Positions 1 through 64,000 of a stretch of DNA of 64,000 bases are shown here, piece after piece. The notes under the pieces were generated by a model. It had not been told where the DNA came from. It searched no databases and worked only from the letters and a program-made list of their open reading frames with translations. Each line of letters opens with the position of its first letter. Position 1 is the stretch's first letter. A program made the position numbers and the translations under genes. Source of the stretch: Sipunculus nudus (taxonomy: Eukaryota; Annelida; Sipuncula; Golfingiida; Sipunculidae); NCBI GenBank assembly GCA_026874595.1, contig CM049321.1:24787479-24851478 (forward strand). The letters are read 5' to 3'.

Positions 1-529
1 ATACTTAGTTTTGCTTAATCACAAACTAATGAAACTTGAATGTTTTACTTTTCCATTCCGTTTTGAATATGAGTATATCAACTCTTTTTAAATTTTTACC
101 TTAATCAAGTTTCCCCCCGAGACATAAAAACATACCCTCTTTGATACAATGGCAAAATGAAATCTTCGCTAGGTACGTAATCTTAACAATAAGGGACGTA
201 AGGAATATAAAACAAACACATTACATGAAAATTAATTTGTTCTTGACCTTAACAAATAGACTTTCTCTCTTCACAGGCTTCATAGTAAAGGGAAATTTTC
301 ACCAACACGAACAAAATAAGAACGAAAAAAATTCTCAATTTAATTTGCTTATTCGATAAAATGGGAAAAAAACTTATAAGTTCATGTATCTAGGATATGA
401 CAAATCAATTGCCATTTTCTTCATTGATTGGGAACAATTTAGTTATCTTTAATTAAACGAATAAAAGAACGATTCAGTTGTACTTGTCATTAAGAAAAAA
501 AAAATCATAGAGCTAATTAGCACGTAGGC

Positions 530-532
<3 letters not shown>
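1..532. other. gene-free AT-rich stretch
   Basis: No coding, RNA or repeat signature was recognised. The short open frame here has no splice context or recognisable domain. Confidence 0.5.

Positions 533-581
<49 letters not shown>
533..581. repeat. (TA)n microsatellite
   Basis: Uninterrupted TA dinucleotide run of about 24 units. Confidence 0.97.
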
Positions 582-583
<2 letters not shown>

Positions 584-1559
584 GATGTCTGTTATTAGAG
601 ATTATTATTCTTTTAAACTTTTAAAGTGTATCTAGTGTGCGCCTCTTTCATACTTGCCTAGGCTATTATTGACTCGCAACTTATTCCTTAACAGATCTTA
701 AGCTGACATTATTGGCAAAGACCCCTATCTGTAAAATGAAATAAGAAATTGTTTTAAATTCATAATACACCCATTGAGTATACATTATTTTATCTGAAAT
801 GCCATTTAATAATTTTTCCTCTGTTTTATCTGTCTAATTTCTGTCTACCTCAAAACTGAAATCTTAATTTTTAGTCAATAAAATATTTAACATTTAATTT
901 TTCAACATGAAAGACACACAACAGAGGAATAAAACAAGTTTTTTTTATTGTAATGCAGTTTAATATTTATCCCCTGAAAGTGGCTTTCAATTAATGTATG
1001 TTCAAGAGAACGTACCTTTAAAAAACGATTTCAAAATGTTCAAATATCTTGTGAAATGATGGGAAGTTTACAAAATATGTATACCGTCAGAAAGTGAACT
1101 GAGCCAGGTTTAAAATAATGTATACTCTATGGGGTCTAATATGAACTCAAAACACCTTTTTGATGGACTTTAGATATAGGGGATTTGCTATTTGTGCTAC
1201 CTTAGTGTCATTTAATATATACTTTGTATACCAACAAAAAGCACGTTAATGATGATATTTGACAAAGGAACATATGTAAATATGTAAAACGGCTTTACAT
1301 TTTCGTATTGAAGCGTTAACGTTTTTGCTTAATCTACCTTCGCCGTCTCCTTGACAATCCCCCTTTCATTAATAAATGTTTTATACCGGTTGGATTTCGC
1401 GAAATTCATTTTCTCGGCATCCTCTACTCAGGAAATCATATCTTTTATATAGAAAATGAGCCGTGGGGAATTTATAATAAAACAATAACTTATCCCAGCG
1501 CGTAGTTGCTCTACGATTATTCATTATTTGTAACGAGAAACGGGTATATATTATATTCC
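582..1559. other. gene-free AT-rich stretch
   Basis: No gene, RNA or repeat with recognisable ends was found. Confidence 0.5.
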
Positions 1560-2070
1560 CATTAAGTTTGGCGCTATTAAACACCGCCAACGGCGTCGGC
1601 AGCCGAGCCTCGTTTTCATCTAGGCCGGCAGGACAGTTACAAGCACAACACAACGGGTTTCGGGATAAACACAGACATCCAACAGATTCTGCTTACTCAA
1701 AGTCAGTCGTTAGCGTAGCCAACAATCCGTTGCCTGCCCAGTTGGAGAGATATACATAAAGAAGCAAGCAATCCATCTCCCCAGCTCCCGCGTGTCTTTG
1801 TGAGCGCTGGGAGGTTCCAACCCTTAATGCCCCCGGTCGCCCAATTATACGGTAATTTTACGGATTAGGTCTACCCATCAATTACCTGGAGAATAAACGC
1901 GCATGACAACAGAATGGGTCCCGATCCCAGTAAGAAAATGAGGTGCTAGGGTCAATCCTTAATACTATCTTTCTCAAGCCCAGAGTTCGTAACCAATAGC
2001 GTTCTAGCATGCCGCCGCGGGGTAAAGAAATACTTTATTACCCGATCCACGCTCTTGATAAACTACTAGA
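1560..2070. other. GC- and CpG-richer island, candidate regulatory DNA
   Basis: Base composition rises clearly above the AT-rich flanks, with CpG-bearing words such as ACCGCCAACGGCGTCGGC and homeodomain-like TCAATTACC. Frames on both strands are broken and no inverted ends were seen, so neither coding exon nor MITE is favoured. It lies about 4.7 kb upstream of the CCK/SK coding exon on the same strand, so a 5' exon, promoter or enhancer is possible but unproven. Confidence 0.3.
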
Positions 2071-3042
2071 CGTTTCCTTTGGTCGTTTCTTTGCCGGGCC
2101 TCTGTGAAAAAAAAATTTGAGTTGTAAAAGAAGTCCTTCATAGATGCTGCGGATTTATCCGTTTGAGACATACTTTGGGAAAATAGCTCCTGTATAGAAA
2201 AAGCACTCCTTTGCTTCTTTTTTATATGTATTTAATTAAGTTTTTCTTCACCACACTCTTCTTCTTAATGAATCTTTCCGATATGTGTCCTCCTGACACG
2301 ATGAAGCATGTAAAGTAATAGGAAAAGACATGTTTTCACCTCGGTTTATTTCATCTTTTAATATACTTTTTTATATCATCTTTTATACATCTTGAACACT
2401 GCTTGGTTCGCCTTTATGTAAGAGCGTAAGCTTTCATGGGAATACAAATTCGTCTGATCATCGACATCGCCTAATGCAACCTTACCTTTTTCATTCGCCG
2501 AGGAGGTTAGGTGCTCAATCATGTCTGTTTGCCTGTGTGTTTGTTACTTTGTTGGTTTGCTGGTCTGTTAGCCTGTTAGCAGGATGTTGTACAACCCTAG
2601 GAACCGTTGAATTTAGTTTCCGGTCTAGAGAAAAGCGTGGGTTCAATGATCTTGTTTAATGTCGGCGGAGGTACGCGCTCTATAGCCATTATAGGTATTC
2701 AAAGACTTTTTATTCGAAGATGCTGCAGGGCAAGAATAGCATAATGCAATACTTTTCTGATGAAGAGGATAAAAAAAAATCCCGGGTTGAATTAGATTCA
2801 GCGAATAAAAACACAGTCCAATATAATTAGGAAGAAATATCAGCATCGTGTCCCTATAACAATTCCCTGGTACCACTCGAAAAGTTTTAATAAAAAAAAA
2901 CAAAATTTTTAAATGAGAATGTCGGGACAAAAATGCAAGGCTTTTTCGTCAAGTTTTTATCCTATCGATAATGATGATTACTTAAGTTAATATATAGGAA
3001 AAGCAATTTTACCACCCTGAACATTTATTTAACAATAAAAGC
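2071..3042. other. gene-free AT-rich stretch
   Basis: No supported feature. Short open frames on both strands look like chance. Confidence 0.45.
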
Positions 3043-3532
3043 AGTGATGAAGTCGATTCCTCACCATCCAAGCCCGAGTGCAAGTCTGCGTTCTGACTAT
3101 TCGAGTCCAAGTCCGAATCCTTGAGATTCAAGTCCAAGTCCACCTCCTTCGAGTCCATGTCATTTGAACCCGAGTCCCATACAAATCTCCTTATTTAAAA
3201 AAAAATAAATGAAACATTTTAAAATGAATGTCATGTGTATTTTAAGTTAATTTGCATATGCTTGTTACTAAACTGTTTGATAACATTTCGTTCCTGATGC
3301 AGAGCTAACGTTTGGTAGATATAGTCTTTAAGTAGTATTTTGTTAGTATTTCGCACATGTATTAAAGTCTTATTGTATGCGACCGAGTTTTTTTATTGGA
3401 CTCGAGAACTATTCAACCGGATTTCTCGAGTCCTAACCTACGAGTCCGAGTGTATGTTCGAGTACAGGGCCCTTGAGTCCCAGTTCGAGTTCGAGTCCCT
3501 AAAAAAAGTCCGGACTCGTGTCCTTCATCACT
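3043..3532. mobile_element. MITE-like element with GAGTCC subterminal repeats
   Basis: The left end starts AGTGATGAAG and the right end is its inverse (CTTCATCACT). Just inside each end lie dense degenerate hexamers of the type GAGTCC/AAGTCC, at about 3067-3180 and 3400-3520, separated by a unique AT-rich core. Terminal inverted repeats plus subterminal hexamer arrays are typical of non-autonomous DNA transposons. No transposase frame is present. A clean target-site duplication could not be read, so the superfamily is not assigned. Confidence 0.55.
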
Positions 3533-3721
3533 AAAAAGAAGAACACTTTTGAATGTAGTCATGCTTGTCTGTGTAAAGAAGGGTGATTTTTCACTTATTG
3601 GTAAGTTTTAGTTAATTGTAACCATTTTCAACCTTTCTATACGAATTCTGGAGTTATTGACAGAAATAACGAGTCGCTAAAATAATGAGTCGTTTCATGC
3701 CGCACGTTAACGCTCAAGAGA

Positions 3722-3794
3722 GCCTCCGTGGCCCAATGGATAAGGCACCGGCCTCCTAAGCCGGGGATTGCGGGTTCGAGTCCCGTCGGAGGTG
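3722..3794 (+). tRNA. tRNA-Arg (anticodon CCT)
   Basis: A full cloverleaf folds by eye. The acceptor stem is GCCTCCG with CGGAGGT (one G-U pair), discriminator G at 3794. The D arm holds the A box TGGCCCAATGG. The anticodon stem CCGGC/GCCGG closes the 7-nt loop CTCCTAA, with anticodon CCT at 3755-3757. The variable loop is 5 nt (GGATT). The T arm GCGGG-TTCGAGT-CCCGT contains the B box GGTTCGAGTCC. It closely matches metazoan tRNA-Arg reading AGG. No intron is present, and CCA is not encoded, as usual in eukaryotes. Unlike the SINE heads elsewhere in the window, all stems are intact and there is no SINE body behind it, so it is called a real gene. Confidence 0.95.
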
Positions 3795-3804
3795 TCAGGA
3801 TGTA

Positions 3805-3808
3805 TTTT
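3805..3808 (+). terminator. RNA polymerase III terminator
   Basis: A TTTT run 11 nt after the tRNA-Arg discriminator base. This is the minimal Pol III termination signal and fits the internal A and B boxes of the tRNA. Confidence 0.7.
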
Positions 3809-5725
3809 GTTTAACAAAAGCAACGTGGTACCATGGCAAACCTAACCAACGGCATAATGGACACTTTCGACATTTTGTACTGTTTCTTATTTTATAGATA
3901 TTTGCAAACAAGCAAGACGTTGTTTGTAAAAGACTTTTGGAACAATTACTACCAGTATTTGACTTGAGTACATTTTAGGATTCGAACCCAAATATGGTAT
4001 ATTGGAATTTTTTGTGGGCAAACTTCCTTTCGGATAAACAAATCTAGCACCTTCCTCAGACTTTGTTTTAGATGGGCCAGCTAGCACCTTACAGGAACAC
4101 TTTAACTAACAATGTCTTCATCTGTCATCGGATACGTTAATCAAATATGTTTATACGGGTTGGTCCGATATCAAGAAATATAAATATGTTTATATTCCTT
4201 GCTTGGGCTAATACCTGCTACTGACAGCTTTAACCCTACGTTTTTTTCAGAGCCAATCGATAAAATTGTGATATTTCAAGAGAGAGTATAAATGTTATAT
4301 ACGTGCATTCATCAGTTGTATCGTTAAGAGCACACTTATGTCTGCAAGAAAGGTGTGATCATGTCAAATCGTCACATTCTGTAAGGTTAACAGCCTAACG
4401 TGCAGAGCGGTCAGACATGGGAACCGTACTTTCCGGAAATGGCCAATTGCGGGGCTATTTTCTGAGACATCTGCATTAAGCGGGATCTACGGGGAAATAA
4501 ACTTAGGGGCGGGCTCGGCGGATATTACTGTCAAGAGAAACACGCACAGGGTAAAGTGGTCCTTCTTGGACGTTTGCGCAGAACAGAAATGGCGTTCTTG
4601 TGTCCGCCGGCTTGGGTCCATCCTAGTGGCATTTGTGGAATGATTTGCTGAATATAATAAGTTTTACTTACGCTTTCTGGTAGTACTTGAATATTACAAT
4701 CTTACCGTGAAACAGAAAAGTAGCGCTCGGATATAATATTTTGATATTTACGATAATGCGCTCCCTAAACTGCGGCTGTGCATTCAATCATACCAATCCC
4801 AGACTTTTCTCTTGTTCATAGATTAGCACTTAATTTAAATGTTAATATTTAATTACAATAAACAATACTTTATGGATTTAATTTTTTAAATCATGATGAT
4901 GAAAATAGTTTCCTTTAATTCACGAATGCCATAATTTAGGTATCAGAGAATAATAACTCAGTAAGCCTTCCAGCATGCTCCAACAGCAGGCAATACAAAA
5001 TAAAGGTTATATAAGTAATCGATATTTTAAATAGTGATTTAATTACAAATAATAAATTCTATAACTTTTCATGGATGTTTGCAAAATTGCTACATCTGGC
5101 TCACAGTAGATTTATTTATTCATTAAATGTCACATCCCTGGTGAGAATGTAAACGTCTCAAAGCACGATTAAGCAAACGAAATGTTTAATGAAATTAGAT
5201 TGGCACGACGCCAAGATAAACGATGACTTCCAAAGCCAAGAAATGGCGACAAAAGAAAATAAACGGCAATATTTTTCGCGTCTGCAATTAGCAAGAAAAG
5301 CGTTGCCATTCGACCTTCAGCTGGCGCGTAAAGATAGGAAAAAATGATGTATTCATTCATTTTAGATTTTATACCTGACAAATAAAGAGCCAACCTGTTT
5401 TCAGTTGTTACGGGCTAGGTGTACAATAAATGGAATAAGAAATCTCAGTCAGGTTCCGCAAAGTTTCGGTGTGGTCTGCGTCCGCAGTCTTCAGATAAGC
5501 TGTAAATACTTGGCTATTGACGCAGTTTCAAAAACTATTTATCTGTTCTTATATTCTTGTTTGCATGCATGTTTTAATACTCAGTGAAGTGCCTTATATT
5601 TAGGACTGTGTGAAGGTGACACACAACGAATATTCAGGGAAATAACGATCTTCTTACAATATTGCCCAGTTATATTCGTCAGTTTTAACTGTTAATCAAT
5701 TGAATGGATATCACTCGTTTTTGTG
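3809..5725. other. gene-free stretch with a GC-richer core
   Basis: Mostly AT-rich unique DNA. About 4430-4640 is richer in G+C (for example AAATGGCCAATTGCGGGGC and GGGCGGGCTCGGCGG) and could be regulatory, but no exon, inverted ends or RNA fold was recognised. Confidence 0.35.
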
Positions 5726-6104
5726 GGTCAGGGGTAGAGCGCCGGACTCAAAGTCGGGAGATCGTGAGTTCGAATCGCAGCCGAGGCCGTGAGATGTTTC
5801 ATAGTCGGCCCCTATCCAGGGTGAGCCCTCTGCAGGCTTAATGGGAAGGCCATGCCCAACGGCCGAGTTTTACTCACAAAGGAGAGCGCCCTTTTGGGGT
5901 TTCTCGGTGGAATGTCCCAGCGATTGGGACGTTTACACACCCAAGGGGCGCAAGTGTAGTAGTCACCGGGCCTGGTTAACACCAGGATATAAAATAAGAG
6001 AAAGCATGTGATACTGGACTGTCACGGAGTCCGAAACTGAAATTCTACAGATGTACATATACTTAGTTAAGCTAGCATTAAAAACGGAGGCGGTTACCTC
6101 CAGA
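5726..6104 (+). mobile_element. tRNA-derived SINE, family A, copy 1
   Basis: The head is tRNA-like: an A-box region GTGGGTCAGGGGTAGAGCGC, an anticodon-like loop CTCAAAG, and the B box GAGTTCGAATC. A body of about 300 bp follows, shared with the copy at 18722-19111, including TCTGCAGGCT, AGGCC(A/G)TGC(C/G)CAACGGCCG, CCTGGTT(A/G)AC(A/G)CCAGGATATAAAAT and a short 3' hairpin GGAGGCGGTTACCTCC. The bipartite tRNA head plus conserved body and 3' tail define a Pol III SINE mobilised by a LINE. It cannot be a functional tRNA because the anticodon stem is mismatched. Target duplications are not clear. Confidence 0.85.
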
Positions 6105-6585
6105 AAGAAAAATTAAGGAATATCATGACTTTCTTCGTGGACTTTCATGTCCTTCACCTCCTTATATTATTGTCAGTGCATAAGATATAATATTACCCCC
6201 CTGAATGTAATACTACTTGTATTACTACCTTGAACATGGTACACAAAACACCTATAACCGTGACATAAGCACTGAAAGAATGGAAGACTGTGTGACCGTT
6301 ATAGTAAAATTAACACAAGTATTACAGTTGCAGTAATAACAAGGTGACTATACAGTGTGCAGCGGCGCAACTAACCCAGCCCCCGGATATTAACCTGAAA
6401 TCTGCAAATGCTGGACAGCAGCATTACAATACAGTAACTGATTTTTTTTTTCATGAAATGGTATTGTGTATACAGTAAACGGTACATTTTCGTTATTATG
6501 AATTTGATTCTTTTCCAGTAGCAGGATCTTCTTTTTCGTTTAATCTGTTCAACAGAAAATTAAAATTAGTATTCCATGTTAACAA

Positions 6586-6589
<4 letters not shown>
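6105..6589. other. 5' flank or intron of the CCK/SK gene
   Basis: AT-rich sequence upstream of the CCK/SK splice acceptor, therefore intronic if the gene has an upstream exon. No exon, promoter or repeat was recognised in it. Confidence 0.4.

Positions 6590-6648
<59 letters not shown>
6590..6648. repeat. (TA)n microsatellite upstream of CCK/SK exon
   Basis: About 29 perfect TA units, ending 125 bp before the predicted splice acceptor at 6773. It is probably intronic and likely to be length-polymorphic. Confidence 0.97.
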
Positions 6649-6649
<1 letters not shown>

Positions 6650-6750
6650 GTACACGTGTTCATAAATTTTTCGACACCCCTTCCTTAACTGTGATACTCC
6701 TATGATATTACAATTTCAAACATAAAGTGAACTGAACAGGAGACACTGAC

Positions 6751-6773
6751 TTACTTGTATCTTTATTTTTCAG
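6751..6773 (+). promoter_or_regulatory. 3' splice acceptor of CCK/SK coding exon
   Basis: The pyrimidine-rich run ending CTTTATTTTTCAG lies directly before AACAAAAATG. It is a strong metazoan acceptor, so the coding exon would start at 6774 with only 7 nt of 5' UTR, and at least one upstream non-coding exon is implied. A purely intronless gene cannot be excluded from sequence alone. Confidence 0.75.
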
Positions 6774-6780
6774 AACAAAA

Positions 6781-7152
6781 ATGAAGAACCTTATCCTCGC
6801 AACGGCCACTGTACTCCTGGCTTACGTGGTGTATGCCTCCGCGGCGCCAGCAAGTGCAAACGGCAAAGATTCTTCCGCCGAAATGGCTATAATGGCACGC
6901 GTGGCAGAGCAGCTCCGACGCCTGTCTGTCGACGTCGATGTTTTCAACAAACTCGTCCAAACCATGAGTGACAGCTATTCTGGCGACAAGAAAAAACGAC
7001 AGGGCATGTGGGATATGGATTATGGACTTGGCGGAGGCCGATTTGGAAAGAGAGGTGACGCTAAGAAGAGATATGATATGTATAGTTTTGGTACCGGCCG
7101 ATTTGGACGCGATGTTGACCATGTGGACATCGAGCGCCATGCAAACAACTGA
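6781..7152 (+). CDS. CCK: cholecystokinin/sulfakinin-type neuropeptide precursor
   Basis: Complete 123-residue secreted prepropeptide in one exon. Residues 1-21 form a signal peptide (basic K2, hydrophobic core LILATATVLLAYVVY, AXA-type cleavage at ASA before AP). Residues 22-69 are a spacer with no recognisable peptide. KKKR (70-73) then releases QGMWDMDYGLGGGRF (74-88), followed by G89 as amide donor and KR (90-91). GDAKKR (92-97) precedes YDMYSFGTGRF (98-108), with amide donor G109 and monobasic R110. An acidic tail ends the protein. The GGGRF-amide and GTGRF-amide ends, N-terminal Gln (pyroglutamate) and Asp-Tyr before the core match the molluscan CCK/SK family, which acts on CCK-type GPCRs controlling feeding and digestion. 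The start codon follows the acceptor immediately and has A at -3. An overlapping minus-strand open frame is a shadow. Without a signal peptide and amidation sites a chance ORF would be plausible; with them it is not. Confidence 0.93.
   Translation: MKNLILATATVLLAYVVYASAAPASANGKDSSAEMAIMARVAEQLRRLSVDVDVFNKLVQTMSDSYSGDKKKRQGMWDMDYGLGGGRFGKRGDAKKRYDMYSFGTGRFGRDVDHVDIERHANN
7000..7044 (+). other. predicted mature peptide 1, pQGMWDMDYGLGGGRF-amide
   Basis: Residues 74-88, bounded by KKKR and GKR. Gln at the N-terminus can cyclise to pyroglutamate. Tyr81 follows Asp80 and is the candidate sulfation site. The Gly donates the C-terminal amide after KR removal. Confidence 0.88.
7072..7104 (+). other. 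predicted mature peptide 2, YDMYSFGTGRF-amide
   Basis: Residues 98-108, bounded by KKR and GR. C-terminal processing is at a single Arg (FGR then D), not a dibasic site. Two tyrosines (98, 101) sit near only one acidic residue (Asp99), so sulfation is less certain than in peptide 1. Confidence 0.82.
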
Positions 7153-7307
7153 GCTCCCATGCGTGAAGTTTTTCAGCTTGTTCGGGCGACCAATGCAAAT
7201 TGTTCATGTCCAGTTAGTATATAAACTCCTAGCTTTTTTCCAAACGTAGTGAAGAAAAATCACGTGCCATATGTAGGATAAACTTGTTAAAACTATCGCG
7301 CTGGATA

Positions 7308-7313
7308 AATAAA
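7308..7313 (+). promoter_or_regulatory. polyadenylation signal of CCK/SK
   Basis: Canonical AATAAA 156 nt after the stop codon, the first on this strand downstream of the CDS. It suggests a short 3' UTR ending near 7330. Confidence 0.6.
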
Positions 7314-7409
7314 AATATATTTTATAAACAAGAATTGTAAATTTCAAAGATTTCTAAATGTTGTCATGGCAACAGCACTCTTCTGAAAGATCATCCATTA
7401 AAAAGAACA

Positions 7410-7415
7410 TTATAT

Positions 7416-7460
<45 letters not shown>
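7410..7460. repeat. (TA)n microsatellite
   Basis: TA run with one AAA interruption, just past the CCK/SK 3' end. Confidence 0.95.
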
Positions 7461-7462
<2 letters not shown>

Positions 7463-8194
7463 CATGATAACAACAGGATGATTTCACAAACTGTTCTGTT
7501 ATTTTCTTCCAGAATTTGAAGTTTCAAGGTTCCCATTGTTGTAAAATCAAAGAATTAATGTCAAATATGCACTGCAACTATTAAAAAGGTTTTGTAAACA
7601 TCAAGTGTTTGTCTTCTGTGCATGAAATCTTGCTCTTTAAAAAGGTGGCTACTGCACGTGATTATGAATATTAAAAATTGTTACGTCAGGAGTCACGTGT
7701 TCAGCGAAGGTACGCTTTACCACTGCTCGGGTCATTTAATATGGCATAATATCCTTCCAGCATAGTGAGAGGGCTAGGAAGTATGGGTTTCGTTACTGGT
7801 GGTTATCAATTCTGTCCCGACATGAGAAATTCTGTTAATTTTGTTCACTCATGAGACACCTTAACATTACTACAGGGATTAATATACAAAAGCCCTTAGA
7901 GTTTGCCTATTAAAAAAGATTGATGGCCGTTAAAAACAACATTATCATAAACCCTGTTAGTGCCCTATATAAAGGTTACCATCATCATAACTCTGAGATG
8001 CATTTGGTTGGCTTTTGAAGGACAATACTTTCCTTAAATACTGTGTTTGATATTTTTTTCTTTCTTGTAAAACCAACTTACCCATAACTATTTATATTAC
8101 TCAATATAGTACTCATCATTATCAGTTAACACCTATAAGAAAGATGGATGTGTTAATTTTAAAACACTAATACTGACCCGAAAAGTGATTGATA
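7461..8194. other. gene-free stretch
   Basis: AT-rich. Nothing recognised. Confidence 0.45.
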
Positions 8195-8282
8195 TACCGT
8201 GAAACCTGTTTTATAAGACCACCTGTGGGACTGTCTGAAAGTGGTCTTACTTCACAGTAGTCTTATAAGACAGGTAAGATAT
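8195..8282. mobile_element. short TA-flanked MITE (Tc1/mariner-like ends)
   Basis: The inverted ends share ACCTGT-TTATAAGAC on each side (left ACCTGTTTTATAAGACCACC; the inverse of the right end has ACCTGTCTTATAAGACTAC), and TA flanks both. At 88 bp it is a very small non-autonomous element. It resembles others at 27461, 34633 and 40190, which share GTAAAA/GTGAAA near the tip and a GACCACC word further in. Confidence 0.55.
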
Positions 8283-11095
8283 AACCAATGTGAATGGTCT
8301 AAGATACCAATGGCCATCAGTTAAACCACTGACAGATAAACATGCAAACCTCATCAAAATGAAAAAAAATAAACTGAGAGCTATTAATGTATTTCTTAAT
8401 CAACCCCTTGGTCTAATTAACAAAAGGAATCCAGTTACAAATTGGAGTTATACCCGAAAAATTCCCTTGTTCCATCCTGAAATATTGGTTGCAATTTATG
8501 ATGTCTAAAAGTACGCACCATTCCCTCATTGTAACAGCATGGACAGTTATAAGCAGGGGCATTCTTGCCAACAATGAGAGATATGAGATGATGTAAGATG
8601 GTAAAAGGTAAATACCAATTTAAGATGGGGACGCCCAAAGGTTTTTATAAACCAATGTCAATAACTGATAAAAGATGAAATATATTTATGAGTCAGTGTC
8701 TCCATGACAAATGCGTTTTTGGTCTGTTAGCTCTGACCGTCTAAATATTGACCTGGTAATTTATATATGATCTAGTATGTAAGATAAAAGGTATCCTCAA
8801 TTATCACAAAAAGGTTCCTTTGTCGACTCATTACATAATGGTAACAAAATAATTTTAGTTATTGGAAGAAGTAGTTTTCGGCTCTTACCCATCTTTAACA
8901 AAACATCTGCTTGTGTTAAGGTCGTGAGTGTATATGTTATGGTGAGTATGTTTTATACAGCATTGCTTTTAAATCCTTCACCCTTTATCAATACAATTCA
9001 ATGGATTTGGTTTCTATTTTCATAATTTAATAGTATTATTATATCCTTTAATGTATCTCTTCGTCAGCTACATCATGTATGTGTATTTGTTATGAGGTGT
9101 GTTTAAACAGCCTAGTGATTTAAATGCTATACCTTTTAAAAATAATCTCTTCAGTTGGTTTATTTTCTTACTTTAAAATTTAATAATACTTGTTATCTTC
9201 ATTTTTATTTCACTGTAGACTCTATATTGCTGTATATTAAAATCAGTGACGGCCAATAAGCTTCATAATAAACAGAAACACTCGCTGGTTATCTGAATTT
9301 AATCTAACTCATTTAACTTATATTTATTACATTCAATGTAAGATATAACAAAATAATATATTTTAATGATAAGATTAACATCATTATTATAATAAGGCTA
9401 AAAGAGAAAACGTAAAACAATACACTTTACTTTTCTATATAACAGAGAGAGATTGAGAACAAAAACATTTTTATTTTGGAAGAAAATGTGGCGAATGAAG
9501 TTAGTTGTATTTAACATTATTCTGACGACATAATCTTTTAATTTTCCTATTAACCTCCTGTTTAATACGGGGAAGGCCATTTCTCAGGCAAATATTTAAT
9601 GGAAACGGTAGTCGTTTTAATTTGTCCGGACATTAATTTTAAAATTGGATTATCAAGTGCATTTTCCGAAAGAAAGATTTCGCCGATTTATCAATTGATC
9701 CAATGTATTACATTCTTTCTTCAAAGTCGCCAAGATAATTGATTCCCAGGTATTCCCAGAAGTACTTGTAAAATTTGTCCTGCGGAATGTCATTTTTAAA
9801 TGATAACCAAACTCTCTGGCAAAATCAGCCCTCATAAAATTTCAGTCCAGACTATATAGTGTCTGGTTACATTGATGGCATATTTATGGTAACAACTACC
9901 TCGTTTTTATCGTATAAATGGGTCATACCGATCAAATTTTCAAAAGATTAAACGTTTCCAAGGAAATTTAATTTCCTTGAGTTTGCGGTTTACCAGGAAG
10001 AACAATATATATATATATTGCAACCTTCAGGACTGAAAAAAAATTGTTGATCTCTGGCCCTTGAATACTGTAAGACTAATAAAAATATGGGGATAAACAC
10101 CCGTTACCAGCTTTGAACGTCTTCCGAGTCTTAATTTCTAGATCTGGGTGGGTGTCACTGGCCTTACAGTATAGAATTTTCAATTTCAAATTTTATGGAA
10201 AATTTAACTGGGTTTTTTTGCTTATCTCTGTTAATGTAGACTTTGAAAGCCAACTCATGGGACTGGTACCGTGGGGGAATAAAGTAAACCTGTACAACAA
10301 TTAAAGATGTAAACAATAACCCCCTCATTCCATTTGAAAACATCATAAAAAATAAATAAAGATCTAAATGCAATCACTGGAAGCCCCCACTTTATCAAGG
10401 TCATAATTTTTTATAAGTAACACATCTGTGATATAAGACTAATATGGTACCAAATTTCAGCTTTGGAAAATCCGCCATGTTGAAGATCTAGCGGACACAG
10501 AAAACGATTGACGAAATAGTAAACAACTAAACTTGATGGTTTTGCACTGCGGGAGGGCGTAACCAGTTCCATCCAGAAAAATATTTGACCAAAAATAGAT
10601 ATACAAAAAAAAAAATCATCAACTCTATAAGCTTCCCCGTCCAATGAAGAAAGGCGTTATAAATACACAAAATTTTTGAAAATTTTTTAGTAAATAAAAT
10701 TTAACCAAGGATGCAACAACAAGACTTTACTTTGGTAATTGAATCAAATATCGTTTCAAGTAACTTTACCATTGAACACAAAGTCCCCCATTCCAGTTTT
10801 TACACAACTATTTTTTAATTCAGCTGTATGAGTGTGTCATCCAATCTTATGCAGCTAAGGCTCTCTGCCCTTGGCCGTACTGGAATAATATAATACAGCT
10901 CGATACTAAAAGCCTTGATAATATAATTTCCCTTCTGAATTGGGTTTGATGTACGATGTTGTAGTTTAATGTTGTCGGTGTTATATCTAAAAATAAACGA
11001 TCCTCGTAAAAGCCAGATCAACACACAACGAAAACAATAAAAAAAAACAAATAAGATGTCATATCGGATGTGTCAATGTCGTGTTTTGATTCCTA
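8283..11095. other. gene-free AT-rich stretch
   Basis: Scattered short open frames without splice signals, domains or repeats in common with other parts of the window. Nothing supported. Confidence 0.45.
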
Positions 11096-11140
11096 TTTGT
11101 ACAATCCATGTAACATAAATAGAGTTTAAAGTGTACTTAT
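11096..11140 (+). mobile_element. SINE family B, 3' tail fragment
   Basis: TGTACAATCCATGTAA followed by ATAAATAGAGTTTAAAGT matches the 3' tail of the SINE copy at 26497-26735 (TGTACAATCCATGTAAAATA, then AAAGTTTAAGT). No tRNA-like head is present, so it looks like a 5'-truncated or decayed copy. Confidence 0.55.
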
Positions 11141-11269
11141 AATGCTCGTCAGAGATTTGGCACCAGTTTGAACTGCCAGGACATAATGGCATATGAGCTT
11201 CTATCCGCGTAAAATGGTAATTTAGCACACTATTGAACATTGCCACTGCACATTAAGATGAACAAGAGA

Positions 11270-11560
11270 TAAATTGACCGTTATGACGGTTGCATTGAAC
11301 ACCAGTCGCTGACCGCCACAATGTGAGACGTGTTTGAACAGACGCACGACCGGTCAGGCGGTTCTGGTTCATAAATGCATGTCTCGCCGTATCTTTCTAC
11401 GGAGTTACCTAGCCGCCACACGCCCAGGGACGCCAGACTCCATGCTTAACAGTCATACGTCTAGAGAATCCCCGGTCCTCTTGTGACCAAATTCATTGCC
11501 TGGTCTCAAGTAAGTTAATTAAGCGACACACTAGCGAATTCCTCAAACCTTATCAGAGTC
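11270..11560. other. GC-richer island, candidate regulatory DNA
   Basis: Locally GC- and CpG-enriched unique sequence with words such as GCTGACCGCCACAATGTGAG and CGACCGGTCAGGCGG. No open frame, inverted ends or tRNA boxes. Confidence 0.25.
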
Positions 11561-12095
11561 CCACTGTGGATCTATTCAATTCTGGTCAAACTTGTTTATA
11601 CCACGTGATATTATAGTCATTTTTATGATATTTTGGTCGAAGCTTCTAAAAGCACTTGTTTGGGAGTGAAGGTTTCTACTTTGGAACTGACGGACCGCGG
11701 TGAAATCTATGCAAGTACAACTAAATTATACCTGTTAATAATCTCAGATATTGACTCTGGTGTTACACTGCATGTTTGACTTGATTTCTGGATAAGTCTC
11801 AACATTCATGAAAAAAAACTTCAATCAAGAAAGAATAGCTGTAAGGGTAATATGTTTTCCTTCCTGGCCTCCTGGCCTCCTGGCCTACCCGTTTCATATA
11901 AAGAAGGTCGTGAATTCTCCGAAGCAACATTTTGAGGCGTGCACTTTGTCTTCACTCACTTGGTCAGCAGTAGAATCAGAAAGGGGTCCAGAGGGGATTC
12001 AAGGGGGTCTGGACCTCCCCCTTTACAGCCGTCGCAAGGAAGGACTTTTAATTCAACTAATGCGGTCTAAACCGCGCTTCCAGACCCGACAACAT

Positions 12096-12345
12096 TGCGG
12101 GGCATGGTTATGTAATGGCAAAGGTGCCGGGCTTGAGATCAAGAGGTTATGGGTTTGAATCCCGTTAGCCTTTCCCTTTTTTACTAAGACCTTTAAGCAA
12201 GGTCCCAGCCAAACGTGTGCTTATGTTTACCCAGCATTACAAATGGGTAGCACATTAAGTGCTATCTGCGTATGGCGGGCTGTAGAGACCTAAAAATCGT
12301 GTGTGGGCTCTGTAGCTACCACCGGGAAGTTAATTATAAGTCTTT
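12096..12345 (+). mobile_element. tRNA-derived SINE-like element, family C
   Basis: A tRNA-like head with an A-box-like GCATGGTTATGTAATGGC and a perfect palindromic B box GGGTTTGAATCCC, followed by a non-tRNA body containing AAGCAAGGTCCCAGCC and GGGTAGCACATTAAGTGC. The cloverleaf is imperfect, so it is not a tRNA gene. It abuts the oppositely oriented SINE at 12346-12606. Confidence 0.55.
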
Positions 12346-12606
12346 TGTGTCATTTTTAAATTAAATTTTATTTATTTTACATTGATTGTACAACTTGTTA
12401 TAATATCAGTTACGAGGCACTCTCCATGGCTCGGATGTTGGCGCTCGGTAGTCGGTAAGGGTGGAGGTAGCCGGAGAACCCGGAGAAAACCACCGACCTA
12501 GGACGGGCCACTACAACCCACTCTCATGGCAACACCAGGATTCGAACCCGGGTCGCCAGAGGAGAAGGCCGAGCGTTTTACCACTCAGCTGTCCAGGTCC
12601 ATTTAT
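12346..12606 (-). mobile_element. tRNA-derived SINE, family B, copy 1
   Basis: Read on the minus strand it has a tRNA-like head (CAGCTGAGTGGT, AAAACGCTCGG, B box GGGTTCGAATCC), then GTTGCCATGA, GTGGTTTTCTCCGGGTTCT, CTTACCGACTACCGAGCG, CATCCGAGCCATGGAG and an AT-rich tail with TGTACAATCAATGTAAAATA. Every block recurs in the same order at 26497-26735 on the plus strand. The B box and body show a Pol III SINE. Confidence 0.82.
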
Positions 12607-14517
12607 TGGGAAGGGGACTCAAAACCTACGACTTGTGCTTTTAAAGGTTAATCTTCCATTAATCTTAGGTTGTACCACCTCCTCTTTTCCAACATCCGAG
12701 GTCCGCCCCTGGTTTTTGTCTTGTTGCTAGCATAACGATGATGGATTAAATTCAGTAAAGGTGATTTAGGTTCTTAATCTGAAGTCAAAGCAACAGGGAG
12801 GGTGGGAGGGTATATATCCCCCCCCCCCAAGTTTTTAGCAAGGGTTGGGTGGGGGTAGGGGTGGTCAATGTTATCATCCCCCTGATATTCAGAGAATAGT
12901 ATTTACATATTTGAAAGGAAATATAGTAAAAAATAGATTTATCGCCTTTGATTCCATTTCTGAGTTTAATATGAAATATTACATATCTGAACCTGGGTTA
13001 GAATTAACCTATACTGGATACATAATAACTTATTTTTTTATCTTTTTTGTAATATATTTTATATATTTCACACAGACAATAAAAGGTGTATATATATATA
13101 TATATATAAATATATATATATGTGTGTGTGAGTGTGTGTATATATGTTTATAAATAAGTTCAATCTATGATTACCCTCCCATGCGAGTGTAATAATAGTC
13201 TATTCGGGAAGAACCAGCAGTGTTCATGGCTGGCTTGACCAGGTGGACATCGGGGATGTGGAACTTGGTAGGTCAGACTCCCGATTTTACAAATATCCGG
13301 ATTTGCCTTGTCTCAGATAGCTGTGAGCCAATAAAGTTTTACATAAATACCTATATTATCAATGCTTCCTACTTTCTCAAAATTAAAGGTTCTTATGTCA
13401 ATTAACGTAAAAAAACATTTCTGCTTCCGTATTAGAAGAATATCTCTTCAAATCCTGATTGGCCGATTTTAGGGCATTTTTATTCCAGGCTTGTGTCTAT
13501 TTATATATAGGAACAAAATGAAACCGCACAAAAGCAAGAATTCATTTTCACTGGCAATTTCAAGAACTAACCAAACATCTATTCCCGTGTTAAATTTTCA
13601 TTAAAGTAGACTTAATACCTATCCGGCAATACAGATTGAGTTCCATTTATTCAGTTCTAATTTAAAACTAATATTTTCAGCAAAAGACGCATATCGATCA
13701 AAGCCCAGAGACGAAGCGGCATTTGGCTTTTACGTTCCTCTGTTTTCATATTAATATTTTCTAAAGTTGTGCCGTTATCACCACAGGCTTCATTAAATGT
13801 CCTGCGATGAAACAAGCACGAAATTGATAAGAAAACCGGTTAACTTCAAAAGACGCATGGAGACGCAAGGCGCCATGCTGTTGAGGCCTTTGCAGAAACG
13901 AATGCATGCAGCCTCCCGAGACCAAGCGTTTGTCCTCACACCCGTTTCATCGGCAATAATTCAATATCTTGTCAAATTTCTTTCAATCGTGTTGGCACGC
14001 CACCTGAGCCCCGCACTGCTGTCAATGTTTTTTTCTGCGTAATCTGTGATCACTCGTCCGTCGCGGATCAATACCTTACAAAGACCTCACAATGTCAGAG
14101 GCCTGTCTGTTACCCATCCAGCGGAATTACTCCCGCCATTTGGTCGGAGAAAAAATAGTTCCCAATCAAAAAGGACAAAGCGTCGATGGCCATTTCTGAT
14201 AAGGCAATCTTGTTAATTTCGTAAAAGGACAATGCCCTAGGTTTTTCTCCACAACATTATCTTTTATTTTCCCCAATCAATGTGACTTTTAGCTCCTGTG
14301 GAGTCATCATCAGACTTCTTCTTTGAAATTAATAAATTGAAATTTCAGGTTAAATGAATTCATAGAACCGCATTTGTGAAATGAATAAAACACGAATTTC
14401 GTCAAGAACGCTGTTTACTTAAAATACAGTTTAAAATGTGACCATGGAACGTTAACTGTAACACAACAAGTAGAGCAAGCCTAGTTCCGCAAGTTATTAT
14501 ACCGCAATTCTTATGTG
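12607..14517. other. gene-free stretch with short homopolymer and TA/TG tracts
   Basis: Contains a C tract near 12820, G-rich DNA near 12841, a compound (TA)n/(TG)n microsatellite at 13088-13148, and a GC-richer segment at about 13790-14200. The last contains AAAGCGTCGATGGCCATTTC followed by a GATA-type TGATAAGG and may be regulatory. Its open frame lacks splice context. Confidence 0.4.
13088..13148. repeat. compound (TA)n(TG)n microsatellite
   Basis: TA run with one AAA interruption, passing into TG repeats and back to TA. Confidence 0.92.
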
Positions 14518-14850
14518 TAAGGCCTTAGAAAATAAAAGGTATAGGGTTCTTAGGCACCGCCCGCGTCAATTTTAAACCCCCGCATCAAAATTTTTTTATG
14601 ATTTCAATGGAGACTTACCAATGTTAGCTCTAGCCGCTCGAACATTTCTTTCAATAAGATAAAATTATACAATTTTGACAAAATTTCCTGCTTTTACATG
14701 TTTAGCAAAATAAATCTGTTATTTTCATGTTTTTTTTCCATATCATTTGACATTTGTATCGAAACAAACAAATAAAATATAAAATAAAAGAAAACCCGCT
14801 CGCCCGCATTGATTTCTGATGCCAGAGAACCAAAGATTTTTTTTACCTAA
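14518..14850 (-). mobile_element. MITE family D, copy 1
   Basis: Starts TAAGGCC, then GGTATAGGGTTCTTAGGCAC, CCGCCCGCGTCAATTTTAA and CCCCGCATC. These match, inverted, the right end of the copy at 21180-21524. Further in are ATAACAGATTTATTTTGCTAA and the ends' shared CCCGCATTGATTTCTGA in inverse sense. The right tip is degraded (CCAGAGAACCAAAG). No transposase. Confidence 0.75.
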
Positions 14851-15000
14851 AATGAAATTTATAGATATGGAAGTATGACCCATGCTCATACTTTCAAACA
14901 ATGTTCAATCTGCAGGTGAACTTTCCTCTCCTCTCCAGATAACTTGTACCACCTTTGTGAAATTAATAGATGAATAATAAACGTAACACCATTTATATCA

Positions 15001-15785
15001 GGTGTGGCGATTTCAGATTACCCCCCTTTCAGATTACCTGGGTGTAATCTGAAATCGATTTCAGATTACACCCGGTAACTTGAAACCGATTTCAGATTAC
15101 CCCCGGGGGTCATCTGAAATCGATTACAAGTTACCCCCTCCAATTTCAGATTCCCCCCCCCCCCTCCATACTTACTTATGATTATTTAAATACTTATCTT
15201 ATACATTAACTTAAGTAACCTGACAACGAAAACAACGACTACTACTACCACTACTATTTATAATAATAACAATAGTAAAATTAACGAAGATTATTATTAT
15301 TCAATTGTCATTATCCCTGCAGTACAGAGTTACAAAACATTTTCTCTCCGGTTAGATTATAAATACACCAAGTATAAATGAAACATGCAGTCTTGCACAT
15401 TAACTGGTTTGATAATTATATCCATAATTTAAATGTTATTTTTTGTGATCACAAAATACAACAACTGACAAGCACACTGTAGCTATCTTCCTGCCTGATT
15501 TAGTGAGGTCGGAAAAGTCAGACATTGGGTTTGTACCTGGAAGATGGTAGAAAGTTGATTTTGGTGTTAATTTTGAAACGATTACCTCTTTGGAAAGACA
15601 AAAAAAATGAAAACGCGGTAAAATTTGATCTGAGGAAATTTTGACGATTTTAAATGAAAAATTACGTAAACAAATCCGTATTTTGTCATAGTAGAGGACC
15701 TCCTACTGACACAAAAAGTTATTAATTATTTTTACAGCGGGGGGGGGGGGGGTGTTAACCTGGGAGGGGGAAACCTGAAGTCTTT
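15001..15785 (+). mobile_element. repeat element E, copy 1 (TTTCAGATTACCCC ends)
   Basis: The left 150 bp is built of alternating direct and inverted copies of TTTCAGATTACCCC, including a perfect 34-bp palindrome at 15040-15073 and C tracts. The middle is unique (AGTACAGAGTTACAAAACAT, TTCTCTCCGGTTAGATTATA, TCTTGCACATTAACTG) and recurs in reverse at 31040-31935. The right end is a G tract plus GTGTTAACCTGGGAGGGGG. It is probably a non-autonomous DNA transposon with terminal and subterminal inverted repeats. No coding capacity, and the superfamily is not assigned. Confidence 0.7.
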
Positions 15786-18721
15786 ATGCCGGTATAAGAA
15801 ATTAACCTTCCTGGTTTTTAAGCTGTCCGACTACTTAGCATTGTCACAAATATAAAGTTCCCTTAACTATATAAAACGTAATTTAAATACATGTAACATA
15901 ACACGTTCGGTTACCCATACAAAAATAGACAATAAATATAAAAAATAAATTTGAACTCGTGAAATCAGTAGAGATAAAAGTTACAGAATAAACGAGTATG
16001 CTCAGTATAAATCAATTATGGCAAAAGCCCTTTGACGACATTTGCCGTAAATGAGTATCCCGCATACTAAATGATATTGGTTACTGCAATCAAAAAAGTC
16101 TTCTTATTTTCAAGGGGTCTCTACATTGAAAACACGGGATTACCATATGTTCAAACCCGATTGTCGTAAATAGCCTATAAGGACAACTTTGGTTGCCGAA
16201 AGAATCACTTTGCAGTCCCAAAGAGTTCCCAAAATAGTCCATTGTCCAGATGTGCCTGAGTGTTTGCCCCTAAAGTTACCTACCTTATCAAATATTGACT
16301 CTTCATTTCATTGTTACAAGGTAAGTGCCGCTTAAATACAAGTATATGTGATTGGGTGTCATTCAAATGTAACTTTAGATCATTACGGTGTTGTTTAATG
16401 GGTGTTTTCATTCAAGTTCTCCCCATGTACAGAGCCATTCAAGTCCCGCTAAAGTTAAATATGTTTCAAAAGTACATATATGAGGTCCTCCAGAATTATT
16501 TGGTGATGCTGGCTGCATCATTATGTTTAACTTGAACTGGCTAAATGGACTTGTTTGTGCGTTAAAACAGTCAGTCATTAAAAAAACATGTACTTTCGTG
16601 AAATCACGATCCTATATAACTGTATTTTAACAAAGACACATGAGGCCAGACAAAAGAAACCAAATTGTTCTCCTGAAACAGGAAACAAATCCTAATCAGG
16701 GGAATGATTTATTTTTTATTTAGCCGGTCAATACAAATAAAGAATACATTTCTTTTATTCGGATCTTTAAACGCTACATCTGGATAACGCAAAGTTCAAA
16801 TCTGTTATACCTTGTACAATAATTAATGGTATCTTTAGTATATTGTGCACATCTACTGAAATATGACCCGATAAAATAAAATATTTATATAATAAAAGAA
16901 ACAAAAATCATATGTAAAATTCAACTTTTGGTGACTGAACCAACAGAAATTAACAATCAAATATATTCACCTACGTAAAGAAAATTTAAAATGCATATAG
17001 TAATTATACATAACAAATATCTATACGTGCAGATAAATTAATAGACTTAAATACTTTTATTATACTTTATTTAATAAAGATAAAAAAAATATATATTTAT
17101 TATTTTTTCCTAATAGGAAACAGGAGGCTTTAATTAGTAAGCAATTAGTCTTCATATCCATAATGGTAAACGATTAGGGATTGTTTGATACTATTCCTTC
17201 TGTACTTTTCTCTGAATAAGAAATTCACTGAAAGTTTTTATCTCCGTCAGATATAGGGGATAGATACAAAACTCTTTTAGCTCAAATGTCACAAATAAAA
17301 TATTAATTCGTAGAATGATATAACCTCCTGTGCGGGTTAAGGATATTGTGCATTGGCCCCTTGGACGGCAAGCCCTTAACATTTCTTGCGTCACATGTGT
17401 CTTTCTTGAGCAAAAAAAAAACAAAGAAGAAGCGCAATTTGAAAATCAAATTAAGATTCCCCTTAATGAAAAGAAGAGGTTTATTTGATTATCTGGGTAA
17501 TATCAGTTGATGGCCTAACAAACGAGACATTTTGGTTTATAAAGGGAAGATCAGAAAGGCGCCAAAGAACCATCAGACAACTAACATGATAAATGTATAA
17601 TTCATGCGGCCATCTCGGTGGAAAATGCCCATGAAATGGGCGGTTTAGCCTCAGATCTTGCGGCGTGCTTGTCATTCACTTGCTTATCCCCACGGGTTGA
17701 GCGGCCTGCGGGGATCCTTAAGATAACAAGCAATTAACACAATCGGTGCGGCCTACTATAAAAACACAGATGGCGTTTTGTGATGAACATGAGCCTTAAT
17801 ATCCGTTACATTACGCTACCTCGGCAAAACCGCCACAGGGATGTTTTATAGCTTTGGTTCGTAAGAATCTTTGTTAAATTATGAATGCAATAAATATTAT
17901 GTTAATGTTTGCTTTCAATGGCTGTTAGCTCCCGAAATAAACCCTTTATCTCAATTAAATACCGCTGAAGCTGTGCTTAAAAGGATTCGCACTGCAACTG
18001 ATTGTTCTTAAGATGAATGTACAAAAAGGCACCAACGTCATTGATTATGTATGGATTCGTTAACAGAGATGTTGCTGATTGCACGATATGTTGGTGCTGG
18101 ATTCGTTTAAGTACAATTTTTTATTATGGACTAATCAAAGTTAATGCCAAGGTTTAATATTCGTTTTACAGAAAATCAGAAAAAAAAATTAATTATTGAT
18201 ACTTAATTTGCCATCTTCCACACCGTGGGAGGAAAAACTTCAAATTAGTCAGGTGTTCAAAGAAAAGGGAGTTGTTTTATTTATCTCTTTATCGTTATCA
18301 GTTCCAAGACGACTTATGTACCAACATTTGACTCTATTTATCATTAAAGGTACCTTTCCTTTACTAAACATATAAGTTATACAAATAATACAATTTCTTC
18401 CTGGTAAATATAATACTATCATCCAAGATCTCGTTCTGAAACTTCTTTCTCATGCCTACGAACGGTATAGAAATAAGGTTGCAACGGGTGCGATCACGTG
18501 AGCGGAAGAAAACATAAAGATATCGTCCTGTGCTGCTTTGATGAATTAAGATGGCGACCCTCCAAAAATATCTCATTTATTTCTGATTCATGACACCTGC
18601 ATCTTTTTTCCTCGATTGTTTCGTACCACCGGTCACGCGGTCTTGTCAGAGTAAATATACACACCGTCACATGTGGATTGTATTAATCAACACATAGAAC
18701 CATAACCATAGGTTACCAGGC
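15786..18721. other. gene-free AT-rich stretch with one GC-richer island
   Basis: Mostly featureless. About 17580-17830 is GC-richer, with words such as CATGCGGCCATCTCGGTGG, a GATA-type CTTATCCCC, AGATAACAAGCAATTAAC and TACTATAAAAACACAG. It is a possible enhancer or promoter-like segment, not coding as far as can be seen. Confidence 0.35.
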
Positions 18722-19111
18722 GCAAGGCCTCAGATTTTTAGCACAGGACTCAAAGCCGGGAATCATGAGTTCGATTCTCAGCCGAGGCGATAACATTTTT
18801 CACGGACGGCCCCCCACAAGGGTGGGCAATCTGCAGGCTAAATAAGAAGGCCGTGCGCAACGGCCGTGTTTCATTCACAAATGAGTGCGCCTTTCGGGGG
18901 TTCCTCGGTGGCATGACCCAGCAATGGGGACGATTGCCAATCCATGCCCGCAGGTGCAGTAGTCAAAGGGCCTGGTTGACGCCAGGATATAAAATGAGAG
19001 GAAGCCTCTGATACTGCCCTGTCACATAGTCCGAAACCGGAATGGAATTCTGCAGGTGTACATATAACGTAGTAAATGTAGCATTTAAAAAGGGAGGCGG
19101 TTACCTCCACA
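18722..19111 (+). mobile_element. tRNA-derived SINE, family A, copy 2
   Basis: Same block order as 5726-6104: anticodon-like ACTCAAAGCCGGG, B box GAGTTCGATTC, CAGCCGAGGC, TCTGCAGGCTAA, AAGGCCGTGCGCAACGGCCG, TTCCTCGGTGGCATG, CCTGGTTGACGCCAGGATAT, and the 3' hairpin GGAGGCGGTTACCTCC. The A box is more degraded than in copy 1. Confidence 0.85.
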
Positions 19112-19174
19112 CAAAAAAGTGCCAAAGGCAAACCGGGATAGTTTCGCTAGTTGACATTTGTATTCAGCTGAATT

Positions 19175-19178
<4 letters not shown>

Positions 19179-19225
<47 letters not shown>

Positions 19226-19226
19226 A
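19179..19226. repeat. compound (TA)n(TG)n microsatellite
   Basis: TA run changing into TG repeats. Confidence 0.95.
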
Positions 19227-19535
19227 TGAGTGTTTGTGTGGGTGTTTAACTGTTTTAATGTTTAACTGTCTAACAGTTATCAAGAATCTTTACAATATTA
19301 ATTGAAAATAAAAATAACAGCACCATTTTTTTCAAACGCCTCACTTAAATCAATGAATCATTCAATTATTTATTATTGAAATGTACAGCCTAAAAAAATA
19401 ATTTCTTCTCATCCTTACTTACCTCAGAGACCTCGAGCGTATAAAACATGTATTTCTTTGATTTATCATTAAAGGATTTTTACATCATCAAGATATTATG
19501 TGAAATCATGACATAGGGTCCTGGAACGGGATGGA

Positions 19536-19541
<6 letters not shown>

Positions 19542-19574
<33 letters not shown>
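19542..19574. repeat. (GT)n microsatellite
   Basis: About 16 GT units. Confidence 0.96.
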
Positions 19575-19575
<1 letters not shown>

Positions 19576-19899
19576 CAGCCTCCATTAGACTTCACATTCA
19601 TTGGTGAGTCTGGAAAACAATTGCGGGATCCATAAAAAAATCAGGCAGCATTTAGCTTCGAAAGCATTTCTTGTGTACAAGCATACGAAACAGGTGCATG
19701 TGTGAATGGATCCTTTAAATAATTATGCCTTTGGAAAGTTAGTTGTATTCTCTATTCATTGTAAGTGAACGCAACCATATGAAACTACAATATATTATTT
19801 CATGCATTTTTTACTACAGATTTATATTAACATAAGGTTACGCATAACATAGAAGTCCTAACACATGGTTAATACATTTGGTTAATACTTGAAGGTTCC

Positions 19900-19990
19900 A
19901 ACGTGATGGCAAAATTTCTCCTTCGGCGCTGTGGTGGGGATCGAACTAGGTATCATGGGCACCCCACTCCATAACCACCCACATCCTGGA
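19900..19990 (-). mobile_element. possible tRNA-derived SINE fragment
   Basis: On the minus strand a B-box-like TAGTTCGATCCCCACC follows an A-box-like GTGGTTATGGAGTGGGG. No cloverleaf and no second copy of the body was found, so this is weak. Confidence 0.3.
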
Positions 19991-20244
19991 ACTGAATCCA
20001 CTGAAACCTTATTTCGTCCTAAAAATATAAAAGATAGAATAAAAGTGCCCGGGATTTCTCCTCGCGGCTTTCTTCTTCACTCCGGCAGGCAATAAATTTG
20101 TTTATAGTCTATTGGCAGTCCCAGCAAACTTGTTCACAGGGTAATGTACCCCCCCCCCCCTTCTTAAAGGAATATAATCAGGAGCAATATTTTGCCTATT
20201 ATTTCACACTGTCAGTTCATTTTTGCTTTATACAAAAGTTTTCC

Positions 20245-20400
20245 AGCAAAACCATCCCAGCACAGTGTAAGTACCTCACATATGGCTGCTTAACACCTTG
20301 TTTTGGTTCTGTGTGTTAGTAAACACAGCCCCGTTTGTCTGTTAACTATAACAAAGCCGCGTGACCGTAGGTTCGATTTTGCAACATGTGCGACAGATAA
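20245..20400 (+). repeat. dispersed repeat F, copy 1
   Basis: Shares AGCAAAACCATCCC(A/G)GCAC, a CGTTTGTCTGT word and CGTGACC-GATTTTGC-type words in the same order with 34976-35130. The two copies are strongly diverged and the class is unknown. Confidence 0.45.
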
Positions 20401-20811
20401 AAAAGAACAAGTCCAAACTTGTCCGTAAATTAGAGCCTGTGATATATCTCTGCTGGATGGACAACATGGTTCATTGGCCCAATGTAATTCATTGTAGATC
20501 CTGTCGACCTAGATCTGTACATTAGGTACAGGGGCATATAAGCTGAAATTAGAGGTTTTGCACAGTGTGAGTCGCAACGATGTTTCAGCTAGCGGGAACA
20601 TGTATTACATTTTTGGGCCAAGTCAGTCAGGGCATCTCCTGACTGACGGGTGTTGTGGTCCGGGCGATGCACGGGCAGTGTTAATGTTGACGCATGTGAT
20701 CACGCCCGGTCCACTTGTTTTAGCACTCGTGTACATGAGTAAGCCAATAGTTTCGGAGCAATATTTCGGCAGGTACCCAATTTATTTCAAAGGGAAGTAG
20801 CTATTATTTGT

Positions 20812-20872
20812 GTTAATTCAACATGTTTTATATGTGATAGAGGCGTTAATTCAACATGCTTTATATGTGAAA
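20812..20872 (+). repeat. 31-bp tandem duplication
   Basis: GTTAATTCAACATG(T/C)TTTATATGTGA occurs twice in a row, at about 20813 and 20845, with few differences. Small local duplication. Confidence 0.8.
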
Positions 20873-21179
20873 AGGCCCTTTTAAGTCCTCTATCCTCCAC
20901 CGAAAACTTCACTTTCCCTAAACGTAGCATCCCTGAAACAAAAACACAACAAACAAAAAAAACATTGTTTTCTGTTTATCAAGTCATCTTTATATCTACC
21001 TTTAGAATGACATTTTTTTTTTAATTATATTAAACAAAACATGTTTAATTTAATGTTTAAATATGAAAGCCACATCAGAGGAAACACGGTTTTAGATAGT
21101 GTCATGTAGTAATATATTAGCCCAAAAATTAGCTGAAAAGGTGCTTTGCTGCTTCAAGGTGCTTATGATAGCTTACTTT

Positions 21180-21524
21180 TTAGGCCAAAATAAAAAAAAG
21201 GTATGGTTCTCAGGCACTTTTTTTCAGAAATCAATGCGGGCGGGCGGTTTTTTATTTTTAATTTTTTGGTATGTTTCGATAAAAATGTCAAATGATAAGG
21301 GAAAAGCATGATAATAACAGATTTATTTTGCTAAACAAGTAAAATTACTACATAACAAAGGAAATTGTATGATTTTACCTTCTTGAAAGAAATGTCCGGG
21401 CGGCTGCAGCTCAAAATTGGTAAGTTTCTATTGAAAATCAAAATAAAAATTTTTGATGCGGGGGCTTAAAATTGATGCGGGCGGTGCCTGAGAACCATAC
21501 CTTTTATTTTTTTTTTTGGCCTTA
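21180..21524 (+). mobile_element. MITE family D, copy 2 (most complete)
   Basis: About 345 bp with inverted ends: TTAGGCC with an A-rich run, then GGTATGGTTCTCAGGCAC; on the right GTGCCTGAGAACCATACC, a T-rich run, then GGCCTTA. The inner part is AT-rich and non-coding. Three more copies or fragments lie in this window (14518, 60702, 63600), showing an active or recently active family. An open frame at its left end is a by-product. Confidence 0.88.
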
Positions 21525-22444
21525 ATGTTTATATTTTTAATATTAAACATTATAAGAAAAATTTTAGATATGTGTATCATCAGCAAAAACGGTTCTGGTT
21601 TGCTATGATATATAATTTCATGGATCTAATATTACTATTAAATGACTTGTGGGATTATTTTGCCGCCAGGGATGCCACCATTAACTTTTCATTAATTTCT
21701 CTTATAATCTTGAAAATATTGTAAATCGTCAAATATCAGGCAAGCATGGAGGATTACTCAGGCAGAGAAGAAAATATGCTTGAAGCGAACTGCCTACAGG
21801 CGAGTCTTGATGGCCTGGCTAATGACAGTACGTTGTAATCATATATGTTTATTTATGAACAAGTTAACAATTATTGGTCACGCTGTAGACGTATTTATGT
21901 GCGCAGCTGGTTCTGATTTAATTGAAATTCCTAGAATACGTGGCACTAATAAATGTACCTCATATTAAAAACTTTTGTCAACGTATAACCATATATGCTA
22001 AGTTTACACACAACCGGCAGTAACACGTGTAATCCGGCCAGCATTTAAAACCGCTCTTGCCACTCAGGTTGCAGTATTTTTCAACAAACTGACTTCACCG
22101 CGATACAGGAAGTTTTTATTAACGATTCCCAATCTGTCAGATAAATAAAACCACAGCGCTTTTCTTTTACAATATTTGTACAATAATATTTCAACTGAAG
22201 CAAGTACATTTTATGCCCCACATCTAATAAAGACAACCATGCTCACAGAACATGTGCGGTGCCGGTTTAGCCTCTTTAGCAAAGTATTAAATATTCTTAA
22301 TGGTATTAAAATTTAAATATATGAAAACGCAAGGCCACAGTATCAAAATAAATGGTTTTACGGCGCAATGTGGTAAGGAATTCACTGAGCGGACGATTTT
22401 GTTATATTTTTCTGGAAAATTCTGGTCGAGAGAATTTCGTACAA
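21525..22444. other. gene-free stretch
   Basis: AT-rich. Nothing recognised. Confidence 0.45.
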
Positions 22445-22935
22445 AATAGCCCTATTTACGCTAGGAAAATGTGGCGCGCGCTAGACCGGTCCAGAAAAAT
22501 GTGGAGCTGGCTACATTTTAACTTGCGTTCACACTGTGCCGGACCAAGTGACCATGTAGAGCGAGCTACCCTGTCAAGTTAGGCCGCATTGCACTTGGCC
22601 CGGCCTAGAATCTGCATTGCGTTTACACGCAGATAAATACTGCAATCTAGCGCATTGGATTCCCCCTTGCGCACATGGATAAATCCTAGTTACGTGACGG
22701 CGGAGTTTTGCTGGAGCGCCTTGTATAGGTAGCGCGCTCCACTTCTGTTTACACACGTTCGAAGCACAAATGTAGGCCGCGCCACGCGCGCTAGAATCTG
22801 TAACCGACTCAAACCGGTGGTCAGAATGTAGCGCGCTCGAGACCAAAAATCGTCGAAATCTGGCGCGTTTGGGGGACTTGGCGCGCGATAAACGATGTAG
22901 AGCGCTCCAGAAAAACGAGTGTGAATGGGGCTATT
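22445..22935. mobile_element. CpG-rich MITE-like element
   Basis: The left end AATAGCCCTATTTACGCTAG and the inverse of the right end, AATAGCCCCATTCACACTCG, form terminal inverted repeats that go on into TGGCGCGCGCTAG versus TGGAGCGCTCTA. The interior is full of GCGCGC-type words and much richer in CpG than the flanks. Open frames inside it on both strands are by-products of that composition. About 490 bp, no transposase. Confidence 0.65.
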
Positions 22936-24139
22936 CTCAACGTTTCAAGAAAAATACAAAATTTGTGCTTCAATTCTTTAAAAATGTATACATGCAAATT
23001 AACATATAGTGTATTTTCTGTTATATGTTACTTTATTAGAAGAGTAAAACAGCAACACCTTACAGCAGTTCATAAGAAAATCCTTGAAAAATGAGAACGG
23101 CAACTCCGTATTGAGATTATTTTGATTAAACCTAACTTTAAATATTACACTTATGTTTGATTTCTAAGACTGTATCGAAATATTATGCTAAGGAAGCGCT
23201 TCATCTTGTGCTATTGAAGATTACTTTTGTAAATAAAAAATGTTTAACGTTTGCAAAACCAAAATTACGGACCCAAGCCTAAGGAGAAAGGTGTTTTAGT
23301 AATGCTGCGCCAGGGCTGTCGAATAAATGTCCTTGCGGCATTAAAGAAACAAAAAAAGTGTCAAAAATTTACTTTAAACATATTTTTAAGCTCCACTTTG
23401 AACCTACACATTAGCTGCAATGCTTCATAGTTGTACGCAAGCGAATTTACATATTTTTAACGATTTTTACTTTTAACCTTTATCAGTCTTCTTAATTCTC
23501 AGTTGCATTATTCACTCTTTTCTATTCAAAAGATTTTTAATCCTTTAGTATTTTTTAATGTTAAACAGTTAATACTGCATAAGATTAAGTCACTGTATAA
23601 TTTGTATTTTAATAATCAGCTATACATGTTTTATGCTTACTATAATATGAGAAATGTACATTGTGAAGCACTTTTGAGCACTCTTTGGGTGAAAAGAGTG
23701 CTTCATATATATGGTTTAAAAATTATTATAATAAAAATAATTATTATTATTTTTATTGCCATAATTATTATTATTATAAACAGTTTAACAGAAATGGAAA
23801 TCCGAATACTTAAATATCAGCCATATACATTAATTTTTAGGAAACATCCGATTACTTAGTTTAGTTGATCGGCGTCGGATATCGTAATCGAGTCATGGCG
23901 TCGGCCAGTAGGGACATCTCATGTTGATTGGCCCGATGTTTCTTGCAAACGACCTCGGTTTTATTTTTTCTCCCCCGCGCGATCATCGCACCTAGAGAAA
24001 CTACAATGCTCCATGTCCGCCATTTTGCCGGATCACGTGATCAAAACGGAGATAACAAGATGACCTTTACATCCGACAAATGTTTCCTCTGTATTAATAC
24101 TATACTGACGCCGATTTTGTCTCCCGGTTTTGTCGATAA

Positions 24140-24164
24140 TTTATTTATTTATTTATTTATTTAT
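24140..24164. repeat. (TTTA)n microsatellite
   Basis: Six tandem TTTA units. Confidence 0.92.
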
Positions 24165-25563
24165 TACAACATTCAGGATAGTCTATGTAAAACCTATACA
24201 AAATGAAAGATTATACTTTAAAATTATTAGGTTAGCTTGTACATTTGGGTGAACTAAGAGTGATATGATAGCAACATACAAACAACTTTGCTCGAAAAAA
24301 TAACTCTGTAAAGTTCAAGAAGCTAAGATACCGGTGAAAAAAGTAAGGGGTATGAAGGAGATAATTTTTTTAGATGCTGCAAATTTGCGGCGCACTTTAT
24401 GTTAAGGGGAAGGGAATTCCAAAGGGCACTCTCTTCATAGAATGAAGCAGTCTTGAATTATTCAAAGCTTGGCTTTTGAAGGATACAGTTTTAGTTAACG
24501 TTTGAGCGTCTGCAATAATGGTGGGTGTCTTTGTCTATAGCAAAATTATTATACAGACACCAAGGGGCTAAACCATTTTTACATTTATAAGTCGTTGACA
24601 TATCAGATTATCCCAAACAAAACTCACTCTTATTCTCGTAGGACTAAGACGACGAAATATGCGTCGTGCTTTATATGACCCCCGTCATATTACAGATAAT
24701 TATCAGAGCCTCAATTCAAATGTTGTTTGAGTAAATATAATTTTTTGAAGTCACGATCCGAAAATTATTTGAATCAACGATGCGAATTCCAAGTCCAAGT
24801 CACAGTCCTAATATTATCCGATTTGAAATCCGAACATTTATACAAGAAACGACTCGAATAATATCCGAATTACGATCCGTACATTTATGCAAGTCACTGT
24901 GCTAATATGTTCCTCGTCGCAATTCAAATATCTATATTTGTTTTAGAATGTTATCCGAATTGTCGGAAAAGGCGCGTCCAGGTATCGTCGTTTATTATAC
25001 CTAAAATATCGTTTCCCTGGACGTATCGGTAACCAGGCAAACGAATATTTTTACATTTTTTCAAGTCACTTTAAGTCATAAATTCTCTGGCTATATGCCC
25101 ATAGTCCCGGATGGCGAGACAACTAAATTAATGTTAGCATTGTCGTGTCCGTGAGGTATGGGAGTCAGACATTGCTCTTTTTATCATTTGATACAGGTCA
25201 TCCTAGAAAGCTCCTGGACCATTTTTCAGTGTCAAACCCAAGGAATGGTTTGGAAACATCAAGACAGCTGATATATCACGCGTTTATATACCGTGGCTTA
25301 TAAATGTTATATAGAATAATGACATGTTTCTTTTTATATATTTATTTATTTTTCGTTTTGTTTTCATACTTTTTTGAGATTTTCATTTCATATATGTCTA
25401 CAGTATATATGCGCTCATGTAATTCCAGATAAAGAATGATTTAAAAAAAAAAGTTCCTTGTTATATCCTGCCTTGAAACAAAATAACATTTTATTTTTAA
25501 TTCATATGAGTTCAAAAATGTTACATTATTCAGTTCAATAGTAAGTATTTCGGCTATTTTATC

Positions 25564-25612
25564 TTTTTTTTTTTTTTTTTTTTTTTTTATTTTTCTTTTT
25601 TTTTTTTTTTAC
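25564..25612. repeat. poly(T) tract
   Basis: Nearly pure T with two interruptions. Could be the A-rich tail of a minus-strand retroelement, but no body was recognised. Confidence 0.85.
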
Positions 25613-26496
25613 TGTTTTAACAAATAACTAGAAATCGTCATGTGAATGCAAACCTCCGCAATTCACTTATTCTGCCCATATTCCTAAGTTCAATCGTGCA
25701 CAAGTGACCCTACATTTGTGACCATTCCTTGATCACGTTCCTGAAAACAGATCATGTGCCGGATCCACACAAATTATAATCAACTCCTCATTGGCCCTTT
25801 TCCAAAATGGCCTGAAAATTTCATGGGATTCCGTTCAGGATTGCATGAGTTATGTTGTGAAAAATTACACACACAAATACATGAACGTGAACTTGTCGCT
25901 AACGAACACAATTGTCCTGGCGAACGCAATAAATGTAATAATTGATATTGAGCTATTCTTAGCGCCGAGTAAATGCAAATAATGTTTGAGTGGGTTCTTG
26001 ATGAATTTAGTGACAAAAATAAGTTATTGAGTTTTGAACAGCTGTTTTAATATTCATGTTTAAAAGTGAGAGAAGCATGGCGTGGTAGATGAGCAGAAAA
26101 TAAAAAAAGTCATAGTATATTGTTATTACACTTAACATGATTGTGCAAGGTTTTAGATTTCAGAAGTGTTTGTTTTCGTTTTGTTCTTAATAAGGAATAA
26201 TAATGAATTTATTCTCTTTAGTGAATTGGATTTTCCAAAAACTGAATGAGCCTTTAAAAACTTCTAATAACAGCATTTTATTTTTTCGCCTGACTTAAAC
26301 AGCAATTTCTGAGAAACTTAAACACAAACAGCTTTAATCGTGTTTATTTAAAACTTGTATACCCAATAAAATCTCGGTTTTAATAGTTAATACCCCAAAT
26401 ATAAAAGTGTTTGGGTTTACCTTTATTTAACATGGTGCTCAGAGGTACTCTGTTTCTGTTTCAGGTATGCTGAAATAAATTACCTGTGAGTCAAAT

Positions 26497-26729
26497 ATAT
26501 GAAACGCTCGGCTCTCTCCGCTGGCGACCCGGGTTTGATCCCCGGAGTTGCCATGAAAGTGGGTTGTATTGACCCAACAAATATTGGTGGTTTTCTCCGG
26601 GTTCTTGGGTTTACTCCACCCTTACCGACTACCGAGCGTCAGCATCCGAGCCATGGAGGGTGCCATGTATTAGTTATTGTAACTAGTTGTACAATCCATG
26701 TAAAATATATAAAGTTTAAGTATAAATAT

Positions 26730-26735
<6 letters not shown>
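26497..26735 (+). mobile_element. tRNA-derived SINE, family B, copy 2
   Basis: Begins inside the tRNA-like head (AAACGCTCGGCT), with B box GGGTTTGATCC, then GTTGCCATGAAAGTGGGTTG, GGTGGTTTTCTCCGGGTTCT, CTTACCGACTACCGAGCGTC, ATCCGAGCCATGGAGGGTGC and tail TGTACAATCCATGTAAAATA. The A box is missing, so this copy is 5'-truncated relative to 12346-12606. It runs directly into a (TA)n array. Confidence 0.83.

Positions 26736-26785
<50 letters not shown>
26732..26785. repeat. (TA)n microsatellite at SINE 3' end
   Basis: TA run with one TACATA interruption, directly after the SINE tail. Confidence 0.95.
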
Positions 26786-26792
<7 letters not shown>

Positions 26793-27406
26793 TGAAACCA
26801 TAACTTCCCGTAAAACTTTGTATAAATACTTAATAATACTTTATATTATATTAAGGAAAACTAACGCTATGCTTACATATGGTCATGAGATCGTTTTGAG
26901 AACAGAAAACGACTTAAAGAGGTATGATATAAATTTAAAACAACTTTGGGGTGATTTTAAATGAAGAGGTCGCAGATTGATTCTACCGTGAGTTAATGTG
27001 ATACTCACAAAATACATCATTGACTGCTTTTGTAATTATTATGTAAAAAGATCCGTTGATGCTATTATATCAATAACATTTTAACCCATTTCAAATGTCT
27101 GTTCACCCATCAGGTTATAAAGAAGTTAAACACACGTGCATTTGGTTTCCATCCAATTTTATCAAGCGTAAGATAATCTAAAAAATAAAAAGGTTACCCA
27201 GGTCACATTTACATACACTAGCGTGTCAGGTGATTGATATTTACGTACGGCTGGCAGAGGAATGGCTGATAGACGTATGCACATGCGCATGAACGTGCAA
27301 ACTTTCACACCAGTCGGCGTCAACGTCGATTTCACACCGGTGAAGTATCAGTAATTTTTAAATTAATAAGAATAAAAATTAATTAATCTAATTAATTTAT
27401 GTCAGT

Positions 27407-27409
<3 letters not shown>

Positions 27410-27450
<41 letters not shown>

Positions 27451-27460
27451 TATATATATA
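27410..27460. repeat. (TA)n microsatellite
   Basis: Long TA run with one AAA interruption, abutting a TA-inserted MITE. Confidence 0.95.
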
Positions 27461-27588
27461 TAGGAACCTTTCTGAAAGACCACCTATCCATTGAGACCAA
27501 CATCCTTGAGTGAACAGAATGTTGAATGTTCATAACTGATCTGTGGCTAGGCCCACTGGTGGTCATATCACACAGGTTTTACTCTATA
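27461..27588. mobile_element. short TA-flanked MITE (Tc1/mariner-like ends)
   Basis: The left end TAGGAACCTTTCTGAAAGAC with CACC, and the inverse right end TAGAGTAAAACCTGTGTGAT followed by ATGACCACC, form imperfect inverted repeats flanked by TA. About 128 bp. Inserted at the edge of a TA array. Confidence 0.55.
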
Positions 27589-27671
27589 TAAGTATGATAT
27601 ATCGCACTGAAGTCGCACTGAAAATCTCGACGCTTACGGCTTAAAGGTACATTGTCACTTGAATTAAGCAG

Positions 27672-27672
<1 letters not shown>

Positions 27673-27708
<36 letters not shown>
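27673..27708. repeat. (TA)n microsatellite
   Basis: TA run of about 18 units. Confidence 0.95.
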
Positions 27709-27711
<3 letters not shown>

Positions 27712-28142
27712 TTTGTAAAAGATTGATATGCGAGAAAGTTCTATTATGTTATATCTCCCTGCATGCTTGTTGAACTTCTGCCTGCATTCAAGCGGGCCTC
27801 CCAAGAATTATCTGACCGACAACCGTATCGTGCGAAGGACAGGACATGACAGCGGGTAACATAGAGATGGGATTTAGACTTTGGTTTGTACATTATTATG
27901 ATTACTTTGTGATAATTATAAGGCTAGATTATTCTACCGGATTCCGGATGAATGACCATTGTAGGGCGTTTACTCACGGCTTCATAGATTAACGATCATA
28001 ATCCTTTTTCTATTGAGGCTTCGAGGCCTGCCTTTATAATATTCGGAATGGCGTTGGTATGACACATGGGCTCAACCCAGTGAAGCCTGGAGGTATATGT
28101 AAAAGAAATGACAATAATTTCCTTTTCAAGTCAGAGGCTGGG

Positions 28143-28414
28143 GTAAAGCTGCGTGTCAACTTCTGATAAGGATGCGGACGCGTTTTAAATCGCGAATATG
28201 GAATAAAGAAGTGTGTCCTCTTATGCGGTGCGGAGGGCGTGTGGAGTGCAGAAATGGAAACGTACCATTTTGTAGAGATAAAAGAAAGTGGAAGACCTAA
28301 AAACGCACTGACAATCGTAACTAATGAACACTCACACACAAAATATCCGCATACGTATCCGCACAACATACGCACCGCACACTCGCCGCATCCGTACAAG
28401 TGGGCACGCGGCTT
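28143..28414. mobile_element. MITE-like element with GC-rich ends
   Basis: Left end TAAAGCTGCGTGTCAACTTC, then GGATGCGGACG; inverse of the right end TAAGCCGCGTGCCCACTTGT, then CGGATGCGGCG. The subterminal CCGCAT/GCGGTGCGGA words repeat in both orientations. About 270 bp. The overlapping open frames on both strands are explained by this and carry no domain. Confidence 0.6.
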
Positions 28415-31039
28415 AAGTGTTTCCAATACTGTGTTACCACTATTAATCACTTATTCTCCTTACACATTAAAGCTTATAAATTCATGAGCAATCTGTTTTA
28501 TCAATGCTTAATCTTTAAGCAAACTTCCACTGTCATTGGGAAAATAAAGAAGAGATCATGATGTGGTTATTCATAATCATATTGCATTAAATTCCCAAAG
28601 TCCCAGTCCCAGGCCAGCCAGTTGCTTCAATCGGAAACACTATTGTTACTGGTTTTGAACATACTTGTCTGCCTTCAGTTGTCAGCCCACTTTCGTGGCT
28701 CTACTTGACTGGCTTTCCTTTTTAAAATACTCGATAAAAACAAGACGTAGTCGAGCAATAGTCGCCAGCATCCCCCATGGTAGTCATTGTGGCATAAAAA
28801 AATACAATTCTAACCTGCCCAATGCATGATAATAATGACCAAGTCTGAAGTTCGTGACTGCAGGTATCTCAGAGGAAATCGAGAGACAAACAAATTTAAT
28901 AACTAGACATTTCTGGTATAAAAAAGTGACCTACTTAGAAATATTCTAGCAAAATCTCGCTTAATCTCGTTTGACGCCTTACGTAACGAGACTTGATGAG
29001 ATTGCAAATGTTGCAAGTTTGTCAAATGCTTCACAATGCTGACAACTAGATGTCTTGAGCATAAATAATGACCGAATGATAAATGTTGTAGCGAAATCTC
29101 GCTCATTCTCGTTTTACGGCAAACGTTAAGAGAATTGACGTGACAAACTATATTGCCGAGATGGCACCGTCGCCGGACTATAGTTTTGTTATCTGCTTAA
29201 ATTGTCTGAGGGATTATTCAGGAAACTAACAGAATTATGAATGTGGTATGAGTTTGGCGAACATAAATTTTATTATGCAATTAATCAAATACTTATATTA
29301 ATGTACATAATCAGTTTCTAATTTGCTGTTTGGAATAACCGTGCGGTCAACGAGAGTATTGCTTTTGGACCCACAGAAGGATTGTGTCTGTCATTATTTA
29401 TTAAAAAAAGAATTATCTTATATGCATCATTTATCTGAAACGATACATTCAGCAAAATAAAATACAACCGAAGCTATGAATGTTAAAGATACAATAAAAT
29501 AAACGAAGGGATATAACTGAACATCCGAGAAAATCGGTGGACTAATAATAATGTAGCATACAAACGCTGGCATATTTAGGGAATTACCGACGGAATACAT
29601 CTCCCGGGAAGGCGCCCGCGAAGGTGTAACGAGTTTTACTACTGCAGTTAGGCCGCTTCGGTTGAAAGGGCACCGCAAATCATTACAGTTTGATGGAGTG
29701 TTCTCTGACCCACAAGGACATAGGGGGCCTTTTTATATCAGACCCCTACGTCCCGAGGGAGAAATAAACCCCCTCACTCACATGAAATCCTAATTTCAAA
29801 CTCAAATAGTGATACGCGGACTCAAGCGTTTTCCACCGCTATTGTGCGAGTTACGTGGACGGGGCACCCCGGGGCATGCATTGTAGTTTCGTATGTGACG
29901 TAAACTAGATGTAATGTACTCGTGAGCGGCAGTAACACGCACGAGAAACGACGTGAGCTTATTATCAATAGCCATAATACACCTCGCTAGCAAGGCTCTT
30001 ACGGCCTCTACTATAAACTTAATGAATTGTCTGTTTGAAGCTCGCGGCGTTGGTGTCCTCTAGCTAGCCCCTATGAGACTCATACACCTGTCAACGTCAG
30101 TATTAACGGTGTTTACGCGTTCTTTTTTGGCAGCTGTCCTGCGATTTACTTCTATAAAAATCAAGTCAGAACTTTATCAAACAAAACCCTCAACAACATG
30201 ATCTAATTTGAGGCGATTTTTTCGACACAGTTTTCATTAATATCTCACATCTGTCGATTCAGTGTTGTATACATTTCTGAATGTAATTATTACGTCAAAA
30301 TGTAAATATAGATATGTTATGGCGTCTCCGCTATCTAATTCAAAGCTTAAAGTGAGGAAACAAGAGCTGTGAGACTCTCCAACATTTCAGCAAGTACGTC
30401 TGTCATTTTGCGTGTCGCAGATCATTAAATCCTAATCATATGCTAAACTTCACATAAAGCAGCGTATCAAGAATCCAGGGAAACCAGAACATGTCATGTT
30501 AATATGTAATGCTTTATTGTAAGTCAACATGAATCTAACAAGTCGCGTGCCGATGACCAAATCAGACGACAGGCGTGACGAAATGAATTCTGGGTGCTCA
30601 TGAATACGTACTTTATTCCAAATGAATATGTGAAGTATTTTCAAAAGGCGCTGACAGGTCATGAATATTGTAATTTATTAATAACGGAGCTGATTCACGT
30701 GACAACACGGAAATTCTGAACGGTCCCATGAAAGATTTTATTTGCGTTGTCTACTTTGCTTAAATTTATGATAATGGTACTGTCTCGGTGTATCAATTAA
30801 CAGCACACATTAATCATGTCTGCTCCACTTTAAGACGTTATAAAACATCTTATTTCCCGCCAATAATACTAAAAGAAAGCAGTATGCTAATCCAATTACC
30901 TTCAGTGTATTTGTTTGTGTGCCTGTTTATGAAATATAGGTCAAACCTTATAATTTATTCCAGAATGGAGTTACTTCGCTTATATAGTGGAAACCCTCCC
31001 TGCATAAAAATTGCTTATGTGGGGGTAAGACATAGACAT
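28415..31039. other. gene-free stretch with a GC-richer segment
   Basis: Mostly AT-rich. At 29055-29120 and 28930-29000 the words AAATCTCGCTTAATCTCGTTT and GAAATCTCGCTCATTCTCG hint at a decayed inverted or direct repeat. About 29570-30060 is GC-richer without splice-supported coding. Nothing firm. Confidence 0.35.
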
Positions 31040-31935
31040 CTGACATCGATATCAGATTACCCCCCCCCCCCCCCGGGTTGCCTGAACCTGATTTCAGGTT
31101 AACACCCCCCCCCCCCCCCACACACACTTACTGTTCAGATTACTCCCTCGCTGATCAAGCTTATATGATTATTTTTTTCTGTAAGTAGGAGCTCACCGCT
31201 CCAGATATATTTATTAACATGATCCTCAGTTGACTGGTGATATAGTTGTCAGCTCAGTCGGGCTGTACATGTGTCTCTCTGTCCATAACCACTTCATTAC
31301 ACGAATTATCTCTGAAACATTACCGACATCCCATTTTAATTAACTTGGCATGTGTATCTTGATCCATGATTTCTTAAGATCGAATTATACCGGTTTTTTT
31401 TTTAATTTTGTCCTTCCAAAGATTTTAATCGTTTCGAAATTAACACCAAAATAAATTTTCTAACATTTTTTTCCATGTAAAAAAAACTAATGTCTGACCT
31501 CAAAGACCTCGCTAATTAAACCAGCCGGGAAGATAGTTGCAGTATGCTTGTCCGTTTCCGTATTTCGTGATCAAAAAAGACAACATTTAAATTATGGATG
31601 TAATTATCATAACAGTTAATGTGCAAGACTGCATGTTTCATTTATAGTTGGTGTTTTTATAATCTAACCGGAGAGAGAATGTTTTGTACCTGTTGTACTG
31701 CAGGGATAATGACAATTTAATAATAACCATCATCATCGGTAATTTTACTATTTTTATTATTATAAATAGTAGTAGAAGTAGTGGTTGTTGTTTTTTTTGT
31801 CAGGTTACTTAAGTTAATGTATAAGATAAGTATATAAATAACCATAAGTAAACATTTTTTTTGTTGGGGGGGGGGGCGGTAATCTGAAATGGGAGGGGGT
31901 AATCTAAAAGGGGGGTAATCTGAAATCGCTACACC
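31040..31935 (-). mobile_element. repeat element E, copy 2
   Basis: Inverse of 15001-15785. Its minus-strand start GGTGTAGCGATTTCAGATTA matches GGTGTGGCGATTTCAGATTA, and the unique middle (TCTCTCCGGTTAGATTATAA, CTTGCACATTAACTGT) and the end (G tract, GGGTGTTAACCTG) follow in the same order. Here the right end continues to a further TATCAGATTACCCC copy, giving a fuller set of terminal inverted repeats than copy 1. Confidence 0.7.
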
Positions 31936-33495
31936 GGCTCGAACCCCATCGGTGCCTCAATAACATAATTATGAAATCTCGTTAGAACCTTAGAGATTCG
32001 CTCTAATCTCTTAACGACAGGCCATGACACCTGGATTATTCCTAACCCCCTGCATACAAAACATAAAATCCAGAAGGTTTAATAATAACATATCATCATT
32101 ATTGTATGAATATTTTTTCATTCTCATAGACAATGCAACCAACAGGCCATGGACCTACCCTTTATAAAAAAAATGCTTACTATAGTATCCCTGGATAAAG
32201 ACCCAACCAGTCAAACTTTAAAATGTTATATTAAACCATGGTTGGAAGTTTTTGCCATTGCCATTTCTACCATGGTTTCTGTCCGGCAGTTGCTTTTCTA
32301 CCCTTGTAATAACAGAAGTATCCTGAGTAATGTGACATAACCTACAAAAACAACACATCCAATTTAAATATCAAATACACTGTCAAATGAAGTATTAGAC
32401 ATTGGCAATTAAAATCAGATGCCTGTACCTGTTTAATCTTCCATGCATGTAAGTGTAATGACATTCAGGTAAACAGAACACGTGTACCATGACCAATGAC
32501 CAGTATGAGCGTAATTCACCCTAATAATACCTAATTATACTTATTCATTCACTTGTGGACTGCTAATGTTTCAGTGTTGTTGAAGAAAGGAGCCTTTATG
32601 TGAATTTTTTTATTTGCATTTATTCATGTGATATTTTAATATTATTAAAGTACGGTATTTCAGTATTCAGTAACAGCAAGGCACGTTTTAGTGAACTAAA
32701 ACTAAACCAGATGGCTTTATCTCAAAACCTAACTGTCAAGTTTCTTACTAACTTGAAACTGAAATTATGAATTTTGAATCAATAAAAAAGTTAAATTTCA
32801 GGATTGCTTAGTAAGAGTAATATTAAATGACTCAAATGATTATTCCTTATACGAAACCCCCGAAACCGCGGTCATCGCGCTCATTCCATCTGAGTAATAG
32901 CACTTGGGATGCATTTTGAAGAGTACGGTTGCATCAACACACTAAAATATGGTCCACAAATTACAGAAACAAAGCTTAACAAAACCAGAGAGAAGATACA
33001 GTGAACAGAACTACAACAACAATACCAGGATGTCAATATCCCAGATGAAAGTTAAAGATACCTGTCCTGGATATTATCCGGGTATATCAGCAAAACTCAA
33101 GAATGTAGCCTGATAGACGCTAAATGTCTCATGCTAACATAAATGCTGCTTCTCAGTTTTCTGGAAGGAAAAAGACCACCGCAGGCGTGAAAAATCCGTA
33201 CGTCCTAAGTCTGCTGACCTATGACCTCATTAAATATGTGCGGATTTCGCCGGGAATCAAAATCGGATGGAACACATTATTAACGAATATTTAGGGTGAA
33301 TTAAATGAAAAACCATTAAAGTACTGGTAAGTAATCGGGACTACAAAAAAGATTAACGGACGGACGCACAACGGGCGCTGTCAAAAACACAATAGGACAA
33401 GTCAATGGTACGAGCATATAAAAATACGAGCAAATAAACAGGGTAGAAACAGTTGACTGTTCCTGCTTGCCATCAGGCAGGAAAACATTATTTAC
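31936..33495. other. gene-free stretch, possible intron of minus-strand exon
   Basis: AT-rich. If the exon at 33496-33723 is real, this is its first intron; no downstream exon was recognised. Confidence 0.35.
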
Positions 33496-33723
33496 CTGAC
33501 TACTGTTGTGTCGATAAATATCTAGACCAATAGCTTCCCCAGTGCTCCGACGGCTGGCATGAGGCTGCCGGTCGCTGTCACAGCGCGACGCAGTGCTGAA
33601 CGAAATGATATTCGCTCCTGATGTATGGGAAGATAGGCCGCCGTTTGCTTGGGATGTACATCTTCCGTATCCCGCAACCTTCTGAAGAAGGGGCTTAAAT
33701 ATCATATATTTCAGTGCTGCCAT
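33496..33723 (-). CDS. candidate first coding exon, mitochondrial-type N-terminus (unknown protein)
   Basis: Read on the minus strand, an ATG in fair context (G at -3, G at +4) opens 76 codons ending exactly at a canonical donor CAG|GTAAAT, phase 0. The segment is GC-richer than its surroundings, as exons are. The first 48 residues contain K5, K10, K15, R21 and R47, many Ser/Thr/Ala, and no Asp or Glu until D49. This is the make-up of a mitochondrial targeting presequence (MAALKYMIFKPLLQKVAGYG at the start). Beyond that, ASRRSTGEAIGLDIYRHN has no family I can name. The frame stays open past the donor into AT-rich DNA with a hydrophobic, chance-looking tail. Downstream exons would lie at lower coordinates and were not found. 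It could still be a fortuitous ORF. Confidence 0.35.
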
Positions 33724-34632
33724 TCCAAAAGATTTAAAGCTGTAACTTTTTTAGCACAATCCCCTTTTTAAACTGCTATCATGCGTTTCAGGCATTAATG
33801 CTTTTAATACTCTATTATGTCAAATCATCAACTATAACGGATGGTGATTTCAGGCTGTTTACACATATAATTATTTGAGAAACATAGATATGCTTGGTCA
33901 TTATAACTGATAAATGGCATTTTGTTAACAATTAGTTGCGATCTCACCAATGTTTAGCAAAATGACTGGGAATGTGAAATACATAGAACTTACTATAATT
34001 CGCCAAATACCATAGCGTTCTCTTGTTTAGAAGCAAAACCTACGGAAACATTACAATCAAACTTTGAAATCAATGTGTTATTACTTATTTCAGACAATGT
34101 GATACTTTTACTATTTAGGATTACATTCTTTTCAAAACATCCAGAGTTGCAGCATTGGTAATGCATTCTTTCTTTAATAAGGAGTTCGGTGGATAAGTTT
34201 ATTTCTGTATCCATATTTTAGTCAAATATTTTTGAAGATGAAAGAGTGCAAAATCATCAATTTTCAATTTTTCTTCTGACATTTTCGATTTGCGCTTGAT
34301 CTCCAATATGGCTGATTTTCAAAAGCTGAAAGCTGGGCACATTATTAGTCCTTGGTCACAGATTTGCAATTTTTTTTTTTTATTTTTCACCTTGACCTCA
34401 TTTACATGGTTGTACACTAAGTTGCCGATTCCATATTATCGCTCACTAGCAAGCTTCGGTCCACTAGTGATCACCTGGCGATTGCTTACATCTAGTTTGA
34501 AAATGAATCCTGAAATTATTTATTCTTTCATAATATGTACATACAGATACTGAAAATTTGGTATTTTGAAAATAGCCTATCTGGAAATGTAGAGAGGAGT
34601 TATATTTTCTGCGCCAACGATCGTAACATAAC
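33724..34632. other. gene-free stretch
   Basis: Nothing recognised. Would include the 5' UTR or promoter of the candidate minus-strand exon. Confidence 0.4.
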
Positions 34633-34738
34633 TACGGTAATTCTCACCTAACGACTATCCCGTTTAATCGACCACCTTAAAACAATGACCACTTTATACG
34701 GAATTCAATTGCGACCACTTCATCGAGTTTTTACTGTA
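34633..34738. mobile_element. short TA-flanked MITE (Tc1/mariner-like ends)
   Basis: Left tip TACGGTAATTCTCACCTAAC, inverse right tip TACAGTAAAAACTCGATGAA, with CGACCACC and TGGTCGC words inside, and TA at both edges. About 106 bp. Confidence 0.55.
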
Positions 34739-34975
34739 TCATAAATGCACACATGGGCTAGTAGGTGGCGCTGACAATCTTATGATGACTAAGGTATAGC
34801 AATATGAAAATAATGACATGTAACGAGTTAATTGTCTAGATTCTTGTTTTTATACGCATGGGCTATTTATAATTTAGAAGTTTTAATCTGTCGTTAAAGG
34901 TATATAAACATTTGCAACTATATGTTTATTATCTGACGCTATTAATTCAAATTGACTTAACACAAAAAGCGTCAT

Positions 34976-35130
34976 AGCAAAACCATCCCGGCACACCTAT
35001 TTACTCTCTTCAATACACCTGTTTTTTTACATTGTTATGGTCTTGTGTGAGAGAAAGCATAATCCACGTTTGTCTGTAAAACACCAAAACAACGTGACCA
35101 GTGATTCGACCTTGCGCATGCGCAAACAAT
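34976..35130 (+). repeat. dispersed repeat F, copy 2
   Basis: AGCAAAACCATCCCGGCACA opens the match to 20245-20400, and CGTTTGTCTGTAAAAC and CGTGACCAGTGATTCGACCT continue it. An open frame crosses the right edge and is not supported as a gene. Confidence 0.45.
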
Positions 35131-36954
35131 TTCCAAATACAAGGAGCAGACACGTGAAAGAAGACGCGAAGAAGTATCATTGGATGGAAGCTAAATTTTT
35201 TCAAAGTTTTTCCTCAATACCATGGAAAACAGTTGGTCATCTTAATATTAGGCTACGAGTCATGAATAAACACAAAATCATGCGTGTGAGCTCACAACTC
35301 TTTGGTACCAGTTACCCGTGCGTAAACTCTTGCATTCATGCGGTCAGAAATTCAAGAAACATGCAGGGGCGATTTACCAATATGCTTAGTCAAAACGGAA
35401 TTTTTCTCGCACGTGTTAGGTGTTGTTAGAAAGTACACAAACATATCATATCTGGCTTTTTTTAAGTGACAGTGTACCTGTAGGTCATAATGCGTTGTAA
35501 AAAAAAAATTGCTGCATTTTCATACAGCCTTTTAGTGGATGTAAATGCACCCTTGCGCTAGTCGATGCCTGTCTCTTGTCAGAGGGCTGCAATGGTCAAA
35601 CCATCCGAGTCCGAGTCCAATACACTCCGGTCTGGTTTGGTATTAACAAATAAACGGACAGGCGTGAACGTCTTCATTCCCAAACATGTTCCTTCCAATG
35701 TAAACAATGAATAAAGATTAAAACTAACTTGACCAGGGAGTTAGGGCTAATTGATATAACCAGGGAATTGAATACAGATAATTACAGCCGATGACAGAAT
35801 ATTTAATTCAGCGAGTGTGAGTGGAGAAAATTAATGAGACAGAGAACTAGGCTAAGAACGACCATGACAAATTAAAGAGTGAAAGTTTAAGGGAGAGGGG
35901 ATCAAAGGTAGAAAACAAGAGTGAATAAGTTATACAAAGTATTAATTTTGCATTCAGCACACGCATTATGAGATAATTACAAATGCGCGTAGGTGAATAT
36001 TAAAACTGCTAAATGGATCTTGATTAGCGGTTTCTCTTGAACAAGAGCCTTTGGAAAAGTTGCATCAGCCATGGACTCGGTTTCCAAGTACCTAATATTG
36101 TGGTCAGTGTGACGTCATGTCTAAGTGAATGGCAATATATAACGCCCGTTCATTCCAGTCACGTTTGCCGGCCCCTTGTGAATGAAAATAAGCTGTACTG
36201 CGAACTTTACACACTTTTATGATGAAAAAGCATGACTCGAGTAGGGTTTAATTGCAGTAATAGTTTTGGAAATATAATAATGAAAGATGAAAAAGAATGA
36301 GAGGCTCCGTAAAACACGCTGCACTCTCACGGTTGTCGTGTGAAATGCGAGCTGTTAAAGGTTTTGCTCTTCAAACCAAAATGATGAATCGGGTTACCCT
36401 CTGCAGTAATGACCGGGAAGACGACATTAGGAACAAAAACATTATCCTCAGCTTCCCGCATCCCTTGAATCATCTCTGCCGATACTTCAAGAGTCGTTCA
36501 CTGTGCCCTTATATCATGACCAATTAGCGCCAATCAATGATTTTCAGCTCCTACTAATGAGGATATTTTTTTCAAACGTTCGCTCCACTTTAAGATCTAC
36601 TCCATTTGCTCACCGGATCAGTGTATTAATTCTGAATTTTCATAGAGTTTTGGGATATATCAGATTTGAGAACAAACATTTTCTGTTAACCTTTGCGGGC
36701 ATGGCTTCTCAAGAAAACTGCCATAAAAGATACATTTCAATCAATCTTTAAAATAAAGTTAAATCGACCCTTCATTTGAGCTGAAATTTATCAACGTACT
36801 TAGGTAAATATAATACAATTTACCTATAATTAATGTATTAATTAGGTAAAATAAGTATGTCTTTTATTGTTCTTATTTTGTGCTTTTTCATTGGTCATAT
36901 ATTTCATCAGGTGTCTGCAAAGTTTGTTTATTTGGTCAAAAATATGAGAGAGCG
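35131..36954. other. gene-free stretch
   Basis: Several short open frames on the plus strand but no splice-bounded or domain-bearing one. Contains an isolated GAGTCCGAGTCC word at about 35607. Confidence 0.4.
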
Positions 36955-36955
36955 G

Positions 36956-36982
<27 letters not shown>
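36955..36982. repeat. (GA)n microsatellite
   Basis: About 14 GA units leading into the AGT-repeat region. Confidence 0.93.
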
Positions 36983-36986
<4 letters not shown>

Positions 36987-37505
36987 AGAAGAAGTGGTAG
37001 TAATGTAGAAGTAGCAGAAATAGTAAAAACAGTAGTAGTAGAACTAGTAGTAGTAGCAGAAGTGAAGTAGTTGTAGAAGTACAGTAGTAGTAGTAACAGC
37101 AGCAGCATATGAGTGACTTCGTAGTAATGGTTTTACATGATTTAAAGATGATTATTAATGGTACGGGTGAAAAAGAAAAACAAGTGCTAAACACGGTCAT
37201 AAAAATCAATTATTCAATAATATTTTCTCCTCGAATCTTATGATGACTGTATGATACTTTGATAATTCCTATTGCAGTACTCTTCCACATATCGCAAAAA
37301 ATTGCAACACGAAACTTGTAGGCGACACCCAGCCCTAATTATGATTAGTAATAGAAGTAGTAGTAGTAGTAGTAGTTGAAGTTGTTGAAGTAATGGTAGC
37401 AGTAGGAGTAGCAGTTGTAAAGGTGATAGCAAAATACAGGTGTCAAAAATAAAAGTAACAAATATTGAAATATTTTAAAAGTAGATTTAGGGTTAATTGC
37501 AGCGA

Positions 37506-37538
<33 letters not shown>

Positions 37539-37583
37539 AAGTAGTGGTGGTAGTGGTAGTAGTTGTTGTAGTAGTAGTGGTGA

Positions 37584-37619
<36 letters not shown>

Positions 37620-38945
37620 AAGTAGTGGTGGTAGTGGTAGTAAATGTGCTAGTAGTAGTAGTAGTAGTAGTAGAAGTAGTATTATAAATAATACTAGTAG
37701 TTGTAGTAGTAGTAGTAGAAATAGTTGTAGTAGTAGTAGTAGCAGTAGTAGTAATAGCAGTTGTAGTAGTAGTTGTTGTTGTAGAAGTAGTAGTAGTAAC
37801 AGCAGCAGCATATAATAGACTTTGTAGTAATGGTTTTACTTGATTTAAAGATTATTATTAATAGTACAGGTGCGCGATATTACCGTACCGATATATCGGT
37901 ATATCTCGATACAATGATTCGCATCTTGCGTATAGTGTTACAATTTTCAGAAACATGTATTTTCAATTTCTTGTGAAACACGCCTAAAACTGAATTTTTG
38001 TAGGAGAATAATGTTTCTGTTTACATCTAATTGGGTAAAGATTAATGAAAGGCTTAAAGTGAAAGCTGCTACCGTGTCTTTAGACGTTTATTACGAAATG
38101 TTCAAGTAGGACTGATATACCATCGACCAGCGGTCCACCCCAGGAAAATTGCATTTCTGCTCAGTGACTGATTGGTATACAAGAAATATTTCTATACAAC
38201 AAAAAGAAAAACACGTGCTAAATAGAATCATAATAATTAATCATTCTTAATATTTTCTCCTCGCATCTTACGATAACTGCATTTACATCAAGTGTCAAGT
38301 TAACATGACTATACAAGGACAGCCTTGCGATATGGTACACGGCTGTAATTATACACATCTCTTATGTAAATCTATGAGCTACACCATATTCCAGAATTCT
38401 CTAATTGCCAAGTTATTTGCCCATGTAAAGCCTGAAGAAATTAACTTCCTGTAAAATGAAATGCAATCAAATTATCACAATTCCTATCGCAATACTCTAC
38501 CACATATCGCAAAATGTTGCAACACGAAACTTGTCGGCAATACCGAGCCCTAATTATTATTAGTATTAGTAGAAGTTGTTGTAGTAGTAGAAGAAGTAGT
38601 AATAGTAGTAGTCGTAGTAGTAGTACTTGAAGTTGTAAAAGAAATGGTAGCAGTAGGAGTCGCAGTAGTAGTATAAGTGACAGCAAAATTCAGGTGTCAA
38701 TAAAAAATAGTAACAAATATTAAAATATTATAAAGTAGATTTAGGGTAAATAGCGGCGGTAGTATTAGTAATATTAGTAGTAGTAGTAGTAGTAGTAGTC
38801 GTGGTTGTAGTAGTAGTAGTAGTAGTAGCAGCAGCAGAAGTAGTGAAAGCAGTAATAGTGACAGCAAAAATACTGGTATAAATAAAAGAAGTAACAGAAG
38901 AATTGAAATATTTTTAACAGTAGATTTAGGGACAGAGCAGTGCAT
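36983..38945. repeat. AGT-trinucleotide arrays within a tandem segmental duplication
   Basis: Blocks of (AGT)n-type repeats lie at about 36983-37105, 37349-37430, 37503-37805, 38563-38670 and 38755-38870. Between them unique segments recur in order: CGTAGTAATGGTTTTAC at 37122 and 37826; TTTTCTCCTCG at 37223 and 38251; CCACATATCGCAAAA at about 37286 and 38500; TAGATTTAGGG at about 37481, 38736 and 38924. So one unit was duplicated and the second copy later gained inserts (about 37873-38200 and 38282-38450). The long serine- or leucine-rich open frames here are translations of the repeat, not genes. Confidence 0.85.
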
Positions 38946-40189
38946 GGTTGTTTCGGAAGAGTAACAATGGTCCGGCAGTAGAAGTTGTTTAATTGCAGTG
39001 GAAGAAGTCGTGATTAGCTGACTAAGTAACTCCGTGAGTCATGACGGCAACCGGCCTCAGCCGTATGCCCCCGGTCCCTGTGCGCTACAAGATGTATGTT
39101 TTTGTGCCATTATCGGTATTAAGCATCAAAATAAAAAATTTTATGTGTTTGTGTTTGTGGACCTTATGTTAACTCACATGTGCCACATATGTGTAGTTCA
39201 TTCGTTGAGGAGCAACAAAAAATTTATTAATGAAAACAAAAACTTAAATTTTTGATTTTCGAATGTAAAAACGTAAATATTCAATGTAACATCATTCCCT
39301 TCTTGCAAAATACTATGTACTCATCTGAACGATGTTAAAACTAATTGCTTGATTGATATTAGCAAACCTTATGGGACCTGGTACCGGGGAACATAGGTCC
39401 CGGTAAACATAGATACCTGGAGCCCTCCCCGGAGCCACCCTGGCCGTCACACTTATTGAAATTTCGTTGCTTCTGGTAATCTTAGAAAACCAACGCGTAA
39501 AGCCCGTCTGCATGTTCACTATCGATGTTTCAGGTGGCTTGATTTGGCAAAAATGTAAGTTACAGAAACCAACCGCATTCTATGAAACAGAACTTTAAAC
39601 AAGGCATATTTGAGCAGAGTCTGGGACACCAGGGTCAACATTTTGAAGACTTCCTTGGGAATGTTGAGATTCTCGAGGTTCCGTGCTTATTTTAAAGGTA
39701 ATATGAATTAAATAAATAATTGTTATCGTTATAATAAATTCATATATATAAAAGCGAAACAAGATATTGCATTAGTTTTGTGTTATTTCACAAATTTAAT
39801 ATGTGAAAATTGCATGTATTGTTACATCGGTATAAGGTAGATCGCCTTAGGTTATCGGCACTGCTCAGAAACGGTGACGTGAGCCCCCTTTAATGTTTAA
39901 ATTTTGCAACCAGAAACTGCGCGTCTTCTACGACGTCTAAAAAACCAGCAGCCGAGCGTCCTAACCCGAACGGGAGCGTGTCTGACCCATACTCCCGCAT
40001 TCTTTAAAGCCCTGACTACAAGCAAGACATTTAACATTATACTAGGAAACGGTGAAATTGGGCTTAACTGTAGAGAGTATTAATAATTTATGTCATCATT
40101 GGGATTTTCACCACCGTTCTCGATACAGGATCCCTGGCGAGAGGTAGAAATTACAGGACAAAGGGACTACATGAAAATGAAACTGAATA
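38946..40189. other. gene-free stretch
   Basis: No supported gene. A GC-richer patch at about 39370-39440 contains near-repeats GGTACCGGGGAACATAGGTC and CCCGGTAAACATAG. Confidence 0.4.
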
Positions 40190-40341
40190 TATAGTAAAAC
40201 TTCGAATTTACGACCACCAATGGGACCTCGATAAAGTGGGGTCTTATATCAAGAAAAAAATGAATGTGGACCGTAAACAAGTGATCGTTATGTTGAGATG
40301 GTCGCTAAACATAGTTGGTCGTAAGGCGAGATTTTACGGTA
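40190..40341. mobile_element. short TA-flanked MITE (Tc1/mariner-like ends)
   Basis: Left end TATAGTAAAACTTCGAATTT, then ACGACCACC; inverse right end TACCGTAAAATCTCGCCTTA, then CGACCAAC. About 150 bp, no coding. Confidence 0.65.
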
Positions 40342-40833
40342 CATCCATCTCATACCTTGCACAAATGCACCTTGTCACTTTATGAAAAAATGTGTACACG
40401 GAACTGTACCCGGTAGAAATTTCAAGGTACGAATCAAGCGTGCTTCACAGACATAGGTTAATGGCATGTACTTCTTGTACCCATTTGTATGGGAAAAGGA
40501 GACAAATTTATCACATACAAGAAGGGAAAAGTGAGCACCAGACACTTACACTGATTAGACCGATGTTAATAAATCGTTAACCCGCGAGTTGATATGGTGT
40601 GGTAGAGGACGAATAAGTGATACTGTCTGTTATCGATACGGTTCTGTAAACCTAAACGGCGAAGCTGTGTCCGCAGCCATCACAATAGATAATAGTCTAG
40701 ACAAGTTTCAGAAGTGTGACTATATAGTGGGCAGCAGTTCGACTTCGTTTGATACTTCTGTTTCTTCTCGCGGAGATGAAATACGGAAACACTATGTGGC
40801 ACTTACCTGAATATTGGCAAAATATAGAAAAAT

Positions 40834-40838
<5 letters not shown>

Positions 40839-40872
<34 letters not shown>
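40839..40872. repeat. (CA)n microsatellite
   Basis: About 16 CA units. Confidence 0.95.
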
Positions 40873-40874
<2 letters not shown>

Positions 40875-41272
40875 CACACATAAACAAGCAGGCGGACGCA
40901 GAAAGATTCTTTGCCATGGAACAAAGAGTAACAACACTTCAAGTAGAGGGCTTCATACAAGCAAAGATATCGTCCAGTTTCAGTATTCGACCTCAGTACT
41001 TAATCACTTAAACACTTATGATTTGAACATGTTTTGTAAATAATACTTAAAACAATGTTTTTCCATTTTCATGTACATTAAATTGAAAGTTTGAATAAAA
41101 TCGTTAAGGCATTTGTGGATTTTTGATGTCTTCCTATTTCAGCCCGATTATTCCTTTGTTTATAAATAATACATGAATACAAGGCCAGGTGACGTGCCGA
41201 AATCAGGGCCCTCGACAAACTCTCGCAAATATTTCTCTTAATTGGTGAATAAACCAGATTATATTGTAGACA

Positions 41273-41650
41273 TTAAGGTGTGTTTCCATGTGCGTGTATA
41301 TGCGTATGCGCGTAAAAGCGTGCAAAATAGGTGTTTCCATGTGCGCTTATATATATGTATATGCGTGAACTGACATATATTTGTATATATTTGTACAGTG
41401 GATCGAACGGGTCTTTCACAAAAAAGATGGTGAAGTGACGTCATATTACCCCGAATCCCTAAGTTCACGGAGGCGATTTTCACGTATATACGCTGACGGA
41501 CAAATCAAAACACCCCAGTGACAAAATCATATTAGAGGTTTTCCCGCACATACGCATATACGCTGAGGGACACATGGAAACACCTCAGTTACAAAATCAT
41601 AATTATGAGCAATTTTCACGCATATACGCGCACATGAAAACACTCCTTAA
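41273..41650. mobile_element. MITE-like element with long inverted ends and inner repeats
   Basis: Left TTAAGGTGTGTTTCCATGTG with CGTGTATATGCG; inverse of the right end TTAAGGAGTGTTTTCATGTG with CGCGTATATGCG. A second direct copy of GGTGTTTCCATGTGCGC lies at 41330, and inverse copies at about 41480-41515 and 41545-41585, so the ends carry duplicated subterminal repeats. Probable TTAA/TAA target. No transposase frame. Confidence 0.75.
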
Positions 41651-41777
41651 TTAGAAATGTTTGCGTAGGACACTATGTGCAATCACCTTTATGATCTAAA
41701 AATGATCTCAAAGTCGTCATAAATACAACTAAAGGTTAAATCAAAATGGCGTTAATCACAGTTTATGGTTTACGCTC

Positions 41778-41933
41778 TAAGGCCCCTGTCCCATATAAGC
41801 ACGGATTAACACGGCAGTCCCGAACAGTGCCGAATCCCTACACAGCGGCTACACGGACCATCCCGGGTTTACACGCCGGATGGTGCCGGATGTGATCCGT
41901 GTTGATCCGGCACCTATATGGGACTGGGGCTTA
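41778..41933. mobile_element. compact MITE with near-perfect GC-rich inverted ends
   Basis: About 156 bp. Left end TAAGGCCCCTGTCCCATATA, then GGATTAACACGG; inverse of the right end TAAGCCCCAGTCCCATATAG, then CCGGATCAACACGG. The two arms pair over almost 40 bp and make up half the element. TAA is present at both edges, compatible with a 3-bp target such as PIF/Harbinger elements use. Confidence 0.8.
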
Positions 41934-43805
41934 AAGGAATATTTTAAGGGGTGGAAACACGCCTAAGTTGGTAGGAATGATTAAGCATCTTTGATGGTGT
42001 TTTCTTTTTATTTTCATACCTTTTACAGTAAGTGACGTCATCATAAGATTTTCTCAACGCTCTAACAAACCCATGAAACGCATGAACCCATGACGTTGTT
42101 TAACTCTGGTCTGATAACCACACAGCCGCGTGTGTTTTGATTAATGTATTTTGAACATTGTTCCTAAAATTGTATATTAGAAAGATGGGTTTGTTAATTG
42201 ATTATGATTAGCACAGCGTATCAGATTCATTTTGTAAACCTATTAAATGAGTGCTGACGTAATGCAGGAATTGGGCCGACTGATTGAAGATGGGAAATGT
42301 TTATTCGTTCACTCATGCCCGCCTTAGGTCAAGGTACAGCTACAAATGGCCCATGTTAAGATCCTTCGCAAATGGCTGAGTGTGCCTCCTTTTGAAAGTT
42401 CTTTGGCTTCTTAATATAGAGTGAAGACTATAGCTAGATACTACGTGTATTTCAAGACGCCCTATAAATAATCTGATTTCAGATTCAAACTCGTATTCAA
42501 CTTAACAATAGGGGCGTAGCCAGACAAGGGGCCGCAGGCAGTGCGTTCGCATCCTCCCACCCCGGATTTGTTTTAACAACAAAGACGAAGTCATTTATAA
42601 AATTCTTCAAACTTGATATATGTAAGTATGGGAGATCGAGATTGTAAATGCAGTAATTAATACGTTTTTGCTTATTCTATATTTTTAAGTACCAGAATTT
42701 TCCTTCTTCATTTAGGTTGCAAAAAAAATTTCACATATAAGATGCGTTATTAATATGTCATATTATAATATTCACTCTGCAGAGTAAATATGTAAAGAGC
42801 AATGCTTCTTTGCATAGTTGGTGAAATGGTAAAATGGACAGTTGTTTGTACATAAGAGCTTTCTTATATGTCCCATACCAGCCGCATTTAATGACCCGAT
42901 GAACCTTTCGCAACTATGACACTATGGATTTACTGATATCAAGTATATCATTATCATTTTGTAACACGTTTTCTATCAGCATCACTAAAAAACTAACGTG
43001 CTTTATAAAGTACCATAGCGTACATAATAGGTAAAACTCAAGTGTAAATCAGTACATGGAAGTAAAGATAAAAAATGGGCATAAATACGGTAATGTAAAA
43101 ATGAGATGCCGGTCAGATATTAGTATAACTTATCTATACAAATAGAAAATTACTAGAAAATGGTATTTCTTTATGTAACATACTTATGGTACTTTATGCA
43201 AGAGTGTATAAGCGCTAGCCTTTTAGAGCTCTGTTAAGCATTTTAGCTGTGACATAGAACACTAAATGTGTTATAGAACACTATATAAAAATAGGATGAG
43301 TATTTTTGTTCATACTTATATTAGTTTACGAAGTTTACAAAATAAAGGATATATTATCTGGGTTATGTAACTTAATTGCTCTAAAATTGTTAATAAATGT
43401 GTACGAAAATTATTATCATGACATATTTAAATGTATATTATCCTTATGTGTTATAATTATTGTATTATTTCTTATGATTAATTCTGTTGCTTTTTTTTAC
43501 GCTAATACATTTTGTATTAATTCTATTTAACAGGAATGTCAGGGAAAGCATTTCATTTTTTGCATTGCATACTTATAGAAAACCTTTGTTTATTGCAATA
43601 ATATGTCGCTAGTTACCTTGTTGCTTATATTTATACACTTGATTGAAGGTTATTTCTGTTAATATTTTGCAATCAATAGAACTGGGTAATTTTTTAAACT
43701 GTATACATACTATGGTTTATGTATTTATTTATTATTAACAATTAAGCTATTTTCATTTATCAATTATTATTATTTTTTTAAGTGACTGTGTATTATGTAA
43801 TTTAT
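41934..43805. other. gene-free AT-rich stretch
   Basis: Contains AGGGGCGTAGCCAGACAAGG at about 42510, a type of end often seen in invertebrate transposons, without a partner here. Otherwise nothing. Confidence 0.4.
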
Positions 43806-44050
43806 TGTTACGGAACCTAATATAAACAGATCACGTATGCGTGATGAACACAAATTTTGTAATGGAGATTTTAAAAAAATCAGATTCTGTAACACTAGGC
43901 AGCGGGAAACGTATAGGGGAAGGAATAAAGAAGTCATTGGTTTTTTGTTAACAAATAACTATACTTTATTCCTAAAACAATCCTAACAATACAATACACT
44001 AAATCAATGCAATTATACAGTGAAACAGCGGTATAGCAACAAGTAAATAC

Positions 44051-44054
44051 GATC
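44051..44054. repeat. target-site duplication GATC, left
   Basis: GATC directly before the TG of the 5' LTR, repeated at 47552-47555 after the CA of the 3' LTR. The stand-alone family K copy has a single GATT at this point. Confidence 0.85.
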
Positions 44055-44927
44055 TGTAACAGAGTACACACTTATACATATACAGGTCTAGGCGTACACT
44101 GATGTCCAGCCGTTAACTATTAGTTCTGGTCTCTCCGGTCTGATTGCGTAAGGGGCCACCCAGCCCAGCGTCTGCGCGATGGGGCTGATGGCGTCCCCTC
44201 GACCCCTGCTCAATATCCCATATGGATATATAGAGAGAGAGACAGAGTGTTTTCTGTAAAAGTATATTCTTCATTACCAACCAGGTCCTTATTTATATTT
44301 CTTAGAATAATAGAGTATCGGGTTGGTCTCTTTGTTCTCTGTATGTACATATATGCCATGATACCTTACCTTATTTAATTTTTACAATTATTAATCATTT
44401 TTCAGTTGATGAATTAAGATCCACATAGTATAATCTAAGTTTATTTCACATTACAAGTTAATTATAATTCGTGAATACGTCACAATTAGTATTACTGATA
44501 AAGTGTTGTGTGAGCTATCTAGCAAGGTATTATTTATTGTTCAGCGTAAAGTAGTCTTTGGATTATATCCATTTTAAGCGTTAAGAAGAAACACACTTTT
44601 ACTCTGACTGGACCAGATAGCGATATCAGCACCAGCCTTGCAACCCCTGTTTCGTTAAGGTCCTCACTCGGGCCTCTGGATGTAAAGTATACTGGGATGG
44701 CACTGAAAAGGTGTCAAGTCGGAAGGGTCAAGTCGGAAGGGTCAAGTCGGAAGGGTCAAGTCGGAGGTGTCAAGTCTCGAGTCTCCAGTAGCCTGCTGTT
44801 TCAATATATTTTTAGTGTGTATGGTGCGAACCTGTACGGCTTTGATATATATTGATTAAACATCGTCTTAACGTCTGCCTTGAGTTCGAGTTTGACGAGA
44901 GAACCTGCGAGTCAGCAACCCCTGACA
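44055..44927 (+). repeat. 5' LTR of nested retrotransposon
   Basis: Begins TGTAACAGAG, ends CCCCTGACA. Contains a 14-bp tandem repeat (GTCAAGTCGGAAGG) in 4.6 copies at 44713-44776. About 20 substitutions by eye separate it from the 3' LTR. Confidence 0.93.
44713..44776 (+). repeat. 14-bp minisatellite in 5' LTR
   Basis: Unit GTCAAGTCGGAAGG, 4.6 copies; the 3' LTR has 3.6 at 47347-47396. Confidence 0.95.
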
Positions 44928-44930
44928 AAT

Positions 44931-44949
44931 TGGTGTCAGAAGTGGGATT
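44931..44949 (+). promoter_or_regulatory. primer-binding site, tRNA-Leu
   Basis: TGGTGTCAGAAGTGGGATT is the exact complement of ...AATCCCACTTCTGACA plus CCA, the end of metazoan tRNA-Leu(CAA). It lies 3 nt from the 5' LTR, as expected for first-strand priming. Confidence 0.9.
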
Positions 44950-46687
44950 TCAGAAGTTCGCCGCTTCACGGACCTATGCCACGGAACGAATCAAATCAAA
45001 TGGTCCAGGTTAGTGAACTTATCACTCGAATGCGCTTCCTATGTTCAGAAGAGAGGAGAGGAGTTTCAGGAAGTTCACCACTTACTGGACACTATCAAAA
45101 CCATACGGGGAAGTTAATCAAATGAAAATGAAGACAAAAGGTGCAAGTAGATTCGCGGCTCAGTTTGAATGGAAAACGAGAAAGGACATGGAAGCAAAAT
45201 GGACGTTTTTATATATCAAGGCAACCAGTCTTGCAATCATGGCTTATAATATTATGTTTAACTTCATGAGACATTAATATTACCTCTGTGATCGACAACC
45301 AATAAAAAAAACCACAACATCGGACTGAGATAATTAATGTACTATCGACAAAATGGAAGATTCGATGTGCCTTCAATCCTTGATGAACCGCGGAAAGACA
45401 AACTTCAAAGCACTGCCATCCAGCTGTAGAGACAGGACTTTACACAATGGGGCCATGCAGAAGGTATATGAAGACCATGCAGGTTCTTGCAGAAGATCTT
45501 CAGGCTTCAGTGGTGAGATCATCGACAATGACATTATTTAATTTGTGGACTTGTTTTGGGCTATGGACGGCCAGGTATATTTTTTTTTATGTTATGTGGA
45601 TTTGTAGCGGCATGGGGCAACATCGTACAGATAGATGCCAGTGATGGATCAATTGTATATGTTTGGACGCCATGTTTGCTCTGCCTTGGGCAGGTATGTT
45701 TTGTGCTTCATTATTTTTTTTTCTGAATGACCATGTCGATATCTTTATTTTCTACTCTCGTTGCAAGGCAAGTGTAAGTAGTTTACTTCATTTGTGATTC
45801 AGCATTGATTATGTACGTCGAACTTCATATTTATCTATCTTTTTGTTTGTTTATATAAGCTTTAAACTTCATAATTTAATCGGGTTTTGTTAAATTATTT
45901 CTGGTATGCCTTTAAGATATATAATGGATATATATTTGGCTGATTGGGCTTTTATAGTTCTGATACACTTGAGTGTTTAATTGGTTTTGAGCATATTAAC
46001 AGTTCTTGTAAAAAGAGGGCCTATATGAACCTGGTTGGTCAGTATAAACAGTTGTGATTGATAGTATATATTTAATGGATATAAGATGAACTGTGTATTT
46101 GATAGACGTTTTGGAATGAAGGTTACTATGTTTTCTTCAGAGTTTGATGTTAGATGTAATTCAGTTGTAATCTATAGTGCTTGCAAGAGGCTAGGATTAT
46201 CCACACCTGTCTCGCTAGATCAGACTTCAGACACATGACTGCATTGCTTGTATAGGCCGCCTCTGTATATTTTGATTGTTTGATTTTATGTTAAGACAGG
46301 TTCACAATATTTCACATTTCAAAGATTCTAAAGTTTTAATATAGAGTACTGAAAAATTTACAGTATAGTACCCAGTCAGGACATATATTAATGCTAAAGG
46401 GCTAAATATTTGCTGATAAGATGATATTTGTATTTATAAGGTATGTCAATTTTAGATATGGATATTTTGTGCATGCTTCCTGCTTTTCCAGGGATAATTT
46501 CTATCCTATGTAATGGGCTTTTAGTTTCACTGTGGTTGTGCTTAATTCTACATTTAAGTTATTCAGATAATTTATTTATAAATGATCCTATGTCCCATGA
46601 AGATAGAACAGGTGTTTCTAATACACCTAAGCTGACTAGTATTCTTTATTAGTGTGCCGAGGACGGTCACACTTAAGGGGTTAGGTA

Positions 46688-47551
46688 TGTTACAGAGTAC
46701 ACACTTATACATATACAGGTCTAGACGTACACTGATGTCCAGCCGTTAACTATTAGTTCTTGTCTCTCCGGTCTGATTGCGTAAGGGGCCACCCAGCCCA
46801 GCGTCTGCGCGATGAGGCTGATGGCGTCCCCTCGACCCCTGCTCAATATCCCATATGGATATATATAGAGAGAGACAGAGTGTTTTCTGTAGAAGTATAT
46901 TCTTCATTAGCAACCAGGTCCTTATTTATATTTCTTAGAATAATAGAGTATCAGGTGGGTCTCTTTGTTCTCTGTATGTACATATATGCCATGATACCTT
47001 ACCTTATTTAATTTTTACAATTATTAATCATTTTTCAGTTGATGAATTAAGATCCACATAGTATAATCTAAGTTTATTTTACATTACAAGTTAATTATAA
47101 TTCGTGAATACGTCACAATTAGTATTACTGATAAAGTGTTGTGTGAGCTACCTAGCAAGGTATTATTTATTGTTCAGCGTATAGTAGTCTTTGGATCATA
47201 TCCATTTTAAGCGTTAAGAAGAAACACACTTTTACTCTGACTGGACCAGATAGCTATATCAGCACCAGCCTTGCAACCCCTGTTTCGTTAAGGTCCTCAC
47301 TCGGGCCTCTGGATGTATAAGTATACTGGGATGGCACTGAAAAGGTGTCAAGTCGGAAGGGTCAAGTCGGAAGGGTCAAGTCGGAAGGGTCAAGTCTCGA
47401 GTCTTCAGTAGCCTGCTGTTTCAATATATTTTTAATGTATGTGCATGGTGCGAACCTGTAAGGCTTTGATACATATTGATTAAACATCGTCTTAACGTCT
47501 GCCTTGAGTTCGAGTTTGACGAGAGAACCTGCGAGTCGGCAACCCCTGACA
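46688..47551 (+). repeat. 3' LTR of nested retrotransposon
   Basis: Begins TGTTACAGAG, ends CCCCTGACA; 864 bp. The 9-bp difference from the 5' LTR is accounted for by one fewer 14-bp unit and about 5 extra bases elsewhere. Confidence 0.93.
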
Positions 47552-47555
47552 GATC
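47552..47555. repeat. target-site duplication GATC, right
   Basis: Second copy of the 4-bp duplication. See 44051-44054. Confidence 0.85.
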
Positions 47556-48115
47556 ACACAGAAAGATAATGGTACAATACCTGAATACCAACAGTGTCAC
47601 CAAAATAAGTCCTTTGAATGTAAGCTCTCGGAGAATGACAGTCCAGTGGAAAGTTCTTGAAACAACACAGAATGTAAACTGAAGTCTTTCAATATCTATA
47701 ATTGCCGCATTCGTCGGATAAGATCTTAGAATCTGACACACGCTTCTGCGTCCGCTGGTATCTGCTCTGCTGTCTGCCCTCTGGTTCTAAAAAAACAGCC
47801 TTTATATACTTTCACACCCTAAGCCGGGAACCTTCTACTTCTCGAACAGTCTACAAAGTACCCTACTCCACAGTAAACAGGCGTTTCAGGAACTCTCCAG
47901 AAAGACATCGCTGTGTGTCTCAACGCATACCAGGCTAATCACGTGACCCGCGACCAAGCGTGCAAACTCAAGGCCCACACGACAACGAGAGTTCAACCAG
48001 TACGGAATGTAACAACAACACGAGCCACGCCCGTGTCACACAATATAGAGCACCTGTAAAAATGTATATATATGTCGGATCTATGGGCCTGAGGCCTCCA
48101 TTTCCAGAATAAAGC

Positions 48116-48117
<2 letters not shown>

Positions 48118-48162
<45 letters not shown>
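48118..48162. repeat. (ATT)n microsatellite
   Basis: About 15 ATT units following TCCAGAATAAAGCT. The layout resembles a LINE or SINE 3' tail, but no body is recognised because family K ends just upstream. Confidence 0.93.
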
Positions 48163-48163
<1 letters not shown>

Positions 48164-49217
48164 AATAAATATTATTATCTGGTTTATGTAGAAGGTTCTG
48201 GACTCTGTGAAATCGCCAACCAATCTTAGATACAAAGCAACTACAGTCGTGTCGATGAAACCCATTCCTAATGCACTTTGTGTATCTCTCCACGGTGACC
48301 ATGTAGAATAGGTTGGGAATAATGTTCTGTCTGCAATCAAGATACATATCAAGCCGTCGGAGTTTTCAATTTCAGAAATCCCTCGACGTTGACTGACTCT
48401 CTTTTCATTGTGCATCTGTTCAAGATCCTCAAACATCTACTGTGGTTATCAATAAGACAGTCGAGTCACTTTCGAGGCGATTTCAGTTTTGATTTTGATG
48501 GAGTTATTATTAAGATTTTGTATCTTTTACGTCTGTCGCTCATCTATTATGGATGTCGAGCTGACAGTATCGAAATGTATGACATATAACAGTTCTAAAA
48601 ATAGAATAGCAAACATTCCAGGACCGTTAGTGTACCTGGAAATTGAGCAAAAATAGCGTTTGTCAGGAAAACTCTCAATAATATCTCTATAGTAACGAAA
48701 AACAGAATCAGAGCCGTTGTTAGGTCACATGACCCGGTAAGACATTGAATAAATTTCAGTTGATTTTGTTGATTTTGTAGGTTGAGCAGCATTGGCGCTG
48801 TAATTGAGATTTTAATCAGAGGTATTGAGGTACAAATAGGTAATGTAGGGGATTCATACCAGTAATCATCTACCTCAGTCCTGGTACGCTCGCCAATATC
48901 TCAAACTGCACCGAAGCACTGTCAGAGGGCAAGTTAATTTGTTTTCCTTCGAGAGACTTTTGTTTGCGAAAAGAACGTGCAGTTTGCTGTATCTACCCAT
49001 TTCCCCAGACTATCCATGGAATTTTTTATTGAAAGGAAAATTCTCTTACGCCGCTTCTAGCCCTTTTTGCATTTTAGTGGTCTAATACAAACACACAAAC
49101 ATATATATAAATATATGGTCATTGAACATAAACAGATGAAATCAACGCCAAAATTTCAATCAATCGTATTATATAGATCGCATATACAGTCAATAGAGTA
49201 TATACAGTATATATATA
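48163..49217. other. gene-free stretch
   Basis: No supported feature. Confidence 0.4.
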
Positions 49218-50333
49218 CAGTCAAGCCCGCTTATTGTCATGTTGGTGGTGCATGCATAAATTATGATAATAAACGGGATGTGACATTATGCGGGCTTCAA
49301 CATCGATGTCCTCTTTAGTAATAGAAGAAGCGTTTCTTCTCAAATTATATAAAATAAATCGACAACAAAAAGGAAACAGAAACGTTTATGAATAGTTTTA
49401 TTGCACAACGGCATGTCAAATAATGTTTGTGCGCACCTGGCAATTTATTTCCTGTGAGTTTTGTGCCGCATGCCACAATAACTGACAGAAATCCGACTTG
49501 CCAACTGAAACAGACGTAGCGTCTGGGTCATGAGGTCTAATGTGTGGAAATATGCGGCACGGTTATAACGTCATGCGTAGGCAAACTATTTTACAAAATG
49601 ATTATTTCCCCGACTATTGCACCTTAGTTACCGGATATTTTATTAATGACTCAAACTTCATTGATCGTCTTTATGATAATACTGTTGGAGGAGCGGGCAT
49701 CGTCATGCCATTGTCAACTTTCTGAAGTTTCGCCGCAATTGAGATTTTAGACCGGGTGTCTCCTCCAGTGCCCAAAAAAACCTCCAGCAATTCGTTTACC
49801 CTTAAAGGGGATTCCCAGTCGTAAGCAACGTTTAGAGCTCGTGCTTCATATCATCTCGGCGAAACATCACCGAGGTGTAAACCACGGCCTTGCAAAGGCC
49901 AGGGGTTCATTAAGTATGACATGTGATCTCAAACATCGTCCTTGTTAACGTACAAAGAAACGTAATGATCTTGATTACCGTGGTATCTTATTAAGACGTT
50001 AATTAGCTAAGTGATGGGGAGTGACCTTCATGCATCACTATACACTTGCCTGCCGCACACAGGTGGGAGATGTGATCGTTTGATACACCTGACCCATTAC
50101 AGGCTCTCGGCCTCGCTGATCGCCGTGTCGGAGTCAGATGTGATATTAACTGCGATCTGGTATCACTGCCAAGGGTTCCAAGCATGACAATAAAAGGGAT
50201 TATGACAATATTCCATGATATTAAACGGTTAGATTTACCATTGTTTATACAGGAAATGGTTTGGGATTTCAGATTTATGTGATAATAAACGGGATTTTCC
50301 ATTAAGCGATATGACACAAAGTGGGCTCGACTG
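49218..50333. mobile_element. 1.1-kb non-autonomous TA-flanked DNA transposon (mariner/Tigger-like ends)
   Basis: Left end CAGTCAAGCCCGCTTATTGT; inverse of the right end CAGTCGAGCCCACTTTGTGT. TA precedes and follows. The subterminal word GATAATAAACGGGAT occurs near both ends in the same orientation (49264 and 50281). The CAGT..AGCCC-C-T-T tip and TA target are known for pogo/Tigger and related Tc1/mariner groups. The interior has no transposase. The open frames at 49540-49725 and 50003-50356 are unassigned. Confidence 0.72.
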
Positions 50334-51929
50334 TATATATATTCTGATGTACACATACGTTGTAAACGTGTAATTCTGAGTAAAGTTTATAAATGGACTA
50401 ATATTGGCATTTATAAATTACAGTAGCATATATGGAGTTTTTTATCATTATTCATGAAAAAATAATTTATAACGCAAAAGTCCTAAGGTATCTATTGTTG
50501 CATGAAACTGCGGGGGCAAGTCTTTATGACATCAAAGATCACAGAATGATAACAAAGCATTCATGTGCTGTGATCTGATTACTCGCGTAAGACTGAGTCC
50601 TATTCAGTTTATACCTATCTATTGTCTGCTTCCATGATGTCCCTCTGGACCCCAAACCAGTCTTTGTCCATATTACTTGGGCGATAGGTCAGTGTCCTCC
50701 GCGCCTTTCTCGGGGTTACTGTTGAAACATGGAAGATGGCCTTGCTGCATGTCACAGCTTTATATTAGATCTCCCAAGGAGTTCCTTAATAAACCCTGCA
50801 CCGATTACGCTCTATAGAGTTTTGGCACGAATAAGTCGTAATCTTGAAATGTTGTCGTGGTCACGAGTTTACATTCCGTACACAAGTGTCTGTCATAGCC
50901 CGTCTCAGTAATGATACAGGACAAATTTAAATTTAGGTATTTTCACATGTGGCATGCGTTTATTGATAAATATCATATAAAAAGCGGAAATCCACTTCAG
51001 TTTCATATCGTAAAATATATAATCGATGTCAATGGTAATAAAGTGGGTTCTGTAATAAGGTTATGTAAATAGAGCTGCAGAAGCACATTTCATGAAATTT
51101 GTTTCTCTTATGCAGATCTTCATATAAACGTAACCATCAGTACTGTTCTTTGTTACTTCCATGCATGTAGACTCAGACTCTCATATTCGACTCTGCAGAT
51201 GAGTGTCCCAGACAATTTTTAATTGACATTATCTTGCTAGTCTGACTGTCGTGAATACTCAAGAACCGGAGAACCTTTTCACTTTCAAGCTGGTTTTCCC
51301 TATTTGACCTACCTGATTGTTTTTCTATAGTTTGTCCCGCATCAGAGATGGCGCAGCTGTTATTCACTGCAGCCGTTCCAGATATCATTAAGATAAACGG
51401 CTGATTGTAAGGCAAGATTCTCCGGATAACACTACCAGGGCTCGCAGAGTGCTAACGCTTTTTTTAACCAGACCAATGAAAGCGTGGTAGCGCATTGTGC
51501 ATCCAACTCCAAGTTTGAAATGCACGACACCCTACTTTCGTTGGTGTGATCCCTGGCCCTGTGCCAGCCCTGGTGCCGAGATCCCGAAAAACTCGCTTAC
51601 CAAAGCAGCGGTTAACGCGAAGGAGATCTAAAACGACTGCAGTGTATAACCGTTGCGTTAGGTGCGTATTGAGATTGGCAACATATATTCGTTTTCTGAA
51701 TGGTTTATGTTTTTCCAAACAATGCAATAATCAACCCCAGGATTTGGTTATATTTTTTAACTCAGGTGACTAAAAGTTATCTGACCTATAGCTTTAACGG
51801 TCGTCCGTTAACAGGTTACAAATCGTAGGCCTCTGCAACCTATATTCTCTGAGTAACGGAGCTTATTATTCCGCCCAAGAATAATTGAAAAATTGAAAAA
51901 AGCTCGTGTAGGACACATAGAATATTATT
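50334..51929. other. gene-free stretch
   Basis: A GC-richer patch at about 51530-51660 has opposed open frames and no splice-supported coding. Nothing firm. Confidence 0.4.
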
Positions 51930-52040
51930 TTATCTCGTTCCCAAGCGATTGTTTCTCGTTCAAACGTATTAATAATTGTTCCCACGTGATAGTATCTCAT
52001 TCCCACGCGATTATAATCGCTTGCGCACGCGTTAGTATGC
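51930..52040. repeat. degenerate short tandem repeat (CTCGTTCCCACGCGATTAT-like)
   Basis: Successive variants CTCGTTCCCAAGCGATTGT, CTCGTTCAAACGTATTAATA, GTTCCCACGTGATAGTAT, CTCATTCCCACGCGATTATA and CGCTTGCGCACGCGTTAGTA show about five diverged units of 20-25 bp. Confidence 0.65.
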
Positions 52041-52544
52041 CATGCTAGTTAAAGCCTTTATGTGGACAAGAATGTCAAGAATTTTTTTTCAAATCAGTCG
52101 CAACTGGACTTTGTACATCTTCAAAAAACCACCCACGACCAATTTTTCATCCAGCCTTCAGCCATGACCTCCGCGATAGATCGTAAGCTCTTCTCACGAT
52201 TGTCCGGCAATTGGTCAAATTTTTTGTCATTGACTGGTCGTAACTTGGGTGTAACCGGGTCCTATCTTTGGCGAGAATGGGGCTTAAGATGTAGGTCTGA
52301 CTGTATTGTCTATCTTTTAACTATCGCGTTGGAACCAGAAAAAAATTATGACTAATACATTTATTTCAACGATTTCTTCTATACATATTGATCATGGAGT
52401 GTTTCACCAGTTCCTCAAAACCGGTGGCGCCTCTCGTATATTTTTTTTTTTTTTAATTTTTTAAGCAATTTTTTTCTATATTTTGAGACCTTCAAATGAA
52501 TCACTCGTTCTGTTCACAGGGCACAAATCGTAAAAATTAGACTT
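52041..52544. other. gene-free stretch
   Basis: An open frame of 97 codons at 52062-52355 has no recognised domain. Words such as CAACTGGAC and CAATTGGTC recur in inverse sense, so it may be part of an unrecognised transposon. Confidence 0.35.
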
Positions 52545-53660
52545 AGAAACGTCTAACTGTACATCCAAGGGTGTCTTAGACATTTCTCCTAGGTAAGCTG
52601 ACATTAGGTCATGGTGACTTATATTGCAGAAGTGGATCTATAGGGGGGTCCAAGCCCCCTTATGAAATCGCCGCAACATTTTTTAAGGGGTTCAGACCAT
52701 TTTCTGTGTACTGGAGCCCCCTTTTCCGGGCCTGGGGACCTGCTTTAGCTAGGTTTAATCACGATTCCTCCTTGAGCTGACCCCTCCTTTTACTAAATCA
52801 TGGACCCGCCCCTGTATTCTGGCAATAATCTGGAGCAACTGGCCAAAAATATGATTATGAGGGGACACAAATTGTATCGGCTAGCCCCAGAGTTTTATAA
52901 CGTAACACCCAGGAAGGTCCTGGACAAATCTCAATGAAAACCTTAAATTAGGTCATAGTAACCTATATTCTGTGAGCTATATGACAAAAAGCATGATTTT
53001 AGCACTGATAAATTCAAATGGGCAGAAATCAATACGGTTACACCTAGAACTCCTAACTTTTTATCCAAGGAGGTCCTGGGCAAATCTCCTCCATCACCTG
53101 AAATTAGGTCATGATGATCTGTATAAAGTGAGCTTCGAGCGGGAAACCTAATTTTGAGCATCCAGAATGTCAGACAGGGCATCTTAAATGTTAGACCTGG
53201 AAATCCCTTTCTTCATGTAAATTTAAGGGAGGTCATTTTTAGTCTCCTTTGACATCTGGAATAAGGTAACCGTTACCTATTTTCTGCAATATATACGAAA
53301 GATCATTATTTGAGCAACCTATCAGACAAATTGGCATGATTGCTTACAGTTGGATCTAGAAAGTTTGTCAATTGTTTAAGATCCAGGGAGGTTGCTGTAA
53401 AAATTTCTTGGAAACCTGAAATAATGTCTCTGTGACCTATATTATACGAGCTATGTGAAATAATACGATTTTAGCACCCTAGTAGTCAACCGGACATAAA
53501 CTGTAGCAGTTGGACTTGGAAACTTCTAACTTAGCATCTAGTTAGTTCCTAGTATAACATATTCTTGGAAACTCTAAATAAGGTCACTGTAACTTATTTT
53601 CCAAGGACTATGGGCAAAAAGTATGATTTCGAGCACTCTGGAAGTCATCCTACCATTTGT
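52545..53660. repeat. ancient degenerate satellite, about 155-160-bp unit
   Basis: At least six diverged units. One anchor, (A)ATTAGGTCAT-GTGACCTATATT, appears near 52605, 52949, 53103, 53262, 53433 and 53578. A second, TCTAACTTTTATCCAAGGAGG-like, appears near 52550, 52890, 53045, 53200, 53355 and 53515, at a fixed offset from the first. Five units are adjacent; the first is separated by a double interval containing CCCCCT-rich DNA. Confidence 0.75.
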
Positions 53661-54209
53661 TCATTTGTTGCTTATCAACTTTTTTGACCAGATTATAAAA
53701 TCAATCATAAGTTAAAGTGTCACCTCTATGTCACATTCACATGCACTGGAACACGTCCGTGTTCGTGAACAAAAACGTTCGGTCTTTTTTTCATGAACAG
53801 ATGTATGAACAAGAACATGTTCATTGAACGAAAACTTACCGTAAATGTCAATGTACGCTAAATATGACACTAATCATCACAATTCAAAAGTGTATATTTA
53901 TATTACTTGTGCCAGATACTGACCAACGTTATGCGCTCGGCATATACAAATGTATACTTTAAGTCCCCTGTCACCGTCTATATCATGTCATGTATCATAC
54001 TGTTTGCAGGAGGACGGCATCATTTGCCATTTGCCGGCATGCATCACTGGGCGGCGTCTGTCCCCTGACACGGACACCGATTTATCCACTTGTGTATGGA
54101 TAATTCCTCATCCCCATATACCCGTAATCCCTCTGTGGTATTTGACTTGTAACAGCCGTTGTTATAACGGCCAGATCAGGACCGTCCTCTGGCTGGTGGC
54201 CCTCGTTCT

Positions 54210-54211
<2 letters not shown>
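53661..54211. other. gene-free stretch
   Basis: Contains repeated GTTCGTGAAC/GTTCATGAAC-like words at about 53755-53830. Nothing else. Confidence 0.35.

Positions 54212-54281
<70 letters not shown>
54212..54281. repeat. (TA)n microsatellite
   Basis: About 35 uninterrupted TA units. Confidence 0.97.
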
Positions 54282-54285
<4 letters not shown>

Positions 54286-54945
54286 TTACCATTACTACAG
54301 GGGCTCGCGCTTATGTCTGGGTTTTTTTTTTTACTCAAAACAAGGAATCTGTATTCGAAGGTTTGCAAGTCTCCGCCATGTAGGGGGATCCCTACTTTTG
54401 AATGCTCCCCAGCCCATGTTTGCATTCACTTTATCAGTCCATATCCGCTGGTTCATTCGTGCAATAAGTGACCCTACCATTGTGAATATATTTCTTGGTA
54501 ACGTTCCTGAATCCAGAAAAAAAAAACACAGGGATGAATGCAACAAACCTCTTAGAGTTGGAGATTTTTGGAATGCCGGGGACTATACTTGTCTCAATTG
54601 TCAAACTTTAACTTCAGATTGTCACAAACGAAAGTACTTGCCACAAAACTGTCATGTTCATGTATTAATGTATTTCCTATTCCTAATTCCTATATCTTAA
54701 CGGACAACATTACCCACTTCAATCCGTTTATACATATTGTTATTCTGGTGTATTTAGAATCTGGTGTACTTAGAAGAGCTGGTGCATTGTGGGGAAAGGA
54801 TTTCTTTACCCATAATCTCTCATGCGAAAACGAATTTGTGCAGTGTATTTGTAGATATTCAAATATCGCTCAGCTGATAAAACAACACCACTGCCCCAAT
54901 CCCATACCCACCTCACCCCTTACAATCAAGGTGTTTGATATATGA
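54282..54945. other. gene-free stretch with short dispersed repeat
   Basis: 54452-54516 matches 25689-25750 (for example AAGTGACCCTAC and ACGTTCCTGAA). Overlapping open frames at 54398-54700 and 54568-54945 have no recognisable domain or splice context. Confidence 0.4.
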
Positions 54946-54949
54946 ATAG

Positions 54950-55760
54950 TGTTACAGATGTCTCTTTTATAGTATGCAGCGGTCTTACATGTCTATGGCG
55001 GCATAACCCGGCCCATTCGTGGGGTCTGACGTGTAAACACAGCGGTCATGCTAGTCTGGGGCTTTCTCGCCTGGCCGGGTGTTGCGGGCTTGGTTTAATC
55101 CTTACTGGTTGAACTCTTGCGGAGTGTAACAGCTCGCTGCCGTGCCTGTCTCGAATGTTCACGTCTGCACGTGTATTGTTCTTTTCGATTGTTCATGAAA
55201 GGGAGTTTTCGGATGGGGATGTGTTTTGGAGCCGGGAGAGAGATGAGAGAATATTCTAGCGGACACAGAAGAGTGGACCTTTTCCTATAATTGCGGCAGT
55301 TATAGCTTTTCTTCTAATTTTGTAACAGAATTTATATAGTCTTCAGTTTACCTGTCGGATCACTGCCAGGATTTCAGTTTTGGATTACAGTAGATTGATT
55401 TTGTGATTACATTGGACTGTTATTCTCTGCGAAGAATTATGTGAAATGTTCATCCGGCTTACACATTTTAAAGGACTTGTCGCTGTAACAGTGGTGGTGT
55501 CCAGGTACTGTGCACTTTGTTAATTTTTCTGTGTGATTGTATTGATTTGCTGTTATATTGTGTTGATTTAGTGTATTGTAATGTTAGGGTTGTTTTAAGA
55601 ATAAATTATAGTTATTTGTAAACCAAAAAAAACTGATTTCTTTCTTCATTCCCCTAGACATTTCACGCTGCCTAGTGTTATAAAATCCGATTTGTTATCA
55701 CCATAACAAAATTTAGGCTCGTCATGACTACGTGATCTGTTGATATCAGGTTCTGTAAAA
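54950..55760 (+). mobile_element. LTR family K, solo LTR
   Basis: About 811 bp from TGTTACAGATG to GGTTCTGTAAAA (tips originally TGTTACA...TGTAACA). Flanked by ATAG on both sides (54946-54949 and 55761-55764). Has AATAAA at 55600-55605 in the expected position. No internal region follows, so it is a solo LTR left by recombination or a stand-alone non-coding element. It aligns end to end with the interrupted copy at 43806-48061. Confidence 0.8.
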
Positions 55761-56795
55761 ATAGATCATATGCCCTTATTTACACTTATTTCAGCAGATT
55801 TTCTATGAACGATACTTGTACAGTTGATAACCTCGCAACGAAAAAAATGAAAATTTCTTGTTTAGTACTATAAATTAATGTGTAAGACGCTAAAAGCACA
55901 TGCTTTAGTATTGGTAAAAATGCCTATGCATTGTTTGTACTAAAAAGGTTCCTTTTACGTTCAATTTTAACTTTCTTTCAGTGGATTGCCTTATATTATG
56001 ACAGAAACACTTACATATTTGAATTAAATATGCTCAGTTGTCTCGGTTTTCTGGAATACAGTGACTGATAACTGTTACCAACCGTTCATATAGTCCGCTT
56101 AATGCAACAAATACTGTCAACAAGCAAAATAACCGCCACTTTTTATCACAATTTGAGCCCATCAATTTGCATACAAGCTGCTACCCCTCATTTGAAAAGA
56201 CGTAAAATGTATTTTCGAGCAGCCCTGATTTTATTTTCACCCATCGAACATACCCTGATTATATGGCGAAAGGGTATTCTTTATAAAGGTCTGACCTTAA
56301 TACTTACAGGGATTCAAGACAAGGCAACACAAAAAAAGGTTCTACTGACTGTGACAACAACAAAAAATTAGTTATTTATTTTTATTGACTGTTGAACACA
56401 TAATTCGGGAAATTGTGAAAACTTGTTAGGAAAAATACTTCCCTGAAGTGGTGCATGGAGTGAACACAATTTGGTCCATTTTCAAGACCTTTTTAAAAAT
56501 TCTTTTTAAGGAAAAAAGATAAGAGCACAAATTGGCAACATCACCAAGAACCTTGTCGTCATTTGCAGTAAAGAAATAATCCAAGAAGAAAACCGGGAGC
56601 ATCGAATCCATGGAACATCTTTGTGTTTGTGTGTGTGTATGTGTGTGTGTATGTGTGTGTGTGTCCTAATTTGCATGGTTCGAAAATTTAAAAAGACTGC
56701 GGTCATCGGTTGCGTCAATTTTAATTCAAGGGTGGGGGGATGACTCGCAGGCATGAGAGGGTAATTTAAGTTGGGACACCTACACACACACGACC

Positions 56796-56796
<1 letters not shown>

Positions 56797-56868
<72 letters not shown>
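56797..56868. repeat. (TA)n microsatellite
   Basis: About 36 uninterrupted TA units. Confidence 0.97.
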
Positions 56869-56872
<4 letters not shown>

Positions 56873-58289
56873 CATATACGACTTTATTGTCTGTGTGACA
56901 CAATTCAAATATATTACAATTAAGTATGAGGTTTTAGAAAATAGGCATTATGTTTCCCGTATAGGTTAATTCTAAACCAGATTAAGGTTTATACTAAATA
57001 TTAAACTCAGCAATTTAACAAAAATCAATAATTCTTATTATTAATATATTTCATTTTTAGCATAAAAATATTATTCTATGAACAGCATGGGGATAATAAC
57101 GATGACCATCCCTCCTTTCTTAAAAGTATATATATGTAAAAAGGATATATACCTCCCCCCCCCCCCCACCCCCTTGTATTGACACCCCTGATGGTCATGA
57201 TGTAATAAAGAAGACGAAGAGGTTATGGTTATTACAGCGAAACCTTTTGTTCTGATATCAGAACGATTTAATCTTAAGGGAAAAAATCTTTTTTTTGAGG
57301 AAAAAAGATGAAGTGATGCACACTGACACACTTGACTTCGAGGCCATGTTTAACGTAGCATTCCTGGCTAAATGTTAATTTCCTCAGGTGTTTCTATTTG
57401 GTCACATTTTTCTTTCTTGTTCAATATCGAATATTAATATTTCATTGTTTAATTTTTAATTATAACGGGGAAGAGGCATAATAGATGCTTAAAGGAAAAG
57501 GTAAAAAATGCATTCAATCAAGGATATGACGATGTATGATATATAAAAACAATAAAAAATATGAAAGATACAAGATCGAAAACTAGTCACAAACCCTAGA
57601 ACAACAAAATGTGCTAATTGTTAATAACATTGATATTTTAATTATACACTGTTGAAAGTAGCTGGATATAGAATGACAAATTTATAACCGTTCATACATC
57701 AACACTAGCGTTCATTTAAGAGTCCCAGGGTTAACCGTTTAACACTGGGATTCATATGTCTTATGGAAGCATAGTTACTTGCAATTATACATACATGCAC
57801 TTCGTTTTCTCTTGGTTAGTTTATGAATATCTTTTAAATAAGACAGGCATCGTTAAATGGCCTTATATTTATCATTTAAGTGTAATCGCTGACAAAAAAG
57901 CTCTAGTACAATAATCACAAATAAATAAACACAGAGAAACAAATATTTTGAGGGGTAATCTCAAATACAACGGATGGGACGAAATCAATTCAAGTTATCC
58001 TCGGGGGTTAATATGAAAAAGTAGCATTCTAAAATCATTTCACTGGTATCTTGTCAATTCGGGTAATTAGGTTCCGTGTTCAAGTCTCCAAAGTCGGGCG
58101 AATACTGAAAATGAGCTTTCTTTCACGTTGCAGACACTATACTCTTATAAATAACCTAGTTACTGATGCGTGCACGAAATAATTTGTTTTAACTGAAACA
58201 GATATAGATAAATTTTTCAGGACCGGGATGGAAAAAAAAATCCATCCAGATCGTCTTTAACGGTGACAGAAATCGAACCAGTGACGGCG

Positions 58290-58290
58290 T

Positions 58291-58340
<50 letters not shown>
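58290..58340. repeat. (TA)n microsatellite
   Basis: TA run with AAA interruptions at its left edge, passing into (GT)n. Confidence 0.93.
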
Positions 58341-58348
<8 letters not shown>

Positions 58349-59738
58349 ATACTAACAGAACTGGGTCTTATTAAACGTCTATGTCGTACCCTTAGTGCAC
58401 CTGGGATATCTGAATCATAGAATTCAGTATCTTAGTCTTTCAACAGTTAACAAGTAGGTAGTATGACCTAACTTATTTATAAGGAAAAAAGTATATACAA
58501 TAGCCTTCTTAATATGATTTTACATGATTTAGCGGAGGGACTGAAAGGATACATTTTCTGTTTTATAATATTGACCGGTAACTTTTATGCACTAAAGCCA
58601 TCGTGTTCCTGCAAAATAAAGGAATATCTTCACCTGTTCTAGACAAACTAGATGCCGGTTTTGTTTTTACCGAATACTGGAAAAGTATGTCTTTACCGTA
58701 TTTTATTTTTCACATGATACCTGCAAGCAGGTGCTCCAGAAATCTTTCCAGGTATTAAGGTTTGTTTTTATGAACGGACAATCCGTGACCAATAGAGAAC
58801 AGTTTATTCCTGCATAACAGTCGCCATACCGTTGAAGAAACCGACCGCCTACAACATACAGTAATTAATTCCAAAGTAAAGAAATACTACTTAGTTTGGT
58901 AACGCCTGTACACTTATATTTAAGATTATTTATCCACTATTCAAGTCCAAATCAGTGGATGAAAGGCCATATGGAGTAATTGAAATTAGGCATGACAAAT
59001 TATTGTTGTTAAATTTAAAAATAATTATGCAGAAATATTTTGCACAGTTTGTAAATGTTTAAGGATTCTTGCCAATAGGGGAAGTTGCTAAGATTTTAAA
59101 CACAGTGCTGGTGTAAAGACCATCTATGGCTGCAGTTTTTGGATTTATCTAATGTTGATATTCTTATTAAGAGAGAGAAATTTAAATTAATATATTTATA
59201 AAATCAGCGAGGCAAAGTGATGCGTCAGATACAAATGACATCACTGGTTGCATCAGACTTCAAGCCAGAAGAACGCTTCGACATAAAAAGCAACAGTTTG
59301 CTCATTTTCCAATTAAATGTAGGAGAACAAAACAAATATAAAACTAAAACAAAAATGCACAACAGATACTTACGTTTAATGTTTAACTTGTGGCGTGGGG
59401 CGATAAAACAAGAATTGTACGATCGGAAGGAATCTCCAGTGATCCTTAAAATGGTACAAAGATAAAAGATGCCGGTGGGAGGAAAAACCCACGCAACAAA
59501 ACATACTCAACCGGACCGGTAGGCAGGATAGAGGCCATTTTGCACAAGGAGAGTCTGGGAAGGGGGATATGGGATACTTAGAAAGAGCTAGAGGTGTGAA
59601 AAAATATAACAGAAGTAAAGAAAGAGAGGAAGAAAATGATCTGGGAAAAAAAAACGAAATTCTTTCTGAAAACATTTATGGATGTTCTCTGGAACAGGAG
59701 GTAAAAAAATACATGCAGCCTCACAAGCACATACATAA

Positions 59739-59740
<2 letters not shown>

Positions 59741-59810
<70 letters not shown>
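59741..59810. repeat. (TA)n microsatellite
   Basis: About 35 uninterrupted TA units. Confidence 0.97.
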
Positions 59811-59813
<3 letters not shown>

Positions 59814-59854
59814 ATAAGAAGGATTAAAAGAAGGATAGTTGACAGCAGAGTTGA

Positions 59855-61170
59855 ATGGATTTAGCCACCCAGCTGTTAAAACTGGTTAGAAAACGAGGTT
59901 AAAACCACCCGGGCTCAAACAGGTTTCAACCAGTTTGTCACCAAACTGGTTGAAATCAATCTCAAAGTCATGGTCCATTGTAGACATTTAATACCCATTT
60001 TATACATATATGGACAGACAACTCATACCTAGTACAGGGTGTCATATCATATGAGTTGAGACTCCACAGTGTAAAAACCATACTTTAAACGTTGGTGTGA
60101 TCAATCACGGGTGTCTGATGATTTGGTTCTGTTGTTATTGGTGTAAGCACAAAGGGTGTTTAAGTGATAATTTAGTAATCAGGCTGAGATCAGAAAGTCT
60201 TCAACGTCTAACCTGCTAGATGGCTTCGTTACTTGATGGTGATTCTACAAACTTCAGTGACTTTATCAGCAGCCTTAGAGAGGGTAGTTTTGGGTTGTGC
60301 TGACCAAGCTTCGCAGCAGACTTGGCAGTCAGAAAGCAGCAAATAAATCTGGGAGGACCAAAGGAGCTGGATTATTAAAGTCAGTTTCAGCACCCCTGTC
60401 CACCTGTTTTCTCGCGATTATATTTTTGCAAGTCAAACAACCACAAAACTTTTTGCCCCTTGGACAGATAGAGGAAAATGAGTAATTAACTATTTTTTTA
60501 TATTATAGCTTACTTTATCTCTGTAAATAATTTAAAACCATTTTATGAGTAACTAGTCTATTCTGTAGCGACGTCTTGCATCCAGTCTATGAAATGGGCA
60601 TCACAGGGAATAGTGGTGACGTCATAATAGACGTGACGCACTAAAGAGGCACACATAACGACAGCAAAGAGTGTAAAATGATATATCATATTAGGCAAAA
60701 AAAAAAAAAAGTTCTCGGGCCCTTTTTTTCATAAATCAGTACAGGCATGCGATATTTTATTTTTTATCTCTTTTTTTTTGTATGTTTCGAGTAATATGTC
60801 ATATGAAAAATACTCAGTATGGACATATTTCCCCATATTATATGTATCTAGACCAAATCAATATTCCATTTATTATTGCCGCGGGTCTCACAGTGATGTA
60901 CATTTGATTTTAAGTGTATTAACAGATTTATTTATTTCCTGCATAAATGTTGTGATTTTTTTTTAAATTTAAAAAAAAAGATGAGACTCTGTTTATTGTG
61001 CTTTTTTGCAATAGTTGCAAATTATCAATCACTACATTAGCTGTTATTGAATATTTGAGTTTAAGCTGATTTTTAGCTGACTCAATCTGTCAAATAATGG
61101 TTAAAACCTAGTTTTTGCCTGTTATAGGCATGGCTTTTGGCTAAAACAGGTTTAAGCCGGCTAAAACCCA
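59855..61170. mobile_element. possible DNA transposon with AAACTGGTT-type inverted ends
   Basis: The left part has CTGTTAAAACTGG, GGTTAAAACCACCC, CAAACAGGTTTCAACCAGTT and AAACTGGTTGAAATC. The right part has inverse relatives: ATGGTTAAAACCTAG, CTAAAACAGGTTTAAGCCGG and CTAAAACCCAACCCTGG. A MITE D fragment lies within. The tips and target site are not defined, so this is tentative. Confidence 0.35.
60702..60810 (+). mobile_element. MITE family D, fragment
   Basis: GTTCTCGGGCCCTTTTTTTC, ATAAATCAGTACAGGCATGC and GTATGTTTCGA, in the same order as the left half of 21180-21524. The right half is missing. Confidence 0.6.
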
Positions 61171-61258
61171 ACCCTGGTAGATAGTTCCCACCTCAGTAGC
61201 ACCACCTAGCGGCGATGGATGACACTGACTGTTAAGGACCGTTATATCGACATGAATG

Positions 61259-61262
<4 letters not shown>

Positions 61263-61340
<78 letters not shown>
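61263..61340. repeat. (TA)n microsatellite
   Basis: TA run with one AAA interruption. Confidence 0.96.
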
Positions 61341-61341
<1 letters not shown>

Positions 61342-61914
61342 CTTGAATGTAAAAAACTTACTAACTTTTAACGGTTCATACCAGAGTTTCTAGTTCATTT
61401 TATTTCTTTCGGCAAAATTAGGATGTTGCACGTTTTATTTGAACTTAGAAAGTGGTAATTGCGCAGTGCAATTGCTCCTAGAAATGTCTATAACGGATTT
61501 TTCTCTCGTAGCAGAGGTTTAACATATTTGACTTGATGTGATGTTCCAAAGTCGCCCGATTTCACCATAGACTTCATCCCACATTACCTCAAAATGAAAT
61601 TGCATGGAGTTTTTCTGGTACGATTGGCATTTACACTATTACATATTGCAATTACTAAGTCTGGTACAAATCAAAATGCCAACTGTGCTGGTAAAATTGC
61701 CAATCGTACCAGTACAAATCACAATCTGTACTGGTTCGATTAGCAATTGAACCAAAAGGTTCTGTTTCATAACGCGTGACTAACAAACATTTGAGATGGC
61801 AATCTTAAATTTAATTTGAGGTAAGGTAAATAAGTTTATTTATACTGAATACATTAAATACAGCATTTTGAATTGAATATGTCCATTCATATGTCTCAAC
61901 ATATTAGGGTTCAC

Positions 61915-62077
61915 ACGTGAGCTCGCCCCGGCTTGGCCAGGCGAGAAAGCCCCAAGCTATCATGACAACGAGAGTTCAACCAGTACGGATTTAACTGAGA
62001 ATGCAATACGCGGCCAGACACGGGCGCTACAACACGAGTTACGCCCATGTCACACAATAAAAAGGGCACCTGTAACA
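61915..62077 (-). mobile_element. LTR family K, 5' fragment
   Basis: On the minus strand it starts TGTTACAGGTGCCCTTTTTA and continues TTGTGTGACA, GCGTAACTCGTGTTGTAGCG, CGTACTGGTTGAACTCTCGT and GGGGCTTTCTCGCCTGGCC, which match the first part of the two other copies. It stops near 61915. The GGGGCTTTCTCGCCTGGCC block precedes the ACTGGTTGAACTC block at 54950 but follows it here, so the U3 blocks are rearranged. Confidence 0.75.
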
Positions 62078-62442
62078 GTATATAAGTTTCACCTATTCCG
62101 AATACATAGATCAAACGTTCCTGAAGAAGATAATGTTGTTAATTCGCTAAACATTAAATTAAGCATTGTTTATCACGGATCAACGTTTATATTGTTTTAA
62201 ACGCTGTTCAATCACACACTCTCACACACAAACATTTCCATTCATATATTGAATAAAATCACAACATGAACGTGAGGGATTACACACCTACAGTACGCTC
62301 CCGAGGCAGCGGAAATCTTACGCATACAGGAATGAGGCCTACAGTTAATGAGCTGTGTAAGGAACGTAACAGCACAGCTGTTACAAGAAATGTTGATGAG
62401 TAGATTTACACACTTAGTCATGACACTTCTTTCCATAATAAG

Positions 62443-62445
<3 letters not shown>
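62078..62445. other. gene-free stretch
   Basis: Nothing recognised. Confidence 0.4.
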
Positions 62446-62483
<38 letters not shown>

Positions 62484-62526
62484 TATATGTATATATATAT
62501 ATATATTGTGTATATAATTGTTTATC

Positions 62527-62580
<54 letters not shown>
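62446..62580. repeat. interrupted (TA)n arrays
   Basis: Two long TA runs, at about 62446-62506 and 62532-62578, separated by GTGTATATAATTGTTTATCC. Confidence 0.95.
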
Positions 62581-62584
<4 letters not shown>

Positions 62585-62589
62585 CCGAT

Positions 62590-62662
62590 TTCTATACCTT
62601 TCCACTTGACAACTGATGAAAGAGATATAAGCTTCGAAAGCTCGTGAATGAAAAAAAAAAAA
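62590..62662 (+). mobile_element. possible retroelement 3' tail
   Basis: ACTGATGAAAGAGATATAAG, then CTTCGAAAGCTCGTGAATG and a 12-A run. The pattern (TGATGAA, a small hairpin, CGAAAGCTCGTG, A-rich end) resembles the 3' ends of Penelope-like elements known to me, but there is no coding part here. Confidence 0.3.
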
Positions 62663-62737
62663 CAGTTAGTCAACACTAAGGCGTCTTCATCCTGTTATCT
62701 ATACACTATAGACTATCACGGCTACACGCATTCTATA

Positions 62738-62826
62738 CACACACACACACACATACACACACACACGCACATATATATATATATATATATATATGAGGAA
62801 ATGTCTCACTTGAGTAGTTTTACAAA

Positions 62827-62872
<46 letters not shown>
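62738..62872. repeat. (CA)n and (TA)n arrays
   Basis: CA run at 62738-62770, TA at about 62771-62794, and a second TA run at about 62831-62871. Confidence 0.94.
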
Positions 62873-62875
<3 letters not shown>

Positions 62876-63599
62876 CTGTTTAAAATATTATAGATTATAA
62901 TACGACTTCCGTCGTATGGCAGGGTTGCCGCCAACAGAGAGCGCGCCGGGTCGTCATGATCAAGACCAATGCCACGGCAGGTTGGGACCAGCTGCATGCT
63001 ATGGGAACGTATCCCTATTTCGTGGATTATATGTAACGTTAATCTAAGTTACCGGTCTAATAAATGTGATGACTTTAATTATGTTACAAAGTGTACTCAG
63101 AATGATTGCATGTACCTGCTTTTGATAATAATAACAAGAGCTCATGTTTGACATAGAAAAAAAAAGGAATACATAAAAACTACCTCTTATTGTGAAAAAC
63201 TGCTTCCGGGATGTTATGAGCCTCGTAACAAGACAAAAAGAAAGAACGCTTGAAACTTATGCAATGAAAACTTTTCGTTGATGGAGTATTATAAAATTAG
63301 AGTGATAACAACTTTTTAAAAAATCCTTTTTTTTCTAAATAACTCTCATATGATTTAGTAAAACTTATGTTGAATTTGACCGTTAAATGAAGAAAACTGA
63401 TATTTTTAATTTGATTAGGTATGATTGCAGAGGGATGACATTTTTTTCAGTATTCGCTGACAAATCCTTAGCCGTCCTCCGGCTGGCAAGCTTTCTACAT
63501 TGAGGTTCGTGAAATCAGTTGTACACAGTATAATTCCCCCCCCCTGTTGTTGTTGTTTTTTTTTGTTGGTTAATCCTTAATAATGTAGTGCTTTTACCT
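62873..63599. other. gene-free stretch
   Basis: Nothing recognised beyond C and T tracts near 63535-63560. Confidence 0.4.
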
Positions 63600-63738
63600 G
63601 TTTAGAAAAAATGTTATTATCATGTTTTCTCGATCATATGACAATTTTATCGAAACATACAAAAAAGGTACTAAAAATACCGCCCGCCCGCACTGATTTC
63701 TGAAAAAAAGTTCCTGAGAACCATACCTTTTTTGGTCT
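63600..63738 (-). mobile_element. MITE family D, fragment
   Basis: On the minus strand: GGTATGGTTCTCAGGAACTT, TTTCAGAAATCAGTGCGGGC, GTATGTTTCGATAAAA and CATGATAATAACA, the left half of 21180-21524 in order. The right half is missing. Confidence 0.78.
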
Positions 63739-64000
63739 GATGTGTTTTGTTTATATAATTGATAACTATATTCATTGGTATTTAGGACCTTTGATCTGGT
63801 CAACAAAGCTGGTCTTGGATGTAGCCATGGTGCTTTTTTAACTTATACATAGATTCTTTTGGGATTGTATTAGTATATCTCCTGTGTAGAATAAACGTGG
63901 CGGAGGTATATGTGGGCTCTCTGACTACATCTCTTCTTCAGTCTGTATAGGTTATATCTTAAGATATGTAAGGCCATTGTTCTATTTGTATATTGATTCG
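63739..64000. other. gene-free stretch
   Basis: Nothing recognised. Confidence 0.4.

Follow-up and report, generated by a model that had tools for sequence, protein, structure and literature searches.

In a 64,000-base stretch of DNA (hereafter the window; C16:24787479-24851478, on a contig of 63.5 Mb), we identified an open reading frame (ORF) of 123 codons on the forward strand at 6781-7152, with its stop codon at 7150-7152, whose product is very probably a secreted cholecystokinin/sulfakinin (CCK/SK)-type neuropeptide precursor of a mollusc, found once in the assembly. This assignment is based on the ORF itself, its motifs, the similarity of its first peptide to known peptides, and a single match in the genome. 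The ORF encodes the two peptides, the likely signal peptide, and the predicted processing sites described in the first-pass annotation, and its product consists, in order, of a hydrophobic N-terminus, an intervening stretch, KKKR, peptide 1, G-KR, GDA, KKR, peptide 2, G-R, and a 13-residue tail.

The likely signal peptide MKNLILATATVLLAYVVYASA (6781-6843) was assigned from hydropathy, with a 12-residue maximum of 2.25 from residue 5 of the product, and from the -3,-1 rule; the cut after residue 21 was picked by eye, and cleavage after residues 14, 19, 22, 24, 26, 28, or 33 also fits the rule. A predicted prohormone convertase site, KKKR (6988-6999), precedes peptide 1, QGMWDMDYGLGGGRF (7000-7044), which was recognized by its motif and by comparison with bivalves and is predicted to mature as pQGMWDMDYGLGGGRF-amide. 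It is followed by a predicted amidation Gly with a KR cleavage site (7045-7053) and, after the GDA spacer, by a predicted KKR cleavage site (7063-7071) 5′ of peptide 2. The latter, predicted as YDMYSFGTGRF-amide (7072-7104) from its motif and from molluscan second peptides, is followed by a predicted amidation Gly and single Arg (7105-7110); the GR site previously proposed on its C-terminal side is therefore present, as a single Arg (G-R-D) and not as a dibasic site. Features of a CCK/SK precursor were thus found, comprising a signal peptide (by hydropathy and the -3,-1 rule only), basic cleavage sites, and amidation Gly. The 12 bases coding for GRFG are the same in both peptides and absent elsewhere in the window, and 20/30 bases are common to both peptide segments over ten aligned codons, the pattern to be expected had an internal duplication given rise to the two peptides.

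The first-pass annotation had staked its assignment on homology to CCK/SK precursors, and such homology was found: peptide 1 is identical at 13/15 positions to its counterparts in oyster, Pinctada, and scallop and at 12/15 to that of Aplysia, the differences from those four lying at positions 3, 5, and 6. The published peptides are QGAWDYDYGLGGGRFa and FDYNFGGGRWa in oyster (PMC4200219), QGVWDFDYGLGGGRFa and SFGDYSLGGGRFa in Pinctada (PMC4200219), QGRWDLDYGLGGGRFa and EYDDYRLGGGRFa in scallop (PMC5996578), and QGAWSYDYGLGGGRFa and SYGDYGIGGGRFa in Aplysia (PMC12535377), while NYGEYGFGGGRFa of Haliotis is among others tabulated in PMC4208409. Oyster CCK2 is printed as pEFDYGGGRWamide in PMC6219549, unlike the FDYNFGGGRWa of PMC4200219, and in the plain text of the PMC4208409 table FDYNFGGGRWa and QGAWDYDYGLGGGRFa appear to be those of the gastropod Lottia. 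Peptide 1 fits the QGxW(D/S)xDYGLGGGRF-amide type and the published molluscan consensus X(1-6)(D/E)Y(G/N)(L/F/I)GGGR(F/W)-amide. CCK/SK peptides are generally described as having a Tyr with five to seven residues ahead of the C-terminal amide, and this gap is seven residues in both peptides of the window. Known molluscan members had also been described as ending in GGGRF or GGGRW amide, which held for peptide 1 (GGGRF) and failed for peptide 2 (GTGRF).

When the precursors were compared as a whole, Crassostrea gigas (Cragi-CCK1 and -CCK2; PMC6219549, PMC4200219) was found likewise to have one precursor, whose two amidated peptides are ordered as in the window, and the arrangement of a long peptide with N-terminal Gln before a shorter RF/RW-amide peptide matches that given for two oysters in PMC4200219. 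The N-terminal Gln and the key Tyr at position 8 are common to peptide 1 of C. gigas and of the window, whereas C. gigas has a further Tyr at position 6, where the window has Met and so retains one Tyr only; C. gigas peptide 2 ends in GGGRW, in contrast to GTGRF. Peptide 1 of the scallop Patinopecten yessoensis (PMC5996578) has, as in the window, a single Tyr and a hydrophobic residue at position 6, but its second peptide EYDDYRLGGGRFa is unlike YDMYSFGTGRF. The second peptide of Pinctada fucata, SFGDYSLGGGRFa (PMC4200219), has YS and GRF in common with peptide 2 of the window, which differs from it in having Met ahead of Tyr and GTG in place of GGG. The Aplysia apCCK precursor (PMC12535377) contains two RF-amide peptides with Tyr8, as in the window, although its peptide 1 has Ser5 and Tyr6 where the window has Asp5 and Met6. 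Given that both peptides end in RF-amide and that five RFamide genes are said to exist in molluscs, we considered whether another RFamide precursor (FMRFamide-related, LFRFamide, luqin, or NPF) might only resemble CCK/SK; however, peptides of the QGxW(D/S)xDYGLGGGRF type come from the CCK/SK gene in the molluscs compared, and the probability of this alternative is close to nil.

Placement of the CCK/SK-type precursor in Mollusca appears to follow from peptide 1 alone, which is off each of the three bivalve peptides at only 2/15 positions, in support of the mollusc-type assignment made earlier. Sulfakinin precursors are also reported in nemerteans, brachiopods, and phoronids, and our comparison covered molluscan peptides, so that a non-molluscan spiralian source had to be weighed. 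The haemocyanin (PF14830) and ELH (PF02323) profiles, which had no match in the genome and to that extent would agree with such a source, had no match in any control genome either and are therefore uninformative on phylum. Most bivalves are not known to have haemocyanin. With peptide 1 almost identical to the peptide of three bivalves, a non-molluscan spiralian source is very unlikely. Within Mollusca, a bivalve origin is weakly favoured because position 6 of peptide 1 is hydrophobic (Met) as in scallop (Leu) and Pinctada (Phe), oyster having Tyr there; one argument for a bivalve falls, since the PMC4208409 table appears to give Asp at position 5 for Lottia. The precursor is an ordinary member of a well-studied family of gut-brain hormone precursors and closely resembles those of oysters, scallops, and sea slugs. 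The literature searched did not contain the peptide strings specific to it, although papers outside that search may; the entry is thus either new for its species or already in print in another paper.

The COX1 profile (PF00115) was tried as a phylum marker and set aside: two of the matches examined look bacterial and one, on C5, is a short fragment, so that the phylum was not confirmed in this way. This search of the assembly gave 11 matches, nine of which (418.8-420.4 bits) lie on eight contigs (C60, C61, C62, C66, C72, C74, C75, and C89), four of these contigs measuring 57 kb, 2.17 Mb, 2.01 Mb, and 3.33 Mb. One of the nine copies adjoins ORFs that by eye resemble subunits II and III, and its top identity was 58% among the 80 GTDB matches listed. 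Several related bacteria of a poorly sampled group, perhaps symbionts, may have contributed genomes to the assembly. On the 112-kb contig C123 (7000-12000), ORFs resembling ccoN/ccoO of a cbb3 oxidase and an ORF resembling a 5′-nucleotidase (names assigned by eye) suggest another bacterial source, distinct from the first. The match at C5:67852325-67852477, within a 93-Mb contig, is a short stretch that resembles animal mitochondrial COX1 and contains one TGA; it probably represents mitochondrial DNA copied into the nucleus.

We then considered the gene model. The coding sequence was assigned to a single exon at 6781-7152 (+) on the basis of the ORF, its motifs, and its composition. The ORF starts seven bases past a pyrimidine-rich stretch that ends in CAG, which makes 6774 the probable start of the coding exon and would place a 5′ UTR exon farther upstream. 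This polypyrimidine tract with its AG, TATCTTTATTTTTCAG (6758-6773, +), is a likely splice acceptor directly 5′ of the coding exon, with an acceptor-like junction between TATCTTTATTTTTCAG and AACAAAAATG at 6773/6774. The first AATAAA poly(A) signal 3′ of the stop codon lies at 7308-7313 (+). From stop to stop the frame spans 138 codons, tied as the eighth longest in the window and by length alone unremarkable. GC content at codon positions 1/2/3 of the ORF was 0.59/0.42/0.53. By comparison, it was 0.235 for the 200-base upstream flank, part of which is a TA microsatellite, 0.335 for the 200-base downstream flank, and 0.364 for the whole window. When the precursor was searched against its own genome (1,426,538,692 bases in 153 contigs; E up to 10), the single match was itself, one candidate at first look. 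The divergence of peptide 2, in a gene known here from DNA alone, might point to a pseudogene or an unexpressed copy, but the ORF is intact, the processing sites are kept, an acceptor-like site and a poly(A) signal are present, codon-position GC is unlike that of the flanks, and no second copy was found in the genome search; we regard such a reading as extremely improbable.

As a control for chance, we searched 300 order-2 Markov windows for four diagnostic patterns, namely DYGLGGGRFG, [DE]Y[GN][LFI]GGGR[FW]G, GGGR[FW]G[KR], and a single frame holding two R[FW]G[KR] peptides that each follow a dibasic site. None of the patterns occurred in any of the 300 random windows, while the real window contained each one once, and the content of the ORF is therefore not due to chance. 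Profile and structure searches of the precursor gave no informative hit: the Pfam scan returned nothing over the cut-off (best COG6_N, 14.2 bits against 27.4, and DUF1690, 13 bits), comparison with the PDB gave three matches only, all with E of 1 or worse, and the Gastrin profile (PF00918) matched neither the precursor nor the genome, the genome search being without a match in the control genomes as well. A Pfam scan of 10 others among the 73 window ORFs of at least 85 residues, in which short exons would escape, likewise returned none over the cut-off. This result is compatible with the earlier claim that the CCK/SK precursor is the only confident protein-coding gene of the window.

Repeats and RNA genes were also observed elsewhere in the window. 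An element at 5700 to about 6111 has a tRNA-like head by eye, where ARAGORN predicted no tRNA; a copy is present at 18740-19118 (79%) and a reversed copy in the 10-kb flank that precedes the window, at 5955-6149 of that flank (72%). The element, which stops about 660 bases 5′ of the coding exon, is probably a tRNA-derived SINE. A tRNA-Arg(CCT) at 3722-3794 was the sole tRNA of the window and its sole Rfam match over the gathering score. The 14-base unit AAGGGTCAAGTCGG forms two separate arrays, at 44708-44776 and 47342-47396, with about 2.6 kb between them. Another array at 15027-15138 has the palindromic unit TTTCAGATTACCCCCGGGGGTAATCTGAAATCGA, and 17 kb past it an array at 31874-31926 has the unit GGGGGGTAATCTGAAATA, which resembles the second half of TTTCAGATTACCCCCGGGGGTAATCTGAAATCGA.

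By analogy with studied species, we infer the transcription, cleavage, modification, receptor, and effect of the peptides. The signal peptide would direct the precursor into the secretory pathway, where convertases would cleave at KKKR, GKR, KKR, and GR, exposed glycines would be converted to C-terminal amides, and the N-terminal Gln of peptide 1 would become pyroglutamate. Full or partial sulphation would occur on the Tyr that lies eight residues from the C-terminus. As ligands of CCK/SK-type G-protein-coupled receptors, the peptides would slow gut movement and reduce feeding, effects that have been reported for the oyster hindgut and Aplysia. According to PMC6219549, oyster peptide 1 occurs with 0, 1, and 2 sulphates, activates two CCK receptors, and lowers the frequency of hindgut contraction; sulphation of Tyr8 makes it more potent at both receptors (90- and 50-fold), whereas the form sulphated on Tyr6 only has lower potency at one of them and no activity at the other. 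In Aplysia, PMC12535377 reports that food intake is cut by forms sulphated on the C-terminal-side Tyr and not by unsulphated forms or those with only the other Tyr sulphated. Peptide 1 of the window keeps Tyr8, eight residues from the C-terminus, where sulphation boosts potency in oyster (PMC6219549). Since Met replaces Tyr6 and Tyr8 is kept, only two forms of peptide 1 would be expected, one without sulphate and one with a single sulphate. The calculated [M+H]+ values of these amidated forms, with N-terminal pyroglutamate, are 1671.70 and 1751.66; for amidated peptide 2 they are 1342.59 without sulphate, 1422.55 with one, and 1502.50 with two.

In peptide 2, MYSFGTGRF departs from the published molluscan consensus [DE]Y[GN][LFI]GGGR[FW] at three positions: Met, not an acidic residue, stands ahead of the Tyr at -8, and GTG replaces GGG. 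It nevertheless keeps that Tyr and matches 5-6 of the last 8 residues in five molluscan second peptides. The second peptides of Pinctada (DYSL; PMC4200219) and scallop (DYRL; PMC5996578) also break the consensus, at one position each, and the consensus therefore does not define membership. In oyster, sulphated peptide 2 acts on one receptor only, with an EC50 of 5x10^-5 M (PMC6219549), and because of this weak activity peptide 2 of the window may have a lesser or altered role as a ligand. The replacement of the acidic residue by Met and of GGG by GTG would leave only peptide 1 to carry the conserved signal, and we tentatively raise the possibility, which we consider rather doubtful, that the second CCK/SK peptide of this lineage is losing or changing its original role. 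If so, peptide 1 would signal with one sulphation site, and peptide 2 might act at another receptor or nowhere.

The precursor extends the molluscan CCK/SK set by one species and represents no new type of system. As a natural variant in which peptide 1 has one Tyr only and peptide 2 is strongly changed, it would help to test which residues molluscan CCK receptors need.
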